Positions 1 to 64,000 of a stretch of DNA of 64,000 bases are shown piece by piece. The DNA lies in assembly GCF_015330125.1 (NCBI RefSeq), contig NZ_JADDXR010000002.1:248001-312000 (forward strand), given 5' to 3'. The notes under the pieces were generated by a model. That model ran no database searches. It saw only the letters and a list, made by a program, of their open reading frames with translations, and was not told the origin of the DNA. A program made the position numbers and the translations under genes. Position 1 is the stretch's first letter. Each line of letters starts with the position of its first letter. Origin of the DNA: Zobellia nedashkovskayae. Its GTDB lineage: Bacteria > Bacteroidota > Bacteroidia > Flavobacteriales > Flavobacteriaceae.

Positions 1-238
1 GCAAGTATCCAATTTGGGCAATATGCTCTGCTTTTAGAGGTTTACCATCAAACAAAACCTCACCACTATCTGGGTATGTAATTTGATTTATAATACGAAT
101 AAGTGTAGTCTTTCCGGCACCGTTAGGACCTAGGAGTCCGTAGATACTATTTTCAGGAATCTCTAAAGAAATTTTGTCTAGAGCGGTATATTCTCCAAAT
201 TGTTTGGTAACCTCTTTAGTGACCAAAATATTGTTCAT
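1..238 (-). CDS. ABC transporter ATP-binding protein (partial, N-terminal part)
   Basis: Only the first 79 codons are in the window; the rest lies beyond position 1. The start is an ATG at 238-236. The visible part has the Walker A motif GPNGAGKT after a typical first strand (YTALDKISLEIPENSIYGLL), so this is the ATPase subunit of an ABC transporter. The GLLGPNGAGKTT wording is common in NatA/DrrA/GldA-like export ATPases, but the signature and Walker B motifs are missing and the substrate cannot be assigned. A hairpin with a T-run separates it from dnaJ on the same strand. A TATCTTTG box (minus strand, 260-253) could be its own -7 element. Confidence 0.85.
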   Translation of the reverse strand, partial: MNNILVTKEVTKQFGEYTALDKISLEIPENSIYGLLGPNGAGKTTLIRIINQITYPDSGEVLFDGKPLKAEHIAQIGYL

Positions 239-295
239 ACAAGCAATTTTGTCAAAGATAGTTTTTTGTCTTCACAAGACGTTGCCAATATCTTT

Positions 296-332
296 AAAAA
301 CAAAACCCACCCTTAAGTAAATCAAGGATGGG
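296..332 (-). terminator. Rho-independent terminator after dnaJ
   Basis: On the minus strand CCCATCCTT (332-324) pairs with AAGGGTGGG (314-306, one wobble), followed by TTTTGTTTTT. It lies just after the dnaJ stop and ends the grpE-dnaJ transcript before the ABC gene. Confidence 0.75.
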
Positions 333-422
333 AAAAAAATTGCTATGAAAAAGAAAATTAATATTGGATTACCAATATTAAACCAAATATACGTTTTTTA
401 TTTAAAACCCAATAAAATGGAT

Positions 423-1556
423 TTATGAGAACATATCCTTTACTTTTTCAAAGAATGACTTATCAGATTTCTCAGGTTTTGGTATAAAATTTTCATTGTT
501 CTGCATTCGCTCAAAGAAGTCTTTTTGCTCTTTGTTCAACTCTTTTGGAGTCCAAACATTTACATGAACCAATAAATCGCCACTACCATAACCATTAAGG
601 CTTGAGATACCTTTACCTCTTAAGCGTAATATTTTACCCGATTGAATACCGGACTCTAGTTTTATGCGGACTTTCCCAACAACAGCATCAATTTCTTTAG
701 AAGTGCCTAAAACAGCTTCAGAAAAGCTAATGTACAAATCATAATGCAAGTTATCTCCCTCACGTTTTAAAGTCTCGTGATCTATGGTTTCAATAGCCAC
801 TAACAAATCTCCAGGGATTCCATTATTGCCCGGTGCATCGTTACCTTTATTTGGCACCTTTAATTGCATGCCATCTTCTACCCCTGCTGGAATATTGATA
901 GATACTGTTTCTTCAGAAACTTTAAGCCCTTGAGCATCGGCATCACTAGGTTTTTTATCTAAAACCTGACCACTACCTCCACAAGTACTACAGGTTGCTG
1001 CAGTTTGCATACGACCAAGAATTGTATTGGTAATTTTGGTCACCTGACCAGCACCACCACAAGTTCCACAGGTCCTGTATGTAACACCGCTTGCCTGTTT
1101 TTTTCTTTTGACCTTTATTTTTTTCTCAACGCCATTGGCTACTTCCTCTAAGGTCAACTTTACGCGTATACGTAAATTACTTCCTTTAACCCTACGTTGG
1201 CCGCCGCCAAAACCTCCTCCGCCGAAACCTCCTCCGCCACCGCCACCAAAGGCGCTACCGAAGATGTCTCCAAACTGACTGAAGATATCATCCATATTCA
1301 TTCCGCCACCGGCACCTCCAAAACCGCCAGAACCGTCAAAAGCGCCATGTCCAAACTGGTCATAACGTGCTTTTTTGTCAGGATTGCTCAATACTTCATA
1401 TGCTTCCGCAGATTTCTTGAACAATTCTTCAGCCTTGGGATCACCCTGATTCTTATCTGGGTGATGCTCCAATGCCTTTTTTCTATAGGCTTTTTTTATC
1501 TCCGCTGCGCTGGCACTTTTACTAATGCCAAGTACCTCATAATAATCTTCCTTCAT
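423..1556 (-). CDS. dnaJ: Chaperone protein DnaJ
   Basis: Cytosolic Hsp40 co-chaperone that stimulates DnaK ATPase activity. The J domain is at residues 1-70 with HPD at 32-34, followed by a Gly/Phe-rich linker (about 68-119) and two C-terminal substrate-binding domains. The cysteine-rich region is reduced: only two CxxCxGxG motifs are present (Cys163/166 and Cys189/192) instead of four. These correspond to the inner pair that forms zinc centre II; the outer pair for centre I is absent. The gene starts 9 bases after the grpE stop, so the two are co-transcribed, and a terminator follows. Length (377 aa) is normal for the family. Confidence 0.97.
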   Translation of the reverse strand: MKEDYYEVLGISKSASAAEIKKAYRKKALEHHPDKNQGDPKAEELFKKSAEAYEVLSNPDKKARYDQFGHGAFDGSGGFGGAGGGMNMDDIFSQFGDIFGSAFGGGGGGGFGGGGFGGGQRRVKGSNLRIRVKLTLEEVANGVEKKIKVKRKKQASGVTYRTCGTCGGAGQVTKITNTILGRMQTAATCSTCGGSGQVLDKKPSDADAQGLKVSEETVSINIPAGVEDGMQLKVPNKGNDAPGNNGIPGDLLVAIETIDHETLKREGDNLHYDLYISFSEAVLGTSKEIDAVVGKVRIKLESGIQSGKILRLRGKGISSLNGYGSGDLLVHVNVWTPKELNKEQKDFFERMQNNENFIPKPEKSDKSFFEKVKDMFS

Positions 1557-1565
1557 GCTTGATTT

Positions 1566-2111
1566 TTAGTTTCCTACAACCACTTTTGGATGACGAATTA
1601 TCTTATCGCCAAGCTTAAACCCTTTTTCAACGACATCTACAATCTTGCCTTTGAGATTTTTATTGGGAGCAGGTATTTGTGTAATAGCCTCATGTAAATC
1701 TGCATTGAACACATCGCCTGCTTCTGCTTCTACCTCTTCCAATCCTTTAGATTTCAAGGTTTCGCGAAACTTTACACGAATAAGCTCTACACCTTTAAAC
1801 ATTTCTTTGTCCTCTGATTTGGCCATCTCTTTTAAAGCACGCTCAAAATCATCCAAAACCGGTAACATAGAAACCATAATTTCTTGCCCGGCTGTTTTAA
1901 ATAGCTCTACCCGCTCTTTTGAAGTTCTTCTTTTGAAGTTCTCAAACTCAGCGAACAACCGAAGGAATTTATCTTTTTCCTTCGCAAGGTCTTCCCTTAG
2001 CTGTTCTTCTACACTTAGTTCTTCTTGCTCTATATTGCTCTCAGACGTTGCTTCAGTTTGGTTTTCATCCAAAACTTCTTCAAAATCTTCTGTATTTTGT
2101 TTATCGCTCAT
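1566..2111 (-). CDS. grpE: Nucleotide exchange factor GrpE
   Basis: Nucleotide exchange factor for DnaK. The N-terminus is acidic and Glu-rich, followed by the long dimerising helix (LREDLAKEKDKFLRLFAEFE, ending FENFKRRT) and the C-terminal beta domain with the family signature near GDKIIRHPKVVV. The frame is open upstream to 2159, but the ATG at 2111 gives the usual start MSDKQNTEDF and a length of 181 aa; the upstream extension looks like leader sequence. It heads the grpE-dnaJ operon. No CIRCE element was seen upstream, as expected for a group in which heat-shock control differs from that of Firmicutes. Confidence 0.96.
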   Translation of the reverse strand: MSDKQNTEDFEEVLDENQTEATSESNIEQEELSVEEQLREDLAKEKDKFLRLFAEFENFKRRTSKERVELFKTAGQEIMVSMLPVLDDFERALKEMAKSEDKEMFKGVELIRVKFRETLKSKGLEEVEAEAGDVFNADLHEAITQIPAPNKNLKGKIVDVVEKGFKLGDKIIRHPKVVVGN

Positions 2112-2256
2112 TGTGATACAATTTGAATTCTCGTTTAAGGTTGGCAAAAGTACTGCCATTTATTTAAAAATGTCAAAATGTCATTAAAAAAGAACCCATA
2201 ACATGTCTCTCTATGCTTAACAGACAACAATCCAACAATACGTTGAATACAAGTCA

Positions 2257-2284
2257 TAAAAAAACACCTACAAATTGTAGATGT
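2257..2284 (-). terminator. Rho-independent terminator after the TIGR01777 gene
   Basis: On the minus strand ACATCTACA pairs with TGTAGGTGT across an ATT loop (one wobble), followed by seven T. It sits about 30 bases after the stop of the epimerase gene. Confidence 0.8.
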
Positions 2285-2315
2285 TCTATTCATTTTTTCC
2301 GTACAAATATCTATT

Positions 2316-3281
2316 CTAGGAAGTATATTCTTTTGTAAAAGACCCCATTTCAGATGATTTGGTACATTCCGGGCTACTATATATTGCTTCTAAGGCCAAA
2401 CATACATTAGGGAAGGTAAAATTAAAACCTTCTTCCTCTATTTTTTTACAACTTACCCGTTGGCTCGCAAATAACAAATAAGACATTTTGCCCAAAACTA
2501 TCTTCATTGCCAACTTAGGTATATTAGGCAGCACAACCGGTCTATCTAGAACCTTGGCTATTTCTTTAACAAGCTTAGTATTCGTTACAGGATTAGGACC
2601 TACACCGTTATAGATACCTTCCAAACCATATTCCACAACAAACATAAAAATCCGTGCCAAATCAGAGATATGAACCCATGACTGCCATTGTTCGCCAGTA
2701 CCAAATGCAGCTCCCAAATAATTCTTTACCGGTTTGGCCATTTCTGGAAGCGCCCCACCATTGCAAGACATTACCAAACCTATTCTTACTTTGGCTACTT
2801 TAAAATTAAAACTATTGAATTTATCTATTTCATTTTCCCAAGCCTCTACTACTTCCCCTAAAAAACTATCATCTACGGCTGTTTCTTCTTCCGTATAAAA
2901 TTTGCTCAAAGAATCTGGGTATCTGCCAATTGCAGATGCCGAGACGAAAGAGAATATATCTGTTGTATCAACCTTTTCCAACGCAGTATGCAGCGTTCGC
3001 AAAGAATTGACACGGCTAGACATTATTTCTTTTCTATAACTGGAGGTCCATCTTTTGGAGATGCTGGCACCTGCCAAATTTATAATAGCAGAAACTCCGA
3101 CAAGGGAATCTAAATCGATCTCTCCTTTATCAGGGTTCCAATAATAACCTTGAAATTTGGGCTCTAAAGTAATTTTACTTTTACTGGTAGTAAGATAATT
3201 TACTGCAATATCTTTCTTGCGGCATTGCTCTACAATCGCACTGCCTACCAGACCTGTTGCCCCTGTAATCAGTATTCTCAT
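2316..3281 (-). CDS. TIGR01777 family epimerase / SDR39U1-like protein
   Basis: Extended short-chain dehydrogenase/reductase fold with an N-terminal NAD(P)-binding motif GATGLVGSAI right after the first strand (MRILITGATG). Downstream signatures of the TIGR01777/YfcH family are present: INLAGASI, SSRVNSLRTL, SASAIGRYP and the DUF1731-type C-terminus with GVGPNPVTN. The natural substrate of the family is not established. The frame runs to 3305, but the ATG at 3281 puts the Rossmann strand at the N-terminus as in relatives and gives 321 aa. It is transcribed alone and has its own terminator. Confidence 0.93.
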   Translation of the reverse strand: MRILITGATGLVGSAIVEQCRKKDIAVNYLTTSKSKITLEPKFQGYYWNPDKGEIDLDSLVGVSAIINLAGASISKRWTSSYRKEIMSSRVNSLRTLHTALEKVDTTDIFSFVSASAIGRYPDSLSKFYTEEETAVDDSFLGEVVEAWENEIDKFNSFNFKVAKVRIGLVMSCNGGALPEMAKPVKNYLGAAFGTGEQWQSWVHISDLARIFMFVVEYGLEGIYNGVGPNPVTNTKLVKEIAKVLDRPVVLPNIPKLAMKIVLGKMSYLLFASQRVSCKKIEEEGFNFTFPNVCLALEAIYSSPECTKSSEMGSFTKEYTS

Positions 3282-3409
3282 AAACCAAAGATATAGGATT
3301 TCCAAATCACCTGACTATCATTTAATTCGGATTTAACACTAAACCGTGTCCATATGTTAAGAAAATGGGATGACCTGTGTTTCCTTAACTTTTCTTTATA
3401 ACTAAAAAG

Positions 3410-4069
3410 CTACTTTCTGGCTCGTAACATTTCTCTTTTTCCTGGTGGGCCAGGCAAGCGCTCAACTTCAAAACCTACCGCAAGCATAGCTCTTCTTACA
3501 CTACCCTTGGCTGCATAAGTAACTAAAACTCCACCTATTTTCATGGCGCGATACATTTTTAAAAAGATAGCTTCCGTCCATAATTCCGGTTGAACTCGGG
3601 CACCAAAGGCATCAAAATAAACGAGATCAAAAACATTCTCATCCGCTATATCGGCAAAAAGCTTTTGCTCTTTTTTAAGAATAAAATTTTCAGAAATTAG
3701 AATATCGCTTTCCCAGGGAGACTGGTGCATTTTTTTAAAATCCTTTTGGAATTCTTCGGCCTTCAATTCAGAAATATAATTGAGCTGCTCTAATTCTTCC
3801 GGAGAAACAGGATAGGCTTCCACTCCTCTATAAGACACTTCTGTATTACTTTTTTTCGATTCAATATGGGTTATTAGGGCATTAAGACCTGTACCGAAAC
3901 CTATTTCAAGAATATCTACCTTTTTTCCAAAGAAAAGGGACAGACCGTGTTTTATAAATACGTGATATGCTTCTTGTACAGCCCCGTGTTTTGAGTGGTA
4001 CTGTTCATCCCATTCAGAAATCTGAATAGTCTTAGACCCGTCTCCTGTGGTAATAATCTTTCTTTCCAA
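3410..4069 (-). CDS. mnmD: tRNA (mnm5s2U34) methyltransferase MnmD-type
   Basis: Stand-alone version of the methyltransferase half (DUF752) of MnmC, which makes the final methyl transfer to nm5U34 in tRNA anticodons. SAM-binding motif I reads EIGFGTGLNALIT. DLVYFDAFGA is the acidic motif and the C-terminal block GSVRRAMLAVGFEVERLPGP is diagnostic. The oxidoreductase half found in E. coli MnmC is absent. The start codon is TTG at 4069-4067; no in-frame ATG occurs in the conserved N-terminus (ERKIITTGDGSKTI). It begins one base after the stop of the upstream DUF4920 lipoprotein gene, so translation is probably coupled. Confidence 0.9.
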   Translation of the reverse strand: MERKIITTGDGSKTIQISEWDEQYHSKHGAVQEAYHVFIKHGLSLFFGKKVDILEIGFGTGLNALITHIESKKSNTEVSYRGVEAYPVSPEELEQLNYISELKAEEFQKDFKKMHQSPWESDILISENFILKKEQKLFADIADENVFDLVYFDAFGARVQPELWTEAIFLKMYRAMKIGGVLVTYAAKGSVRRAMLAVGFEVERLPGPPGKREMLRARK

Positions 4070-4070
4070 A

Positions 4071-4565
4071 CTATTGATTTTTAATCAAAACGCCGTCTGC
4101 TTCAAAACCGAAGGTTTTTTTAGGTTCCGTAATTTTCGCTATCTCCGACTCTGCTTCTCCTCCATCTTTAGCGTAATGCTTTTGGTCTTCCACGCTCATA
4201 GCTTCAACATAGGCATAACCGTTTACAATTACCTCTTTTCCCGTTATATCACTTGGCATAAAAAAACCGTAGTCTTTAAAGCGGACCATAGCTTCTTGTC
4301 CATCATCTAACTTTAACTTCATCCAACAGCCTTTTACTTTACAAACATCTGTTACCGTGGCTTTAAATTTTGTCCGAAGCGTATCTTTAGCCGTCATTTT
4401 GTCAAACTTCATTGTCATTTCGGTATCGGTCAAGACATTACTAACCTCTAGATTAGCACCAATAGTTTGATAGTCAACACCATCAAAAGTGACCTTTTCT
4501 GTTTCTTGGCCTCTACAGGCCAAAACCACCATAAAAACCGCAAGTAAATTGTTAAATAGACGCAT
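4071..4565 (-). CDS. DUF4920 domain lipoprotein
   Basis: A 164-residue secreted lipoprotein with signal MRLFNNLLAVFMVVLAC, whose lipobox VLAC puts the lipidated cysteine at position 17. The body matches the DUF4920 pattern (FDGVDYQTIGA near the start, CKVKGCWMKLKL, RFKDYGFFMP, KEVIVNGYAY). The pair of cysteines in CKVKGCWM could bind metal or form a disulfide. No biochemical role is established for the family. It is the first gene of a two-gene unit with mnmD, a link that looks physical rather than functional. Confidence 0.88.
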   Translation of the reverse strand: MRLFNNLLAVFMVVLACRGQETEKVTFDGVDYQTIGANLEVSNVLTDTEMTMKFDKMTAKDTLRTKFKATVTDVCKVKGCWMKLKLDDGQEAMVRFKDYGFFMPSDITGKEVIVNGYAYVEAMSVEDQKHYAKDGGEAESEIAKITEPKKTFGFEADGVLIKNQ

Positions 4566-4671
4566 TTCCGATAAAAATTAGATTTGTACCACAAAACTGG
4601 ACATTTTATAACGAAAAAAGAAGAACAGGTAAGGATAAATCGTTAATTTTAATTTTTTAATTTTAAAAATT

Positions 4672-5736
4672 ATGAACTCGACCATGCAAAAAATCAGCAT
4701 CGAAAAGGTAAAAGAATCCAAAATCGAACAAGTAGATTTTAACAATCTTGCCTTTGGCAGTGTATTCTCCGACCACATGCTCGTCTGCGATTATAGAAAT
4801 GGTGCTTGGGAAACTCCAAAAATAACTCCCTACCAACCTATTAGTCTTGATCCATCTGCAAAAATCTTTCATTACGGTCAATCTATTTTTGAAGGAATGA
4901 AAGCCTATAAAGATGATAAGAACAAAACGTGGCTTTTTAGACCGTTAGAAAACCATAAAAGATTGAACGTCTCGGCAAATCGCATGGCTATCCCAGAATT
5001 ACCAGAAGAGTTTTTCATGGAAGGACTTAAAACGCTTTTGGAATTAGATAACCAATGGATTCCAACGACCGAAGGAAGTTCTATGTATATAAGACCATTT
5101 ATATTTGCATCCGGAAATGGCTTTCATGCCTCTCCTGCTGATGCTTACAAATTTATAATCTGTCTTGCACCATCTGGATCTTACTTCTCAGGAAAAGTAA
5201 AAGTCCTTATTGAAGAAAAGTATTCCCGTTCAGCTAATGGCGGAGTAGGTTACGCAAAGACCGGTGGTAATTACGCTGGCCAGTTCTACCCTACCCAATT
5301 GGCGGTATCTAAAGGTTACAACCAAGTTATTTGGACGGATGATAGCACTCACGAATATATTGAAGAAGCTGGTGCGATGAATATTTTCATTCGTATTGAT
5401 GACACCTTAATTACGGGTCCAACCAGTGACCGTATATTAGATGGTATTACCAGAAAAAGCATCTTACAACTTGCCGAGAAAAAAGGAATAAAAACAGAGG
5501 TAAGAAAAATTACTGTTACCGAAGTGGTTGAAGCTGCCAAAAACGGAAGATTGAAAGAAATGTTCGGAGCTGGTACTGCCGCTGTTATTTCTCCAATTTC
5601 AACATTTGGCTATAGAGGAGTAGATTATGATTTACCCGAAATAGAAAATAGCTTTGCTTCACAAATGAAGAAAGATATTACTGATATTCAATATAACCGT
5701 TCCGAAGATCCATTCGGTTGGAGAGTTGGTCTTTAA
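4672..5736 (+). CDS. ilvE: Branched-chain amino acid aminotransferase
   Basis: PLP-dependent class IV aminotransferase catalysing the last step of Leu, Ile and Val synthesis and the first of their breakdown. The 354-residue length and the motif GGVGYAKTGGNYA, with PLP-binding Lys196, place it in the long type II BCAT group. EYIEEAGAMNIF and TSDRILDGITR complete the family signature. The start at 4672 is an ATG; a second ATG four codons on (4684) is also possible. It stands alone, diverges from the DUF4920-mnmD unit, and ends at a strong bidirectional terminator. Confidence 0.96.
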   Translation: MNSTMQKISIEKVKESKIEQVDFNNLAFGSVFSDHMLVCDYRNGAWETPKITPYQPISLDPSAKIFHYGQSIFEGMKAYKDDKNKTWLFRPLENHKRLNVSANRMAIPELPEEFFMEGLKTLLELDNQWIPTTEGSSMYIRPFIFASGNGFHASPADAYKFIICLAPSGSYFSGKVKVLIEEKYSRSANGGVGYAKTGGNYAGQFYPTQLAVSKGYNQVIWTDDSTHEYIEEAGAMNIFIRIDDTLITGPTSDRILDGITRKSILQLAEKKGIKTEVRKITVTEVVEAAKNGRLKEMFGAGTAAVISPISTFGYRGVDYDLPEIENSFASQMKKDITDIQYNRSEDPFGWRVGL

Positions 5737-5782
5737 AAAGTAATTACTTTTACGTATTCCATATTATAAGGATATAAAAAAA

Positions 5783-5814
5783 ACGGTCACTATTTATTAG
5801 TGACCGTTTTTTTT
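5783..5814. terminator. Bidirectional terminator between ilvE and the MazG-like gene
   Basis: A 10-bp perfect stem, ACGGTCACTA (5783-5792) with TAGTGACCGT (5798-5807), flanked by eight T on one side and an A-run on the other. It serves both converging genes. Confidence 0.92.
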
Positions 5815-5834
5815 ATGCCTTGCAAACTACAAAC

Positions 5835-6221
5835 CTACCCTTTCAAAATCTCGGAGATATTAGGTTTAAAATAGCTGGGGCCTTTTAAGACTTTCCCATC
5901 TTCGCGGTAGATGGGTTTACCGTCCGCACCTAACTTGCTCATATTACTGCGTTGTATCTCATTAAAGACCTCTTCTATTTTATGCTGCATACCGTGCTCT
6001 AATATTGTTCCGCACAATATATAAAGCATATCACCCAAAGCATCGGCAACCTCAACAAGGTCATTGTTCTTCGCTGCCTCAAAATACTCATTGTTCTCTT
6101 CGTCCATCAAATTAAAACGAAGCAAATTCTTAGCTTCTCCCAAATCTGCTTTCATGGTTTCCGAAACGCCTTGCCCAAAAGAGGTATGAAAAAGCGCTAC
6201 GGCACTTAGTTTGTTTTTCAT
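5835..6221 (-). CDS. MazG-like / PRA-PH-type nucleotide pyrophosphohydrolase
   Basis: A 128-residue all-alpha NTP pyrophosphatase. The metal-binding motifs are EENNEYFEA and EVADALGDMLYI, the paired acidic helices of the MazG/HisE/dUTPase-2 superfamily. The tail NMSKLGADGKPIYREDGKVL is typical of phage- and bacteria-encoded members annotated as phosphoribosyl-ATP pyrophosphohydrolase-like, though histidine synthesis is not implied. A house-cleaning role against non-canonical nucleotides is the family inference. ATG at 6221; it converges on ilvE. Confidence 0.85.
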   Translation of the reverse strand: MKNKLSAVALFHTSFGQGVSETMKADLGEAKNLLRFNLMDEENNEYFEAAKNNDLVEVADALGDMLYILCGTILEHGMQHKIEEVFNEIQRSNMSKLGADGKPIYREDGKVLKGPSYFKPNISEILKG

Positions 6222-6265
6222 CTATAGTTGTATTGAATTAAAAATAGTTTCTGCCAATAATAGCG

Positions 6266-6273
6266 TAATTTTG
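6266..6273 (+). promoter_or_regulatory. -7 promoter box TAATTTTG for the 62-residue membrane protein
   Basis: An exact TAnnTTTG match 16 bases before the ATG at 6290. The -33 box is not clear. The surrounding 16-mer AATAGCGTAATTTTGC recurs exactly at 6552-6567. Confidence 0.65.
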
Positions 6274-6289
6274 CCGAAAAATAAAGAAT

Positions 6290-6478
6290 ATGTTCACCAC
6301 CGGACAAATCGCTTTTGCTGCGATTTTTGCTAGCTGTTTTATCGTTATTATCTTTTTCTCTTACAGGAAAGACAAAAAATTACATGCAAAAAACTACAAA
6401 GGGGTGAAATGGGTAGGACTTTTATTCATAGCATTCGTAATAATTCTCCTCTTTATTAAGCATTTCCTTAAATATTAA
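6290..6478 (+). CDS. Small two-helix membrane protein (hypothetical)
   Basis: A 62-residue protein with two predicted membrane helices: residues 6-24 (QIAFAAIFASCFIVIIFFSY) and about 41-60 (WVGLLFIAFVIILLFIKHF). They are joined by a basic loop RKDKKLHAKNYKGVK. It is not recognisable as a named family. Its short leader and clear TAATTTTG promoter box support expression. It is followed by another small protein with a near-copy of the same promoter. Confidence 0.75.
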   Translation: MFTTGQIAFAAIFASCFIVIIFFSYRKDKKLHAKNYKGVKWVGLLFIAFVIILLFIKHFLKY

Positions 6479-6532
6479 GACAATCTTCACAGTTTCGTTA
6501 AAAGCACCGATTTTAACGACCAAAAGCCGTTT

Positions 6533-6566
6533 TTTGACGTATAACATAACAAATAGCGTAATTTTG
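6533..6566 (+). promoter_or_regulatory. Promoter: TTTG and TAATTTTG boxes
   Basis: TTTG at 6533-6536 and TAATTTTG at 6559-6566 are separated by 22 bases, within the Bacteroidota -33/-7 spacing. The leader to the ATG at 6594 is about 20 bases. The TAATTTTG lies inside the 16-mer also found at 6259-6274. Confidence 0.75.
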
Positions 6567-6593
6567 CGTTATCTATTCCAAAGGGGCAATATT

Positions 6594-6773
6594 ATGATGA
6601 CTTTTTTCACAATACTTTTAGTACTTATTGGAGCAAACGCTCTGTTTATGGTATTCAGTCTAAGTGGAGCAACTAACGGAGGTAAAAAATCCGAAGGAAA
6701 TGTATCTAAATCTACATCTTCTAAAGTTTATCCTTTAAACAATCTTTCTTCTAAACTTAAGAAAGCGGTTTAA
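6594..6773 (+). CDS. Small single-helix membrane protein (hypothetical)
   Basis: A 59-residue protein with one N-terminal membrane helix (MMTFFTILLVLIGANALFMV) and a polar, Ser/Lys-rich tail ending KLKKAV. The frame opens at 6534, but the promoter box at 6559-6566 lies inside that extension, so translation must begin at the ATG at 6594 or the adjacent ATG at 6597. It is preceded by the purine-rich AAAGGGGC. It resembles small hypothetical membrane proteins of Flavobacteriaceae; function unknown. Confidence 0.7.
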   Translation: MMTFFTILLVLIGANALFMVFSLSGATNGGKKSEGNVSKSTSSKVYPLNNLSSKLKKAV

Positions 6774-6829
6774 CAAGTAAGTGCTAAATGCACAGTTCAT
6801 CTGATAAATTATTTACGTAATTTGCACCG

Positions 6830-7201
6830 ATGAAACAATTGTTACTCGTATTCTTAGGAGGTGGCATAGGTAGCATGCTTCGCTATCTAGTTTCTAAATC
6901 CCTCAATACCCACTTTCAATATTTCTTTTTAGGTACTTTTTTAGTCAACATTATAGGTTGCCTGCTCATTGGTCTTATTTTAGGGCTTTCTATTAAAACC
7001 AATTATCTGACCCCAAACCAAACGCTTTTACTAGCAACAGGATTTTGCGGGGGCTTCACTACTTTTTCTACTTTTGCTTTTGAAAAACATTCGCTCTTAA
7101 CTTCCGGCGAATTAATACACTTCTCTATTTACCTAATTGCCAGTGTAGTAGTTGGCATAGCTGCAGTATCCTTTGGCCTATGGCTATCAAAATTGCTATA
7201 A
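6830..7201 (+). CDS. crcB: Fluoride efflux channel CrcB/FluC
   Basis: A 123-residue four-helix membrane protein that works as a dual-topology dimer to export fluoride. Family signatures are GGGIGSMLRYL (residues 10-20), the asparagine-containing GTFLVNIIGCLLIG and the Phe-box GFCGGFTTFSTFAFE. The ATG follows a very short leader after a TAATTTG box (6818-6824). Only 56 bases separate it from the preceding gene, and no fluoride riboswitch fits there. A single-gene arrangement is normal for the homodimeric version. Confidence 0.95.
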   Translation: MKQLLLVFLGGGIGSMLRYLVSKSLNTHFQYFFLGTFLVNIIGCLLIGLILGLSIKTNYLTPNQTLLLATGFCGGFTTFSTFAFEKHSLLTSGELIHFSIYLIASVVVGIAAVSFGLWLSKLL

Positions 7202-7371
7202 ATTAAAATTTTATAACAGCTAACCCCTCTTTTTGTTAAAAAACTAGCACATTCAGCAGAAAACTTAAGATTATCTAATCTTATGGCAGTTTTTCTTCAT
7301 TTTTTTCAATTTTCCTTTACTTTTTGCAGATTTAAATCAACGAAAAATCATTTTTGAGCAAATATTATTGG

Positions 7372-7396
7372 ATACCCCAAAAAATATAGGGGGTAT
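7372..7396. promoter_or_regulatory. Distal C4/G4 inverted-repeat site (site A) upstream of glnK-amt
   Basis: A perfect 7-bp inverted repeat, ATACCCC (7372-7378) and GGGGTAT (7390-7396), around 11 A/T-rich bases. Its centre is about 79 bases upstream of the -7 box of the PII gene. An equivalent site lies at the same distance upstream of glutamine synthetase II. Probable operator for a dimeric regulator; the protein is unknown. Confidence 0.6.
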
Positions 7397-7427
7397 AATT
7401 CCTATAAACATAAAAATAACTACTTAG

Positions 7428-7446
7428 ACCCCAAAATTTTTAGGGT
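7428..7446. promoter_or_regulatory. Proximal C4/G3 inverted-repeat site (site B) upstream of glnK-amt
   Basis: ACCC (7428-7431) and GGGT (7443-7446) are separated by 11 bases, the same spacing as site A. The centre is about 26 bases before the -7 box, the position of a class II activator site, and no -33 TTTG is present at this promoter. Confidence 0.55.
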
Positions 7447-7462
7447 GTTAATAATTTTAACA

Positions 7463-7470
7463 TACATTTG
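7463..7470 (+). promoter_or_regulatory. -7 box TACATTTG of the PII-amt operon
   Basis: An exact TAnnTTTG match 24 bases before the PII start codon. A -33 TTTG is missing at the expected distance; the CCCC/GGGT site B occupies that place. Confidence 0.7.
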
Positions 7471-7493
7471 TTTCTCTAATTAATATAATACTT

Positions 7494-7832
7494 ATGAAAC
7501 AAATCGAGGCAATTATTAGAAAATCTAAGTTTGATGAAGTTAAAAAAGCACTACATCAAATAGAGGTTAACTTCTTCAGTTACTGGGATGTAACCGGAGT
7601 AGGAAATGAAAAACAAGGTCATGTATATAGAGGTATCTCTTATAGCACGAGCGACATTCAAAGAAGATACCTTTCTATAGTAGTATCTGATGAATTTGCA
7701 CAACGTACTGTTGACACCATTCTTGAAACAGCCTACACTGGCAATGTTGGAGATGGAAAAATCTTTGTTTCTGAAGTTGTAGAAGCATACAGAATCCGTA
7801 CGAAAGAAAACGGACAATCTGGAATCAACTAA
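7494..7832 (+). CDS. glnK: P-II family nitrogen regulatory protein
   Basis: A 112-residue PII signal protein, expected to be trimeric, to sense 2-oxoglutarate and ATP/ADP, and to gate the ammonium transporter encoded next. The C-terminal signatures TGNVGDGKIFV and YRIRTKENG are intact. The T-loop is unusual: GHVYRGISYSTSDIQRRYL is two residues shorter than the canonical GHTELYRGAEY form. Tyr50 lies in the place of the uridylylated Tyr51 of E. coli. It is 28 bases from amt, so they form one operon. Two C4/G4 sites and a TACATTTG box precede it. Confidence 0.93.
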   Translation: MKQIEAIIRKSKFDEVKKALHQIEVNFFSYWDVTGVGNEKQGHVYRGISYSTSDIQRRYLSIVVSDEFAQRTVDTILETAYTGNVGDGKIFVSEVVEAYRIRTKENGQSGIN

Positions 7833-7860
7833 AAATCACCAATAACTAAACTTTATAGAA

Positions 7861-9093
7861 ATGGACGCAGGATTATTTACAGCAAATAACGTTTGGATGA
7901 TGTTGGCTACCGCCTTGGTATTCTTCATGCACACCGGATTTTCTTTTTTAGAAATCGGCCTTACAAGACAAAAAAATACAATAAACATATTATTTAAGAA
8001 CATCTTTATTATTACAGGTGGGCTTTTACTCTATTACGCATGGGGATTTAACATGATGTACCCCGGTTTTGAAGAAGGATCTTCAGGAATTTTCGGATTT
8101 GCAGGCTTTGGTATTGCAGCCCCTGAAAACGGAATGACTCCTGAATATGCAGATGGAGGTTACACATGGTGGACTGACTTCTTGTTTCAAGGTATGTTCG
8201 CAGCAACAGCAGCAACTATAGTATCTGGTGCAGTTGCAGAACGTATTAAAATTGGAGCCTTTATGATTTTCACTGTTGTTTACGTAGGACTTGTTTATCC
8301 TATAGTAGGCGCTTGGAAATGGGGTGGCGGTTTCTTGGATTCATGGGGTTTCTATGATTTCGCAGGTTCTACATTAGTTCACTCTGTTGGAGGTTGGGCC
8401 GCATTGGTTGCTATCTTCCTATTAGGATCACGTATTGGTAAATTTGATGAAGACGGTAAGCCAAAAGCAATACCTGGTCATAGTATTCCAATGGCAACAG
8501 CCGGTGTACTTATCCTTTGGTTGGGATGGTTTGGTTTTAACGGTGGTTCTGTACTATCTGCTGATCCAGAATTAACCTCTCTAGTATTGGTAACTACAAG
8601 TTTAGCTGCAGCAGCAGGTGGTTTTGGAGCTATGATTTTATCAACTATACTTTACAAGAACTTGGATTTAACTATGTTCTTAAACGGTATTCTTGGTGGT
8701 CTAGTTGGTATCACGGCAGGTGCAGATTTAATGTCTCCTAATGAAGCCGTAGTTATCGGTTTCCTAGCCGGTCTATTAATTGTTTTTGCAGTTTCTCTAG
8801 TAGATAAAATGAAATTAGATGATCCAGTTGGTGCCGTTGCGGTACACCTTGTATGTGGTATCTGGGGAACTTTGGCAGTTGGTCTTTTTGGAGCAAAAGC
8901 CGGTGGTGGTCAATTTATGGTTCAGCTGTACGGTGTATTGATCGTAGGTGCCTTCTGCGTAATTTGTACATTCATTATCCTAGGTGCCTTAAAAGCTACT
9001 ATGGGACTTAGAGTAAGTAAAGAAGAAGAGATCGAAGGTCTTGACATTCATGAACATGGAATGGATGCTTACCCAGATTTCATAAACGATTAA
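7861..9093 (+). CDS. amtB: Ammonium transporter Amt
   Basis: Inner-membrane Amt/Rh channel of 410 residues with about 11 membrane helices and no cleaved signal. The pore twin-histidines are His174 (STLVHSVGGWAALVA) and His329 (GAVAVHLVCGIWGTLA). Asp167 and the aromatic gate region DFLFQGMFAATA fit the ammonium-binding vestibule. It is co-transcribed with the PII gene upstream, the usual pairing in which PII plugs the channel when nitrogen is plentiful. A stable hairpin follows the stop, then a porin gene. Confidence 0.96.
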   Translation: MDAGLFTANNVWMMLATALVFFMHTGFSFLEIGLTRQKNTINILFKNIFIITGGLLLYYAWGFNMMYPGFEEGSSGIFGFAGFGIAAPENGMTPEYADGGYTWWTDFLFQGMFAATAATIVSGAVAERIKIGAFMIFTVVYVGLVYPIVGAWKWGGGFLDSWGFYDFAGSTLVHSVGGWAALVAIFLLGSRIGKFDEDGKPKAIPGHSIPMATAGVLILWLGWFGFNGGSVLSADPELTSLVLVTTSLAAAAGGFGAMILSTILYKNLDLTMFLNGILGGLVGITAGADLMSPNEAVVIGFLAGLLIVFAVSLVDKMKLDDPVGAVAVHLVCGIWGTLAVGLFGAKAGGGQFMVQLYGVLIVGAFCVICTFIILGALKATMGLRVSKEEEIEGLDIHEHGMDAYPDFIND

Positions 9094-9107
9094 ATATATT
9101 AATTAGA

Positions 9108-9135
9108 AACGGAGCGTTTTACAGAACGCTCCGTT
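9108..9135 (+). terminator. Intergenic hairpin after amt
   Basis: An 11-bp perfect stem, AACGGAGCGTT (9108-9118) with AACGCTCCGTT (9125-9135). The following sequence is not a good T-run, so it may attenuate or protect the transcript rather than fully terminate it before the porin gene. Confidence 0.55.
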
Positions 9136-9207
9136 ATATAACCCTTTCTAAATCTTCACAGATTACAATTAAATCATTCCTAATAGGGATAACAAAATAA
9201 AATACAG

Positions 9208-10284
9208 ATGAAAGCGATTACAAATACAAAATACGTAAAAAATCTATTTTTTCTAGCAATACTGCTTTTCTCTGCAACAGCTGTTGTTGCACAAGAGGAA
9301 GAAGAAGAAACTGAACCAAAGTTTACTTTTACCGGTTCTATTGACGCATACTACCGCGCTAATCTAAACGGAGATAACTCTGCGCCAGATGGTGCTCCAA
9401 ACGCTGCGCCAGGTTCATCATTCGCAAATTTGCCAGGTTTTTCGTTAGGTATGGCAAACTTTGTTGCAGGTTATGAAGGCGAAAAAGTTGGTTTTGTAGC
9501 AGATTTAGTATTTGGCCCAAGAGGAACAGATGCTATATTCGCTTCTCCAATTTATTCAGCAACAGGTAATATAGTAAATCAATTATATGCCTACTGGAAT
9601 GTAAGTGACGCTGTTACTTTAACCTTTGGTAACTTCAATACGTTCTTAGGCTATGAGGTTATATCACCGGTTGCCAATTTCAACTATAGTACGTCTTACT
9701 TGTTTTCTTATGGTCCATTTTCTCATACTGGTTTAAAGGCTGATATTGCCTTATCAGATGATTTCAGCTTAATGTTAGCAGTAATGAACCCAACTGATAT
9801 GACCGAATTGAATGTTACAGGTAAATATACATACGGAGCACAAATAGGATATAGCGGACAGTATTTAAACCTATTGATTGATAACGGTGCTTACGAAGTT
9901 GATTATACAGGTGGATTTGATTTATCTGATTCTTTCTTCCTAGGATTGAACGCAGCTTATTTTGATGGTGACGGCGCAGGAAGTTTTGCTGGTGCAGCAA
10001 TTTACCCTCAATTAACAACTTCAGAAAGCTTTGCAATTGGTCTTAGAGCAGAATATTTTGCTGAAACTGACTCTTTCGGAGCTATTGGAACAAGTACTGC
10101 CGATGGAGATGCAAGTGTATTTGCGGTTACTTTAACAGGTAGTGCTACTATCGGAAATTTGATGATCAAGCCTGAACTTCGTTTAGATACGGCTTCAGAT
10201 GATTCTGGATATTTTCTTGATAGTGACTTAATGGCGCAAAAGAGCTTATCTTCTTTTGTTTTAGCTGCAGTGTACTCTTTCTAA
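9208..10284 (+). CDS. Outer-membrane beta-barrel porin
   Basis: A 358-residue protein with a signal peptide (cleavage after VVAQ about residue 28) and a very acidic mature N-terminus (EEEEEETEP). It then has repeated amphipathic strands and ends in the outer-membrane signature VLAAVYSF. The strand pattern and motifs such as FGNFNTFLGYEVISP resemble the beta-barrel porin-2 (OmpL-like) group. Its place directly after PII-amt suggests it helps small nitrogen compounds cross the outer membrane; that is inferred from context only. It ends at a strong terminator. Confidence 0.8.
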   Translation: MKAITNTKYVKNLFFLAILLFSATAVVAQEEEEETEPKFTFTGSIDAYYRANLNGDNSAPDGAPNAAPGSSFANLPGFSLGMANFVAGYEGEKVGFVADLVFGPRGTDAIFASPIYSATGNIVNQLYAYWNVSDAVTLTFGNFNTFLGYEVISPVANFNYSTSYLFSYGPFSHTGLKADIALSDDFSLMLAVMNPTDMTELNVTGKYTYGAQIGYSGQYLNLLIDNGAYEVDYTGGFDLSDSFFLGLNAAYFDGDGAGSFAGAAIYPQLTTSESFAIGLRAEYFAETDSFGAIGTSTADGDASVFAVTLTGSATIGNLMIKPELRLDTASDDSGYFLDSDLMAQKSLSSFVLAAVYSF

Positions 10285-10331
10285 AAAAGATTTTTAATGG
10301 TTAAGTGTTTATAGTTTAAGCTAATTTATGT

Positions 10332-10368
10332 AAAGACCCTGACGTGAAACGTTGGGGTCTTTATTTTT
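10332..10368 (+). terminator. Rho-independent terminator of the porin gene
   Basis: A 13-bp stem, 10332-10344 with 10350-10362 (two G-T wobbles), followed by ATTTTTT. Its right arm covers the stop codon of the converging DUF1684 gene. Confidence 0.8.
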
Positions 10369-11011
10369 TGGTAGGCTCAAAAGCTTTTACACCTGCAAGT
10401 ATCTCCGTATCCAAATTATTTATGCCGGGCACAACAGGACAAGAATACTTCTTATTATAAGCACAATATGGATTGTAGGCTTTATTAAAATCGATAATTA
10501 TAGTATCACCATCAGGTATTGAGAGATCAATGTATCTACCACCCGTGTACGTCTCTACACCATTGGTGTTATCTGTGAAAGGCAAAAACAGGTAATCTCT
10601 ATAATTCTCTTGTTGCATCAGCTCTTTATTTTGATACACCTCTAATTGTCTGTTCTTTCCTTTTAAAGTAAAATGAGCAATACCATAAACCGTTTCCTCA
10701 GAGGAATCGCCGGTAGTACTGGGCATTAAAAAGGGTAATGCCTCCGGCGTACGAACAAACTTGGCAGTTACAACATAATTGGTATCAGGCGCAAAGAAAT
10801 CCAATGCTTCAAAATTCATTCTGTAACGATCCGGTAATGGAGACGTTTCAGGGTCTTTGAACTCCTTATTTAATTCCTCTTGATGGTCCAAGATAGCCTG
10901 TAATGCATCGGTTTCAACAACCACTACCTTTTCTTCAGGTGCATCATGATATTTTTTATCGGTCTTACATCCCAAAATCATAAAGGAAAAAACCAAAACA
11001 AGAATTCGCAT
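10361..11011 (-). CDS. DUF1684 domain lipoprotein
   Basis: A 216-residue lipoprotein with signal MRILVLVFSFMILGC (lipobox ILGC, Cys15). The DUF1684 core is clear, with GGRYIDLSIPDGDTIIIDFN and the cysteine-containing YNPYCAYNKKYSCPVVPG near the C-terminus. The function of the family is not established. It overlaps the porin terminator at its 3' end and diverges from the DJ-1-like lipoprotein gene. Confidence 0.88.
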   Translation of the reverse strand: MRILVLVFSFMILGCKTDKKYHDAPEEKVVVVETDALQAILDHQEELNKEFKDPETSPLPDRYRMNFEALDFFAPDTNYVVTAKFVRTPEALPFLMPSTTGDSSEETVYGIAHFTLKGKNRQLEVYQNKELMQQENYRDYLFLPFTDNTNGVETYTGGRYIDLSIPDGDTIIIDFNKAYNPYCAYNKKYSCPVVPGINNLDTEILAGVKAFEPTKK

Positions 11012-11095
11012 ACAATCAATTTTTACAACAAAAATACAATATAAAGTTATTAACCTAATTGAACCGATTGTACATTGCAGTGTAAAAGACCAAAA

Positions 11096-11833
11096 ATGAA
11101 CAAACTTTATTCAATACTGCTCACCCTAATCTTGTTTTACTCCTGCAACACACCAAAAGAACAGCCTACGACCATAACAGATTTACAACGAATTGTGCCA
11201 GAAATCTCTCCTGATCGTTACAACGTAGCCTTCCTAATTATGGACGGAACTTTCAATACGGAGCTAACAGCTCCGTTCGATATTTTTCAACATACTAAAT
11301 TCCGAGAAAACATAAAGGCCATGAATACTTTTACCGTAGCAAACACATTGGAGCCTATAACCACTTTTGAAGGTATGCGCCTATTGCCTGATTTTGATTA
11401 CACAAAGGAGCAACTGCCACCAATAGATATTCTGGTAATACCTAGTGCGGAACATCATTTAGACACAGATTTGAAGGATACCATAATGCTAGATTTTGTT
11501 CGGAAAATAGATAGTTCTGCCCTATTTATGACGAGCCATTGCGATGGCGCTTTTGTTTTAGCAAAAGCCGATGTACTTAAAGATAAAACCTCAACTACCT
11601 TTCCTAGTGACATTGAAGTATACCGAAAGATGTTTCCCAACTTAAAAGTAGCCGATAGCGTTCTATTTGTTCACGATGGAAAATATATTACTTCTGCAGG
11701 AGGCGCTAAAAGTTTTGAAGCAGCCCTCTACCTATGTGAATACCTATACGGAAAAGAAGTTACTGATGCCCTAGCTAAAGGCTTGGTCATTGATTGGAAC
11801 TTAACGGAAACGCCACATCTTATTGTGAACTAA
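11096..11833 (+). CDS. DJ-1/PfpI family lipoprotein
   Basis: A class I glutamine amidotransferase-like fold attached to a lipoprotein signal (MNKLYSILLTLILFYSC, Cys17 in lipobox FYSC). The nucleophile-elbow cysteine is in FMTSHCDGAFVLAKA, as in DJ-1/PfpI proteins. AFLIMDGTFNTELTAPFDIF matches the N-terminal strand and acidic site. The frame opens at 11075 with TTG, but the ATG at 11096 gives a clean lipoprotein signal. The substrate is unknown; related proteins include transcriptional-regulator GATase domains, but no HTH is present here. Confidence 0.85.
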   Translation: MNKLYSILLTLILFYSCNTPKEQPTTITDLQRIVPEISPDRYNVAFLIMDGTFNTELTAPFDIFQHTKFRENIKAMNTFTVANTLEPITTFEGMRLLPDFDYTKEQLPPIDILVIPSAEHHLDTDLKDTIMLDFVRKIDSSALFMTSHCDGAFVLAKADVLKDKTSTTFPSDIEVYRKMFPNLKVADSVLFVHDGKYITSAGGAKSFEAALYLCEYLYGKEVTDALAKGLVIDWNLTETPHLIVN

Positions 11834-11839
11834 CAGCTA

Positions 11840-13252
11840 TTACTCTTCAATAATGTTATAGCGGGCACCTTTTAAATATTTCTCGACCAATTCATTAAAC
11901 TCTGGCGTAATGCGTAACAATGCAGTATTTTCTAGCCCATAAAGTTCACTACGGTTCTTATACCCTTTTTTCAGAAGCTCCTCTAAGTAAAAAAGAGCTG
12001 TACCATAATCATCTGTTTTGGCAGTGTAGGATATGATTTTTAAGTAACTTTCATAATTATCTGGCTCAATGACAGTCTTCAGCATCCATAAAAAATTTAA
12101 GGCTTCTCCATCAATCGGCTCTTCTGCGCTTAGCATATCTACATTATCAGAGACCAATGCTTTCAAATAACCTTCCAAACGTTTCCCCATCTTTTGCCCA
12201 AGCACTACTGGATTTTTTTGAAATTTTTGAAGATCTTCCATTTGGTATTTCCACCACCCTAAATTGTTGTAATTATAGGTAAGAATATCTTCCTCCAAGT
12301 AATAATTATACTCATCTTTAATTAAGCTTTCTTTTAAAGAGAGCGCATTCTGAGTTCTATTTTGATTTTTAAACAATCGGCTTCTTCGTACCGCCTTTCT
12401 ACTAGCTTTTATAGAATCTAAAGGTATAAAAGGCTGGTATATCTCGGACATCTCTTCCAACCAGTTATCGGCTAATACAGGTTTGTTTGCGGTATACAAC
12501 CTATTTACTTTTACCAAATCCGCTGTGTAGTTTGCATCAACATACGCCTCATCCTTTGTTACATTACCTTTAGCCATAGCTGCCATTGTCAAAAGTCTAA
12601 GAGCGGAACTCAAATCTTCTGTTTTAGGCCATTCATGTCCTCCATCAAAAACCAATAACTGGTTAGGGAATTTCATTCTGCTCAGTACTTTTTCTACGAT
12701 CAACATGTCAGAATAACTAAAATCCTCATCACCCACAATTCCAATAAAATGAAATGGGTTTCTACTGGTAAGCACCTCAAAATTAGCTACTGCCGCACCA
12801 CAAGCAACTACGCCTTCCACTCCCTGTATAAAAGTAGGAATCAAAGTAGAGAACCTGCCACCGGCAGAAAAACCACTCGTATATATGCCTCTCTTCCTAA
12901 TGGGTAACATTGTTGTTACCGTATTAAACATTCTACTAGTAATTAATATATTTTTAGCAATAGATAGTGTATCACTAATATTGTTGGAAGCCGCAAGCAC
13001 AAATCCTTGTTCTTCAGCTGCAGCACTGAACATAGCTAGAGATTGTTTGCCTCTACCGTTCATATCAAAAACAAATACTACCGGCCAAGTTTTAGAAACC
13101 TCAAACTTCTTTGGCAGGTATAACGAAAATGTCTCAGGAATTGTATCGTTTACAATTAACGAATCTATTATTACACCTTTTTTTAATGTGATATTTTGGG
13201 CAGAACCAATAAACGTAGCACTAAGGGCCAGTAACAGTAGTATTCTTTTCAT
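11840..13252 (-). CDS. Secreted alpha/beta hydrolase (esterase-like)
   Basis: A 470-residue protein with a signal peptide (MKRILLLLALSATFIGSAQ). The N-terminal half is an alpha/beta hydrolase. The strand WPVVFVFDMNGRG is followed by nucleophile elbow GFSAGG; the Asp and His candidates are in VGDEDFSYSD and FDGGHEWP, so the triad appears complete. The C-terminal half (about residues 240-470) is alpha-helical, TPR-like, and not recognised. Feruloyl or polyhydroxybutyrate esterase-like proteins are nearest in style. It converges on the DJ-1-like gene, with 6 bases between the stops. Confidence 0.82.
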   Translation of the reverse strand: MKRILLLLALSATFIGSAQNITLKKGVIIDSLIVNDTIPETFSLYLPKKFEVSKTWPVVFVFDMNGRGKQSLAMFSAAAEEQGFVLAASNNISDTLSIAKNILITSRMFNTVTTMLPIRKRGIYTSGFSAGGRFSTLIPTFIQGVEGVVACGAAVANFEVLTSRNPFHFIGIVGDEDFSYSDMLIVEKVLSRMKFPNQLLVFDGGHEWPKTEDLSSALRLLTMAAMAKGNVTKDEAYVDANYTADLVKVNRLYTANKPVLADNWLEEMSEIYQPFIPLDSIKASRKAVRRSRLFKNQNRTQNALSLKESLIKDEYNYYLEEDILTYNYNNLGWWKYQMEDLQKFQKNPVVLGQKMGKRLEGYLKALVSDNVDMLSAEEPIDGEALNFLWMLKTVIEPDNYESYLKIISYTAKTDDYGTALFYLEELLKKGYKNRSELYGLENTALLRITPEFNELVEKYLKGARYNIIEE

Positions 13253-13340
13253 AAAATTTAATCATCAAAAATCTAGCCAAACGGCCAGTACCTAAAATCT
13301 TTGCTAGCTATGTATCTCATAAATATACAGGGAGATAAGA

Positions 13341-14165
13341 TTATTCTCCTATTTTACCTATTTCAACACCTTCTGAGTAAGCCACTTTAATATCATGTGC
13401 GCTAAAGGCCTTTTTTATGGCCTTGTTGGCACTAAAAGTTACTTCCCAAAAATCATCGGGCAACACATATGGCCGCACAATCAATTGTACATTATGGGAA
13501 TCAAAATCTACAATACCAATTTCCGGCATGGGGTCAGGAAGTATTTTTGAAACTTCTTTTAAAGCGTCCTCTAAGACCTGTCTTACTCTTGGAAAACTTT
13601 CTTCATAAGGCATGGTAACCTCTAGCTCCAACCTGATCATCCCTTTTTCAGAATAGTTCGTTACGACAGATTCAGTAATCATTGAATTGGGAATAATCAA
13701 TATTTTATTACCGGGAGTAAGTACATCTGTACTAAAAATACCAATTTCAACCACTCTACCAAACTTGTCTTCAACCTGAATCCAATCTGCTACCTTAAAA
13801 GGTTTAAGAGTTAAAATTAAAATCCCAGAAGCAAAATTCCCTAAACTGCCCTGCAAAGCCATACCTACAGCAAAGGCAGCTGCAGCTAATATTGCAAACA
13901 AACCAGTTAAGTCGGCACCAAGTACGGTCGCTATGACAAACAGAACCGTACCTTTTAAAAGCACCCCTACTATGGATGATAAAAAAGGTCTTAACGTTTC
14001 TGAAAACCCAGTCTTTTCTAAGGCCTTCCCTACGAGTTCTACTATTTTCTTGACAATCTTAAAACCGATCCACAAAATGAGTCCCGCTAAGAAAATTCGA
14101 GGTACATAAAAAATTACCTTATCCGTAGCAATCTGAGCGTACTCATTAATTTTTTCCAAATCCAT
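13341..14165 (-). CDS. mscS: Small-conductance mechanosensitive channel, MscS family
   Basis: A 274-residue inner-membrane channel that opens under membrane tension to release osmolytes. Three N-terminal helices are visible. The third is the Gly/Ala-rich pore helix (AILAAAAFAVGMALQGSLGN) leading into the beta domain motif FKVADWIQV. The C-terminal alpha/beta cytoplasmic cage follows (LELEVTMPYEESFPRVRQVL). Length and layout match E. coli MscS (286 aa). It is transcribed on its own. Confidence 0.94.
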   Translation of the reverse strand: MDLEKINEYAQIATDKVIFYVPRIFLAGLILWIGFKIVKKIVELVGKALEKTGFSETLRPFLSSIVGVLLKGTVLFVIATVLGADLTGLFAILAAAAFAVGMALQGSLGNFASGILILTLKPFKVADWIQVEDKFGRVVEIGIFSTDVLTPGNKILIIPNSMITESVVTNYSEKGMIRLELEVTMPYEESFPRVRQVLEDALKEVSKILPDPMPEIGIVDFDSHNVQLIVRPYVLPDDFWEVTFSANKAIKKAFSAHDIKVAYSEGVEIGKIGE

Positions 14166-14294
14166 GAATTAAAATTAATGATTAGCGAGCATTCTCCTAC
14201 AGAAAGTTTGTTATTTTATACATTTTACATTGTAAAACTTAATAAATACCACTAAAAAATAGCGTTTGGTGTTTCTAAACAAGGTGTAAGGCTG

Positions 14295-16364
14295 TTACCT
14301 TTTTAAGGAAAAATGACTCTTGAACTCTTTTCGTTCTCCATCCTTGGTATATTCCACCCTAAACCAATAATCATTTGATGGGGCTATTTTTCCATTAAAA
14401 GTACCGTCCCAACTATCGTTTCCCCTAAACTGAAACAACAACATTCCATATTGATTATAGATACTTACATCCGGGTCTTCCATTCCCTCAAAACCTACTA
14501 TAGACCATCTTTCATTATCACCATCACCATTAGGCGTAAAAAACCGTGGAAAATCTACAACTGTAAATTCTTGTGAGATTGTGCTACAGTTATGAATATC
14601 AGTTACAAAAGCAGTATGCTCTCCTGCTGTTAGATTTTCAAATCTATTTCCTGAAGAAAAATCTGCGCCATCAACACTATAAAGATAAGTGCCATCTCCC
14701 TCAGCCACAATATCTATTGTATTATTATCTGTAAAAGGGTCCGAAACAAATACAACTTCAAAAACCTCTGCCTGTGGCGAAACAACTACTTGGGTAGACA
14801 AAGAAAATTCACAGCCTAATTCTTTATTACTGAGATTGACCACGTAAATACCTTCTTCATCTGCTATATAAAAAGCATCCATAGCACCTGCTATTAAATT
14901 TTCCGGAGAAATACTGTCTTTATACCATGTAAAACCATATTCTACTGTTGATAGTCCTGTATTTAAAATTGGTAAGGGTTCTATTGTTTCCCCATTAGAA
15001 TCTAAACAAAGAATATACTCTTCCTCTAAATCTGACTCAAAATCCACCCCCAATAGCTCTACTTCAAAAGAGGAGGTTTCATAACAACTATTTCCAGATG
15101 ATATTCTGGCAAAAATAGTCTCTGATGCATTTGTTATTTCATAGGCTTCAGGAGTTTCAATTGCATTTTCAAAAGCCTCTGCATCTTCTAATGACAAGTA
15201 ATACGTAACTTGATATATTTTAGAGTCCTGTTCACCAAGTATTGGTTCATCATTAACGGTAAGATCTATTACCTTACCAGCAGTACCGTCTACGTTACAA
15301 AAAATTAACGAATCCGGCTCATCACTAGTTATAGGAACAGGAATAAAATCAGCCTCTAAAGTTCCTGTGGCAACACAAGATTCTGAAAAAACAAGCTCTA
15401 CACGATATTCGCCACCCTCAGTAACATCTACTTTTGATAGTCCCGACCAAGCTACAATTTCTGCATCATCTTTAAACCATATATAATCGTTAACACCTAC
15501 AACGGTAGCATCTAAAGCTATAGTTTCATTAACACAAGCTGGGTTTCCGCTAACCACAGTCCTATCATCACCTAAATCATATCCCAAAGAAAAGCTTCCT
15601 GCTTCTAAAAAAACTGCCGAATCTACTTGAGAATCGCGATTATCCGCTATTACCAGCTTAATGGTATATGAATCTCCCGGCACTACCAAAGACTCCGCTG
15701 TCATACTAACGGTCTGACCATGAAAAGATATTGCTGAATCGGCTCCGTTAATCTTATCAAAATAAGAAAGGTTGCGACTGTCGCACTCCCCTGTCACTCC
15801 CGGCCGTATACTAGTAACACTAACAGGTAACTTATTATTGGGAATTATAGCCAAGTTTGTAGAAACACCGTTTGAATCGGTTAATATAAATGCAAAAACA
15901 TCTCCAAAAGTACATTGGTAATTTTCTTGATATTCCTCTGATGCAAACAAGAAATTAAAACTGATGCTATTGGTTTGGGGAACAAAGTCAAATTGAATGT
16001 AAGATGCATTGAAAAGTAAATCTGACCCCGTAATGGATTTTAAATCGGCATCACCCAGCCACTGATCACTCCCTGAATTGTGAATATCATCATTAGGACC
16101 CTCTGCCAGCTTGGCCCTACCTGTACTTAAAACAATACCTTCTTCAAACGGAAAGTCAGAACTATTAGCCTCAAAATAACCAATGCCGTTCACACCCTCT
16201 GCGGTACCTGTCTTTGAAGTATAATTATCGGTTTCTGCGCAATTACTATTTATTAGAACATCCTTCACCAACTCCTCTACGGAGTACGTGGTGACATCAA
16301 CGTTTATTTGAGCCCAGAGCCCAAAAGACGACAGTAATAATACTAAAAAACCTAATATTTTCAT
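14295..16364 (-). CDS. Choice-of-anchor L protein with T9SS type B sorting domain
   Basis: A large secreted surface protein of 689 residues. After the signal peptide (MKILGFLVLLLSSFGLWAQ) comes a choice-of-anchor L domain (about 20-270) with FNFLFASEEYQENYQCTFGD and FAFILTDSNG. Ig-like/PKD-like segments follow. The tail is the gliding-motility-associated type B sorting domain from RFFTPNGDGDNERWSIVGF to the end (SHFSLKR). It is therefore exported by the type IX secretion system and held on or released from the cell surface; an adhesin role is inferred. An ATG four codons upstream (16376) is an alternative start. Confidence 0.9.
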   Translation of the reverse strand: MKILGFLVLLLSSFGLWAQINVDVTTYSVEELVKDVLINSNCAETDNYTSKTGTAEGVNGIGYFEANSSDFPFEEGIVLSTGRAKLAEGPNDDIHNSGSDQWLGDADLKSITGSDLLFNASYIQFDFVPQTNSISFNFLFASEEYQENYQCTFGDVFAFILTDSNGVSTNLAIIPNNKLPVSVTSIRPGVTGECDSRNLSYFDKINGADSAISFHGQTVSMTAESLVVPGDSYTIKLVIADNRDSQVDSAVFLEAGSFSLGYDLGDDRTVVSGNPACVNETIALDATVVGVNDYIWFKDDAEIVAWSGLSKVDVTEGGEYRVELVFSESCVATGTLEADFIPVPITSDEPDSLIFCNVDGTAGKVIDLTVNDEPILGEQDSKIYQVTYYLSLEDAEAFENAIETPEAYEITNASETIFARISSGNSCYETSSFEVELLGVDFESDLEEEYILCLDSNGETIEPLPILNTGLSTVEYGFTWYKDSISPENLIAGAMDAFYIADEEGIYVVNLSNKELGCEFSLSTQVVVSPQAEVFEVVFVSDPFTDNNTIDIVAEGDGTYLYSVDGADFSSGNRFENLTAGEHTAFVTDIHNCSTISQEFTVVDFPRFFTPNGDGDNERWSIVGFEGMEDPDVSIYNQYGMLLFQFRGNDSWDGTFNGKIAPSNDYWFRVEYTKDGERKEFKSHFSLKR

Positions 16365-16479
16365 TTTCAATAGCATGATTTCAGAAAGCCTGAAAGTTAA
16401 ATATAAGAAACTCTTTACAGGTTCTTGACACTTATTTAGAAATTTCGGGGAACGGAATTATTTTATCTATAACTCCTTT

Positions 16480-16926
16480 CTAAAAGGGATTCTTTCCTAT
16501 TGGTGCACTTGACACTACGTTGGATAGGATAATATGGGTACGTGTCTCACCGTATTGAATTAGTTTATCTATAAATCGCTCCAGGTGAAACTGATCTTTT
16601 AATACAACCTCCATTACAATATTCTCATTCCCAGTAATACGATAACAGTTTACCACTTCCTTATACGTCTTTACGGTCTCTAAAAAAGGTTTTAGTTTCC
16701 CCATGAAGGCTCTTAAAGTTATTATGGCTTTTAGATGGTGTCCTGTTTTTGCATGTGAAACTTTAGTGTTATAACCTTCTATAATACCTAGGTCTTCCAT
16801 CTTCTTTATGCGCTCTGCAACAGCGGGTGCCGTAAGGCCTACTTGCCTACCAATGTCCACATAGGTTTCGCGAGCATTTGCCTGTAAAAGTTTGAGTATT
16901 TTCCAGTTTAAATCGTCTATATTCAT
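16480..16926 (-). CDS. Lrp/AsnC family transcriptional regulator
   Basis: A 148-residue regulator. The N-terminal winged HTH (DDLNWKILKLLQANARETYV, then GRQVGLTAPAVAERIKKME) is joined to a C-terminal RAM domain for ligand binding and oligomerisation (KTYKEVVNCYRITGNENIVM). It probably senses an amino acid and may be autoregulated. The 126-base divergent gap to the next gene contains several short imperfect palindromes (for example CTAATTCTTAGTATTAG near 17031-17047) that could be its sites. No metabolic partner is adjacent, so the ligand is unassigned. Confidence 0.94.
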   Translation of the reverse strand: MNIDDLNWKILKLLQANARETYVDIGRQVGLTAPAVAERIKKMEDLGIIEGYNTKVSHAKTGHHLKAIITLRAFMGKLKPFLETVKTYKEVVNCYRITGNENIVMEVVLKDQFHLERFIDKLIQYGETRTHIILSNVVSSAPIGKNPF

Positions 16927-17052
16927 TTTCGAGCCTAAAATTTATAAATAGCTTGTTATCTAAAGCTAATATATGAAATCACTTTCGATTCTAAAGGTAA
17001 AACTTAGAAACTGGCCGTAACTTTAATAATCCTAATTCTTAGTATTAGAAAA

Positions 17053-17466
17053 ATGTCTTACGATAATCTTCGGGCCTTACCGGTCTATAAAAAAGCTTTA
17101 CAGCTCTGCCATATGAGCAGGGAGATTGCTTCGTACGTTTCTTTTAACAAAGATCTCATGAATCTCTATCAATCTAATAGCCACAGAGATACTATTGCAA
17201 ATTCTTTATTAACGGACGCTATTCTTATACCTAAAAAGATTGCTTCTGCAGAAATTAGTGGGTGTCATTTAGAGCGGATGAAAAGTGCGAGCTTCATTAA
17301 TATTATGATTCGTAATATTAATTCTTACTGTAATGGCTTAGAAAAGGATGGAGTAAAAGAAAAAGAATACCTGAACCTTTTGAGAAAGGAAATAAAAATC
17401 TTTAGACGTTCTTTTAAGAAATGGCGAAATTCTTTCCCTGAAGGAGGTACCAATTATTTTAATTAA
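17053..17466 (+). CDS. Hypothetical helical protein
   Basis: A 137-residue, basic, mostly alpha-helical protein without signal peptide or membrane helix. The pattern of four long helices (ALPVYKKALQLCHMSREIAS near the N-terminus; LLRKEIKIFRRSFKKWRNSF near the C-terminus) resembles small four-helix-bundle proteins of Bacteroidota such as the S23-like group, but no diagnostic motif is present. It diverges from the Lrp gene and may share its control region. Function unknown. Confidence 0.72.
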   Translation: MSYDNLRALPVYKKALQLCHMSREIASYVSFNKDLMNLYQSNSHRDTIANSLLTDAILIPKKIASAEISGCHLERMKSASFINIMIRNINSYCNGLEKDGVKEKEYLNLLRKEIKIFRRSFKKWRNSFPEGGTNYFN

Positions 17467-17527
17467 ACAACCTCCTCTTCATTTTGTTTTAAATTTACGA
17501 TATACTAAAATTGTTAGTTTAAAGTTC

Positions 17528-17535
17528 TAATTTTG
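17528..17535 (+). promoter_or_regulatory. -7 box TAATTTTG for purU
   Basis: An exact TAnnTTTG match 18 bases before the proposed TTG start of purU at 17554. It overlaps an earlier in-frame TTG at 17533, which argues against that upstream start. A -33 box is not obvious. Confidence 0.6.
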
Positions 17536-17553
17536 GATTTTAAATTATCTATT

Positions 17554-18405
17554 TTGAAAACAACTATTCTTATTCATTGTCCCGATCAAGCGGGAATCAT
17601 AAGTGTTACCACTAACTTTATACATCAACATAAAGGGAACATCATTTATCTTGACCAGCATGTAGATAAAGAAACTAACGTATTTTTCATGCGTTTGGAT
17701 AGTGATTTTGAAGGCTCAAGTTTCCCTACTGAGAAATTCAAAGATGAATTTCAGCGTGAACTTGCCGATAGGTACAACATGCAATGGAGTATGCACGAGG
17801 CAGGTGTAAAACCTAAGATGGCACTTTTTGTATCTAAATACAACCATTGTTTATACGACCTTTTAAGTAGATTTAACTCTAGTGAACTTGAAGTTGATAT
17901 TCCTTTCATTATCAGTAACCACCCGGATCTTAAACCTATTGCCGACCAATTTAATATTCCATATTACCACATACCTGTAACGAAAGACACTAAAGCCGAA
18001 GCTGAGGCGAAACAATTAGAGCTTTTAAAGGAATATGAAGTCGATTTTATTGTTTTGGCAAGATACATGCAAATTGTAAGTCCAAAAATCATAAGCAACT
18101 TCCCTAATCGTATTATAAATATTCACCACTCATTTTTACCGGCATTTGCGGGCGCTAAACCTTATCACGCGGCTTTTAAACGTGGTGTAAAAATTATTGG
18201 AGCCACAAGTCACTATGTTACCGAAGAATTAGATGCAGGACCCATTATAGAACAAGATGTTACTACAGTTACGCATGCCCATAGTATAAAAGATTTTATT
18301 GCTAAAGGTCGTGATTTAGAGAAAATTGTGCTTTCTAGAGCAGTTAAACTACATATTCTTAGAAAGACTATGGTCTACAACAATAAGACAGTGATTTTTT
18401 CGTAG
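17554..18405 (+). CDS. purU: Formyltetrahydrofolate deformylase
   Basis: Hydrolyses 10-formyl-THF to formate and THF, supplying formate for purine synthesis and balancing one-carbon pools. An N-terminal ACT domain (ILIHCPDQAGIISVTTNFIH) precedes the formyltransferase fold. The catalytic triad is Asn189, His191 (INIHHSFLPAF) and Asp227 (ELDAGPIIEQDV), with the 36-residue His-Asp spacing of PurN/PurU. The frame has no ATG at the N-terminus. TTG at 17554 gives MKTTILIHC and the usual 283 aa, and it lies downstream of the -7 box, whereas the TTG at 17533 overlaps that box. Confidence 0.93.
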   Translation: MKTTILIHCPDQAGIISVTTNFIHQHKGNIIYLDQHVDKETNVFFMRLDSDFEGSSFPTEKFKDEFQRELADRYNMQWSMHEAGVKPKMALFVSKYNHCLYDLLSRFNSSELEVDIPFIISNHPDLKPIADQFNIPYYHIPVTKDTKAEAEAKQLELLKEYEVDFIVLARYMQIVSPKIISNFPNRIINIHHSFLPAFAGAKPYHAAFKRGVKIIGATSHYVTEELDAGPIIEQDVTTVTHAHSIKDFIAKGRDLEKIVLSRAVKLHILRKTMVYNNKTVIFS

Positions 18406-18509
18406 TATATCCTAAGACATAGAAAGAAGTGTTAAAGGTTCTTAGTTACATAGAATACCTGTACCTAATAGGCTGCTCTTTTTTCTCAATACTAAATTTT
18501 AAAAAAGTT

Positions 18510-19214
18510 ATGAAAAAACTGGTTATATTATTTCTTGCACTGAGCTTAAATTCTTGTCACGAACTTCAACAGGTCGTAAACCAATTACCGCAAGGAAGCG
18601 TTGCCCTAGGCAATGATCAAATTGCTGCGGGACTTAGAGAAGCATTGGACAAAGGCATTAAAACGCAAGTAAGCAAGCTTACACAAGAAGATGGTTTCTT
18701 AAAAAACGAAGCCGTAAAAATACTTCTACCAGAAGAACTACAGAAAGTAGATAAAACTCTTCGTGATATTGGACTTGGTAGTTTGGCCGATGAAGGTCTT
18801 AAAGTATTGAATAGAGCTGCAGAAGATGCTGTTGGCGAAGCCACTCCTATTTTTGTAGATGCGGTAAAGGGAATTACATTTAGTGATGCCAAAAATATTT
18901 TATTAGGAAGCGACAATGCGGCTACTCAATATTTGACCTCGGCTACACAAACGCAACTTTACGCTAAATTCAATCCGGTTATAAAGAATTCTTTTAGCAA
19001 AGTAGGTGCCGATAAGATTTGGAGCAACCTTATTACAAAATATAATAACATACCACTGACAAAGAAGGTTAATCCTGACTTAACTGACTATGTTACACAA
19101 GAAGCACTTAATGGCGTATTCACGATGATCGCTGTAGAAGAAAAGGAAATAAGAAATGATGCAAGCTCTAGAACAACTGATCTTTTAAGACGTGTTTTTA
19201 GCTTACAGGATTAA
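18510..19214 (+). CDS. DUF4197 domain lipoprotein
   Basis: A 234-residue lipoprotein. Signal MKKLVILFLALSLNSC has its lipobox cysteine at residue 16. DUF4197 follows, with the recurring pattern GLREALDKGIKTQVSKL, DIGLGSLADEG and ITFSDAKNILLGSDNAATQY. The family is widespread in Gram-negative bacteria and functionally uncharacterised. The frame opens at 18429, but only the ATG at 18510 gives a lipoprotein signal. A strong terminator follows at 19377-19403. Confidence 0.9.
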   Translation: MKKLVILFLALSLNSCHELQQVVNQLPQGSVALGNDQIAAGLREALDKGIKTQVSKLTQEDGFLKNEAVKILLPEELQKVDKTLRDIGLGSLADEGLKVLNRAAEDAVGEATPIFVDAVKGITFSDAKNILLGSDNAATQYLTSATQTQLYAKFNPVIKNSFSKVGADKIWSNLITKYNNIPLTKKVNPDLTDYVTQEALNGVFTMIAVEEKEIRNDASSRTTDLLRRVFSLQD

Positions 19215-19376
19215 AAATAAATATTTTGTATTAACCTTACAATAACTTGAAAATTAACCCGTTAAATTCATAAGTAGTCTTTATTGGCTACCAATCTCTA
19301 AGACCTTGTTGATCATTTTAAATTAGAGATTGTGATACTGAATTTTTGAGTTAGTAATTTTTGAGTTAGTTAGTTT

Positions 19377-19403
19377 AAAACCGGTGGGAGCACCGGTTTT
19401 TTT
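19377..19403 (+). terminator. Rho-independent terminator after the DUF4197 gene
   Basis: A 10-bp stem, AAAACCGGTG (19377-19386) with CACCGGTTTT (19391-19400), running into more T. Just upstream the phrase TTTTTGAGTTAGT is repeated in tandem (19343-19370). Confidence 0.88.
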
Positions 19404-19473
19404 ATGCTTTTTTTTGAAATAAGGATAATATTTAATTTTCCCCAGGAGAAGGTGCCCACTATAGTCCAATATA

Positions 19474-20265
19474 CTACAACCCTCTATCTACGTCAGCAAC
19501 AAAATCTATAACAAAACGATTGAATAGTTGAGGCTGTTCTACATTAACAACATGACCACAATGTTCAATAGTCAACAAACTAGATTGTGATTGTTTCTGA
19601 ACCATTTTCTTTACAGAAGGAAGAAAAAGATAATCTTCACCGCCCATAACATAGAGTGTAGGAATATTAATATCTCCTGCTCTAAAAAAACGTAGGAGTC
19701 TATTTATCTGCGAGCCCATTTTATACCATCTAACAAATTCCTTTTGATACATTCGTTTTGCTTCACGAACAAAAAGCAATCTAGACTCTTTATGATTACC
19801 ATCTGGCATTATCGCAAAAGTAAACAGTTTGTAAAGCCATATATACGGAACAAGAGATTTAAAAAGACCGCCAAAGCCCATTAAAATCCTAAAGCGCATA
19901 TCTAGCCTAATAATAGCACCGCCCAATACCATGCTCTCTACACGGCCAGGGTATTTTTCAGCTAAGTTTCTGATAAGTACGGTACCTAAGGAAATACCTA
20001 TAAAATGCGATTTTTGGATTTTGAGATAATCTAACACCTCTAAGATATCTTCTGTGATAAAGTCAAAAGTATATTTATCGTCAAAGGCATCTTTTAAGCC
20101 CGGTTGTGAATCACCATGCCCCCTAAGGTCCAGCAACAAAATATTAAAGTGTTTCTTAAACTCCCTTAATTGTTTAAACCAAATAGAAGAACTGCCTCCG
20201 GCTCCGTGCACGAAGGTTACCCAAGAATCTGATTCTTGATTTAGATATGTTACATAATTCAGCAA
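19474..20265 (-). CDS. Alpha/beta hydrolase
   Basis: A 263-residue cytoplasmic alpha/beta hydrolase. The oxyanion region is VTFVHGAGGSSSIW, the nucleophile elbow GISLGTV, the acid residue is in MGGEDYLFLP and the catalytic His is in EHCGHVVNVEQP, so the triad is complete. The start is TTG at 20265 (MLNYVTYLNQ); no ATG precedes the conserved N-terminus. The substrate is unknown; the family includes esterases and MenH/BioH-like enzymes. A minus-strand promoter with good boxes lies at 20353-20384. Confidence 0.85.
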   Translation of the reverse strand: MLNYVTYLNQESDSWVTFVHGAGGSSSIWFKQLREFKKHFNILLLDLRGHGDSQPGLKDAFDDKYTFDFITEDILEVLDYLKIQKSHFIGISLGTVLIRNLAEKYPGRVESMVLGGAIIRLDMRFRILMGFGGLFKSLVPYIWLYKLFTFAIMPDGNHKESRLLFVREAKRMYQKEFVRWYKMGSQINRLLRFFRAGDINIPTLYVMGGEDYLFLPSVKKMVQKQSQSSLLTIEHCGHVVNVEQPQLFNRFVIDFVADVDRGL

Positions 20266-20352
20266 GTGTTCTATTATTTTCTCCCATTTGGGAACCTTGC
20301 AATGTATTAAATCTTTTGATCCATTTTTGAATTAACCTAAAAATATAATTCA

Positions 20353-20384
20353 CAAAGATATTAGACAACGAAAAATTCAACAAA
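20353..20384 (-). promoter_or_regulatory. Promoter for the alpha/beta hydrolase gene
   Basis: On the minus strand TTTG (20384-20381), 20 bases, then TATCTTTG (20360-20353). Both boxes match the Bacteroidota consensus; the leader would be about 80 bases. Confidence 0.65.
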
Positions 20385-20621
20385 AATCAAAGATTACTAA
20401 GAATCTGATTCACCACTCCCTATGTACCCTGAATGGTATTATTAATTTCTTATCATTTTAACGAAAAACGATTTAACAGAACCGCAAGAAAAAAAGAGTT
20501 ATTAACAAGTCTTAGAAGGGATTCGCAAGCTTTGCATTTGGTTACTGTTAATAAATCATCAATTCAACTTAATTTTTGCTATCTACAGCGATTATCGAGA
20601 TCCAAAGTTAGATTCCGTGCG
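20385..20621. other. Non-coding stretch, no recognised content
   Basis: Between the hydrolase promoter and the promoter of the 65-residue gene. One frame stays open here but has no codon pattern or family match, and it is cut by the promoter box at 20622. I see no RNA fold or repeat of note. Confidence 0.5.
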
Positions 20622-20629
20622 TATATTTG
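20622..20629 (+). promoter_or_regulatory. -7 box TATATTTG for the 65-residue protein
   Basis: An exact TAnnTTTG match 19 bases before the ATG at 20649. It falls inside the upstream extension of the open frame and therefore decides the start. Confidence 0.65.
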
Positions 20630-20648
20630 TAGTAAAGGATTTATAGTT

Positions 20649-20846
20649 ATGGAAAATCAGTATTGCAAAGTAGGAACAGTTACTCCAATCACATCAAACA
20701 GAAACGTGATTTCGCTTTTAGAGTATCAGTATCAGACCTTTTTGAACAAAGCCAGTGACATGAAGTACACAGATGCTAAATTGGTTGAATTTTTCGAGCA
20801 AAAAGCCGAGAAGATTCAAAGGGTTCTAGAAAATATGATGAAGTAA
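20649..20846 (+). CDS. Small hypothetical protein, 65 aa
   Basis: A soluble 65-residue protein, MENQYCKVGTVTPITSNRNV and onward, ending in a Lys/Glu-rich helix (FFEQKAEKIQRVLENMMK). No membrane segment or signal is present, and no family is recognised. The frame is open from 20433, but the TATATTTG promoter box at 20622-20629 supports the ATG at 20649. It converges on pyrF with 12 bases between the stops. Confidence 0.7.
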   Translation: MENQYCKVGTVTPITSNRNVISLLEYQYQTFLNKASDMKYTDAKLVEFFEQKAEKIQRVLENMMK

Positions 20847-20858
20847 TTTCTTCGGAAA

Positions 20859-21668
20859 TTATAAAAGTTCGGCCATTTGACGTTGTAGCTCTAAAGCTTT
20901 ATGCCTTGCTGCATCCGCAAAGTCCGATTCTGCTGAGGCATAAATTATTCCTCTAGAAGAATTTATAAGAAGACCTACGTTTTCGCTCATACCGTTTTCA
21001 CAAACCTCCTTTAGACTTCCTCCTTGTGCACCAACACCTGGCACCAATAAAAAGCTTTTAGGTATAATTTTCCGAATGTCTTTCAGATACTCTGCTTTGG
21101 TTGCACCTACTACGTACATTAGGTTTTCAGAATTATCATAAGTTTTTGAGGTCTCCAGTACCGTTTTATATAATTCCTTACCGTCTATTAATTTCGTTTG
21201 AAAGTCAAAAGCACCAACATTAGATGTTAATGCTAATAATATGGTGTGTTTATCTTTAAAAGCCAAAAATGGCTCAACCGAGTCTTTTCCCATATATGGG
21301 GCTATGGTAACGGAATCAAATTCCAAATCTTCAAAAAATGCTTTTGCATAACGTGTGGAAGTATTACCTATATCGCCCCGCTTGGCATCAGCTATTGTAA
21401 ATAGCTCCGGATAATTAGCGTTAATGTATTTAATAGTCTTCTCTAAGGACTGCCACCCTTTAATCCCGTAAGCTTCATAAAAAGCAATATTGGGCTTGTA
21501 CGATACGCAAATATCATGCGTAACATCAATAATAGCTTTATTAAAAGCGAATATGGGATCTTCTTCTCCAAGAAGGTGCGACGGAATTTTTTCTAAATCG
21601 GTATCAAGACCAATACATAGAAATGACTTTTTCTTTCTAATTTGGGCAACAAGTTCTTCAGTAGTCAT
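20859..21668 (-). CDS. pyrF: Orotidine 5'-phosphate decarboxylase (type 2)
   Basis: Last step of UMP synthesis. At 269 residues it belongs to the longer PyrF type 2 subfamily. The active-site block is [20 protein letters not shown] (Asp-x-Lys-Arg-x-Asp). The phosphate-binding loop is [10 protein letters not shown] and the N-terminal strand carries [12 protein letters not shown]. It lies 46 bases downstream of prfA on the same strand and is probably co-transcribed with it. Confidence 0.96.
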
Positions 21669-21714
21669 AGTAGAGAAGCTACATCTATAATTAAGTTTCT
21701 AAAAAATTGGTACT

Positions 21715-22791
21715 TTAAAAAATCTCGGAAGCTTCTTTTAGCTTTTCAGTATTCTCCACAAAACTAAGTTCATCAATAATTTTTTGAATATCACCATCAA
21801 TAATATTTTGCAAATCGTAAAGAGTCAACCCAATACGGTGATCCGTAACACGACCTTGTGGATAATTGTATGTTCTAATCTTAGCAGAACGGTCACCACT
21901 GCTTACCTGAGAATTACGTTTTGCCGCATCTTCTTCTTGCTTTTTAGCAAGTTCTTGATCATACAAACGCGAGCGCAATACCCTAAAAGCTTTATCTTTA
22001 TTTTTATGCTGCGACTTTTGATCTTGACATTGCGCCACCAACCCCGTAGGAATGTGTGTTAAACGCACTGCAGAATACGTGGTGTTCACAGACTGACCTC
22101 CAGGACCTGAAGAACAGAAAAAATCTATCCGAACATCTTTTGGGTCTATCTGAACATCAAAATCTTCAGCCTCAGGAAGTACCATTACGGTTGCGGCACT
22201 GGTGTGCACTCTACCTTGGGTTTCTGTCTGCGGCACACGTTGAACGCGGTGTACACCTGCCTCAAACTTAAGCGTTCCGTAAACATCTTTACCAGTTACT
22301 TCAAACTGAATCTCTTTATAACCACCACTGGTACCTTCACTTAAATCTATAACATTGGTTTTCCAACCCCTACCTTCACAATACTTCGTATACATACGAA
22401 ATAAGTCTCCAGCAAAAATACTAGCCTCGTCACCACCAGTTCCAGCCCTAATCTCAACTACCACATCTTTGGCGTCTTCAGGGTCTTTTGGTATGAGCAT
22501 TAATTTAATTTCTTCTTCTATTTTAGGGATTCCCCCTTTGGCTTCCTCTAGTTGCATTTTGGCCATTTCTACCATCTCTGCATCACTACCGTCCGCTATA
22601 ATTTCTTCCGCTTCTTCAATGTTGTTCATAAGCTCTAAATACAGCTCACGTTTAGCTACAAGCTCTTTTAAATCGGAATATTCTTTGGTCAATCCTACAT
22701 AGCGCTTCTGGTCCGAAATAATATCCGGCTGAATAATAAGGTCAGAAACCTCATCAAAACGCTGCTTAACAATATTGAGTTTATCTATCAT
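21715..22791 (-). CDS. prfA: Peptide chain release factor 1
   Basis: Class I release factor that ends translation at UAA and UAG. The peptidyl-tRNA hydrolysis motif GGQ is in [20 protein letters not shown], preceded by the RF1-typical GAGGHGG-equivalent region ([20 protein letters not shown]). The sequence [18 protein letters not shown] is the RF1/RF2 core. Length of 358 aa is standard. It is upstream of and presumably co-transcribed with pyrF. Since RF1 reads UAG, it would act on the amber codon found at 52443-52445. Confidence 0.97.
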
Positions 22792-23137
22792 TATCTTACA
22801 TCACTTGTGTTGCGAATTTACGACAAATTTGTACATTTATTGATATACCTTTGTTTTGATAAAAAGCATTCTTTTAGTTATAGACTAATGAAGTTGTATC
22901 GCAATTATATGGTGCTATCTACTTTAAAAAGTTATAAAATAAAACAACCTACCTGATTTTTCTTCTTCATTTCCGCTTACGACATCTGAAGTATTTAGCA
23001 GGTTTACAATTGAATAAACCCAACTTCTAACAATTCTATCTAATTAAAGAAGATTTTCCAAACAAATGAATTCCGAGAAAATTTAAGAAATGAAGGTTAT
23101 CTTTCATTGTATCGTGGAGATGTAAAAATTGAAGATA
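22792..23137. other. Non-coding stretch with a possible gene remnant
   Basis: The part near prfA holds its leader (a near-consensus TAAATTCG box on the minus strand at about 22823-22816). On the plus strand an open frame of 53 codons, 23044-23205, starts without an ATG. It reads KKIFQTNEFRENLRNEGYLS and continues LYRGDVKIEDIRAF, which looks protein-like, then runs into the antisense of apbE. It may be the trace of a decayed gene. Confidence 0.35.
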
Positions 23138-24133
23138 TTAGGGCTTTTCGTTTAATAGAATACCACTACTCTTATACACTTTATTATCAGCATCAATTAA
23201 AATAACTTCGGTAACGCCCAATTGATTTATCAAAGCCAACCCATCTTCTTTGCCCATTATATATACTGCCGTTGCCAAAGCGTCACAAAGTTCTGCGCTC
23301 TTTGCAAAAACAGAAACACTATTAATTCCAGTAGAAGGATAACCAGTTCTAGGATTTATAATATGCGAATATTTTACACCATCAAAAGTGACGTATTTTT
23401 CAGAATTGCCTGAGGTTGCCACTGAAGATTCTACAACTGGTAACCAAGAAAAAATCTTTTCGTCACTTAATGGGTTCGCTATACCAATCAACCATTTTTC
23501 TCCTGTTGCTTTTGTCCCCCAAGTAGTGAGGTCTCCTGCCGCATTGATAATGCCACCCAAAACCTGTTTAGAAACAAGAAACTCCTTAGCTTTATCTGCA
23601 GCATAGCCTTTACCAATTGCTCCAAAAGAAATCTTCATGCCCTTTTGACTCAAATACACTGTTCTCTCTATGGGGTTCAAAATAATTTTTTCGTAACCTA
23701 CGTTCTTAATCGACTCACTAATATCTTCAGGACTTGGCATATTCTTCATGGATCCATCAAATTTCCAGATATCATCCATGGAAGCAAACGTAATATCGAA
23801 AGCGCCATCCGTAATTTCAGAAATTTGTTTGGCTCTCTCAATCAACATATATAACTCCAAGCTAACTTTTACTGGCTTTATACCTGCATTTTTATTTATC
23901 AAAGAAGTTTCGGAATCCGGGTTCCATGCAGAAATCATGTTTTCTATCCGAAGAATTTCCGCAGTGGCTTCTTCAATATTTATATACCCTAAATCTTCAT
24001 TACCAGATACAACAGTAATATCAAACCGTGTACCCATAAGCTCCATAGCCTTATGCACAGTCACTAGTTTCTTCTCCTGGGCAAAGCCACTGGATAAGTA
24101 AAAAAAAGAAAGTATGTAAAATACTATTCTCAC
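23138..24133 (-). CDS. apbE: FAD:protein FMN transferase
   Basis: Attaches FMN covalently to Thr/Ser of flavoproteins such as NqrB/C and RnfG, or to exported redox proteins. An N-terminal signal (IVFYILSFFYLSSGFAQ) places it in the periplasm. Signatures are MELMGTRFDITV near the start, ISFGAIGKGYAADKAKEFLV, the INAAGDLTTWG segment, the HIINPRTGYPSTG block and the Mg-binding AELCDALATAVYIMG. The start is GTG at 24133, sharing its G with the TAG stop of the thioredoxin gene, so translation is coupled. It is third in the Rieske-thioredoxin-apbE operon. Confidence 0.94.
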   Translation of the reverse strand: MRIVFYILSFFYLSSGFAQEKKLVTVHKAMELMGTRFDITVVSGNEDLGYINIEEATAEILRIENMISAWNPDSETSLINKNAGIKPVKVSLELYMLIERAKQISEITDGAFDITFASMDDIWKFDGSMKNMPSPEDISESIKNVGYEKIILNPIERTVYLSQKGMKISFGAIGKGYAADKAKEFLVSKQVLGGIINAAGDLTTWGTKATGEKWLIGIANPLSDEKIFSWLPVVESSVATSGNSEKYVTFDGVKYSHIINPRTGYPSTGINSVSVFAKSAELCDALATAVYIMGKEDGLALINQLGVTEVILIDADNKVYKSSGILLNEKP

Positions 24134-24564
24134 TAAAACATAGATTTTAAATGTGTTATATATTCATCAGGAGAAAGCTTAAGGTAGCCTGTTTGCCCTA
24201 AGACCTTAGCCTCTTTATTCAACAGAACCACTAAAGGAAAATGACCCTGAGCGTTGTACTTTTCTGCTAAGTTGTTATTTTGAGCTGTTAGCTCTTCACT
24301 AAGTTTATTAGCTTTTTTTCTTGGAAAATCAGCTCGATAAAGTATTAAATCCGTTTCGGCGAATTTCTTAAATTCTTGTGATTCCCAAATTGCCTTTTCT
24401 AGTTTTATACAAGGTGCACACCAATCCGACCCAGCAAAAACCAATAGTAAATTCTTGTCGTTCTCTTTTGCCAAAGCCTGAGCTTCTTTGTAATTTTCCT
24501 GCCAATTTTGGGCAGAAAGAGAAGTGACAACAATCATGCAAAATAAAAATAAGATCTTCTTCAT
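24133..24564 (-). CDS. Periplasmic thioredoxin-like protein
   Basis: A 143-residue exported thioredoxin-fold protein with signal peptide MKKILFLFCMIVVTSLSAQ and active site WCAPC in FAGSDWCAPCIKLEKAIW. The cis-Pro segment is GHFPLVVLLNKEAKVLG. It belongs to the DsbD-gamma/thioredoxin_7-like group and probably keeps thiols or transfers electrons in the periplasm. The frame extends to 24600 and would overlap the Rieske gene; the ATG at 24564 gives the signal peptide. Its stop overlaps the apbE start by one base. Confidence 0.9.
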   Translation of the reverse strand: MKKILFLFCMIVVTSLSAQNWQENYKEAQALAKENDKNLLLVFAGSDWCAPCIKLEKAIWESQEFKKFAETDLILYRADFPRKKANKLSEELTAQNNNLAEKYNAQGHFPLVVLLNKEAKVLGQTGYLKLSPDEYITHLKSMF

Positions 24565-24592
24565 ATCTTGGCTAAAACAAATTCGGTGCCAT

Positions 24593-25045
24593 TTATTCAA
24601 AAACGCGCAACATATTATCAGTTAATTCGGTTTTAAAAATCTTCAATGTTTTTGCTGTTGCGCCATCTACCTTATTGATTGGCGTTCCGTTTTGCTCAAA
24701 ACGAGACCCGTGTACATCACAATAAAAGATACCACCATCCAAATCAACAAAACGTACTTCCTCATAACCTTGATGACTACAAACTTGGCTAGCGGCAACA
24801 AATTCTCCTTGCAGATTTTTAGCTACAACCACTAAATTTTTCAATACAAATCCGCCATTATCGGCAAGTTTTGCATTTTCGGGATCACTTAAGTCTAGGG
24901 TAAAATCTATTCCGGTAGGTATAGGGGTATTTCCTTCCGCTTCTTCATCCTCTTCGCTATCATTAGAACAACCATGTAAACATGGGAAAGCGAGAGCAAA
25001 AGCCGCGCTGGCTCCTAAAGTTTTTAAGAACTGTTTTCTTTCCAT
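24593..25045 (-). CDS. Rieske [2Fe-2S] lipoprotein
   Basis: A 150-residue Rieske protein. Cluster ligands are Cys89/His91 (VCSHQG) and Cys109/His112 (YCDVHGSRF). The second motif has HGSRF as in stand-alone Rieske and biphenyl-type ferredoxins. The N-terminus MERKQFLKTLGASAAFALAF resembles a Tat signal with Arg-Lys in place of Arg-Arg, and LHGC gives a possible lipidated Cys26. An acidic linker follows. It is first in an operon with a periplasmic thioredoxin and apbE, indicating an envelope electron-transfer unit. The partner flavoprotein is not in the window. Confidence 0.9.
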   Translation of the reverse strand: MERKQFLKTLGASAAFALAFPCLHGCSNDSEEDEEAEGNTPIPTGIDFTLDLSDPENAKLADNGGFVLKNLVVVAKNLQGEFVAASQVCSHQGYEEVRFVDLDGGIFYCDVHGSRFEQNGTPINKVDGATAKTLKIFKTELTDNMLRVFE

Positions 25046-25096
25046 AGTACTGAGGTTTACTATAGAAAACGAAGTATTGAATCGATTCGTATGCTT

Positions 25097-26275
25097 TTAA
25101 TAAACAAACTTGCCATAAGTGCTCTCAATTGTTAGTTTTTTAGAAGCACTTGCCTCTACTCTACCCACAATTTGAGCATCTACGCCAAAACTTTCTGAAA
25201 TAGCAATAAGCTCTTTGGCTACAGCTTCATTCGTATAAATCTCAAGACGATGACCACAATTAAAAACCTGATACATCTCTTTCCAATCTGTACCGGATTG
25301 CTCTTGAATCAATTTAAAAAGTGGTGGAACAGGAAAAAGATTATCCTTTATAACGTGAAGCTCATCTATAAAATGTAGAATTTTGGTTTGCGCACCACCA
25401 CTACAGTGCACCATACCATGAATATCTTCAGAAGTATACTTAGTAAGGATTTTCTTTACAATAGGTGCATAGGTACGGGTTGGCGACAATACCAATTTAC
25501 CAGCATCCAAAGGAACATCATCAATTTTATCGGTCAATTTTGTGTTACCTGAATACACCAAATCATCTGGCACGGAAGCATCAAAACTCTCTGGATATTT
25601 CTCCGCAAGATATTTAGAAAACACATCATGTCTTGCAGAGGTAAGTCCATTACTACCCATACCTCCGTTGTATTCTTTTTCGTAAGTAGCTTGACCAAAT
25701 GAGGCCAAACCAACAATAACATCTCCTGCTTTTATATTGGCGTTATCTATAACGTCTTTCTTCTTTAAACGAGCAGTAACCGTAGAATCTACAATAATGG
25801 TACGTACCAAATCACCCACATCTGCCGTTTCGCCACCTGTAGAACGGATTGTTAAACCGTGTGTAGCTAAATCTTTGATCAGTTCCTCTGTTCCATTAAT
25901 GATTTCCGAAATTACTTCACCGGGAATCAAATTTTTGTTGCGTCCAATAGTGGAAGAAAGCATAATATTATCAGTTGCTCCTACACAGATAAGATCATCT
26001 ATGTTCATAATAAGTGCATCCTGGGCAATACCTTTCCATACGGATAGATCTCCCGTTTCCTTCCAGTACATATATGCCAACGAAGATTTTGTTCCGGCAC
26101 CATCTGCATGCATTACCAAGCAATAACCCTCATCATTCGTTAAATAATCTGGCACAATCTTACAGAACGCTTTTGGAAAGAGTCCCTTATCAATATGCTT
26201 TATTGCGTTGTGCACATCTTCTTTTGAGGCTGAAACACCTCTTTGGCTATATCTTTCACTAGTAGACGAACTCAT
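25097..26275 (-). CDS. purM: Phosphoribosylformylglycinamidine cyclo-ligase (PurM, AIR synthase)
   Basis: ATP-dependent ring closure of FGAM to AIR in purine synthesis. This is the longer PurM type (392 aa) common in Bacteroidota. Visible features are the N-terminal YSQRGVSASKEDVHNAIKHI, the ATP/Mg-binding HADGAGTKSSLAY, the conserved DLICVGATDNIMLSSTIGRN and the late HGMVHCSGGAQTKILHFI and FNCGHRLEIY. It is transcribed alone on the minus strand, 51 bases upstream of the Rieske gene, so it could also contribute transcripts to that operon. Confidence 0.93.
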   Translation of the reverse strand: MSSSTSERYSQRGVSASKEDVHNAIKHIDKGLFPKAFCKIVPDYLTNDEGYCLVMHADGAGTKSSLAYMYWKETGDLSVWKGIAQDALIMNIDDLICVGATDNIMLSSTIGRNKNLIPGEVISEIINGTEELIKDLATHGLTIRSTGGETADVGDLVRTIIVDSTVTARLKKKDVIDNANIKAGDVIVGLASFGQATYEKEYNGGMGSNGLTSARHDVFSKYLAEKYPESFDASVPDDLVYSGNTKLTDKIDDVPLDAGKLVLSPTRTYAPIVKKILTKYTSEDIHGMVHCSGGAQTKILHFIDELHVIKDNLFPVPPLFKLIQEQSGTDWKEMYQVFNCGHRLEIYTNEAVAKELIAISESFGVDAQIVGRVEASASKKLTIESTYGKFVY

Positions 26276-26359
26276 TATTGTGGCTTTTGGGCAAAAATAA
26301 GGTATTCACCGAATAATCATAGCTTGACAAAAAAAACTTTCTAAAAGTTCTCAAGTAGA

Positions 26360-27208
26360 TTAAAATTTGTGATAAATACCCCCACCAATAACAGCTCTTT
26401 TAGGCACATTTGTTCCTGAAATTGCTGAAGTGTAGTTAGCTAGTACGCCAAACTTTTCTGTAATTTCAACTATACCCTTTATGCCATAGGCAACATATTC
26501 TTGATCATTAAGATACAACCCTGTGGCCAAATTAGCTTCCGGAAGTATAACCTCTCCGTTTTCAAAAGAAGTTAAAAAGTCAAGAAAACCAATTAACCAA
26601 AGTCGTTTTATGGGTTTTACACCAGCTTCAGCGCTAGCTCTAAAATTTGAACTATAGTCATTAAAACGAATATCAACTCCTGTAGATGCCTGAACAAAGA
26701 AATTATCATAACCTCTACCAATATTCAGTTTTGGAGATAATGTAAATGTATCATAACCACTTCTAAGTCCGGATGCCTCAAAATAGTTTCCGGTGTTGGC
26801 CTCAATATTAAATTGACCGGAAATCACCCATTTATTATTATAAAGTTGATGTTTTACGCCAATAACCAAATTACCCAAAGCGGTTTCAGAACCATCTGAA
26901 GTAATAGGTATGCCAGTAGCAGATGATACTACATCGCCAGCTTTTATCATTTTAATAGGTAGACTTAATAAAACAGTAGTCTTATCAGAAATACCATATT
27001 CACCAAAAAGTTGAAGGGTGTTATCTGTTATTTTACGCTCGGTTCTATAATCGGGATTTCCGTAGATACCGGAATAACCAGCTATATTATAATAAGATAG
27101 TTGAACGTAAGCTTCGTTTTTTGCTTTTGTCCACGCTCCCTGAGAAAAAAGAGAAATAGAAAATAAAAAAAGCAAGGTGAAAAGGTATTTTTTTAAGGTA
27201 CTATGCAT
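26360..27208 (-). CDS. Outer-membrane beta-barrel protein (hypothetical)
   Basis: A 282-residue protein with a signal peptide (KKYLFTLLFLFSISLFSQ), followed by GAWTKAKNEAYVQLSYYNIA. Alternating amphipathic strands run to a C-terminal phenylalanine (GGGIYHKF), typical for barrels inserted by BAM. It is paralogous to the gene at 55601-56461: WTKAKNEAYVQ matches WTREAKGFYVQ, and LFGEYGISDKTTVLLSLPIK matches LYGEYGISNRLTAIVDVPLV. Function unknown. A 13-bp inverted repeat flanks its start codon (see 27176-27253). Confidence 0.82.
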   Translation of the reverse strand: MHSTLKKYLFTLLFLFSISLFSQGAWTKAKNEAYVQLSYYNIAGYSGIYGNPDYRTERKITDNTLQLFGEYGISDKTTVLLSLPIKMIKAGDVVSSATGIPITSDGSETALGNLVIGVKHQLYNNKWVISGQFNIEANTGNYFEASGLRSGYDTFTLSPKLNIGRGYDNFFVQASTGVDIRFNDYSSNFRASAEAGVKPIKRLWLIGFLDFLTSFENGEVILPEANLATGLYLNDQEYVAYGIKGIVEITEKFGVLANYTSAISGTNVPKRAVIGGGIYHKF

Positions 27209-27253
27209 ATTGAAAATATTTATAATATTCTTTACTTAGTATACCTTTTCACC
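27176..27253 (-). repeat. 13-bp inverted repeat flanking a start codon
   Basis: GGTGAAAAGGTAT at 27176-27188 and its exact reverse complement at 27241-27253, 52 bases apart. In the mRNA of the downstream barrel gene the 5' leader copy can pair with codons 7-11, enclosing the ribosome binding region and ATG (27208-27206) in the loop. Confidence 0.6.
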
Positions 27254-27338
27254 GCTGCCTTACATCACTTTGACCAATATTTGTGCCTCTCAGCTAATTG
27301 CCATCTAAAATACAGGTGACAGAACATACTGTTTTTTC

Positions 27339-29525
27339 CTATTTAATAGACAACAACTCACGGTATTTAGTTAAAGGCCAAAAGCGGTTATCCACTAACC
27401 TTTCCAACTTATCACAATGCATTCGTATTTCATCAAAATATGGTTTTACATTATCGCAATAAGCAAATGCTTTTTTATGGGTATCGGTAAGCTTGTTCGC
27501 TTTTCTTCTGGCATCGATCATTGCATCTGTCTGCTTTTTAAGCTCGGTAACATGCTCGGCAATCTGCTCAATAATTCCCGACTGGCCATCCGTCAATTTC
27601 CTATGTGCGGCACCATAAATTTCTTTTAAGCCCAAAACATTTTTAATCAAAATATTCTGGTATTCTATTACCGAAGGAATAATATGATTATAAACTAATT
27701 CATTGAAAACCCTACCCTCAATTTGAATATGTAGAATATAAGCTTCCAGCTCAACTTCTTGTCTTGCCGTAACCTCTTTTTCACTCATTACACCCATAGA
27801 CTCAAAAAGGCTTAAACTCTCTTTTGAAGTCAAAATCTGTAAAGCTTCTGGCGTATTTTTATTATTACTTAATTTTCTTCGCTTTGCTTCTTTCTCCCAT
27901 TCATCGCTATACCCATCTCCATCAAAACGAATACGTTTTGAAGTTTTGATATATTCACGCAACACATTAAAAACAGCCTCATCTTTTTTTAGGCTTTTTT
28001 TATCTACCAATGCATCTACCTCCTTTTTAAACTCTTGCAACTGTTTCGCTACAATTGTATTTAAAATAGTCATTGGTTTTGCGCAGTTTGTATTTGACCC
28101 AACACCACGCATTTCAAATTTATTACCAGTAAACGCAAAGGGAGATGTACGGTTACGATCTGTATTATCTAATAAAATTTCAGGTATTTTACCAACAACG
28201 TTCAGTTTAAGTTCCGTTTTCTCTTCCGGCGATAATTTCCCTTTGGACACACCTTCCAATTCGTCTAAAACACTACTTAACTGTTTACCAACAAATATAG
28301 ATAAGATAGCTGGTGGCGCTTCATTAGACCCCAATCGATGATCATTACCTGCTGAGGCAATAGACGATCGCAACAATTCTTCATAGGTATCAACAGCTTT
28401 AATCGTATTTATAAAAAACGTCAAAAACTGAAGATTCTTCATTGGCGTAGAACCAGGACTCAATAAATTTACCCCCGTATCCGTAGCTAATGACCAGTTA
28501 TTATGCTTACCCGATCCGTTAATATCTGCAAATGGTTTTTCATGAAAAAGAACCTTTAGATGATGCCTATCCGCAATACGGTCCATAACATCCATTAAAA
28601 GCAAATTATGATCTACCGCCAAATTTGCTTCTTCATAAACAGGAGCCAATTCAAATTGATTAGGAGCCACTTCATTATGTCTTGTTTTTAATGGAATACC
28701 AAGGCGCATACACTCTACCTCTAATTCCTTCATGAAATTAATGGCCCGTAAAGGAATTACTCCAAAATAATGATCGTCTAACTGCTGACCTTTTGCCGCT
28801 GAATGACCAACTAATGTTCGCCCAGTTAAACTAATATCAATTCTAGAAAAAGCAAGTTCCTTATCTACCAAGAAATATTCTTGTTCCCAACCCAAAGTAG
28901 CATTTACTTTTACTACTGTTTTATCAAAATATCTAGCTACGGCCGTTGCAGCTTCGTCAACAGCACCTAGAGCACGCAACAAAGGTGCTTTATTATCTAA
29001 GGCCTCTCCGGTATACGAAACGAATACCGTAGGTATACATAAGGTAGTATCATATACAAAAGCTGGACTTGTTGGATCCCATGCAGTGTATCCTCTTGCC
29101 TCAAATGTATTACGAATTCCGCCACTGGGAAAACTAGATGCATCTGGTTCTTGTTGTACCAATTGTCCGCCTCCAAATTTCTCCAAAGCCCTACCATCCG
29201 GCATTAAATCAAAAAAGGCATCATGCTTCTCTGCGGTAGCTCCAGTAAGTGGCTGAAACCAGTGCGTATAATGTGTAGCACCCATTTCAATAGCCCACCC
29301 CTTCATGGCTTCGGCCACTTGATCCGCAATTTTTCTATCAATTTTTGACCCTGAAAAAATAGCGCCCTGTACACTTGCCAAAGCATCTTTGGTAAGGTAT
29401 TGTAACATGCGTTGATTATTGAATACATTGTTCGCAAAAAGCTCTGATCTACGCCCATTTTCATCAACGCTTACACGCTCTCTTTTTCTACTCTCGGCAA
29501 TAGCATCAAATCGTTGTCTAGACAT
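27339..29525 (-). CDS. glnN: Glutamine synthetase type III
   Basis: ATP-dependent amination of glutamate by the large GSIII class (728 aa, dodecameric in Bacteroides). GSIII-specific N-terminal motifs are NVFNNQRMLQYL and THYTHWFQPLTGATAEKHD. The catalytic core has WEQEYFLVD, TRHNEVAPNQFELAPVYEE, HEKPFADINGSGKHNNWSLA and the RTSPFAFTGNKFEMRGVGSN block. It diverges from the GSII gene, with 211 bases between them that hold two C4/G4 sites. The class has no adenylylation loop, so control is probably transcriptional or by effectors. Confidence 0.97.
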   Translation of the reverse strand: MSRQRFDAIAESRKRERVSVDENGRRSELFANNVFNNQRMLQYLTKDALASVQGAIFSGSKIDRKIADQVAEAMKGWAIEMGATHYTHWFQPLTGATAEKHDAFFDLMPDGRALEKFGGGQLVQQEPDASSFPSGGIRNTFEARGYTAWDPTSPAFVYDTTLCIPTVFVSYTGEALDNKAPLLRALGAVDEAATAVARYFDKTVVKVNATLGWEQEYFLVDKELAFSRIDISLTGRTLVGHSAAKGQQLDDHYFGVIPLRAINFMKELEVECMRLGIPLKTRHNEVAPNQFELAPVYEEANLAVDHNLLLMDVMDRIADRHHLKVLFHEKPFADINGSGKHNNWSLATDTGVNLLSPGSTPMKNLQFLTFFINTIKAVDTYEELLRSSIASAGNDHRLGSNEAPPAILSIFVGKQLSSVLDELEGVSKGKLSPEEKTELKLNVVGKIPEILLDNTDRNRTSPFAFTGNKFEMRGVGSNTNCAKPMTILNTIVAKQLQEFKKEVDALVDKKSLKKDEAVFNVLREYIKTSKRIRFDGDGYSDEWEKEAKRRKLSNNKNTPEALQILTSKESLSLFESMGVMSEKEVTARQEVELEAYILHIQIEGRVFNELVYNHIIPSVIEYQNILIKNVLGLKEIYGAAHRKLTDGQSGIIEQIAEHVTELKKQTDAMIDARRKANKLTDTHKKAFAYCDNVKPYFDEIRMHCDKLERLVDNRFWPLTKYRELLSIK

Positions 29526-29605
29526 ACTTTTACTGGATTTTTATCGGCTAAAATAAGGATTAACGAATTAATAATAAAAACTTAAAATAATCAACTTATT
29601 TCAAA

Positions 29606-29629
29606 ATACCCCATTAAAAACGGGGCTAT
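29606..29629. promoter_or_regulatory. Distal C4/G4 inverted-repeat site (site C) between the two glutamine synthetases
   Basis: ATACCCC (29606-29612) and GGGG plus CTAT (29622-29629) around nine A/T-rich bases. The centre is about 78 bases upstream of the GSII -7 box, matching site A at the PII-amt promoter (about 79). Confidence 0.6.
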
Positions 29630-29656
29630 ATTAAATTATACTCATTTTTTTCATAT

Positions 29657-29678
29657 TTACCCCCCTAAAAATTAGTAT
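29657..29678. promoter_or_regulatory. Proximal C-rich site (site D) upstream of GSII
   Basis: TTACCCCCC, an A/T core, then TTAGTAT. The left arm is strong and the right arm degenerate. The centre lies about 27 bases upstream of the -7 box, as for site B at PII-amt (about 26). Confidence 0.45.
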
Positions 29679-29694
29679 AATTCAGTAAAAAACA

Positions 29695-29702
29695 TATTTT
29701 TG
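29695..29702 (+). promoter_or_regulatory. -7 box TATTTTTG of glutamine synthetase II
   Basis: An exact TAnnTTTG match 35 bases before the ATG. No -33 TTTG occurs at the normal distance, suggesting an activator-dependent promoter like that of PII-amt. Confidence 0.65.
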
Positions 29703-29736
29703 TTCGTCTTTAAATTTAAAATTAATTACCGTAATT

Positions 29737-30753
29737 ATGAGCAAAACTAAATTAGAGTACATCTGGTTGGATGGATATTTCCCCACACAGAACATGCGTA
29801 GCAAAACTAAAGTTGTAAACGATTTTGGTGGTAAATTAGAGGATTGCGATATGTGGTCTTTTGATGGAAGCTCAACAAGACAAGCCGAAGGCGGGTCTTC
29901 CGACTGTTTATTAAAACCTGTTGCAATCTATCCAGATCCTGCACGTAGAGATGCCTTTTTAGTAATGACTGAGGTCTTGAATGCTGATGGTACTGCACAT
30001 GTTTCAAACGGTAGAGCCGGTATTGATGACGATGATAATGATTTCTGGTTCGGTTTTGAACAAGAGTACTTTATCATGGATACAAAAACACAACTTCCGT
30101 TAGGTTTCCCTATCGGTGGATACCCTGCTCCACAGGGAATGTACTACTGTTCTGTAGGTGGTTTACATACACACGGTAGAGAACTAGTTGAAAAGCACGC
30201 TGATCTTTGTATTGATGCTGGCTTAAATTTTGAAGGAATCAACCAAGAAGTTGCTTCTGGACAATGGGAATTTCAATTGTTCGCTAAGGGTGCTAAAAAA
30301 GCTGGAGATGAAATCTGGGTAGCTAGATACCTTTTAGATAGATTAACTGAACAATATGGTTACTATATTGATTACCACCCAAAACCATTAGGTAAAGATA
30401 TGGACTGGAATGGTTCTGGTATGCATGCCAACTTCTCTAATGAGGTTTTAAGAACATGTGGTTCTAAAGAAACATACGAGAAAATATGTGAAGCTTTCCG
30501 TCCAGTTGTAAAAGAACATATTGAAGTTTATGGTGAATTTAACGACCAACGTTTGACTGGTCTTCACGAAACTGCTTCTATTACCGACTTTAGCTTTGGT
30601 GTTTCCGATAGAGGTGCCTCTATCCGTATTCCAATTATTACAGTAGAGCAAGGCTGGAAAGGTTGGTTGGAAGATAGAAGACCTGCTTCTAACGGTGATC
30701 CATACAAGATTGCTGGTAGAATTATCAAAACAGTTAAATCTGCTAAGATTTAA
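29737..30753 (+). CDS. glnA: Glutamine synthetase type II (eukaryote-like)
   Basis: A 338-residue, beta-grasp plus catalytic domain enzyme of the GSII class found in eukaryotes, some actinobacteria and Bacteroidota. Diagnostic motifs are LEYIWLDGYFPTQNMRSKTK, WSFDGSSTRQAEGGSSD, FGFEQEYFIMD, GINQEVASGQWEFQLF and WNGSGMHANFSN, with RGASIRIPI near the end. Its divergent partner is the GSIII gene, so the cell has two unrelated glutamine synthetases side by side. A perfect palindromic terminator follows. Confidence 0.96.
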   Translation: MSKTKLEYIWLDGYFPTQNMRSKTKVVNDFGGKLEDCDMWSFDGSSTRQAEGGSSDCLLKPVAIYPDPARRDAFLVMTEVLNADGTAHVSNGRAGIDDDDNDFWFGFEQEYFIMDTKTQLPLGFPIGGYPAPQGMYYCSVGGLHTHGRELVEKHADLCIDAGLNFEGINQEVASGQWEFQLFAKGAKKAGDEIWVARYLLDRLTEQYGYYIDYHPKPLGKDMDWNGSGMHANFSNEVLRTCGSKETYEKICEAFRPVVKEHIEVYGEFNDQRLTGLHETASITDFSFGVSDRGASIRIPIITVEQGWKGWLEDRRPASNGDPYKIAGRIIKTVKSAKI

Positions 30754-30783
30754 TTATAAGATTTTTTGTTGTTAACATAATGT

Positions 30784-30818
30784 AAAACGCCCGAACCAAT
30801 TGGTTCGGGCGTTTTTTT
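30784..30818. terminator. Bidirectional terminator after GSII
   Basis: A perfect 16-bp stem with almost no loop, AAAACGCCCGAACCAA with its complement (30784-30815), flanked by A and T runs. It serves GSII and the converging glpQ-like gene. Confidence 0.9.
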
Positions 30819-30840
30819 ATATCTAAATGAATCGGTAAAT

Positions 30841-31995
30841 CTACTTTTTATCTGTGCTTTCCCAAGTTTTTATGGCATTTACAGCTTCGTCTGTGTAATC
30901 TGTAAAGACACCATCTACGCCTGCATCAAAGAAAATGTGATATTCGGCTTCAGCATCGCCATTACTCCACTTCTCATCTTCGTTTCTGAAGGTATATGGG
31001 TGTACCTGCAAGTCATTTTTGTGCGCCAACTCAATAAAATCGGTTTTTGGCAGAACAGAAATAGCTCCGCTTTCATCCTTTGTAAACGAAATTACAAACG
31101 GTTTCCAAGGGCCAATACCATCTGCATAGGTTGCCGTAAAGCGCATACCTTCCTCAGTAGAAAAAAATTCGTAGGTTCTTGCATCTCCATTGGCATAAAA
31201 ATCAAAAGGCGCTGCGTATGAAATAAAATCGCCTTCAGGCACATTATAATCCAAAGTACCATCTGCATTTACATTATAGGTCGAAATTAATTGAACCAAC
31301 TTAACGTCTGATTTTGAATTGATGTATTGTAAAGGCGCCACCTCAAAACACTGCACAAACACAGGCGAGTCATACGAGTCTAATTTTGCTTCAGATAACT
31401 TAGCTAATAGTGCATCTTCAATAGCAAGACCTATTTGGTTGTGAAAATATGGATGTTTCATTTCTGGATAAAGACCAACATCGTTTCCTTTTAGGGTCTT
31501 TTTTGATTTAGCCAAAGCAATGATTTCATCTATTGTTGGAATCTCGAACATCCCATCAAACTGATCAGAGCGATCAGAACGTGCCTGCTTGGCTTTTAAT
31601 TTCTTAATCTGTTCTAAAGTAAAATCCGAAACAAACCAGTCCGTTATTTCTTTACCATCTAGATTTTTAGTGGTTTTTAGGTTGGCAAATTCAGGTAGAT
31701 CTGCAACGTTTGTTGTACCAGAAATAAAAGGCTCATGTCTAGCTACCAAAAAGCTATCTTTTGTCATTACAAAGTCTGGCTCAATATAGTCCGCACCCAT
31801 TTCAACAGCCTTGGCATAGGCCTTTAGCGTATGTTCTGGATAAATGGACTGCGCTCCTCTGTGTGCAATAATTAGTGGCTTTCTACTCTCTTCTTCCTGA
31901 TGCCCTCCTCCAATAAAATCATCTAATTTATCGCATGAGACACCCATTGTTAACAGCGCGAAACCTGCCATTGATAAAAAATTCATTCTTTTCAT
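30841..31995 (-). CDS. glpQ: Glycerophosphodiester phosphodiesterase (lipoprotein)
   Basis: GlpQ-type enzyme releasing glycerol 3-phosphate from glycerophosphodiesters in the periplasm or at the cell surface. The N-terminal signal MKRMNFLSMAGFALLTMGVSC makes it a lipoprotein (Cys21). Catalytic residues are in IIAHRGAQSIYPEHT (His, Arg, Glu), ADYIEPDFVMTKD and VARHEP (second His). Length of 384 aa fits the long GlpQ type with the inserted cap. A second ATG three codons downstream is possible as the start. Confidence 0.93.
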   Translation of the reverse strand: MKRMNFLSMAGFALLTMGVSCDKLDDFIGGGHQEEESRKPLIIAHRGAQSIYPEHTLKAYAKAVEMGADYIEPDFVMTKDSFLVARHEPFISGTTNVADLPEFANLKTTKNLDGKEITDWFVSDFTLEQIKKLKAKQARSDRSDQFDGMFEIPTIDEIIALAKSKKTLKGNDVGLYPEMKHPYFHNQIGLAIEDALLAKLSEAKLDSYDSPVFVQCFEVAPLQYINSKSDVKLVQLISTYNVNADGTLDYNVPEGDFISYAAPFDFYANGDARTYEFFSTEEGMRFTATYADGIGPWKPFVISFTKDESGAISVLPKTDFIELAHKNDLQVHPYTFRNEDEKWSNGDAEAEYHIFFDAGVDGVFTDYTDEAVNAIKTWESTDKK

Positions 31996-32170
31996 TTTAG
32001 TGGTTTTAAAGTTAACACTAAAACAACAAAACGAATATTAGCTAAGCGTAAAAGAAAGTTACCATATCAATACGATTAGATATCGTAACCTTTAGGAGAA
32101 TGTAAATACAATTAGATTGCAAGTTAATTTAAGATAAAAGAAAATTGAAAGAATAAAGACTCTCTTCCTC

Positions 32171-34003
32171 TTATTTGGCTTTTGTATTTAAGCCAAAAAA
32201 CATATTTCTGTACGCTCTTTGTTCCACCGATACGTTCATAACCTCCAATACTTTTGAAGTTCGTTTGTTTTGTAGTGAAGGGTTAGATTTCACGTTAAAC
32301 TCACTCCCGTTACGCCTATAGGTAATTGACAAGGTATCCGTTAAGACAGGATTCAATATCACATCCTCATAAACAGTATCACTTGACAAAAATATATGTG
32401 TAGGTATATGGTTTATTTTTAAAATAGAGTCTCCTTTTTTAAGTCCTAGAGAATTTTTTTTAGCCCATGTAACGTAATAACTGGTATCATTTTTAATTTT
32501 TCGAATATCAAATGCCCCATAACTTGGAAGTTTTGATTTTGCAGGATAATATGCATATCCAAGATTATTGAGATATTCATTATAAGGCGGTATTTCAGTA
32601 CCTACAATATATCTATTATAAAAATCCTCTACACCAGGAATACCAGTTCTAATTAAAACATCCTTTAAATCATCCCCTAAAAAAGCAGTGTTTTCATACT
32701 CATTCTTTAATTCAATGAATACATCTATCAATCGCCTGTTGCCATTAGTATTTTCCATGATTGCTATATCAAACCCCATAGCGATCAACTTACCTTTTTG
32801 ATAAAAATTTTCAATATCTAGCATTTTATTTAACCAACTAATGACATTGTTTTTTCTTATAATATTCCGCCCACTTTCCGTCATGCTCTGCCTCTTCTTT
32901 GTTAAGGAGTAATCAATAGCTGATCGCAAATCATACTTTGGGTTTTTGGATAAGTATTTGGCATTAAGTAAAAAGACGAAATAATCCGTTATTCCCTCAT
33001 ACATCCAAATATGTTTTGACATATCAGGCTTACGAAAATTAAAGTTGGTGATTTTATCATCATGAAAGCCTAAAGGTGTTATAGTGTGAAAATATTCGTG
33101 TGGCACAACATGGTTATAGTATGAAAAATTATCTTGTAAAGGATAGTCTAAATCGCAGTACACAGAACTGTTTGTATGCTCAAGCGCAGCATCAACACCA
33201 AAAGTTTTTAAAATACCCTTTAACCGCTGTTCTTTAATAAAATAAAAAATAAAAGTATAATCCTCATTTGAAGTAAACCCCGAATAATCAGAAATGCTTT
33301 CTACTATTTTTTTGATTCCTGACTTTAGCTCTAATGCAGAATTTTTTCCATCTTCAGAATGTACAGCGATATTAAATCTGTGCTCATCAATTTTAAAAGA
33401 AGTAGTATCTGGCTCTGCATATAAAACCGGTTGATCTATTAATGAACCATAATTAGAGGTAGACAAAATTTCTGTCGTATCATTCAGTATCTTTTTTTGA
33501 ATAGCTGTAGCTCCAAAAAAACTTTTAGGACGAACCACTTCTACTTCAAATGGTAAATTTTCATAACCCTCAAAGTAGCCTGTGACCAACTGAAAGTTCA
33601 AAAGCGCACTTTTCTTTGTTATTATCGTACCTGCGCATGGTATACTATTATTCCACACCTTTTTATTACCCAAGGATTGTTTTACCGTATATTCCAAAAA
33701 AAGTAATGGCTGCTCCCCTTCAACCTTAAAAACATTATCATATTTTGAGACCTTCATTATCTCTCCCCTTGTATCATATGCCGTAAAGTCAGAATAAAAC
33801 CTTGCATAATTCACTTTCATATAAGTCCCCGGAATAATTTGCGGCACTACAAATTCAAATTCTTTAAATAAACCAGGAGGATACACACGAACCTTTAACT
33901 CATCTAAATCTGTTTCGTTTATTTTAAATTTCACAGTTGTCTTGTTTTGGCTTACTCCAAAAAAGAAGCATAGAAAAAAGAAAAATAAAAAATAATGTTT
34001 CAC
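32171..34003 (-). CDS. M61 family metallopeptidase with PDZ-like domain
   Basis: A 610-residue exported glycyl aminopeptidase-like protease. The signal peptide is KHYFLFFFFLCFFFGVSQ. The zinc site HEYFH (about residues 302-306) is followed by the third ligand in HIWMYEGITDYF, and a PDZ-like segment near the C-terminus contains SLGLKKGDSILKINHIPTH. The open frame reaches a TTG at 34048 inside the upstream exchanger gene. GTG at 34003 lies 16 bases after that gene's stop and begins the signal peptide directly, so it is preferred. Confidence 0.88.
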   Translation of the reverse strand: MKHYFLFFFFLCFFFGVSQNKTTVKFKINETDLDELKVRVYPPGLFKEFEFVVPQIIPGTYMKVNYARFYSDFTAYDTRGEIMKVSKYDNVFKVEGEQPLLFLEYTVKQSLGNKKVWNNSIPCAGTIITKKSALLNFQLVTGYFEGYENLPFEVEVVRPKSFFGATAIQKKILNDTTEILSTSNYGSLIDQPVLYAEPDTTSFKIDEHRFNIAVHSEDGKNSALELKSGIKKIVESISDYSGFTSNEDYTFIFYFIKEQRLKGILKTFGVDAALEHTNSSVYCDLDYPLQDNFSYYNHVVPHEYFHTITPLGFHDDKITNFNFRKPDMSKHIWMYEGITDYFVFLLNAKYLSKNPKYDLRSAIDYSLTKKRQSMTESGRNIIRKNNVISWLNKMLDIENFYQKGKLIAMGFDIAIMENTNGNRRLIDVFIELKNEYENTAFLGDDLKDVLIRTGIPGVEDFYNRYIVGTEIPPYNEYLNNLGYAYYPAKSKLPSYGAFDIRKIKNDTSYYVTWAKKNSLGLKKGDSILKINHIPTHIFLSSDTVYEDVILNPVLTDTLSITYRRNGSEFNVKSNPSLQNKRTSKVLEVMNVSVEQRAYRNMFFGLNTKAK

Positions 34004-34019
34004 AGAAGATTTGATTAAA

Positions 34020-34958
34020 CTATTGGATAGTGATGTAAACAAACGCAATATAAACTCCTAGTAATATAATACCATCCCTCCATCCTAAACGAAGACCCCT
34101 GGGAATAAATACCAAAGGAAGAATGAGAAAAGAAATACCTAACATCCAAAAAATGTCGCTACTTAACAAACCTTCATCCATTACTCTAATTGGTGTGATA
34201 ATAGAGGTAATACCAAGTACAGCCAAAAGATTAAAAATATTAGACCCAATAAGGTTCCCCAAAGAAATAGCTTTTTCCTTTTTGATGACCGCAATAACCG
34301 AAGCTGCCAATTCTGGTATACTGGTACCCACGGAAACAATTGTGACTGCAATTATACGCTCACTAACCCCATATAAAGTAGCCAAACCTACCGCACCGTT
34401 AATAAGTAACTCTGAGCCTCCCCATAGCGCCGTACCACCAAGTCCTAAAAACAACACTAGCTTGTACAATGGCAAAGGTTCATCATCCTCTGGAGACTCA
34501 TCCTCAACTGCCTGTTTTTGAAAGCGTAGTAAATAGACCAAGAACAAGAACAACACTACAACCATAATAATACCTTCGTACTGCTGCAATACTCCATCAA
34601 AATATATGAAACCGAAAAAAAGCAGTGAGGCAGCCATCATAACCGGCCAATCCGTTGTGTAAAAAGTTCTTCTTACATCTATACTTCCCATAAGTATGGT
34701 AATTCCAAGCACCAAACCGAGATTAGCAATATTAGAACCAACCACGTTACCTAGCGCTAAATCAGGAAAACCATCTAAAGCTGCTTTTATACTAACAATA
34801 AGCTCCGGAGCCGAGGTAGCAAAAGACACCACCGTCATACCAATAACAATTTTTGGAATATTTAATCGTAAAGAAAGAGCAACGGCGGATTTTAAAAGCC
34901 AATTACCGCCAGCTATTAAAAGTACTAAGCCAAGCGCAATAAAAAGAAGATTCTGCAT
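34020..34958 (-). CDS. CaCA family Na+/Ca2+ exchanger (YrbG-like)
   Basis: A 312-residue inner-membrane cation exchanger of about ten helices. The two inverted alpha repeats are SFATSAPELIVSIKAALDGF to GNVVGSNIANLGLVLG, and SVGTSIPELAASVIAVIKKE to GNLIGSNIFNLLAVLG. Each holds the ion-binding Glu and Asn residues. It precedes the M61 peptidase gene on the same strand with a gap of 16 bases. Whether ions are Ca, Na or K cannot be told from the sequence. Confidence 0.94.
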   Translation of the reverse strand: MQNLLFIALGLVLLIAGGNWLLKSAVALSLRLNIPKIVIGMTVVSFATSAPELIVSIKAALDGFPDLALGNVVGSNIANLGLVLGITILMGSIDVRRTFYTTDWPVMMAASLLFFGFIYFDGVLQQYEGIIMVVVLFLFLVYLLRFQKQAVEDESPEDDEPLPLYKLVLFLGLGGTALWGGSELLINGAVGLATLYGVSERIIAVTIVSVGTSIPELAASVIAVIKKEKAISLGNLIGSNIFNLLAVLGITSIITPIRVMDEGLLSSDIFWMLGISFLILPLVFIPRGLRLGWRDGIILLGVYIAFVYITIQ

Positions 34959-35373
34959 GTACTGGTTTCAGGGAATTAAAAAACAAAGATATATGAACAT
35001 TTTAACTTATTAGCACCTTTCTTAACGAGTTACCAGAGCATCATTTACCCAGAAAAATGAGCCTGATAAAAATGGATTTACTCAAAAAATACCAATTGTG
35101 AACCAAAATTATGCTTAAAAAAGAAAAGGCCTATCAAAACAGGCCTTCACATATTACGTAACGTAATCATATAGTATAATTTTAATAATAATCTGTAACT
35201 ACACTGAAGAAAATATTTTTAAATTATAAAGTCAATCCATTAATACACTTATATAATCGTATTATAATTGATTAATTCGCATCAATTTGCTTGGATATGA
35301 ATATTTCTTTTAATTATCTTGATTGAATAATCGATTATTATCAACTATCTATTAACCCTAAAAATCCCTAATT
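34959..35373. other. A/T-rich intergenic region with a palindrome and an orphan terminator
   Basis: The region holds the leader of the exchanger gene (minus strand), a minus-strand terminator-like hairpin at 35117-35147, a perfect 15-bp palindrome ATTACGTAACGTAAT at 35153-35167, and the A/T-rich leader of the 20-residue peptide. No longer reading frame is credible here. Confidence 0.5.
35117..35147 (-). terminator. Orphan minus-strand terminator
   Basis: On the minus strand AAGGCCT (35147-35141) pairs with AGGCCTT (35132-35126), then TTCTTTTTT. No annotated minus-strand gene ends just before it; the nearest is apt, more than 500 bases away behind another terminator. It may end a small RNA. 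Confidence 0.55.
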
Positions 35374-35436
35374 ATGATTACACTTGCTAAACTTCTGTTA
35401 TTACTACTAGTATCGCTGATTACGATAGTAGCGTAA
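35374..35436 (+). CDS. 20-residue hydrophobic peptide
   Basis: ATG (35374) to TAA (35434-35436) encodes MITLAKLLLLLLVSLITIVA, a single membrane-spanning stretch with one lysine. A perfect terminator begins 26 bases after the stop, so a minimal transcription unit can be seen. Its size and composition recall type I toxin peptides or membrane-acting micro-proteins, but no family can be named. No consensus promoter was found, and no antisense RNA is proven. Could also be a leader of a non-coding RNA. Confidence 0.4.
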   Translation: MITLAKLLLLLLVSLITIVA

Positions 35437-35462
35437 GTTAAATCATATAGGCCTATATAATA

Positions 35463-35490
35463 AAAAGACCGCCGTACAGCGGTCTTTTAC
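35463..35490. terminator. Bidirectional terminator
   Basis: AAAAGACCGC (35463-35472) and GCGGTCTTTT (35479-35488) around CGTACA; T-rich on both strands. It ends the 20-residue peptide unit and, on the other strand, transcripts from apt. Confidence 0.88.
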
Positions 35491-35529
35491 TTTATTTTCA
35501 ATAAGTTAGCACCTTTGATAAACTAACCG

Positions 35530-35682
35530 ATGAAAAAAATAATATTTAAATCTCTTGCCAAAGTAAACCAGTTACTTCTTCCTTCTTTTACTAAAAAAAG
35601 GCTTGACCTTTCTAAAGCATCAAAATTTCAGATGGCTTTAATTGGCTGGCGTTATTTTGTTACCACTCGGGCTTTGGATTAA
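35530..35682 (+). CDS. 50-residue basic protein (often mislabelled SsrA-binding protein)
   Basis: ATG at 35530 encodes a 50-residue basic protein: MKKIIFKSLAKVNQLLLPSF, then TKKRLDLSKASKFQMALIGW and RYFVTTRALD. Short proteins of this shape, with a central LDLSKA and a GWR[YA] element, are common in Flavobacteriaceae and are often annotated as SsrA-binding protein. True SmpB is about three times longer and has an OB fold, so that label is not supported. Its stop overlaps the apt stop in a TTAA palindrome. Confidence 0.78.
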   Translation: MKKIIFKSLAKVNQLLLPSFTKKRLDLSKASKFQMALIGWRYFVTTRALD

Positions 35683-36191
35683 TAATTCAAAAGCGCCTTT
35701 ACATCAGTTTTATCCAATTTACTCCTTCCGTTTAAAAAATCTAGTTCAATTAAAAAATTACATTGAACGATTTCCCCTCCCAAACGTTTGATTAAATCAC
35801 ACGTAGCTTTTGCTGTACCCCCAGTAGCAAGGACATCATCATGTACTAATATTTTTTCTCCTGCTAAAATTGCATCGCTATGTATTTCTAAAGTATCGGT
35901 ACCATATTCCAAATCATAGGTCTGACTGGTTTTCTCGGCAGGTAATTTATTAGGTTTACGTACGGGAATAAATCCGGCATTTAATCGCTGAGCTAATAGA
36001 GGTGCGAAAAAAAATCCGCGACTTTCCATACCAACAACTTTATCAATCTTAACATCACCCACCATTTCTAGAAGTCTATCTAATGTATACTGCATGGCTT
36101 TGGCATCTGCCAATAGCGGTGTTATATCTTTAAAGATGACACCTTCTTGCGGAAAATTGTCTATATCTCTAATAAAGGCTTTTAAATTCAT
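35679..36191 (-). CDS. apt: Adenine phosphoribosyltransferase
   Basis: Purine salvage: adenine plus PRPP to AMP. It is 170 residues, with the PRPP-binding motif ILVHDDVLATGGTAKA, the N-terminal IRDIDNFPQEGVIFKDITPL typical of APRT and the flexible loop ESRGFFFAPLLAQRL. Its TAA stop (35681-35679) overlaps that of the converging 50-residue gene. Its transcripts can end at 35463-35490, reading through the small gene on the opposite strand. Confidence 0.96.
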   Translation of the reverse strand: MNLKAFIRDIDNFPQEGVIFKDITPLLADAKAMQYTLDRLLEMVGDVKIDKVVGMESRGFFFAPLLAQRLNAGFIPVRKPNKLPAEKTSQTYDLEYGTDTLEIHSDAILAGEKILVHDDVLATGGTAKATCDLIKRLGGEIVQCNFLIELDFLNGRSKLDKTDVKALLNY

Positions 36192-36209
36192 TTAATAAGT
36201 AACTTATAT

Positions 36210-36240
36210 TTTGCCGTAAATGTAAAAAGAAATATATTTG
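36210..36240 (+). promoter_or_regulatory. Strong consensus promoter of tRNA-Arg
   Basis: TTTG (36210-36213), 19 bases, TATATTTG (36233-36240): a perfect Bacteroidota -33/-7 match. The precursor would start about 60 bases upstream of the tRNA. Confidence 0.85.
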
Positions 36241-36311
36241 CACCCCGTTAGGCAAAAAACTAGCTAAAACTAGTTTCCGTTGAGGAAAGACCTAACAAGA
36301 GTACTTTTATT

Positions 36312-36385
36312 GGCCCTGTGGCGCAACTGGATAGCGCATCTCACTACGAATGAGAAGGTTACTGGTTCGAATCCAGTCAGGGTCA
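36312..36385 (+). tRNA. tRNA-Arg (anticodon ACG)
   Basis: A 74-nt cloverleaf. The acceptor arms are GGCCCTG and CAGGGTC (one G-T), and the anticodon stem TCTCA/TGAGA encloses the loop CTACGAA (anticodon ACG, read as ICG after deamination). The T arm contains GGTTCGAATCC. CCA is not encoded. It is followed by its own terminator. Confidence 0.97.
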
Positions 36386-36390
36386 CTTCA

Positions 36391-36434
36391 AAAGAAAGCA
36401 GTTACATTTTTTTGTAGCTGCTTTCTTTTTTTTT
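36391..36434 (+). terminator. Terminator of tRNA-Arg
   Basis: AAAGAAAGCAGTTACA (36391-36406) pairs with TGTAGCTGCTTTCTTT (36413-36428) around a T-rich loop, ending in a run of T. The rest of the gap to 36672 shows no feature. Confidence 0.88.
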
Positions 36435-36672
36435 AATAAAATCTCACTTTTAAGATAAGCTATTTGTAAATTTCTTGATTTTCGCCGACTATATCACCTA
36501 GGAAAAGCATATTTTGTATTTGCTAAGCACATTTATGATTACATAACCCCAATCCTCAAATTTCAATTCTCATAATTTTCTGCAGCTATTATCCCTGCGA
36601 CACATTAAAATTGAAACTCAACATAATATATCCTACATATTATCAATTGGAGTTTCACTAAAAATTTGAGCT

Positions 36673-39600
36673 ATGTATAACCGTGTATACCTTACTTTAT
36701 CTCTATTATTTCTCACAGCTACTGGAACACATCATACAATTGCGCAATCTACCAAAGTTGAACACCGTGTATATTTATTAGGCAATACTACGGATATTGA
36801 ATTGGAGTCCCCATTCTACGATAGCCTCTCTGAACTTCTTTCTACAACCGAACCTTTTACGGTTATCCTTAATGGCGACCTGATGGACAGCGGCAAGACT
36901 AAAGAACCCACTACCCAAGATTCTCTAAAAATAGACAAGCTCCTACGGAACATCGCCCAACATGAAAATGGAAAGGTCGTTATCATTCCTGGAGATAGGG
37001 ATTGGGCAAATTCTGGAAAAAAAGGACTAAGTAGCGTTAATAAACTTGAAAAGTTGGTTAAGTCCATGGATTTTGAAAATGTAAAATGGGCTATTCGCAA
37101 AGGGTGTCCCGGACCGGATATCATAGAATTGAACGACCATTTAATATTGGTATCCATAAGCACGCAATGGTACAACCACCCTTATGATAAACCCGAAGCT
37201 ACTACAGCGGAATGTGGGATAGCTACAGAACGCGATTTCCTTATTGAACTAGAAAATGCTGTTGAGGATTCCGAGGATAAGAATATTCTAGTAGCGGGCC
37301 ATTTTCCGCTGGAGTCATTAGGTAATTACGGGGGGCATTTTCAATTGGCAAAATATTTATCGCCTCCAATTATTGGAAGTCTAAATGCTGGCTATAGACA
37401 AAATATAGGCTCTCCAGTGGATATAGTTAACTCCCGTTTTGATAATATCCGCGGAAGCATTGAAAACATTGTACTGCGCAAAGGATCTGTAATCTATGCG
37501 GCGGGACATGAGAAAAATCTACAAGTATTGCAGATGGGTGAAAATTATATCATTAACAGTGGATCACCAACCAAGGCAAAATACGTAGCGAAAGATAAAG
37601 AGCACGCCCTTTTTGCAAAGTCCATTCCCGGCCTAGTAGAATTGGACTATTTTACTTCCGGCAAAGTAGCCTATACTATTCACAGTTTTGAACCATCAGG
37701 AGAATTTGAATTAAACACAACCGAAACCTTATTTACATCTCCTTGCGAACCAGGTAACGAGGACAATTTTAATTCAGCTTATAATCCATGTAAACCTTTG
37801 GTAACGGCAAGTCATGGACCAAGAACATGGGCCACGGACACTACCGCGGTAGCAGGCGATTACACTTTAGGGGGTGTAACAAAGTTCTTTATGGGCGAAC
37901 ACTATAGAACCACTTGGAAAACTCCCGTAAAAGTACCCTACTTAGACCTAGAGCAAACTTTTGGGGGATTGTCCGTGTACGAAAAGGGTGGCGGACACCA
38001 GACCACTTCCTTAAAAATCAAAGGAGGGGATGGCAGAGAATATGCGTTCCGTTCTGTAGACAAAGACCCTCTTCAGTTACTACCCTATGAACTTCAAGGA
38101 ACTATAATAGCCAGAGTAATGCAAGACGTTACTTCTTGGCAACAACCTTACGGTGCCATGGCCATAGGTTCTATGCTGAATGCTACTGACATTCTACACG
38201 CAACGCCAAAGCTCTATATGATGCCTCCTTCAGATGAATTAGGCGCATTTAAAGGGAAGTATTCCAATTTACTGGGCATGTTGGAAGAAAAACCGGTGAA
38301 TGTAAAAAAGGTAACAAAGCCCTTTGGAGATGCCAATGAGATTCTTCAAAGCCGTAAAATGTTCAGGGAACTTTATAAAGACCACGATAATAAAGTAGAT
38401 GCCAAAGAGTACGCAAAAGCAAGAATGTTCGATATTCTGGTAGGCGACTGGGGAAAACACGAGGACAATTGGAAATGGGCAGGTTACAAGAAAAAACATG
38501 ATAACCTTTATAGACCAATTCCTAGAGATAGGGATTATGTCTTTTCGCTTTGGAATGGACTCCTACCCTACTTTGCTGACAGAAAATGGGGCTTAGAGCG
38601 TGGAGAAAACTTTGGATATAAAATCAACGACATTCGCAGTCTAACATTTAGTTCTCAACCGGCAGACCGCCGCTTGTTAAATGAACTCACTAGAGAGGAT
38701 TGGCAAGAAGCTGCAACTTATATCCAGACCCATATTACAGATCAAGTTATTGAAGAGGGAATCAATGCAATGCCATCGGAAATTTATGAGTTTTCAGGTA
38801 AAGAAATAGCAAATAAACTAAAACAACGGAAAAAGGATTTGAGTACCTATGCCAATCAATATTACAAACAATTAATGATTGGAGGCGTAGAGGTAGTTGG
38901 ATCCAACAAACGGGAATATTTTGAGGTGACTAGGAACGATAATGGGTCTGTACAAGTTGCCATGTACAATACAGAAGATGACAAGGATGAAAAAGGCAAA
39001 CGACTCTACTACCACCGGACTTTTGACCCAAAAGAAACTAAAGAAATCCGGCTTTATGGATTAGATGGTCATGATGTTTTCAATATTTCAGGAGCAGCAA
39101 AAAAGTCTATAAAAATACGAGTAATTGGAGGGCCTGACCCTGATGTTATTACTGATAACTCAGAGGTGCAAAAAGGAGGTAAAAAAACCTTGATATATGA
39201 AAAGGGAAATACATCCAAACTGAATTTTGGCGAAGAAGGTAAAATGATGGACCATTGGAACAAGGAACTTTATTCTTATGACCGACATAGATTTGGTTTC
39301 AACAGGTATTTTCCTATTGCCACCATCCGGTATAACAGTAATCAAGGACTTGGACTAAACGCCGGAATTGAGTTTACTCAAAAGAATGCCATGAAAAAGG
39401 ACTATAGTTCCAAGCATAAAATAACCGGCACTTTCACTACTGAACATATGAACATTTTAAAGTATGAGGGTAGGTTTCACCATGTATTTAAAAAATGGGA
39501 TATTCAGATTGGTGGCTTGTACGCAGATCATACTGGGTTTACAGATTTCTATGGTATTGGTAACGGAACTATAAAAGACGATGACTTGGATTCTGAAGAT

Positions 39601-40359
39601 TTTTACGAAACTCGGTATGATTCCTATAGCCTTCAAGCTGGTCTAATAAAAGACTTTTGGAAAAAAAGTAGCCTTGGCTTTCAACTGAATTATGAGAACA
39701 ATAAAACAATTAGGGAAGAAGGCACTATTTTGGCCACGGACAACCCTAATCCACTACTAGGAGCTTTTGGCCTTGGGGATGCCAATCTTTATGAGATTAT
39801 AGCAAAATTAGATTTTGACTTTAGAGATCGTTCTAGTCTTCCTGAACAAGGGGCTCGCTTTTTCCTAAAACACCAAAGTGGTTTGGTTTCGGATAACATG
39901 AATTCCAATTATGGAATCACTGAGGCTTTCTTCGAGCAATATCTGACTACTAGAAATCAAACACCAATTACGTTAGGACTTCGTTTTGGTGGCTCCACTA
40001 CTTATGGTGCGGGAACCATTCCCTTTTATAAGTTAAAATACTTAGGTCAAAACTCCAGTTTAAGAGGTTATGTAAATAACAGATTTACAGGGAAATCTAC
40101 TTTGTATTTAAATACAGAATTACGTCTACAGTTGGCAGAATTCCGAACATCTATTGTACCAATGAAATTTGGTATTAAAGGTTTTTATGACAGTGGCAGA
40201 GTGTATTCTGATTTTGACACGAATTCCGATTGGCATAAAGGATACGGCTTTGGGCTATATCTTGTCCCACTTTCAGAAGAATTTGCAATTGGTGTCTCGG
40301 CAGGATTTTCAGATGAGGAATCTGCATTAATTTTATTTAGTATTGGATCTACGTTTTAA
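36673..40359 (+). CDS. Metallophosphatase-like / kinase-like / Omp85 barrel fusion protein
   Basis: A 1228-residue outer-membrane protein with a signal peptide (YLTLSLLFLTATGTHHTIAQ). Residues about 30-330 have a calcineurin-like phosphoesterase layout: NGDLMDSG (67-74), GDRDW (107-111), AGHFP (His210) and GHEKN (278-282). The first metal motif (LGN at 36-38) and the last GHxH are degenerate, so activity is doubtful. The middle part has GDWGKHEDNW (591-600) followed by IPRDRDYVF (Asp619/621), resembling the catalytic and metal loops of HipA/FAM20-type kinases. The C-terminal third is an Omp85/BamA-like barrel with SLRGY (1129-1133) and final Phe. Substrate and partners are unknown. It stands alone. 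Confidence 0.85.
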   Translation: MYNRVYLTLSLLFLTATGTHHTIAQSTKVEHRVYLLGNTTDIELESPFYDSLSELLSTTEPFTVILNGDLMDSGKTKEPTTQDSLKIDKLLRNIAQHENGKVVIIPGDRDWANSGKKGLSSVNKLEKLVKSMDFENVKWAIRKGCPGPDIIELNDHLILVSISTQWYNHPYDKPEATTAECGIATERDFLIELENAVEDSEDKNILVAGHFPLESLGNYGGHFQLAKYLSPPIIGSLNAGYRQNIGSPVDIVNSRFDNIRGSIENIVLRKGSVIYAAGHEKNLQVLQMGENYIINSGSPTKAKYVAKDKEHALFAKSIPGLVELDYFTSGKVAYTIHSFEPSGEFELNTTETLFTSPCEPGNEDNFNSAYNPCKPLVTASHGPRTWATDTTAVAGDYTLGGVTKFFMGEHYRTTWKTPVKVPYLDLEQTFGGLSVYEKGGGHQTTSLKIKGGDGREYAFRSVDKDPLQLLPYELQGTIIARVMQDVTSWQQPYGAMAIGSMLNATDILHATPKLYMMPPSDELGAFKGKYSNLLGMLEEKPVNVKKVTKPFGDANEILQSRKMFRELYKDHDNKVDAKEYAKARMFDILVGDWGKHEDNWKWAGYKKKHDNLYRPIPRDRDYVFSLWNGLLPYFADRKWGLERGENFGYKINDIRSLTFSSQPADRRLLNELTREDWQEAATYIQTHITDQVIEEGINAMPSEIYEFSGKEIANKLKQRKKDLSTYANQYYKQLMIGGVEVVGSNKREYFEVTRNDNGSVQVAMYNTEDDKDEKGKRLYYHRTFDPKETKEIRLYGLDGHDVFNISGAAKKSIKIRVIGGPDPDVITDNSEVQKGGKKTLIYEKGNTSKLNFGEEGKMMDHWNKELYSYDRHRFGFNRYFPIATIRYNSNQGLGLNAGIEFTQKNAMKKDYSSKHKITGTFTTEHMNILKYEGRFHHVFKKWDIQIGGLYADHTGFTDFYGIGNGTIKDDDLDSEDFYETRYDSYSLQAGLIKDFWKKSSLGFQLNYENNKTIREEGTILATDNPNPLLGAFGLGDANLYEIIAKLDFDFRDRSSLPEQGARFFLKHQSGLVSDNMNSNYGITEAFFEQYLTTRNQTPITLGLRFGGSTTYGAGTIPFYKLKYLGQNSSLRGYVNNRFTGKSTLYLNTELRLQLAEFRTSIVPMKFGIKGFYDSGRVYSDFDTNSDWHKGYGFGLYLVPLSEEFAIGVSAGFSDEESALILFSIGSTF

Positions 40360-40422
40360 GAAATTCTTAGAAAGCAATGAACTTTGAAACCTAGTAGAAG
40401 ATTACTTACTATGTCTTTAGTT

Positions 40423-41307
40423 CTAAATTTTAAATCGCATTCCTGTCTTTAAATAATAAATATTGTTCTTTTTTACTGAATTTACTGTATTGTTATCTTT
40501 ATCCTTTAGCTTGGCATTACTACTAAGAATTCTGGATACGTTAAAATATAGTTCAAGGTGCTTTGTAAATTTATATTCATAACGCAAACCAGCTATCGTA
40601 ATAGACATATTTGCCTTGTCCGCTATTTCATTTTCATTTACAAGAAGCCCACCCTGAATGTTGGCCGTGAAACCATCAAGTTCCGCTATCAATTTCAATC
40701 TAGATTTTTCAGAAACATGGTATTGCAAATTTGCCTTGGGAACCCCTAATTTATAAGACCAATTAGGATGAAATTTTCGGTAATAGCTAATAAATGGTAT
40801 AGGAAATGGAATCCCCCTATTTTCTGCATAAGAAACGCCAAGTATTAATCTATAGGGTTTAGATACCGTACTATCCTTTCTTTTATCATTGATAAAAACT
40901 ACATCCCCAGCAAAAACCGCATCTTCTACAGATAATTTTCTAACTAAGTTAGAGCTATAACCTGTTGAAAACCTAGCTCCAAAACGCCAGTCCCCTTTCA
41001 TTTTAAAAGTATACCCTAAATTAAAATCCAACAATTGAAAATCTTCAATAGCTGCAATATCAAAGTTGGTTACACTACTATCAACAGACAGATCTATTTT
41101 ACTATAGTCCATCCCCACGAGCAAATAACTATCTTCATTTATCTTAATCGGGTAATTAAAAACACCTCTTAAGCGATCATACCCCACTTCTGAACCTCCC
41201 TTGGGAAGGCGTGTATAATCTATTTTAGCTAAATCCGACAACTGTGCCGAACAATTACCTAAACCCATTAAAAGAACTACAAGTAACTTAAATGTAATAT
41301 GTCTCAT
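40423..41307 (-). CDS. DUF6268-type outer-membrane beta-barrel protein
   Basis: A 294-residue protein with signal peptide MRHITFKLLVVLLMGLGNCSAQ and amphipathic strands throughout. Motifs ILGVSYAENRGIPFPIPFIS and the region YYRKFHPNWSYKLGVPKANL match the DUF6268 pattern, and the C-terminus LKTGMRFKI is barrel-like. The family has no known function. It converges on the 1228-residue barrel fusion gene, with 64 bases between stops; a functional link is not shown. Confidence 0.85.
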   Translation of the reverse strand: MRHITFKLLVVLLMGLGNCSAQLSDLAKIDYTRLPKGGSEVGYDRLRGVFNYPIKINEDSYLLVGMDYSKIDLSVDSSVTNFDIAAIEDFQLLDFNLGYTFKMKGDWRFGARFSTGYSSNLVRKLSVEDAVFAGDVVFINDKRKDSTVSKPYRLILGVSYAENRGIPFPIPFISYYRKFHPNWSYKLGVPKANLQYHVSEKSRLKLIAELDGFTANIQGGLLVNENEIADKANMSITIAGLRYEYKFTKHLELYFNVSRILSSNAKLKDKDNNTVNSVKKNNIYYLKTGMRFKI

Positions 41308-41793
41308 TTATAATCGCAACTTATTTCCTGTACTCCCATTACGTAAGCGTATGCCATGGATAACTTATTTTTCTACGATATATTATTTACCAAGCTCAGA
41401 GCAAATACATTGAACCACCTAAAACACTAATAAGAGTAAAGTTTTAATGGGATATTTTTACCATATTTAAATACCTACGAGGGTAAAAGTACCGAAATAA
41501 ACCATGTAGAGAAGTCTCAAAATCAGATAGTTCGTGCGTTGTATTAGAGATGAACAAAAACCAGATACATTAGATAGTTGAAGTTGTATTAATATTATAA
41601 GTTAAATATTTAATAATTAAAGGATTACAAGCTTAATCTTTATCAAAATCACATAAAATTACCCTTGAATAATTTACATCAAAGATGTTTATTTTTGTAA
41701 GGATACCCCGCAATACCGACTCCAATAACTTCTTATGTAACATCTGTCACATTAACTAAACTCATTAGCTCTAACTTCGCATAAATTTTTAAT
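41308..41793. other. Non-coding stretch with the promoter of the YeeE pair
   Basis: 486 bases without a credible frame. A TATTTTTG box at 41690-41697 would give a leader of about 90 bases for the YeeE-like genes. A weaker TAACTTCG at about 41771-41778 is closer to the ATG. The rest is A/T-rich with no repeat or RNA fold that I can support. Confidence 0.5.
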
Positions 41794-42357
41794 ATGGATA
41801 GCATACTTCAACCATGGCCTTGGTACGTTTCCGGCCCCTTGATTACCTTGGTAATGGTTTTTCTTTTATACTTTGGAAAAACTTTTGGCATGTCTTCAAA
41901 CCTAAGAACCCTTTGTAGTATTGGAGGAGCAGCAAAATATTCTGATTTCTTTAAATTCGATTGGAAAGCTCAAAGATGGAACCTTACCGTAGTACTTGGT
42001 GCTATTATTGGCGGTTTTATTGCTGTAACCTTTCTTTCTAACGGTTCCGCAATAGATTTGAATCCTGAAACTGTAAAAGACTTAAAAGAACTTGGTTTTG
42101 AAAATGCAGGAGCTTCTTTATTACCGGGCGAGATTTATGATTGGAACAATGCTTTATCCTTAAAAGGGTTGGCCATATTAATTGTTGCCGGTTTTCTTGT
42201 TGGCTTTGGAACACGCTACGCCGGTGGATGTACTTCTGGACACGCTATTACAGGCTTAAGTAATTTGCAATTACCTTCATTAATTGCCGTTATTGGCTTT
42301 TTTGTTGGCGGACTTATAATGACACACTTTCTAATACCCCTAATCTTTACAACATGA
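41794..42357 (+). CDS. YeeE/YedE family transporter, N-terminal half protein
   Basis: A 187-residue membrane protein with the sulfur-transport signature GTRYAGGCTSGHAITGLSNL. Its cysteine is the one thought to relay thiosulfate-type substrates in TsuA/YeeE. In Bacteroidota the transporter is split in two genes (PmpA/PmpB-like); the second follows with an ATGA overlap (42354-42357). About four to five membrane helices are present. The substrate, probably thiosulfate or another sulfur species, is inferred from the family. Confidence 0.9.
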   Translation: MDSILQPWPWYVSGPLITLVMVFLLYFGKTFGMSSNLRTLCSIGGAAKYSDFFKFDWKAQRWNLTVVLGAIIGGFIAVTFLSNGSAIDLNPETVKDLKELGFENAGASLLPGEIYDWNNALSLKGLAILIVAGFLVGFGTRYAGGCTSGHAITGLSNLQLPSLIAVIGFFVGGLIMTHFLIPLIFTT

Positions 42358-42767
42358 AATATCTAAAATTCTTACTCGTAGGTATCTTTTTTGGCATTGT
42401 ACTCGTTAAATCTGAGGCGGTTTCTTGGTACAGAATATTTGAAATGTTCAAATTTCAGTCGTTCCATATGTACGGCATAATTGGTTCTGCTGTAGTTCTT
42501 GGCGCCATTTCTGTATGGGCTATTAAAAAGTTCAGGGTAAAAAGTATTGAAGACCAAGAAATTGTCCTTCCACCAAAAAATAAAAGCTATACCCGCTATA
42601 TCTTAGGAGGTAGTATCTTTGGTTTGGGATGGGCGTTAGCAGGTGCTTGCCCAGGCCCTATGTATATTCTATTAGGCACTGGGGTTTTTAGCATGCTTAT
42701 AGTAATAGCAGCAGCAACGCTGGGTACTTTCGCTTACGGCTTACTTAGAGATAAGTTACCTCACTAA
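42354..42767 (+). CDS. YeeE/YedE family transporter, C-terminal half protein
   Basis: A 137-residue membrane protein completing the split transporter. The conserved cysteine motif is GWALAGACPGPMYILLGTG. It starts within the stop of the preceding gene (ATGA), so the two are translationally coupled and probably form one complex. The N-terminal helix (YLKFLLVGIFFGIVLVKSEA) is typical for DUF6691/YeeE partners. Confidence 0.9.
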   Translation: MKYLKFLLVGIFFGIVLVKSEAVSWYRIFEMFKFQSFHMYGIIGSAVVLGAISVWAIKKFRVKSIEDQEIVLPPKNKSYTRYILGGSIFGLGWALAGACPGPMYILLGTGVFSMLIVIAAATLGTFAYGLLRDKLPH

Positions 42768-42789
42768 TAGCGATACCCGCACGTATAAA

Positions 42790-43065
42790 TTAAACAATTT
42801 CTGCGCTCAGACCAGCCTCAAGTAGCCTACTACAACGAGGCTCTAAGTCTTTATAATCGCCTGTTTTTACGGTGCACTTACCATTATAATGTACTATAAG
42901 AGAACATTGTTCTGCTTGAACAGGTGTATGATCACACACATCTACCAAAGTGTCTATGACGTGATCAAACGTATTTACATCGTCATTAAAAACAACAATT
43001 TCGTTTTGTTTTGAAACTTCTTCTTCCAACAATAGTTCTTCCGATACTTTTTCTTTGAAACTCAT
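42790..43065 (-). CDS. clpS: ATP-dependent Clp protease adaptor ClpS
   Basis: A 91-residue adaptor that delivers N-degron substrates to ClpAP-type machines. The core IVVFNDDVNTFDHVIDTLVD carries the ClpS signature (Asn-Asp-Asp, then Thr-Phe), and CSLIVHYNGKCTVKTGDY matches the second half. The frame opens at 43104, but MSFKEKVSEE at 43065 is the plausible start, 28 bases after prmA. Last gene of the DUF1599-DoxX-tpiA-prmA-clpS unit. Confidence 0.93.
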   Translation of the reverse strand: MSFKEKVSEELLLEEEVSKQNEIVVFNDDVNTFDHVIDTLVDVCDHTPVQAEQCSLIVHYNGKCTVKTGDYKDLEPRCSRLLEAGLSAEIV

Positions 43066-43093
43066 ATCAATCAATTTAAAATAGTATACCTCT

Positions 43094-43930
43094 CTAAAAT
43101 ACATATTTTACCGCAACCCAATTATTCTTTTGCAGATTTTTTTTAAACTTTAACCCCGCCTTTAGACACGTTTCTGAAATTAAGGGAATATCTTCTTCAT
43201 AGAAACCGCTTAAGAAAAGGGTTCCATTTTCCTTTAAGTTCGCTGCATAAACAGAAATATCCGCCAACAAAATATTTCTATTGATATTTGCTAAAATGAT
43301 ATCATACTTGCGGCTTCCCAGTAACGAAGAATCGCCTTCAAAGACCGAGATATGCTCACAATTATTTCGTTCTACATTCTCTATAGCATTCAGGTAACAC
43401 CAATTATCAATATCAATAGCATCTATATGATTGGCATGTTTCATGGCAGCTAGAATAGCCAAAACTCCCGTACCACTTCCCATATCCAAAACATCTTTCC
43501 CTTCAAAATCATTTTCAAGAATAAACTGAAGCATCATGTGGGTAGTCTCGTGATGTCCTGTTCCAAAGCTCATTTTTGGCTCAATAACAATATCATATTG
43601 CACATTGGGCTTCTCATGAAATGGAGCACGAACCACACATTGATCCGCTACTTGAATGGCTTCAAAATTCTGTTCCCAAGTGGCATTCCAGTTTTCTTGT
43701 TCTATTTCTTTTAACTCAAAACTTACCTTAAACAGTTCACTATCCAAAATTTCTACTGTTTCAAGAATGCGCTCGTTCCAATCATTTTTTTGAATATAGG
43801 CTAATACACCGTCTTCATTTTCAAGAAAACTCTCAAAACCAACCTCTCCAAGCTCGGCAATTAAAATATCCGATCCTGGTTGCACCGGGGTTACTGAGAA
43901 ATTGTATTCGATATAAATCGTGTTGGACAT
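43094..43930 (-). CDS. prmA: Ribosomal protein L11 methyltransferase
   Basis: SAM-dependent trimethylation of ribosomal protein L11. The 278-residue sequence has the N-terminal substrate domain (GFESFLENEDGVLAYI) and the Rossmann methyltransferase domain. Its signatures are PKMSFGTGHHETTHMMLQFI, the motif I region DMGSGTGVLAILAAMKHA, and IILANINRNILL with the NxN-like catalytic segment. ATG at 43930. It lies between tpiA and clpS on the same strand. Confidence 0.95.
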   Translation of the reverse strand: MSNTIYIEYNFSVTPVQPGSDILIAELGEVGFESFLENEDGVLAYIQKNDWNERILETVEILDSELFKVSFELKEIEQENWNATWEQNFEAIQVADQCVVRAPFHEKPNVQYDIVIEPKMSFGTGHHETTHMMLQFILENDFEGKDVLDMGSGTGVLAILAAMKHANHIDAIDIDNWCYLNAIENVERNNCEHISVFEGDSSLLGSRKYDIILANINRNILLADISVYAANLKENGTLFLSGFYEEDIPLISETCLKAGLKFKKNLQKNNWVAVKYVF

Positions 43931-44039
43931 TTTACTGTTTTTTAACGGGTTGTTGGTCGGGTTTACCTTTTAAATCTTACGAAAACCTCAATAGGCTTTA
44001 TTTACTTCTCAACATGTTTTTTTGTTGCTAAATGAATAA

Positions 44040-44063
44040 CCCTTTCCATAAACTGGGAAAGGG
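44040..44063 (-). terminator. Hairpin after tpiA
   Basis: CCCTTTCC (44040-44047) pairs with GGAAAGGG (44056-44063). The downstream sequence on the minus strand is only moderately T-rich, so it may be a weak terminator or processing site between tpiA and prmA. Confidence 0.4.
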
Positions 44064-44090
44064 CTTTCAAAATAACATTGCAATCTATAT

Positions 44091-44840
44091 TTAGATAGCT
44101 TTTATAATGGCAACAAAATCATCTGCAACCAAAGCGGCTCCACCAATAAGACCACCGTCTACGTCTGGTTTACCAAAAATTTCTCCTGCATTACCAGGTT
44201 TAACACTACCTCCGTAAAGAATAGAAACATTGTTCGCTATAGTTGCGTCATAAGCTTCTGTAATTGTTTTACGGATAAAAGCGTGCATTTCCTGTGCTTG
44301 ATCTGCTGAAGCTGTTTCACCAGTTCCAATAGCCCAAACTGGCTCATAAGCCAAAACTATTTTACTCCAAGCAGATGCTTCTAAAGAGAAAAGCGCATTT
44401 TTCAATTGGCTTTCTACTACATTAAAGTGATTATCAGATTTTCTATCTTCTAGTTCTTCACCAAAGCAAAACATTACACGAATGTTTTTACCTAAAGCTG
44501 TAACTACTTTTTTAGCCAATATCTCATCAGTTTCACCAAAATAAGCTCTTCTTTCCGAGTGACCAATAATTGCAGTATCCACACCGATACTCAACAACAT
44601 ATCTGCTGAAATCTCACCTGTATATGCTCCGCTTTCTGCAAAATGCATATTCTGGGCAATAACTTCTATAACCGAAGAATCTAAAGTTCTAACAGCAGAA
44701 GCCAAGTTTACATAAGTTGGCGCAACCATAACCTCAGCCTGAGTATCCGGTAACTTAGCTGCTAACTCAGTTAACAATGCTTCCGTTTCAGGTAAGTTTT
44801 TATTCATTTTCCAGTTTCCTGCAACAATTTTGCTTCTCAT
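44091..44840 (-). CDS. tpiA: Triosephosphate isomerase
   Basis: Glycolytic and gluconeogenic TIM-barrel enzyme interconverting DHAP and GAP. Catalytic residues are Lys in GNWKMNKN, His in IIGHSERRAYFGE and Glu in LAYEPVWAIGTG; the phosphate loops GGSVKPGNAG and LIGGAALVAD are intact. The frame reaches a TTG at 44846, but the ATG at 44840 (MRSKIVAGNWK) is the normal start, giving 249 aa. Confidence 0.97.
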   Translation of the reverse strand: MRSKIVAGNWKMNKNLPETEALLTELAAKLPDTQAEVMVAPTYVNLASAVRTLDSSVIEVIAQNMHFAESGAYTGEISADMLLSIGVDTAIIGHSERRAYFGETDEILAKKVVTALGKNIRVMFCFGEELEDRKSDNHFNVVESQLKNALFSLEASAWSKIVLAYEPVWAIGTGETASADQAQEMHAFIRKTITEAYDATIANNVSILYGGSVKPGNAGEIFGKPDVDGGLIGGAALVADDFVAIIKAI

Positions 44841-44897
44841 TTTCAAAGTGTTTAGTGTTATTGTATAGGGTTCAATTCAAATTTATCAACTTAAAAA

Positions 44898-45995
44898 TTA
44901 ATCAAAAGTCAACTCATCTAAATCATTATAATGTACTTTTTGTTTTATAGTTCCTTTTTCCAAAACCAATGCTCCGGGATTAGAACGTACAATGGTCTTT
45001 AAGGCCGTCTCATCTGTAAAATAAAAATCAAAATTTAATCTATAGGCTTTCTTCAAGGTACTCGTCTGCTCATCGTTAGATGCAGACATACCAATTACCT
45101 TATAGCCTTTCTTTATTGCCTTATCCGTCACTTTTTTGACCTCAGAATACACGTCTCTGTTCGTTTTCCTAAGATCATATGCTATAATCATGAGTAACTT
45201 AGGCTCTTGTAGAAGCGTATCTGCCATGTTTATTTTATCCATTTCTATGGTAAAATCATGAATAGGTGGCTCGTAACCCTTCTGTACTTCCGTAGTTTCT
45301 ACATCAATAAATTCACCATCTACCTGAGGATAATCTCCTTGGGTAACGATAATTTTATCATCACCATCTACATTGAACCGCCATGCGTAATCATAAATAG
45401 GTTTGGGCGCATCATCTGGCACAGTCATACCTTCGCTAATATTCGCTCCAATCTTGTATGGTCTGAAATCTATAACTGGCAGATGATTTAACACATAATT
45501 GCAATACCCAACGCAAAGTACCAATGCCACAAGGGTAGCAATTCTTTTTGCATTAGCTCCAAAAATAGGCGTAATATATTGCCTTCCTTTAAACAGGATA
45601 ATTATAAACACTAGAAGAACAATATCTTTTGTAAACGACTCCCAAGGGGTAAGTTTAATAGCATCTCCAAAACAACCACAATCCGTTACTTTATTAAAAT
45701 ATGCCGAATAAAACGTAAGAAAAGTGAACCCTACAATCATTAACAGTAGGCTCCATACGGTAAATTTTACCCGAAAACCTACTAAGAGCATCACTCCTAA
45801 AAGGACTTCTAGGATTACTACAAAAATGGAAATAGCCAAAGCGTGGGGCTCAAAAAATGCAAGATCAAGAACTCCGGGGCTAAAATACTCTTCCAACTTA
45901 AACGAAAAACCAACAGGGTCGTTCAGTTTTATAAAACCACTGATGATAAAAAGTATACCTACAAAAACTCGGCTAATGCCAACAAGATATTTCAT
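44898..45995 (-). CDS. DoxX/MauE-like membrane protein with C-terminal thioredoxin-like region (BT_3928-type)
   Basis: A 365-residue inner-membrane protein. The N-terminal half has four to five helices of the DoxX/MauE type (YLVGISRVFVGILFIISGFI) and the cysteine motif VTDCGCFGDAIKLTPWESFT. The C-terminal periplasmic part (about 220-365) has a thioredoxin-like pattern without a CxxC (LLMIIAYDLRKTNRD, VIGMSASNDEQT). It is conserved next to DUF1599 and tpiA in Bacteroidota. A disulfide or quinone-linked redox role is inferred, not shown. Its ATG is one base after the DUF1599 stop. Confidence 0.87.
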   Translation of the reverse strand: MKYLVGISRVFVGILFIISGFIKLNDPVGFSFKLEEYFSPGVLDLAFFEPHALAISIFVVILEVLLGVMLLVGFRVKFTVWSLLLMIVGFTFLTFYSAYFNKVTDCGCFGDAIKLTPWESFTKDIVLLVFIIILFKGRQYITPIFGANAKRIATLVALVLCVGYCNYVLNHLPVIDFRPYKIGANISEGMTVPDDAPKPIYDYAWRFNVDGDDKIIVTQGDYPQVDGEFIDVETTEVQKGYEPPIHDFTIEMDKINMADTLLQEPKLLMIIAYDLRKTNRDVYSEVKKVTDKAIKKGYKVIGMSASNDEQTSTLKKAYRLNFDFYFTDETALKTIVRSNPGALVLEKGTIKQKVHYNDLDELTFD

Positions 45996-45996
45996 A

Positions 45997-46545
45997 TTAG
46001 GATTTTGAATTTACACCGAGATGAATCATGGCAAAAACCGCATAATTGACCATATCCTGATAATTTGCGTCAATACCTTCGCTCACTAAAGTTTTACCTT
46101 TATTGTCTTCTATCTGCTTAACCCGCAAAAGCTTTTGTAAAATAAGATCGGTTAAAGAGCTTACCCGCATATCGCGCCAAGCCTCTCCATAGTCATGGTT
46201 TTTATTTTCCATGAGCGTCTTTGTGGTCGTAGCATGTTTATCAAAAAGTTCCACTGCCTGAGCCACAGAAAGGTCTGGCTGATCCGCCACTCCTTTTTCC
46301 AACTGAACAAGTGCCATTATGGAGTAATTGATAATTCCAATAAATTCAGAACGTTCACCTTCATCTACCTTACGCACGTCATTTTCCTGCAAACTTCGGA
46401 TGCGTTGTGCTTTAATAAAAATCTGGTCTGTTAATGAGGGAAGCCGTAAAATACGCCAAGCACTACCGTAGTCCTTCATTTTCTTTTCAAAGAGGTCTCT
46501 ACAGGTTTTAATCACCTCATCATATTGTTCGGATGTCTTCTGCAT
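45997..46545 (-). CDS. DUF1599 (nucleotide modification associated domain 1) protein
   Basis: A 182-residue soluble helical protein built from two copies of one domain. MKDYGSAWRILRLPSLTDQI in the first half corresponds to NHDYGEAWRDMRVSSLTDLI in the second, and each copy ends in a [IV]NY[SA]xxAxxxL helix. The family has been linked by context to nucleotide modification, but its reaction is not established. First gene of the DoxX-tpiA-prmA-clpS operon and divergent from folP. Confidence 0.88.
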   Translation of the reverse strand: MQKTSEQYDEVIKTCRDLFEKKMKDYGSAWRILRLPSLTDQIFIKAQRIRSLQENDVRKVDEGERSEFIGIINYSIMALVQLEKGVADQPDLSVAQAVELFDKHATTTKTLMENKNHDYGEAWRDMRVSSLTDLILQKLLRVKQIEDNKGKTLVSEGIDANYQDMVNYAVFAMIHLGVNSKS

Positions 46546-46651
46546 GGCTATCCTTTCTAATTTGCGTAAATTTCACTCAAAATTCTGAATTGCTCAAAGT
46601 TCGTGTTTTAAACTTGGTTAATCAAGGGATACCGCTTCAACTTTATCACAT

Positions 46652-47479
46652 ATGACTCTAAATTGTAAAGGCCGCCTTATAGACCTATCCACACCAAAAG
46701 TGATGGGCATTTTAAACTGCACTCCAGACTCGTTTTACGACGGTGGAAAATATCTAGATGATAACTCCATTTTAAAGCAAACTGAAAAAATGTTAAATGA
46801 TGGTGCCACCTTTATCGATGTTGGCGGCTACAGTTCTAGACCAGGTGCCAACCATGTTACGGAAGAAGAAGAAATGAAACGCATGCTTCCGTTAACGGAA
46901 CTATTGCTTAAACAATTTCCTGAAATTATACTGTCTATAGACACCTTCAGAAGCAATGTTGCATCTGCTTGTCTTGATGCCGGAGCTGCTATTATAAATG
47001 ACATTTCTGCAGGTAAATTAGACAACAATATGTTGTCTACAGTGGCCAAGCATCACGTGCCTTACATTATGATGCACATGAAAGGAACGCCGCAGAACAT
47101 GCAGCAACAGACAAATTATGACAACCTTTTAGTTGACATAATTAAATATTTCTCTGAACGAATTGCAGCTGCAAAAGCTTTAGGTATTACCGATGTTATT
47201 GTAGACCCTGGATTTGGATTTGCCAAGACCCTTGAGCAGAATTATGAAATTCTACAAAAATTGAACCTTTTTCAAAATTTGGAATATCCTTTACTAGTTG
47301 GCATTAGCCGAAAATCCATGATTTACAAAGTTCTCAAAACCGATGCAAAAAGTGCTTTGAACGGTACCACAGCCCTCAATATGGCCGCATTAATGAATGG
47401 CGCCAATATTTTAAGGGTTCACGACGTTAAAGAAGCGTATGAATGTGTTAAACTTGCAGAAGAATTAATGCCTTGTTAA
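46652..47479 (+). CDS. folP: Dihydropteroate synthase
   Basis: Condenses hydroxymethyl-dihydropterin pyrophosphate with p-aminobenzoate in folate synthesis; target class of sulfonamides. TIM-barrel signatures are VMGILNCTPDSFYDGGKY, the ATFIDVGGYSSRPGA segment, SIDTFRSNVA, INDISAG, MHMKGTPQNM, DPGFGFAKT and the final RVHDVKEA. ATG at 46652; 275 aa is standard. cdaA follows 41 bases later, an arrangement common in Bacteroidota. Confidence 0.97.
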   Translation: MTLNCKGRLIDLSTPKVMGILNCTPDSFYDGGKYLDDNSILKQTEKMLNDGATFIDVGGYSSRPGANHVTEEEEMKRMLPLTELLLKQFPEIILSIDTFRSNVASACLDAGAAIINDISAGKLDNNMLSTVAKHHVPYIMMHMKGTPQNMQQQTNYDNLLVDIIKYFSERIAAAKALGITDVIVDPGFGFAKTLEQNYEILQKLNLFQNLEYPLLVGISRKSMIYKVLKTDAKSALNGTTALNMAALMNGANILRVHDVKEAYECVKLAEELMPC

Positions 47480-47520
47480 AAGTGTATGGATTTCATTAAT
47501 TTTACAAAAACGCCTCCGCA

Positions 47521-48309
47521 TTGGACTTTCTGAATTTTCTTGAATTTAAGATTACCGATATACTAGATATTATTCTGGTAGCTATACTGTTGTACTACAT
47601 TTACAAGTTGGTACGAGGTTCTGTTGCTATTAATATTTTTCTTGGTATTGTAATCGTTTGGGGATTCTGGAAACTGACCGAGCTATTGGGCATGGAGATG
47701 ATCAGTAGTCTTGTAGGTGCGTTTATGCAAGTAGGGCTTATTGCCCTTATCATTGTTTTTCAGCAAGAAATTAGAAAATTTCTTTTAATGGTGGGTTCTA
47801 CCAATTTTGCCAACAAAAGAAATTTCATCAAACATTTTAAATTTTTAAGACAAGATGGTGCAACCGTAAGCATGGATGTGGATTCTATTGTTGAGGCATG
47901 TAAAAAAATGAGTTCCACAAAAACGGGCGCATTGATTGTTTTAGAACGAAACAACTCTTTGGACTTTATAAAATCATCCGGAGACAAAATGTATTGTGAA
48001 GTAAATACTCCTATCCTAGAAAGCATTTTTTACAAGAACAGTACGCTACACGATGGAGCAGCCATAATAGAAAACAATTATATTGTTGCCACTAGAGCAA
48101 TTTTACCAGTTTCCAATGAACGTAACATTCCGTTGCGTTTTGGACTTCGTCATAGAGCAGCTGTAGGTGTTACTGAAAAAACAGATGCATTAGGATTAGT
48201 AGTTAGCGAAGAGACGGGAAATATCTCATATATTAGAAATGGAAAGTTTGTTGATTTTGGCAATATGGATGAATTAACGGCCATAATAAAAGAAGATTTA
48301 ATAAGTTAA
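47521..48309 (+). CDS. cdaA: Diadenylate cyclase CdaA
   Basis: Makes the second messenger c-di-AMP from two ATP. Three N-terminal membrane helices (ILDIILVAILLYYIYKLV onward) precede the DAC domain with STLHDGAAIIENN and GLRHRAAVGVTEKTDALGLV, the two catalytic motifs (DGA and RHR). The start codon is TTG at 47521, giving the conserved MDFLNFLEFKITDILD; no ATG precedes it in frame. Its stop overlaps that of the converging ABC exporter gene within a TTAA palindrome. Confidence 0.95.
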   Translation: MDFLNFLEFKITDILDIILVAILLYYIYKLVRGSVAINIFLGIVIVWGFWKLTELLGMEMISSLVGAFMQVGLIALIIVFQQEIRKFLLMVGSTNFANKRNFIKHFKFLRQDGATVSMDVDSIVEACKKMSSTKTGALIVLERNNSLDFIKSSGDKMYCEVNTPILESIFYKNSTLHDGAAIIENNYIVATRAILPVSNERNIPLRFGLRHRAAVGVTEKTDALGLVVSEETGNISYIRNGKFVDFGNMDELTAIIKEDLIS

Positions 48310-50072
48310 GCTACTTCTTCCGAAAGGAATTGAGCTTCGTAAAGACCGCTGTAATATCCTCCTTTTTTAAGCAACTGCTTGTGAGTTCCCGTTTCTACAA
48401 TTTTACCGGCATCCATTACAATTATCTTATCGGCTTTTTTAATGGTGGCCAAACGGTGTGCAATGATTATAGAAGTTCTTCCTTCGGTTATTTTCTCTGT
48501 TGCTCTCTGTATCAACTGCTCAGAATAAGTGTCTACGGATGACGTAGCTTCATCTAAAACCAAAATACTTGGGTTGCTTACATAAGCCCGTAAAAACGCA
48601 ATCAATTGGCGTTGTCCACTAGACAACATTGTTCCTCTTTCTTTTACGTTATATTGATATCCTCCAGGCAGACTGCTTATAAACTCATCCACTCCAATTT
48701 GTTTGGCAGCATCTTCAATAAGCTCGTGGGTTATCTCGGTATTTTTTAAAGAAATATTGTTTTCTATAGTATCAGCAAAAAGGAATACATCTTGAAGCAC
48801 AACAGCAATCTGAGATCTAAGCGAAACCAAACTAAAGTCTTTAATATCTATATCATCAACTAAAATAGAACCCGAATTTATTTCATAAAAGCGGTTCAAT
48901 AAATTAATTATAGTAGACTTCCCTGCACCGGTAGCTCCTACAATTGCCACGGTCTCCCCTGCTTTTACTTCAAAAGAAATACCGTGCAATACTTCTTCCT
49001 CTTCTAAATATCCAAAGTGTACGTCATTAAATTTTATATCTCCTCGTACATCTTCTTTAACCACAGAACCTAAGTCTTGTATATTACTCTGGGTATCCAA
49101 AATTTTAAAAACCCTATTGGCAGCTACCATTCCCATTTGTAGGGTATTGAACTTATCTGCTATTTGTCGTAAAGGTCTAAAAAGCATATCTATCAACAGA
49201 ATAAATGCGAACAGCGTACCTAGTTCTTCCTTAGAAAGATTAGATACATTTTGAAGTCCACCGTACCATACGATCAGGCCCACTGCAATAGAAGAAGAAA
49301 TTTCTGCAATCGGAAAGAAAATGGAGTTGTACCAAACTGTTTTTAACCAAGCATTCTGATGCTTTTCATTGATAACCCTAAATTTTTCACTTTCAATCCT
49401 TTCACGCGTAAACAACTGTACGATTTTCATACCTGTTATCCGTTCTTGCACAAAAGAATTAAGATTGGAAACCTGTGTTCTAACCTCGGCGAAAGCAACT
49501 TTCATTGCCTTTTGAAACAAACGTGTTGCATAAAGAATTAACGGCAATATGGCAAAAACAATGAGCGCTAGACGCCAGTTCATTATTAACATTACCACAG
49601 CGGCAACCAGCATTTTCAACAAATCTGCAACTATAACAAAAAAGCCTTGACTAAAAATTTCACCAATACGCTGCATATCCGCAACCGCACGCGTTACCAG
49701 TACTCCAAGAGAAGAACTGTCAAAATATTTCATTCTAAAGCCCAACATGTGTTTGAACAAGTTGACTCTAATATCTTTTATGACTGATTCTCCCAACCAG
49801 TTGGCGTAGTAGTTAAATGAAAGCTGACTAATAACCTGCCCCAAGAGAACACCGGCCATTGCCAAAGTTAGAATCAATAACTTTTCTTCATCGCCCACCT
49901 TAATGGCGTCGTCAATAATTCTTTGAACTATTATAGGAGTCATTACGGCAAATCCGGATAGCAGAATAGCCGCTAGAGCAACACCATAAAAGGTTGCACG
50001 ATATGGACGCGTATGCGCCAATAAGCGTTTAAACAGCCGCATATCAAATGCTTTTCCAGAATCTTTATCCAT
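48306..50072 (-). CDS. ABC exporter, fused membrane and ATPase domains
   Basis: A 588-residue half-transporter of the MsbA/LmrA-like type. Six helices form the N-terminal membrane domain (about 20-320). The nucleotide-binding domain has Walker A VGATGAGKST, signature LSSGQRQ (a Ser in place of the first Gly of LSGGQ), Walker B ILVLDEATSSVD and H-loop IIIAHRLATI. Lipid or drug export is the family role; the substrate is not assigned. It overlaps the truA stop by 8 bases and is therefore its operon partner. Confidence 0.94.
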   Translation of the reverse strand: MDKDSGKAFDMRLFKRLLAHTRPYRATFYGVALAAILLSGFAVMTPIIVQRIIDDAIKVGDEEKLLILTLAMAGVLLGQVISQLSFNYYANWLGESVIKDIRVNLFKHMLGFRMKYFDSSSLGVLVTRAVADMQRIGEIFSQGFFVIVADLLKMLVAAVVMLIMNWRLALIVFAILPLILYATRLFQKAMKVAFAEVRTQVSNLNSFVQERITGMKIVQLFTRERIESEKFRVINEKHQNAWLKTVWYNSIFFPIAEISSSIAVGLIVWYGGLQNVSNLSKEELGTLFAFILLIDMLFRPLRQIADKFNTLQMGMVAANRVFKILDTQSNIQDLGSVVKEDVRGDIKFNDVHFGYLEEEEVLHGISFEVKAGETVAIVGATGAGKSTIINLLNRFYEINSGSILVDDIDIKDFSLVSLRSQIAVVLQDVFLFADTIENNISLKNTEITHELIEDAAKQIGVDEFISSLPGGYQYNVKERGTMLSSGQRQLIAFLRAYVSNPSILVLDEATSSVDTYSEQLIQRATEKITEGRTSIIIAHRLATIKKADKIIVMDAGKIVETGTHKQLLKKGGYYSGLYEAQFLSEEVA

Positions 50073-50817
50073 GTTTTTCCGTAATCTTTTTGGGGTATAA
50101 AACAGAGGTCAAATATAGCCCTTTTGCCGGTACCGATGGGCCGGCCTTACTTCTGTTCTTGCTATTTATGATTGATTTAACATGGTCTGGCTTTGTTTTA
50201 CCCGTGCCCACTTCTAGCAACGTACCTACTACGGCACGCACCATATTTCTCAAAAAACGGTCTGCGGTTATTGTAAAAACAAGTTTATCTCCTTTTACCT
50301 CCCAAACTGCTCTTTTAACATCACACAGATACGTCCTTACATCTGTATTGGACTTTGAAAAACATTCAAAATCCTTGAACTGCAAAAGCAATCCCGCGGC
50401 TTGATTCATTGCCTCAATATCCAAGGGATGCTTTATGTAATGTGCAAAATCACCATAAAACGGATTTTTATACTGCAACACCCAATATTCATAGGTGCGT
50501 TCTTCCGCATCAAAGCGAGCATGAGCATGTTCGTTTACACCAAAGATATTATGAACAGCAATGGCCTCTGGCAAAAGCGCATTCAATCTATAAACAAATA
50601 ACTGTACATCCTTAATTTCATCAAAATCAAAATGGGCGAACATCTGCTTGGCATGAACACCAGCATCAGTTCTGCCAGCACCTACCAAAGCCACAGGCTC
50701 GCGCAGTAAGGTATAAAATGCCTTTTCAAGAACCTCCTGCACGGTAATGGCATTAGGTTGGTTTTGCCAACCATGGTAGTCTTTACCCAAGTATGAAAAT
50801 TCAATAAAATATCTCAA
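50065..50817 (-). CDS. truA: tRNA pseudouridine(38-40) synthase TruA
   Basis: Converts U38-U40 in tRNA anticodon arms to pseudouridine. The catalytic Asp is in VGAGRTDAGVHAKQ, and the N-terminal FSYLGKDYHGWQNQP and C-terminal FLRNMVRAVVGTLLEVGTGK are family signatures. The start is TTG at 50817 (MRYFIEFSYLG), with no ATG available before the conserved strand. It overlaps the downstream ABC exporter gene by 8 bases. Confidence 0.95.
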   Translation of the reverse strand: MRYFIEFSYLGKDYHGWQNQPNAITVQEVLEKAFYTLLREPVALVGAGRTDAGVHAKQMFAHFDFDEIKDVQLFVYRLNALLPEAIAVHNIFGVNEHAHARFDAEERTYEYWVLQYKNPFYGDFAHYIKHPLDIEAMNQAAGLLLQFKDFECFSKSNTDVRTYLCDVKRAVWEVKGDKLVFTITADRFLRNMVRAVVGTLLEVGTGKTKPDHVKSIINSKNRSKAGPSVPAKGLYLTSVLYPKKITEKHG

Positions 50818-50930
50818 CCGAAACCTTTAATTTTGTGAACCTCAAAGATACTTCTCTTTGATTAAACAGAAGAAGGCTCTCAAAACTATTGATAAGGCCA
50901 AGTCTAATCACATAACTTTTAGTTCAGTAC

Positions 50931-51431
50931 ATGACCAAAATTCTATTGCTTTCTGATACCCATTCCCATATGGACGATGCCATTTTAAAATATGCCCGTC
51001 AAGCGGATGAAATATGGCACGCTGGTGACATAGGAACTTTAGAAGTAACCGACACTTTGCAAAAAATTAAGCCATTAAGAGCGGTTCATGGAAATATTGA
51101 TGATCACGTAATTCAAAAAGAATTTCCTCTCAACAACCGTTTTTTCTGCGAAGGTGTAGAAGTTTTCATGACTCATATTGGCGGATACCCTCCAAAATAT
51201 AATATAAGAACACGTGATATCATAAAGGCTAACCCTCCAAAATTATTTATCTCTGGACATTCTCATATTCTTAAAGTAATGATGGATAAAAAATTGGGTG
51301 TGCTGCATATGAACCCTGGTGCTTGTGGCAAACACGGTTTTCATCAAATACGAACAATGCTCCGCTTTACCATAGACGGAAAAGACATAAAAGACCTAGA
51401 AGTTATAGAACTAGGGAAGCGTGGTGCTTAA
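50931..51431 (+). CDS. YfcE-type metallophosphoesterase
   Basis: A 166-residue stand-alone phosphodiesterase with a complete set of metal motifs: LLSDTHSH, WHAGDIG, VHGNIDDH, MTHIGGYP and ISGHSHIL. The MPPE group of YfcE/MJ0936 acts on small phosphodiesters in vitro; the natural substrate is not known. It diverges from truA and is followed by a strong terminator shared with the interrupted T9SS gene. Confidence 0.93.
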   Translation: MTKILLLSDTHSHMDDAILKYARQADEIWHAGDIGTLEVTDTLQKIKPLRAVHGNIDDHVIQKEFPLNNRFFCEGVEVFMTHIGGYPPKYNIRTRDIIKANPPKLFISGHSHILKVMMDKKLGVLHMNPGACGKHGFHQIRTMLRFTIDGKDIKDLEVIELGKRGA

Positions 51432-51433
51432 AT

Positions 51434-51468
51434 AAAAAAACCTGCACTATACAAAATAGTGCAGGTTT
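51434..51468. terminator. Terminator between yfcE-like and T9SS genes
   Basis: AAACCTGCACTAT (51438-51450) pairs with ATAGTGCAGGTTT (51456-51468). The T-run is best on the minus strand, where it ends the T9SS gene transcript. Confidence 0.85.
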
Positions 51469-51491
51469 CCAACTCTAAGGTTTCGAGGGTA

Positions 51492-52523
51492 TTAATTCTT
51501 GATTAATTTTATGGCTTTCTCACCTTCAGAAGTATTGATGCGCAAAATATAAATTCCTGCATCTAGATCACTGGTATCCACTACATCATTATAATTCCCA
51601 GGTCTATGGCTTTCTTTACTTTTTAAAGTTTTAATTTTTCTGCCATTGAGTGCATATAAATCTACAGTTACATCATCATAGTCCTCAACACTGTATTCAT
51701 ACTCGAATGAATTGACGAATGGGTTTGGAGAGACTGTAAAATCATTGAATGTCTGATTGTCCGTATCATTAAGTTCGTTAGGTAGCTTTGCCTTTAAAGC
51801 ACTACCTGCCCCAGACACTGTAATATCCGACTTGGTAGACGTTGCTAATTTGTTTTTCCAATCATCGTCAAACATCTGAATATTCCATTTGTAATCAGTT
51901 CTTGAAGCTAGGTTTAATGGAATATTAAACTCAACGGAAATTTGCCCTGAATTATTATTACTAGACTGTGTGTCTTGAAGTAATATTTTACCTTCTTTAG
52001 ATAATAACCTTGTTTGTATATGTACTCCGTCATTTTCTGTTTTGTTGAAATTATAAGATACCCGAGCAATTTTCCCAGCAATGATTCTACTAGGTGGCGA
52101 AAAATCAGAAAATGAATTGTTCGCCGGCGGACCTATTAGTGTCATAACCGTAACCGTTTCCTCATAATAGTTTTCAGCAAGTTTTTTTGTCCAATTGCTA
52201 TTGTACATTTGAACATGCCACTTATAAACACCTCCCAGAGGAAGATTTGGTATATCAAATTCAAATACCTGATGACCTGGCCTGGCATATTCTCCTTCTG
52301 TAATTTCTTTTATAACCCTACCAGAAGTAGTCATCAATCTTGCTTGTATATGTACTTCACCAGAACCTTCTTGTGTATATCTTACGGGGAAAGCACTTTT
52401 AAAACCAGAAAATATATAAGTGGGCGCATTATAAATTTCTATCTAGTTTTGGGCATTACCTGCTAAAGAGAAGAGCAATGCAAGAAAAGTAGTTGTAAAA
52501 AGTAGTGTAATTTTTGTTTTCAT
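51492..52523 (-). pseudogene. T9SS type A-sorted surface protein gene interrupted by an amber codon
   Basis: An ATG at 52523 begins a good signal peptide (MKTKITLLFTTTFLALLFSL then AGNAQN), but codon 27 (52445-52443) is TAG. The same frame continues open for 316 more codons: IEIYNAPTYIFSGFKSAFPV, two related Ig-like repeats of about 100 residues (each with a YKW[HN][VI]QM element) and a C-terminal type A sorting domain (TVSPNPFVNSFEYEY to AIKLIKN). The neighbour at 52630-55020 has Ser at the matching place after AQN, so a single change of a Ser codon such as TCG explains the stop. Without readthrough only the signal peptide is made. A sequencing error is the alternative. Confidence 0.85.
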
Positions 52524-52629
52524 AATTTCAATATTTTATGTTTTAAAAAATTGTGTAAAATAAATACCGGAAGTAAACTTTGGATAAAGAACCCGCTCCA
52601 CCCCACAATGGAACGGGAACTTTCAAAAT

Positions 52630-55020
52630 TTAATTTTTGATTAATTTGATTGCCTCCTCGCCTTCAGAAGTGTTGATTCTTAAAATATAAATCCCGGCAT
52701 CCAGGTCGCTAGTATCTACCACATCACTATAATTTCCCGGTCTATGGCTTTCCTTATTTTTTAAAGTCTCTATTTTTCTACCATTTAGAGCATATAAATC
52801 CACCGTTACCTCATCATAATTTTTTACACTGTATTCGTACTCAAATGAATTGATGAATGGATTAGGGGAAACGCTGAAATCTTTAGCTTCAACTATTGAG
52901 TCTTGTTGGACTATTTGGGTTTTAAGGGCCACTGAATTAGGGCAATCTATTTTAGGGTTACTTTCACAAGGATTCTGAATGTAATATTCTTCAAAAGTGA
53001 AACGACCTCTACTATTAGGAATGTAGGTATTCACATCAAAATCAGGGTTGCCGGGCTCGTGTTTGTAATCCCCAGACTGTCCGGTTACAGTCCACTCCAT
53101 TACTTCAAGAGTCCAATCATCGGTCATGGTAGGAACAGAGATAACCTGATTACTACCTACTATCCTTCTGGTATCTGGGCCATTCTCAGCTTCTCGTTTA
53201 ATAACCTCCTTAATAATTTTAGCTACGTCAATCTTTTTGGTAAAAGATTGGGTAGGGAAATTGTCTATATGATTCCGCCTCCAGTTTACCGGAACAAGAT
53301 TATAAGAACATGACTCTCCTTCACCACCGGGTACCGTACGTAAAACATCATACGTGTTATATTCGTCAGACGCAGTACCGATTTTTTCAAAAGTATAAAT
53401 TGTGTTATTCCCTTCCTGCGACCATTGATAAGAACGCTCATAATTACTTCTAATATCACCTGAATTATCCCAAGCATGAATAATTACATCACTTCTAACT
53501 CTTTTCCCTTCGGAATCAACACCATAAATCCAAGCGGTCATATTGATATGACATCGCCCAGTGCTTCCTTCGGTCCATCTCCCTGTAAAAGATGCCAATA
53601 AAGGTTCGGTTATATCTCCTATAAAACTAGGAAAACCGTATGCTCCGTTTGAATCTGATTGCGTACTCTTTTCAACCCTAATATCAAATTCACCATGACC
53701 ATCATTACTTGATGACCCCAAACTTTGCCACTCTACCCAAAACTCTTTGCCATTTAAATTATCTTCACCATAGTGCGATTTTATTGGGCCTACCCAATTA
53801 CGGTTAACCCACCAATTGGAACGATATAAAGAATTTGTAGGCGCTAAGGTGTGATCCATGCCAGAACCTTGGCCGTCGCCATTATAATGTCCTCCATTTA
53901 ATTCTAGATCTCTATTGTAATACCGCATATACTCAGCAGTTCCATTTGGGGTTGTATTTTTCTCACCAAACCCATAGCCACTACCAAATTCAATATTATC
54001 TACCGTATCTTCCCCTACAAGATTCCATTGGTCTTCATTACCATTTGCTATTACCTCAAATACTTGTATAACCAACATGTTAGACTCTAAAGGCTCTCCC
54101 GTTATCTCTAGTCGAAGGGTTTCACTACTGGCTCCTTGAGTAAATTCCTGTAAAACCTTTCCTATCTTAACCCATTGTCCATCTGCATCTACATTCTTAT
54201 TGGTAATGTATGCCTGAACATATCTATCCCCTAAAAAATTATATTCAAAACTTACATTATAAGTTTCTCCTTGAGCCACTTTGCTAGGCGTAGTCGTTAA
54301 TGATATTAGCTCTTGCCCACTTGGCGGTAGAGTTATTTGCTCAACGGAAACCCCATCAACAATATCATTTGCCAATCCTGCCCAATCGCCAATTTTTAAA
54401 AGCTGAGCTTGCCAACTGTAGCCACTACCAGAAGAATTGGGCACATTAATATTAAATGTATGGCTTCCTGAGCCCGATTTGGTGACAAAATCCTGCGGGT
54501 TAGCCCCATTTGGATTTATTAAACGCACCAATACATAGGCCGATGGTTCATTTGTAGAAAAATCTACAGTAACAGTGGCAGGTTCTCCTGCGACCAATGT
54601 GGTTGGTGCGTCTGTAAATTTAATTGAATTCGCTCCTGGACTTGGTGGTTCCGTACTTTCTACACTAACACCATCAATAAATTCGTTGGCGAGACCTCCC
54701 CAATCAGCAGTTTTCAAAAGTTGAGCTTGCCAGCGGTAACCACTGCCAGGTGAATCTGGTATTTTGATACTAAACTTATGGCTTCCCGAACCAGATTTGG
54801 TAACAAAATCTTGTGGGTTTTCTCCATTAGGATTAATAAGACGCAAGAGAATGTAAGCAGATGGTTCATTCATTGCATAGGCCACAGTAACATCTACCGT
54901 TTCTCCAGCTTCAACGGAAGATGGAGGATCTATAATCTTAATACTGTTTTGTGCCAATAGCACATTAGAAAAGCATATCGTAAAAAATACGATAGACAGA
55001 AAAGTAATTTTTGTTCTCAT
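52630..55020 (-). CDS. Secreted multi-domain protein with T9SS type A sorting domain
   Basis: A 796-residue surface or secreted protein. The signal peptide ends in LLAQ (residue 24). Two near-identical 97-residue Ig-like modules (25-121 and 131-227, period 106) are followed by a third divergent one (about 234-340). A large central domain (about 345-710) is rich in Trp, Gly and Asn, with SNWWVNRNWVGPIKSHYG and VIIHAWDNSG. The type A sorting domain is at 715-796. The central domain looks like a beta-sandwich carbohydrate-active or binding domain, but I cannot name the family. It shares 73 of 82 tail residues with the interrupted gene downstream, so the pair arose by duplication or tail exchange. 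Confidence 0.85.
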   Translation of the reverse strand: MRTKITFLSIVFFTICFSNVLLAQNSIKIIDPPSSVEAGETVDVTVAYAMNEPSAYILLRLINPNGENPQDFVTKSGSGSHKFSIKIPDSPGSGYRWQAQLLKTADWGGLANEFIDGVSVESTEPPSPGANSIKFTDAPTTLVAGEPATVTVDFSTNEPSAYVLVRLINPNGANPQDFVTKSGSGSHTFNINVPNSSGSGYSWQAQLLKIGDWAGLANDIVDGVSVEQITLPPSGQELISLTTTPSKVAQGETYNVSFEYNFLGDRYVQAYITNKNVDADGQWVKIGKVLQEFTQGASSETLRLEITGEPLESNMLVIQVFEVIANGNEDQWNLVGEDTVDNIEFGSGYGFGEKNTTPNGTAEYMRYYNRDLELNGGHYNGDGQGSGMDHTLAPTNSLYRSNWWVNRNWVGPIKSHYGEDNLNGKEFWVEWQSLGSSSNDGHGEFDIRVEKSTQSDSNGAYGFPSFIGDITEPLLASFTGRWTEGSTGRCHINMTAWIYGVDSEGKRVRSDVIIHAWDNSGDIRSNYERSYQWSQEGNNTIYTFEKIGTASDEYNTYDVLRTVPGGEGESCSYNLVPVNWRRNHIDNFPTQSFTKKIDVAKIIKEVIKREAENGPDTRRIVGSNQVISVPTMTDDWTLEVMEWTVTGQSGDYKHEPGNPDFDVNTYIPNSRGRFTFEEYYIQNPCESNPKIDCPNSVALKTQIVQQDSIVEAKDFSVSPNPFINSFEYEYSVKNYDEVTVDLYALNGRKIETLKNKESHRPGNYSDVVDTSDLDAGIYILRINTSEGEEAIKLIKN
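54340..54948 (-). repeat. Tandem in-gene repeat, period 318 bases
   Basis: Residues 25-121 (54948-54658) and 131-227 (54630-54340) of the 796-residue protein are near copies. NEPSAY[IV]L[LV]RLINPNG, NPQDFVTKSGSGSH and WQAQLLK occur in both at an exact offset of 106 residues. Confidence 0.9.
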
Positions 55021-55600
55021 AACTTCAAAATTTAGGGATATTCAATTGCGCATCCGATTATCGGACGTGCTTTAAACCTGAAGCTATTTGCAATGTATTT
55101 GAAAGGGGGTTGGTCGTGAACTAAAGTTGGGTATTTAAAAAAACAGACTTTAGCCAGACAAGAAAATTGGGGGAAATTTCATTATTCCAGTTTTAGGTTA
55201 AAAAAAATCTATACGAACGCTACATAAAGCATCTATGAAAAATTCAAAGGTGCCCACTGATGAGTTATTAGAGTACTAAAATTGGTTTGGAAATAATGGT
55301 CGCCTATGTACAGTAATTTTGTACTATAAGGCAATCAAATGTAGTTAAATATAGTTGCGAAAAATCATATTCATATAAAAATACTGGTTTTCCAGTAGTT
55401 TTTAAACTACAAACAGAAAGAGGAAAAATCTACGAAAACAAAAAGTTCCGTAATAGTTCCATTTTTTATAAATAAGGATTTTAGAGATTTTAAGAAACAA
55501 AAAACCCGGTATCCAACCCGGGTTAAAATAGCTAATACAATAAAATACCTTTTTTTTTATAAAACAACATTAACTAGAATGGTAATCTATATTTTCTTAA
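55021..55600. other. Non-coding stretch upstream of the T9SS gene
   Basis: 580 bases, A/T-rich, with no credible reading frame. It holds the leader and promoter of the 796-residue gene (none of the boxes is convincing), a GTAC-flanked TAATTTTG on the plus strand at about 55312-55327 with no gene behind it, and the terminator of the barrel gene at 55497-55524. Confidence 0.45.
55497..55524 (-). terminator. Terminator of the barrel gene at 55601
   Basis: AACCCGG (55503-55509) pairs with CCGGGTT (55518-55524); on the minus strand it is followed by TTTTTTGTTT. Confidence 0.8.
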
Positions 55601-56461
55601 TTAGTATTCAAAAGACAACCCTAATGAAAAGGTTCCTCCGTCATAAATATTCTTGCGCTCCACCAAAAAACCTGCATAGTCCGAATAGTTGGCCACCAAG
55701 TTTAAATGGTTGTTTAGCTTGTACATAGATGTAATTCCAAAGTTTGTAAAGGTAGTTCCCTCGCCATATAAAAAAGAGCCACTTTGATTATTGATTTCAG
55801 AAGATAGTTTTTCTTGAATTTTCAACTTCCCTATCAAATACAGTTTATCAAAGAATAAGTGGCCTACCTCTGCCCCAACCTGAAGTTGATTGCTAAAAGA
55901 TTCTGTTCTAAAATTGATACTTGTAAATGCGGATGCATAGGTCTTTCCATTAGCAAAACCATGAGATGCAGCTAAGGTGGTCCACACATTAAACTCACCA
56001 TCTGACAAAGGCAAGTTAATCTCGTTAATCTGCCCGAAATCATCAGGACTATTAGATTTTGCAAAGTTCTCTCCATCGTTACTAGGTATGTCTAATGCAA
56101 CTTGTAAAGACAACGGGAAATTTTTTAATAATTTATACTTTACAGCTAGTTGAATATTACCGACACCCCCTACAGTTTCTGTTGTACTAAAACTATTTAA
56201 CCTTACCAACGGAACATCTACTATAGCCGTAAGCCTGTTAGAAATACCATATTCACCGTACAATAAAAGTCCGCTACTATTAAATGTACTGCCCTGATCG
56301 GCTAATCTACCCTCGGTTGTATAGTAATTATTAGAAGAAAAATATGATGCTGTGGCCTGAACGTAGAACCCTTTTGCTTCTCTAGTCCATCCACTTTGGG
56401 CCTGTAAATAAGTAGCACAAAATGTAAGCATTAAGAGAATGATATATTTATTTTGTTTCAT
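55601..56461 (-). CDS. Outer-membrane beta-barrel protein, paralogue of 26360-27208
   Basis: A 286-residue barrel with signal peptide KYIILLMLTFCATYLQAQ, then SGWTREAKGFYVQATASYFS. Amphipathic strands run to LGLSFEY. The N-terminal WT[RK] element and the GEYGIS element are shared with the protein at 26360-27208, so both belong to one uncharacterised family. It follows the DM13 lipoprotein gene on the same strand, 120 bases downstream and behind a terminator. Confidence 0.82.
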   Translation of the reverse strand: MKQNKYIILLMLTFCATYLQAQSGWTREAKGFYVQATASYFSSNNYYTTEGRLADQGSTFNSSGLLLYGEYGISNRLTAIVDVPLVRLNSFSTTETVGGVGNIQLAVKYKLLKNFPLSLQVALDIPSNDGENFAKSNSPDDFGQINEINLPLSDGEFNVWTTLAASHGFANGKTYASAFTSINFRTESFSNQLQVGAEVGHLFFDKLYLIGKLKIQEKLSSEINNQSGSFLYGEGTTFTNFGITSMYKLNNHLNLVANYSDYAGFLVERKNIYDGGTFSLGLSFEY

Positions 56462-56518
56462 AATTCTGTTAGATTATAAGTAGATATTTTAGTCCCGAAG
56501 AACAGATACCTAAAAAAA

Positions 56519-56576
56519 AGAAAAAGCCTTTGGGAGACATAGAAAAACAGAATCATGTGTCTCTATTCCCAAAGGC
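56519..56576 (-). terminator. Terminator of the DM13 lipoprotein gene
   Basis: GCCTTTGGG (56526-56534) pairs with CCCAAAGGC (56568-56576), with an inner AGACATAGA/TGTGTCTCT extension. On the minus strand it is followed by TTTTTCTTTTTTTT. Confidence 0.85.
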
Positions 56577-56589
56577 CATAAAATCCTTA

Positions 56590-57081
56590 TTAATTCAATG
56601 CTACATTTCCGAATGGAATGTTAGCCGTAGCACACCATAAGATGATGTGTGTATATTTTGCATCTGGCGTTGCATCTAATTTAATATACATCTCGCCATT
56701 ACCTTGAACGTTACCGATCAACATTAAATCTGGATTTCCGTTTGCCGGATCTGCCGTAAACGTTTCTGAAGTAGACAAAAATATACCTACGGTACCCGTA
56801 CCTAACTCAGTAGTAAAATCATCTGCAAAGTGAACGAAATTTGTATCGCCTGTGTCTATTCCTAACTCTACCAGACCTTGTGTAGGCGTACCGCTTTCTG
56901 CCGTTAAGTTTCCACTCGCAGCAACTGCCAAGTCTCCTACTGGCAAAGAAGAATCTACTTCAATAGTTTCCGTTTCGGTAACTGTTACCGTTTCTATTTC
57001 CGTGTCATCATCGGAACAACTTACTACAAATGTTGTCATGGCCAAAGCTAAAAGTGCAATAGAAAAGTTTCTGTTTTTCAT
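56590..57081 (-). CDS. DM13 domain lipoprotein
   Basis: A 163-residue lipoprotein with signal MKNRNFSIALLALAMTTFVVSC (Cys22) and an acidic Thr/Glu linker (TEIETVTVTETETIEV). A DM13-type domain (about 52-163) ends in YTHIILWCATANIPFGNVAL, where the cysteine and the [IV]xFGxAxL tail are characteristic. DM13 has been proposed as an electron-transfer or cytochrome-like domain in surface proteins; the role here is open. The frame extends to 57162, but the ATG at 57081 gives the lipoprotein signal. The barrel gene downstream may be related in function. Confidence 0.83.
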   Translation of the reverse strand: MKNRNFSIALLALAMTTFVVSCSDDDTEIETVTVTETETIEVDSSLPVGDLAVAASGNLTAESGTPTQGLVELGIDTGDTNFVHFADDFTTELGTGTVGIFLSTSETFTADPANGNPDLMLIGNVQGNGEMYIKLDATPDAKYTHIILWCATANIPFGNVALN

Positions 57082-57290
57082 AATCGTAAAATTTAAATTG
57101 TTTATCATTTTTAAAACAGTTCTGCAATCGACTATCGATAGCTTTGCTGTTTCTTGGGACAAACATAGAAAGGTGGTATCACGAAGTATTCAAGGAAGTA
57201 TAAAGAGTCTATCACAGGAACCTTATATAACGGGACACTTCTGTGATAAATTCAGAAAAAAGAAGATTTTTACATTAAAAAAAGAGCACA

Positions 57291-57317
57291 AAAAAACCCG
57301 GTAACTACTCCGGGTTT
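57291..57317 (-). terminator. Terminator of the DUF4293 gene
   Basis: AAACCCGG (57294-57301) pairs with CCGGGTTT (57310-57317); the minus strand continues in T. Confidence 0.82.
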
Positions 57318-57346
57318 TACGCACTAATACTACTAAGATGTAAGGT

Positions 57347-57757
57347 TTATCGTAGACGATCCACAGATTTTACAAGATCCTCATCCTTCTTTATGGCCCT
57401 ATTTGCAAGAACCAAGAAAACGATAGAAATGATAGGAATCAGCATCCCAATACCCTTCTCCGAGACCGAAATCTCTCCGGATAAATTTTGCGACCGGTAA
57501 ACGAAAAATCCTAGTAAAAAAATATTTAATATCATGTTCAATCTGTTTAACACAAATTGATTTTTTCTATTTTTAAATAATACTATAGTAACTATAGCAA
57601 GTACAGCAGATATGTAAAAAGCTCCTGATATGAAAACGTCATTTCTGGCAAATATTTCATTTCCTTCTACATCTGACCAAAGGTTTATCCAGAATGGCAA
57701 TATCCCAGCAATAAGGGCTACTATCAACAAATAAATAGTTTGTATTCTTTGAATCAT
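57347..57757 (-). CDS. DUF4293 membrane protein
   Basis: A 136-residue protein with four predicted helices, beginning MIQRIQTIYLLIVALIAGIL and ending with a charged tail KKDEDLVKSVDRLR. It matches DUF4293, a Bacteroidota-specific family usually found divergent from rho, as here. Function unknown. Confidence 0.9.
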   Translation of the reverse strand: MIQRIQTIYLLIVALIAGILPFWINLWSDVEGNEIFARNDVFISGAFYISAVLAIVTIVLFKNRKNQFVLNRLNMILNIFLLGFFVYRSQNLSGEISVSEKGIGMLIPIISIVFLVLANRAIKKDEDLVKSVDRLR

Positions 57758-57950
57758 TATCTAAACATCATTGTGCGCGACAAAAATACACGTCTTTTTG
57801 AAAAAAAGCAGTGTCGAAAGCAAAATAATTCGTAATATTGTGAGATTATTAGTTATTATCTTACCTATCGGGAAATCTTTCCCTCGTAATACTCAGATAA
57901 CAATTCACTTCTTATCAATCTCAAGAGACGTATAATTTATATCATACTTA

Positions 57951-59561
57951 ATGTTTGAAATTTCAGATTTAAAAGCAAAAAAACTGCCTGAATTGCAGGA
58001 AATTGCCAAAGGCCTTAATGTGCCAAAGTTCAAAACCCTAAAAAAACTGGACCTTGTTTATCAAATCTTGGATGTACAAGCAGCCAACCCCAAAGTTGTG
58101 GCAGAAGTAACCGCGCCAAAAACAACAGAAGAAAAACCGAAGCTAAAACCGAAACCAAGACCTCGTAAGCCAAGAACGGTAATCGAAGAAAAGAAGCCTG
58201 AAGTTAAGACTGTGGTTACTCCCGAAAAATCGGCAAACAAGGAACAAGCTGCACCGGCCCAACCAACGGAAATAAAAAAACCGCGCCCAAGACCTGTTAA
58301 GAGAGAACCAAAAGGTAATCCTCAACACAAAAACCAGAATACTTCCAACGGGAACAACAAAAATCAGCGTAATCAAAAGCCTACCTACGACAAAAGTAAT
58401 TTTGACAAGGATTTAAAAAACCGCTACAAGGAACCTGAATTTGAATTTGACAGTATTATAGAAAGTGAAGGCGTTCTTGATATTATGCAAGACGGTTATG
58501 GCTTTTTACGTTCTTCTGACTACAACTATCTTTCATCTCCCGATGATATTTATGTATCACAATCCCAGATTAGATTATTTGGATTAAAGACTGGAGATAC
58601 TGTTTTAGGAAACGTAAGACCACCAAAAGAAGGAGAGAAATATTTCCCTCTTATTAAGGTGAACAAAATAAACGGAATTGACCCTCAAATCGTTCGTGAC
58701 CGTGTCTCTTTTGAACACCTAACACCTTTGTTCCCAGACGAAAAGTTTAATTTAGCTGAAAGACAAGGAAATATTTCTACAAGAATTATAGATTTATTTT
58801 CGCCTATTGGTAAAGGACAAAGGGGTATGATCGTTTCCCAACCTAAGACAGGTAAAACAATGCTATTGAAAGATATTGCAAATGGCATTGCAGCTAATCA
58901 TCCTGAAGTTTATCAAATTATACTTTTAATAGATGAACGCCCGGAAGAGGTTACCGATATGCAACGTAACGTTCAAGGTGAAGTAATTGCTTCTACTTTT
59001 GATAAAGAACCTTCTGAACATGTTCGTGTAGCAAATATCGTATTAGAAAAAGCAAAAAGATTAGTAGAATGTGGTCATGACGTTGTTATTTTATTAGACT
59101 CCATCACCCGTTTGGCAAGAGCATACAACACGGTACAACCAGCTTCTGGTAAAGTATTAAGTGGTGGTGTAGACGCCAATGCATTAAATAAACCAAAACG
59201 TTTCTTTGGAGCTGCTCGTAATATAGAAGGCGGTGGATCTCTTTCTATTATAGCTACTGCACTTACTGAAACTGGCTCTAAAATGGATGAAGTTATCTTT
59301 GAAGAGTTTAAAGGTACAGGTAACATGGAACTACAGTTGGATCGTAAAATCTCTAACAGAAGAATATTCCCAGCCATTGATCTTACTTCATCTAGTACAC
59401 GTAGGGATGATTTATTATTGGACAAGGACACTATACAACGTATGTGGATCTTAAGAAAATACTTGGCAGATATGAATCCTGTTGAAGCTATGGAGTTCAT
59501 TGAACAACGTATTAAGCAGACTAAGAATAATGATGAATTCTTGCTTACCATGAATCAATAA
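57951..59561 (+). CDS. rho: Transcription termination factor Rho
   Basis: Hexameric RNA helicase that ends transcription. An N-terminal Rho_N helical domain (1-45) is followed by an unusually long, Lys/Pro/Arg/Asn-rich linker (about 46-158; [15 protein letters not shown], then [18 protein letters not shown]), the cold-shock RNA-binding domain from about 165, and the ATPase core. That core has [10 protein letters not shown] (GKT at 301-303), [16 protein letters not shown] and [14 protein letters not shown]. Such linkers are typical of Bacteroidota Rho. A strong terminator follows at 59596-59640. Confidence 0.97.
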
Positions 59562-59595
59562 CGGTTTATTGATATACTGAAATATCAAACAATAG

Positions 59596-59640
59596 AATCC
59601 CGAATTCCTAATTATAAAATGGAATTCGGGATTTTTTTAT
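59596..59640 (+). terminator. Terminator of rho
   Basis: AATCCCGAATTCC (59596-59608) pairs with GGAATTCGGGATT (59621-59633), then a run of T. So rho ends at an intrinsic terminator. Confidence 0.92.
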
Positions 59641-59835
59641 GGATATAATCCTTCTACTCATTCTCAGAAAAAATATAAAACTCTCTCTTTTTCACGGCGG
59701 TAGTAGTTCAAAGATTACGGAATTATACCAATAGCATCTTAATTATCCGTTTTTTCGGATATCTTTATAGCGCAAAAATTTTTCTTCCCCCGAATTTTGC
59801 ATGTATAACGAAGTAGAACTTTAAAAACTTATGTC

Positions 59836-60588
59836 ATGAAAAATTCGCTGAAATTTGTGCAGCAATGCACTACTGTATTCCTTTTTTTGATTTTAGCCGC
59901 ATGCGGCGATAATACACAAAAACCTTGTCCTGAATGCCCTCCCGAAACCGTTGCTGACAAAAATTACGACAATGGTATCATCATGCCCGAAAAGGCCCAC
60001 AAACTCTTCGTTAACTATAAAGATAGACGAGCACATCTCATTCAGCAGTATGAAGATTCTATAGACGGAAGAGCCAAAGATCCTAAACAGCAATACGAAC
60101 AGAAATCCCGTAGTACTGAAAGTGATTATAAAAACGATGTAGATAGAGAAAAATTTAAAGTGGCCCAGTATGTATCTTACGAATACGAAGACCTAAAAAA
60201 ATACTTGGCTTATATTGAAAATGAAGCCAAATTATCAGGTGAAAAATTGACTACACTACGGTTTTACTTTGCCAATTACGCAAACGAAAAGAAGTTTGAC
60301 AATGATTCCCTTGTAAAACACCCTAGACAGAATACGATTATGATGTCACCTACGGTAAACAAGGATGGAGCAGACCATATATTCTACACCGATGATGCCG
60401 CAGATGGTAAGCGCAGAATTGTTCTGCTAGATGACAACTTTAATCCTAGAAAAGCTCAAGAAGAAAACCAAGCATCTCCGAACACCAAAAACGAAGCTTC
60501 TTTTTTACCTGGGTTTTTCTCTTTTTCTAATGCTCCTTTTTACGCACCAAGAAGTACAACTAAAAATGAAGGAAGTTCAAACCCATAA
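59836..60588 (+). CDS. Hypothetical lipoprotein
   Basis: A 250-residue lipoprotein with signal SLKFVQQCTTVFLFLILAAC (lipobox LAAC). The mature start is cysteine- and proline-rich (GDNTQKPCPECPPETV). The rest is highly charged and helical (NYKDRRAHLIQQYEDSIDGR; YVSYEYEDLKKYLAYIENEA), with a Ser/Asn/Pro-rich tail. No family is recognised. It lies 25 bases upstream of the TTG-started membrane protein gene on the same strand, so they are probably an operon. Confidence 0.8.
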   Translation: MKNSLKFVQQCTTVFLFLILAACGDNTQKPCPECPPETVADKNYDNGIIMPEKAHKLFVNYKDRRAHLIQQYEDSIDGRAKDPKQQYEQKSRSTESDYKNDVDREKFKVAQYVSYEYEDLKKYLAYIENEAKLSGEKLTTLRFYFANYANEKKFDNDSLVKHPRQNTIMMSPTVNKDGADHIFYTDDAADGKRRIVLLDDNFNPRKAQEENQASPNTKNEASFLPGFFSFSNAPFYAPRSTTKNEGSSNP

Positions 60589-60613
60589 TCATTGCTAACA
60601 GAATAGATATACT

Positions 60614-61303
60614 TTGGAGAACATAGATTATTTTCTACAAAACTCGTATATGCCCATTTATGGAGTAACGTTGCTTTTGTCTTTATATAAGTATCCTAGG
60701 TACTTTGACTCAAAACTCAAGTATCTACCTATTCTATTCTTTTACACTTTATTAAATGAATTTCTAGGTTATTTAATAAATAACTATGAAGAGTTCAGTT
60801 TAATTTCGGCAGACACCTACCACAATTATAATTGGTTGATATACAATATTTATATGTTGATATTCTACCTGTATTTCTATTATATATTCAGGTTTTATAT
60901 TGAAAATTTAAAACATAAACAACATATAGTATTCGGAGCCATTTTCTTTTTAGCAGTCTGCTTGGTAAATGCTTTCATTGATGACTTTAGCAAATTACCA
61001 CAGGTATATTCTTATGTAACTGGTGGTCTAATTCTAATTTATTGTTCTGTTTTATATTTGAAAAAGTTCTTCGCTATAGATAAAATTTTTACGACGAAAG
61101 AAAATCTTCTATTCTGGTTAAGTACTGGATTAGTAGTTTTTTACGTAGGCTATCTTCCAATAAAGGTAATACGTTACATTCATACTATTCATGAAACACC
61201 AACCCCTCCAATAGTTAAAAGAATTCAGTTTACCTTAATAATAGTAAGCTACCTATGCTTTATTATTGGCTTTTTACGAATGAGGAGAAGGTTACCAGAA
61301 TAA
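60614..61303 (+). CDS. Hypothetical integral membrane protein
   Basis: A 229-residue protein with about seven hydrophobic helices, many Tyr and Phe (WLIYNIYMLIFYLYFYYIFR) and an Arg-rich C-terminus (RMRRRLPE). The start is TTG at 60614 (MENIDYFLQN); the first in-frame ATG would remove the conserved-looking N-terminus. It is not recognised as a named family. Partner of the lipoprotein gene upstream; terminator follows. Confidence 0.78.
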   Translation: MENIDYFLQNSYMPIYGVTLLLSLYKYPRYFDSKLKYLPILFFYTLLNEFLGYLINNYEEFSLISADTYHNYNWLIYNIYMLIFYLYFYYIFRFYIENLKHKQHIVFGAIFFLAVCLVNAFIDDFSKLPQVYSYVTGGLILIYCSVLYLKKFFAIDKIFTTKENLLFWLSTGLVVFYVGYLPIKVIRYIHTIHETPTPPIVKRIQFTLIIVSYLCFIIGFLRMRRRLPE

Positions 61304-61328
61304 AGCTATGCCACTCTTTTGTAGGCAC

Positions 61329-61366
61329 AAAAAAAGCCCTGATATAAATTATATCAGGGCTTTTTT
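61329..61366. terminator. Bidirectional terminator before rpsT
   Basis: AAAAGCCCTGATATAA and its complement form a near-perfect long stem (61331-61366), with A and T runs at the ends. It serves the membrane protein gene and rpsT. Confidence 0.92.
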
Positions 61367-61382
61367 ATAAATTATATAAATC

Positions 61383-61634
61383 TTACAATGCAGCTACGTG
61401 CTTTGCTAATTTACTTTTTAAGTTGGCAGCTTTATTATTATGAATAATATTACGCTTAGCCAATCTATCGATCATGCTAACAATGCTAGGCAATAAAGCT
61501 TCAGCATCTTTTTTACTTTCTTCGCTACGCAATTTCTTAATAGCGTTACGAGTAGTTTTGTGTTGATAGCGGTTACGTAAACGTACTGCTTCGTTTCTTC
61601 TGATTCTTTTTAATGCTGACTTGTGATTTGCCAT
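61383..61634 (-). CDS. rpsT: 30S ribosomal protein S20
   Basis: An 83-residue basic helical protein that binds 16S r[23 protein letters not shown] is the classical S20 N-terminus, and [20 protein letters not shown] the C-terminal helix. It is transcribed alone, downstream of the two tRNA-Glu genes on the same strand. Confidence 0.97.
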
Positions 61635-61696
61635 CTTTTTCTAACTTGTTAATTTTTTTAAAAATTCCTTTTCGCCAATGCTCATCGAACCTTTTG

Positions 61697-61768
61697 TAGT
61701 CCGTAGGGGAATCGAACCCCTGTTACCAGGATGAAAACCTGGCGTCCTAACCCCTAGACGAACGGACC
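61697..61768 (-). tRNA. tRNA-Glu (anticodon TTC), copy 1
   Basis: A 72-nt cloverleaf on the minus strand: acceptor GGTCCGT/ACGGACT, anticodon stem CCAGG/CCTGG with loop TTTTCAT (TTC), T arm AGGGGTTCGATTCCCCT. CCA is not encoded. Identical to the copy at 61853-61924. Confidence 0.97.
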
Positions 61769-61852
61769 AATAAATACACTCTAAGTACGACACTAAACTT
61801 AAGACTTCGCGAATTCTACGTGAGAACTCATCTACCGTTCAATTGTACTTTG

Positions 61853-61924
61853 TAGTCCGTAGGGGAATCGAACCCCTGTTACCAGGATGAAAACCTGGCG
61901 TCCTAACCCCTAGACGAACGGACC
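61853..61924 (-). tRNA. tRNA-Glu (anticodon TTC), copy 2
   Basis: Identical in all 72 positions to the copy at 61697-61768, 84 bases away. The two genes and rpsT lie in one orientation and may share a promoter. Confidence 0.97.
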
Positions 61925-61993
61925 ATACTTTGCGCAATTGCGGATGCAAAAATACAATTATTTTTTACTAACACAATAGTTAGCATATATTTT

Positions 61994-63472
61994 TTAATAA
62001 GCTTTTGCAAAAAGTACTCTTTTTGGTGATATTTTTCCGGTCACCATACACTTCCCCTCTTTGTTTTCGGTAGCTAAGGGAATACAGCGGATAGTTGCCT
62101 TAGTTTCATTTTTTATTTTTTCCTCAGTTTCGTTAGTTCCATCCCAATGAGCAGAAATAAACCCACCTTTTTCTTCTAAAACTTTCTTAAACTCCTCGTA
62201 CGTATCTACTTCGGTAATATTATCCGCTCTAAAAGCATGTGCCTTTTGATAAATGTTCTTTTGAATATCTTCCAACAGAAATTCAATTTTAGCTACCACC
62301 TCATCCATAGGAACGGTCTCTTTGGCCAAAGTATCTCTACGAGCAACTTCATACGTACCATTTTCCAAATCACGCTGACCGATAGCCAAACGAACAGGAA
62401 CACCTTTTAATTCATATTCATTGAATTTGAAACCAGGCTTATGAGTATCCCTATTATCAAATTTTACTGAAATACCTTTAGCTTTCAATTCTTTCACCAA
62501 TGGGCCAACCTTTTCAGAAATAGCATCTAATTGTTCTACTCCCTTATAAATAGGTACAATAACCACTTGTATCGGTGCCAATTTTGGAGGCAGCACTAAA
62601 CCATTATCATCACTATGGCTCATTATAAGTGCACCTACCAACCTTGTAGATACACCCCAAGATGTAGCCCAAACGTACTCTTGTTTTCCTTCTTTGGTAG
62701 CAAACTTAACATCGAACGCTTTGGCAAAGTTCTGTCCTAAAAAATGAGAAGTACCCGCTTGTAATGCTTTACCATCTTGCATTAACGCTTCAATACAATA
62801 GGTTTCTATTGCACCGGCAAAACGCTCACTTTCTGTCTTTACCCCCTGTATTACAGGCATAGCCATAAACTCTTCTGCAAACTGAGCATAGACCCCGTTC
62901 ATTTTTTTAGCCTCTTCTATTGCTTCAGCCTCAGTAGCATGAGCCGTATGCCCTTCTTGCCATAAAAACTCTGCGGTTCTAAGAAACAAACGTGTACGCA
63001 TTTCCCAACGAACTACATTGGCCCATTGATTGATCAATAAAGGTAAATCTCTATAGGATTGTACCCAACCTTTAAAAGTATTCCATATAATAGCTTCACT
63101 GGTTGGGCGCACAACTAGTTCTTCTTCTAATTTAGCGTTTGGATCAACTCTTAATTTACCAGGTTTGTCCGGATCATTTTGAAGCCTATAATGAGTAACT
63201 ACCGCACACTCTTTTGCAAAACCTTCGGCATTTTTTTCTTCGGCTTCAAATAAACTTTTGGGCACAAATAATGGAAAATAAGCATTTTCATGCCCTGTCT
63301 CCTTAAACATCCTATCTAGCTCTGCCTGCATTTTTTCCCAGATAGCAAAACCGTATGGTTTAATTACCATACAACCTCTTACAGCTGAATTTTCGGCCAT
63401 GTCGGCTTTTACCACGAGTTCGTTATACCATTTGGAATAATCCTCGCTGCGTTTTGTCAAATTCTTACCCAT
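61994..63472 (-). CDS. proS: Prolyl-tRNA synthetase (archaeal/eukaryotic type)
   Basis: Charges tRNA-Pro. At 492 residues and without the bacterial editing insertion, it is the short ProS type 3 found in Bacteroidota, archaea and eukaryotes. Class II motifs are visible in [54 protein letters not shown] (motif 2) and [19 protein letters not shown] (motif 3). The C-terminal end is [15 protein letters not shown] at 63472. Confidence 0.97.
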
Positions 63473-63567
63473 TATATTTAGTTTGGCACAAAACTTGTGC
63501 TTATGTTAGCAAAATAATTGGGTAAAACTACTTATTTTTACTATGTTCAACAATAAAAATTGCACCC

Positions 63568-64000
63568 ATGATACATTTACCATCCCACAGTAAAATTCGT
63601 CTCATTGCTCTTTGCACCCTAACTGGCATTGTTGCAGTGTCTTGCGGCTCGTACCAATCAACCTCATATTATGATAATGACGGTATTTATTCCAGTGACA
63701 ATCAAGTTAGTGTAGAGCGCCAAACAAGGCCGCAACAGACTAGGCAGCAAGCTCAGGCTAATGATGAACCTTATTCTGACTATTTCGGACAACAAGCTGA
63801 CCAATATGACCAGGCTCTTGATGGTGAAATTTTCACTGATGTAGATTCTTATTCAAGCGGAACGGCTCAGGATAGTATTTCTGGTGGAGAACTGACCGAT
63901 TATTATAATAATGACAATGACTATGCCGGTTACGCAGGATGGGGTGATAATGCAACCAGTGTAGAAATTAATGTTTACGATAACGGATGGAACGGTTACG
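63568..64000 (+). CDS. Lipoprotein, partial (3' end outside the window)
   Basis: ATG at 63568; open to the window edge (144 codons). The signal (IRLIALCTLTGIVAVSCGS) has a lipobox cysteine in VAVSC. The mature part is rich in Gln, Tyr, Asp and Ser (QTRPQQTRQQAQANDEPYSD; DYYNNDNDYAGYAGWGDN), a low-complexity extracytoplasmic sequence. No family is recognised from the visible part. Confidence 0.82.
   Translation, partial: MIHLPSHSKIRLIALCTLTGIVAVSCGSYQSTSYYDNDGIYSSDNQVSVERQTRPQQTRQQAQANDEPYSDYFGQQADQYDQALDGEIFTDVDSYSSGTAQDSISGGELTDYYNNDNDYAGYAGWGDNATSVEINVYDNGWNGY

Follow-up and report, generated by a model that had tools for sequence, protein, structure and literature searches.

Judging by the sequences compared, the two CCC-N11-GGG dyads in front of the PII-amt operon of Zobellia nedashkovskayae are a real and conserved operator pair, which belongs to a nitrogen regulon. 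Probably they serve a single regulon for nitrogen assimilation in Flavobacteriaceae as its operator, where a nitrogen-status activator would bind at about −38 and −91. A single protein, a nitrogen signal, activation and contacts with polymerase are what we infer for this operator.

In the window, i.e., the whole analyzed stretch of 64,000 nucleotides, the distal dyad ATACCCC-N11-GGGGTAT is located at 7372–7396 and the proximal dyad ACCCCAAAATTTTTAGGGT (ACCC-N11-GGGT, outer letters ACCCC...AGGGT) at 7428–7446. Both have A/T-rich centers, and neither is assigned to a strand. Read as CCC-N11-GGG, they are centered at 7384 and 7437, which confirms the distance of 53 bp given in the first-pass annotation. 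The −7 box TACATTTG (7463–7470, plus strand) lies 26 bp downstream of the proximal center, close to where it had been placed, and no TTTG is found 19–21 bases ahead of it, in agreement with the claim that the −33 element is missing. In Flavobacterium psychrophilum the TAnnTTTG element lies at −12 to −5 (PMC9723704). The dyad centers therefore fall at about −38 and −91, and the proximal dyad covers the −33 region. On the same numbering, a conserved A-tract between the dyads (7412–7416, plus strand) extends from about −63 to −59. A third palindrome, TGTTAA-N5-TTAACA (7446–7462, no strand), adjoins the −7 box. Three genes follow on the plus strand, encoding PII protein (7494–7832, PF00543), an ammonium transporter (7861–9093, PF00909) and a BBP2 porin (9208–10284, PF07642). 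The porin gene is probably a member of the PII-amt operon, since at other loci the pair precedes operons made up of porin, amt and PII genes. A BBP2 porin accompanies amt and PII under one promoter in the window and at L308, L217, L226, L219 and L444, and is perhaps an outer-membrane channel for ammonium uptake.

Conservation was assessed in 81 promoters, that of the window and those of the 80 best relatives among the PII matches listed; the window PII shares 94–96% identity with its Zobellia matches. The strict pair with a −7 box, at a permitted dyad spacing of 49–57 bp, was found upstream of PII in 71 of the 81 promoters, versus none of 1620 dinucleotide-shuffled upstream regions and none of 871 segments of 300 bp taken elsewhere in these loci; the expected conservation in related genomes was thus observed. 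Ten promoters fail the strict test, including L100, which has one long palindrome and no pair. CCC-N11-GGG alone occurs in all 81 promoters (shuffled mean 2.2). At unlimited spacing, two exact A/T-centered dyads were detected in 44 promoters and one in 37, and all 44 dyad–dyad distances were 52–54 bp; with one mismatch permitted, two dyads were present in 66 promoters and one in 15, the distances being 52–55 bp. A profile anchored on the −7 box could be built from 75 of the 81 rows, the anchoring rules being unmet in L037, L045, L059, L090, L100 and L114. It contains CCC at −87 to −85, GGG at −73 to −71, TT at −64/−63, the A-tract at −51 to −47 (A 0.77–0.92), CCC at −34 to −32, GGG at −20 to −18 and TTTTAA ahead of the box, so that both dyads, the A-tract and the box itself are represented in it. 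Since relatives share descent, these counts are not independent, and recurrence of the pair at unrelated genes is the stronger argument.

The nearest such recurrence is the promoter of a glutamine synthetase read as type II (GSII; 29737–30753, plus strand, PF03951 and PF00120). From the same intergenic region the gene of glutamine synthetase III (GSIII; 27339–29525, minus strand) is transcribed away. At the GSII promoter the distal dyad is located at 29609–29625 (center 29617, no strand), and the −7 box TATTTTTG at 29695–29702 (plus strand). The proximal site is represented by its left arm alone, CCCCCC (29660–29665, plus strand), with TAT in place of the expected GGG; the spacing between distal dyad and left proximal arm is the same as at PII. 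Among relatives, 25 of 30 GSII promoters align on the anchored layout. In their profile the distal CCC reaches 0.56–0.88, the distal GGG 0.80–0.96 and the proximal CCC 0.88–0.92, percentages that are inflated because rows were admitted by the C and G arms, the right proximal arm excepted; the latter shows merely 0.24–0.52 G. The five rows outside the profile do not satisfy the anchoring rules: L134, L139, L143 and L152 have sites with a different box spacing, and L155 has no site by eye. The first-pass annotation had described the same layout at GSII. The distal dyad, the spacing and the −7 box agree with that description, but the nearer site is usually a half-site.

The same pair architecture was found at further unrelated genes. 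Besides PII and GSII, it precedes porin-led operons with amt, some of them also with PII and often divergent from gltB (L308, L217, L226, L219), a second amt (L265), the urtA gene in a cluster for urea transport and urease (L433) and alanine dehydrogenase (L317, L311, L239). At L433, UrtA, UrtB and urease alpha were named above the cut-offs and UrtD just under its own. At L239 the site lies about 20 bp ahead of the start codon, and no −7 box follows. Twenty 20-kb stretches, selected mostly around such target genes, were scored, and 17 of them contain a pair. Thus the list of targets proposed earlier is retained for PII-amt and GSII and is extended by the unlisted BBP2 porin, second amt, alanine dehydrogenase and urtA. 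The glutamate synthase (GOGAT) core promoter does not belong to it: no pair was seen in 20 upstream regions, in each of which 260 bases were read by eye. In a few Zobellia-like GOGAT regions, runs of CCC separated by about 51 bp are located roughly 180 bases upstream, and gltB is often divergent from, or downstream of, a porin-PII-amt promoter.

A four-block weight model built from the PII promoters was scanned over both strands of the window and 372 non-training loci (1.86 Mb). This DNA was fetched rather than randomly chosen, and the window itself is in the training set. Above a score of 12 the model gave 249 hits, of which 248 were near nitrogen genes and one away from them (L319, score 16.7); in this count loci overlap, palindromes score on both strands and some PII loci are close to those of the training set by descent. 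A hit was regarded as near if it was no more than 1.6 kb from a match to any of nine query proteins, namely PII, two Amt, the porin, two glutamine synthetases (GSII and GSIII), gltB, alanine dehydrogenase and urtA, the queries for urtA and alanine dehydrogenase having been chosen after the pair was seen before these genes. The scanned DNA away from query matches amounts to 1.11 Mb. Hits above 30, collapsed by local sequence, came to 76: 35 at PII-amt, 23 at glutamine synthetase, one at urtA and the rest at porin/amt operons. In the window, the PII and GSII promoters alone score, the window being part of the training set. In the fetched DNA, one operator is therefore common to genes of nitrogen uptake and assimilation and rare elsewhere, an outcome that had been named as support for a regulon.

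Simple patterns behave differently from the promoter model. In the window ACCC-N9..13-GGGT has five matches versus a shuffled mean of 1.92 (4 of 100 shuffles reach five), and CCCC-N7..13-GGGG has two versus 0.85. In the genome of Z. nedashkovskayae the single site ACCC-N9..12-GGGT is not enriched (148, versus 133 for the reversed pattern), nor is the loose pair ACCC-N9..13-GGG-N30..38-ACCC (13 forward and 5 reverse, versus 12 and 11 for the reversed pattern). Among these 18 loose pairs, the PII and GSII ones alone looked real, and 20 single sites chosen by eye in the same genome provided no further target. A/T-centered sites in 16 operator-bearing genomes were found at 98 forward places versus 55 in the control; the places listed included none from G000 or G001. 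Inspection of 40 listed places outside PII and GSII revealed three regulon sites in the first 20 (L308 at porin-amt, L311 and L317 at alanine dehydrogenase), none in the second 20, and no regulator gene with a site of its own among the 40. Equal frequency of such pairs at unrelated promoters, named as a refuting outcome, was not observed in the fetched DNA, where the hits of the promoter model are almost all beside nitrogen genes; the loose patterns by themselves are at control level genome-wide. The earlier interpretation is thus supported.

An explanation of the repeats by chance, terminators or RNA hairpins can be given almost no credence. It could draw on the control-level frequency of single sites and loose pairs, and on lookalikes that read as terminators (L174, L310). 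However, it is contradicted by conservation, as the pair holds a fixed position upstream of a −7 box at non-homologous genes and was absent from every shuffled region. As for the distribution of the operator, a strict pattern gave 42 matches over 198 genomes of the phylum; six of those listed resemble the operator by eye, all within 19 genomes of the same family. Since this pattern misses 13 of these 19 genomes, its absence elsewhere in the phylum is weak evidence.

The activator would probably work as follows. A putative dimeric DNA-binding protein would read CCC-N11-GGG. One dimer would cover the −33 region from a center at about −38; another would bind at about −91, on the same side of the helix and five turns farther upstream. 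Together they would recruit sigma-A polymerase to a promoter with a good TAnnTTTG box and without TTTG. The nearer dimer would make contacts of the class II type with polymerase, whose alpha C-terminal domain would dock on the A-tract separating the two dimers; the distal dimer would reinforce recruitment. Under nitrogen shortage this would increase ammonium uptake (porin, Amt, PII) and glutamine synthetase II, and in some species also urea uptake and alanine dehydrogenase. The A-tract, at about −63 to −59, falls where class II activators of E. coli have the alpha domain bound on their upstream side. By this analogy it is a possible docking place of the polymerase alpha domain.

Activation is favored by three features: the missing −33 TTTG, the loss of the promoter-side proximal arm at GSII and the A-tract at the alpha-domain position. 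An unlikely, though not negligible, alternative is that the operator binds an AmtR-like repressor, two dimers of which would sit cooperatively in nitrogen plenty, the nearer covering −33, and would leave in shortage. Repression is consistent with the overlap of the nearer dyad with the −33 region, and it fits the alanine dehydrogenase site at L239, which adjoins the start codon and has no −7 box after it. The absence of the −33 TTTG argues against it; moreover, a distal dyad at −91 is unneeded for blocking, and the nearer site, which would have to block, is the one that has decayed at GSII. Activation by two dimers is the preferred reading.

Box strings of known nitrogen regulators were counted in the 81 PII promoters. 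NtcA is a cyanobacterial regulator of the CRP/FNR family with the box GTA-N8-TAC. Its site likewise replaces an upstream promoter element, and its targets include PII, amt, glutamine synthetase and urt genes; the arm spacing differs, however, and the NtcA box occurs in one promoter versus a shuffled mean of 2.85. GlnR/TnrA of Bacillus belong to the MerR family, have box arms of three bases at N11 and control targets including amtB-glnK. The three-base arms at N11 and the nitrogen genes are shared, but the arm sequence of the dyads is different, and the small MerR protein is distributed alike over genomes with and without the operator. AmtR, a TetR family repressor of Corynebacterium, also controls amt and PII genes through palindromes, but it is a repressor, and its CTAT-N6-ATAG box occurs in one promoter versus a shuffled mean of 0.1. 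With NtrC/sigma-54 systems the operator shares palindrome pairs before glutamine synthetase and PII-amt, whereas its dyads stand at a sigma-A box; GCAC-N-GTGC was found in none of the promoters and the sigma-54 −24/−12 box in one (versus 0.4). The actinobacterial GlnR box was present in none or one. Thus the statement that the operator matches no named regulon is upheld for NtcA, NtrC, sigma-54, AmtR and actinobacterial GlnR, each with boxes in 0–1 of the 81 promoters. A likeness to the lux box was dropped (0 of 81). In architecture the operator resembles tandem CRP promoters of E. coli, where a class II site close to the promoter is joined by another some five turns farther upstream and the alpha domain lies between the two, but motif, arm spacing and signal differ. 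Among the entries listed in topical searches of open-license literature, there was no nitrogen regulator or operator of this kind for Flavobacteriaceae.

Candidate regulators of the Lrp/AsnC, Rrf2, MerR and HTH_8 families were compared by presence and absence; for MerR, Rrf2 and HTH_8 the search covered 23, 25 and 25 chosen genomes of 149 drawn. Strong model hits surround PII/GSII in G043, G052, G099, G106, G137 and G139, and nothing above 12 is found there in five small genomes (G004, G020, G064, G065, G095). The sole regulator recognized in the shared neighborhood is an Lrp/AsnC protein encoded between the two operons (16480–16926, minus strand), and the Lrp family often senses nitrogen compounds. 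Its role as the regulator is nevertheless very improbable. Six operator-bearing genomes (G043, G052, G085, G099, G113, G139) lack the orthologue, having no orthologue-class match (best E 2e-16 to 2e-11), and it is present in the operator-lacking G064. Its candidacy is contradicted by this distribution, unless another Lrp paralogue took over there. In 20 further stretches of 20 kb, a search for recurrent proteins found no regulator in at least three loci, except an Lrp paralogue in three. An Rrf2 (IscR-like) protein was rejected, being absent from 5 of 12 operator-bearing genomes (G046, G052, G085, G099, G139). The Fis-type (HTH_8) regulator, present in 12 of 12 operator-bearing and 4 of 5 operator-lacking genomes, has an uninformative distribution.

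The third palindrome, a GlnR/TnrA-like TGTNA-N7-TNACA box, is present in 25 of the 81 PII promoters (shuffled mean 0.6) and is separate from the dyads. It abuts the −7 box in 21 of the 25 and lies elsewhere upstream in four Arenibacter loci (L062, L069, L070, L107). The copy at 7446–7462 is possibly the site of a second regulator. It also bears on the proposal that a small GlnR/TnrA-like MerR protein (about 110 aa) is the regulator, as does the GlnR/TnrA box TGT-N11-ACA, which shares its arm spacing with the dyads. By analogy, the N11 arm geometry and the separate palindrome could serve as a lead to MerR rather than as a sign of membership. This candidate is doubtful: the small MerR protein was found in 23 of 23 genomes, including five operator-lacking ones and eight without a close PII or GSII match, and its DNA-reading region is much the same throughout; its distribution is uninformative.

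Four genomes without a PII match retain the operator, at porin operons or at GSII (L232, L219, L308, L156): G009 and G029, which have none, and G068 and G085, which are outside the 104 genomes with a match. PII is therefore probably not the needed sensor. With somewhat less than even probability, the whole could be attributed to a Flavobacteriaceae regulator from a family not previously linked to nitrogen, with PII-independent sensing, acting by way of two dimers in a rigid array (CCC-N11-GGG twice, 53 bp apart) in place of the −33 element, the third palindrome at some PII promoters marking a second regulator. The analysis defines the exact operator and its location at the promoter, and supplies a short list of targets together with genomes that have or lack the operator; by means of the operator and this genome contrast, a direct search for the regulator protein is possible. 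Among marine degraders of algal matter Flavobacteriaceae are a major group, and nitrogen is often scarce in the sea.

Several minor observations were made. The gene order crcB, PII, amt, pyrF, prfA, AIR-synthase-like gene, GSIII, GSII, Na/Ca exchanger is conserved throughout the family (window 4672–34958; L263–L277 among the loci listed) and is compacted in small genomes. At L174 (1505) and L310 (1444), AAAAACCCC-A/T-GGGGTTTTT stands after a response-regulator gene, resembles a two-way terminator and mimics the operator. A single genome contains several copies of a dispersed repeat, ACCCTGAAATAAATTCAGGGT (G113, contig C1, e.g., 1535504–1535524). Finally, ACCCCAACCTACATWGGGGTCCWTCTGTTTRT recurs at L248, L251 and L252 in three genomes (G288, G304, G240) of one genus from another family.
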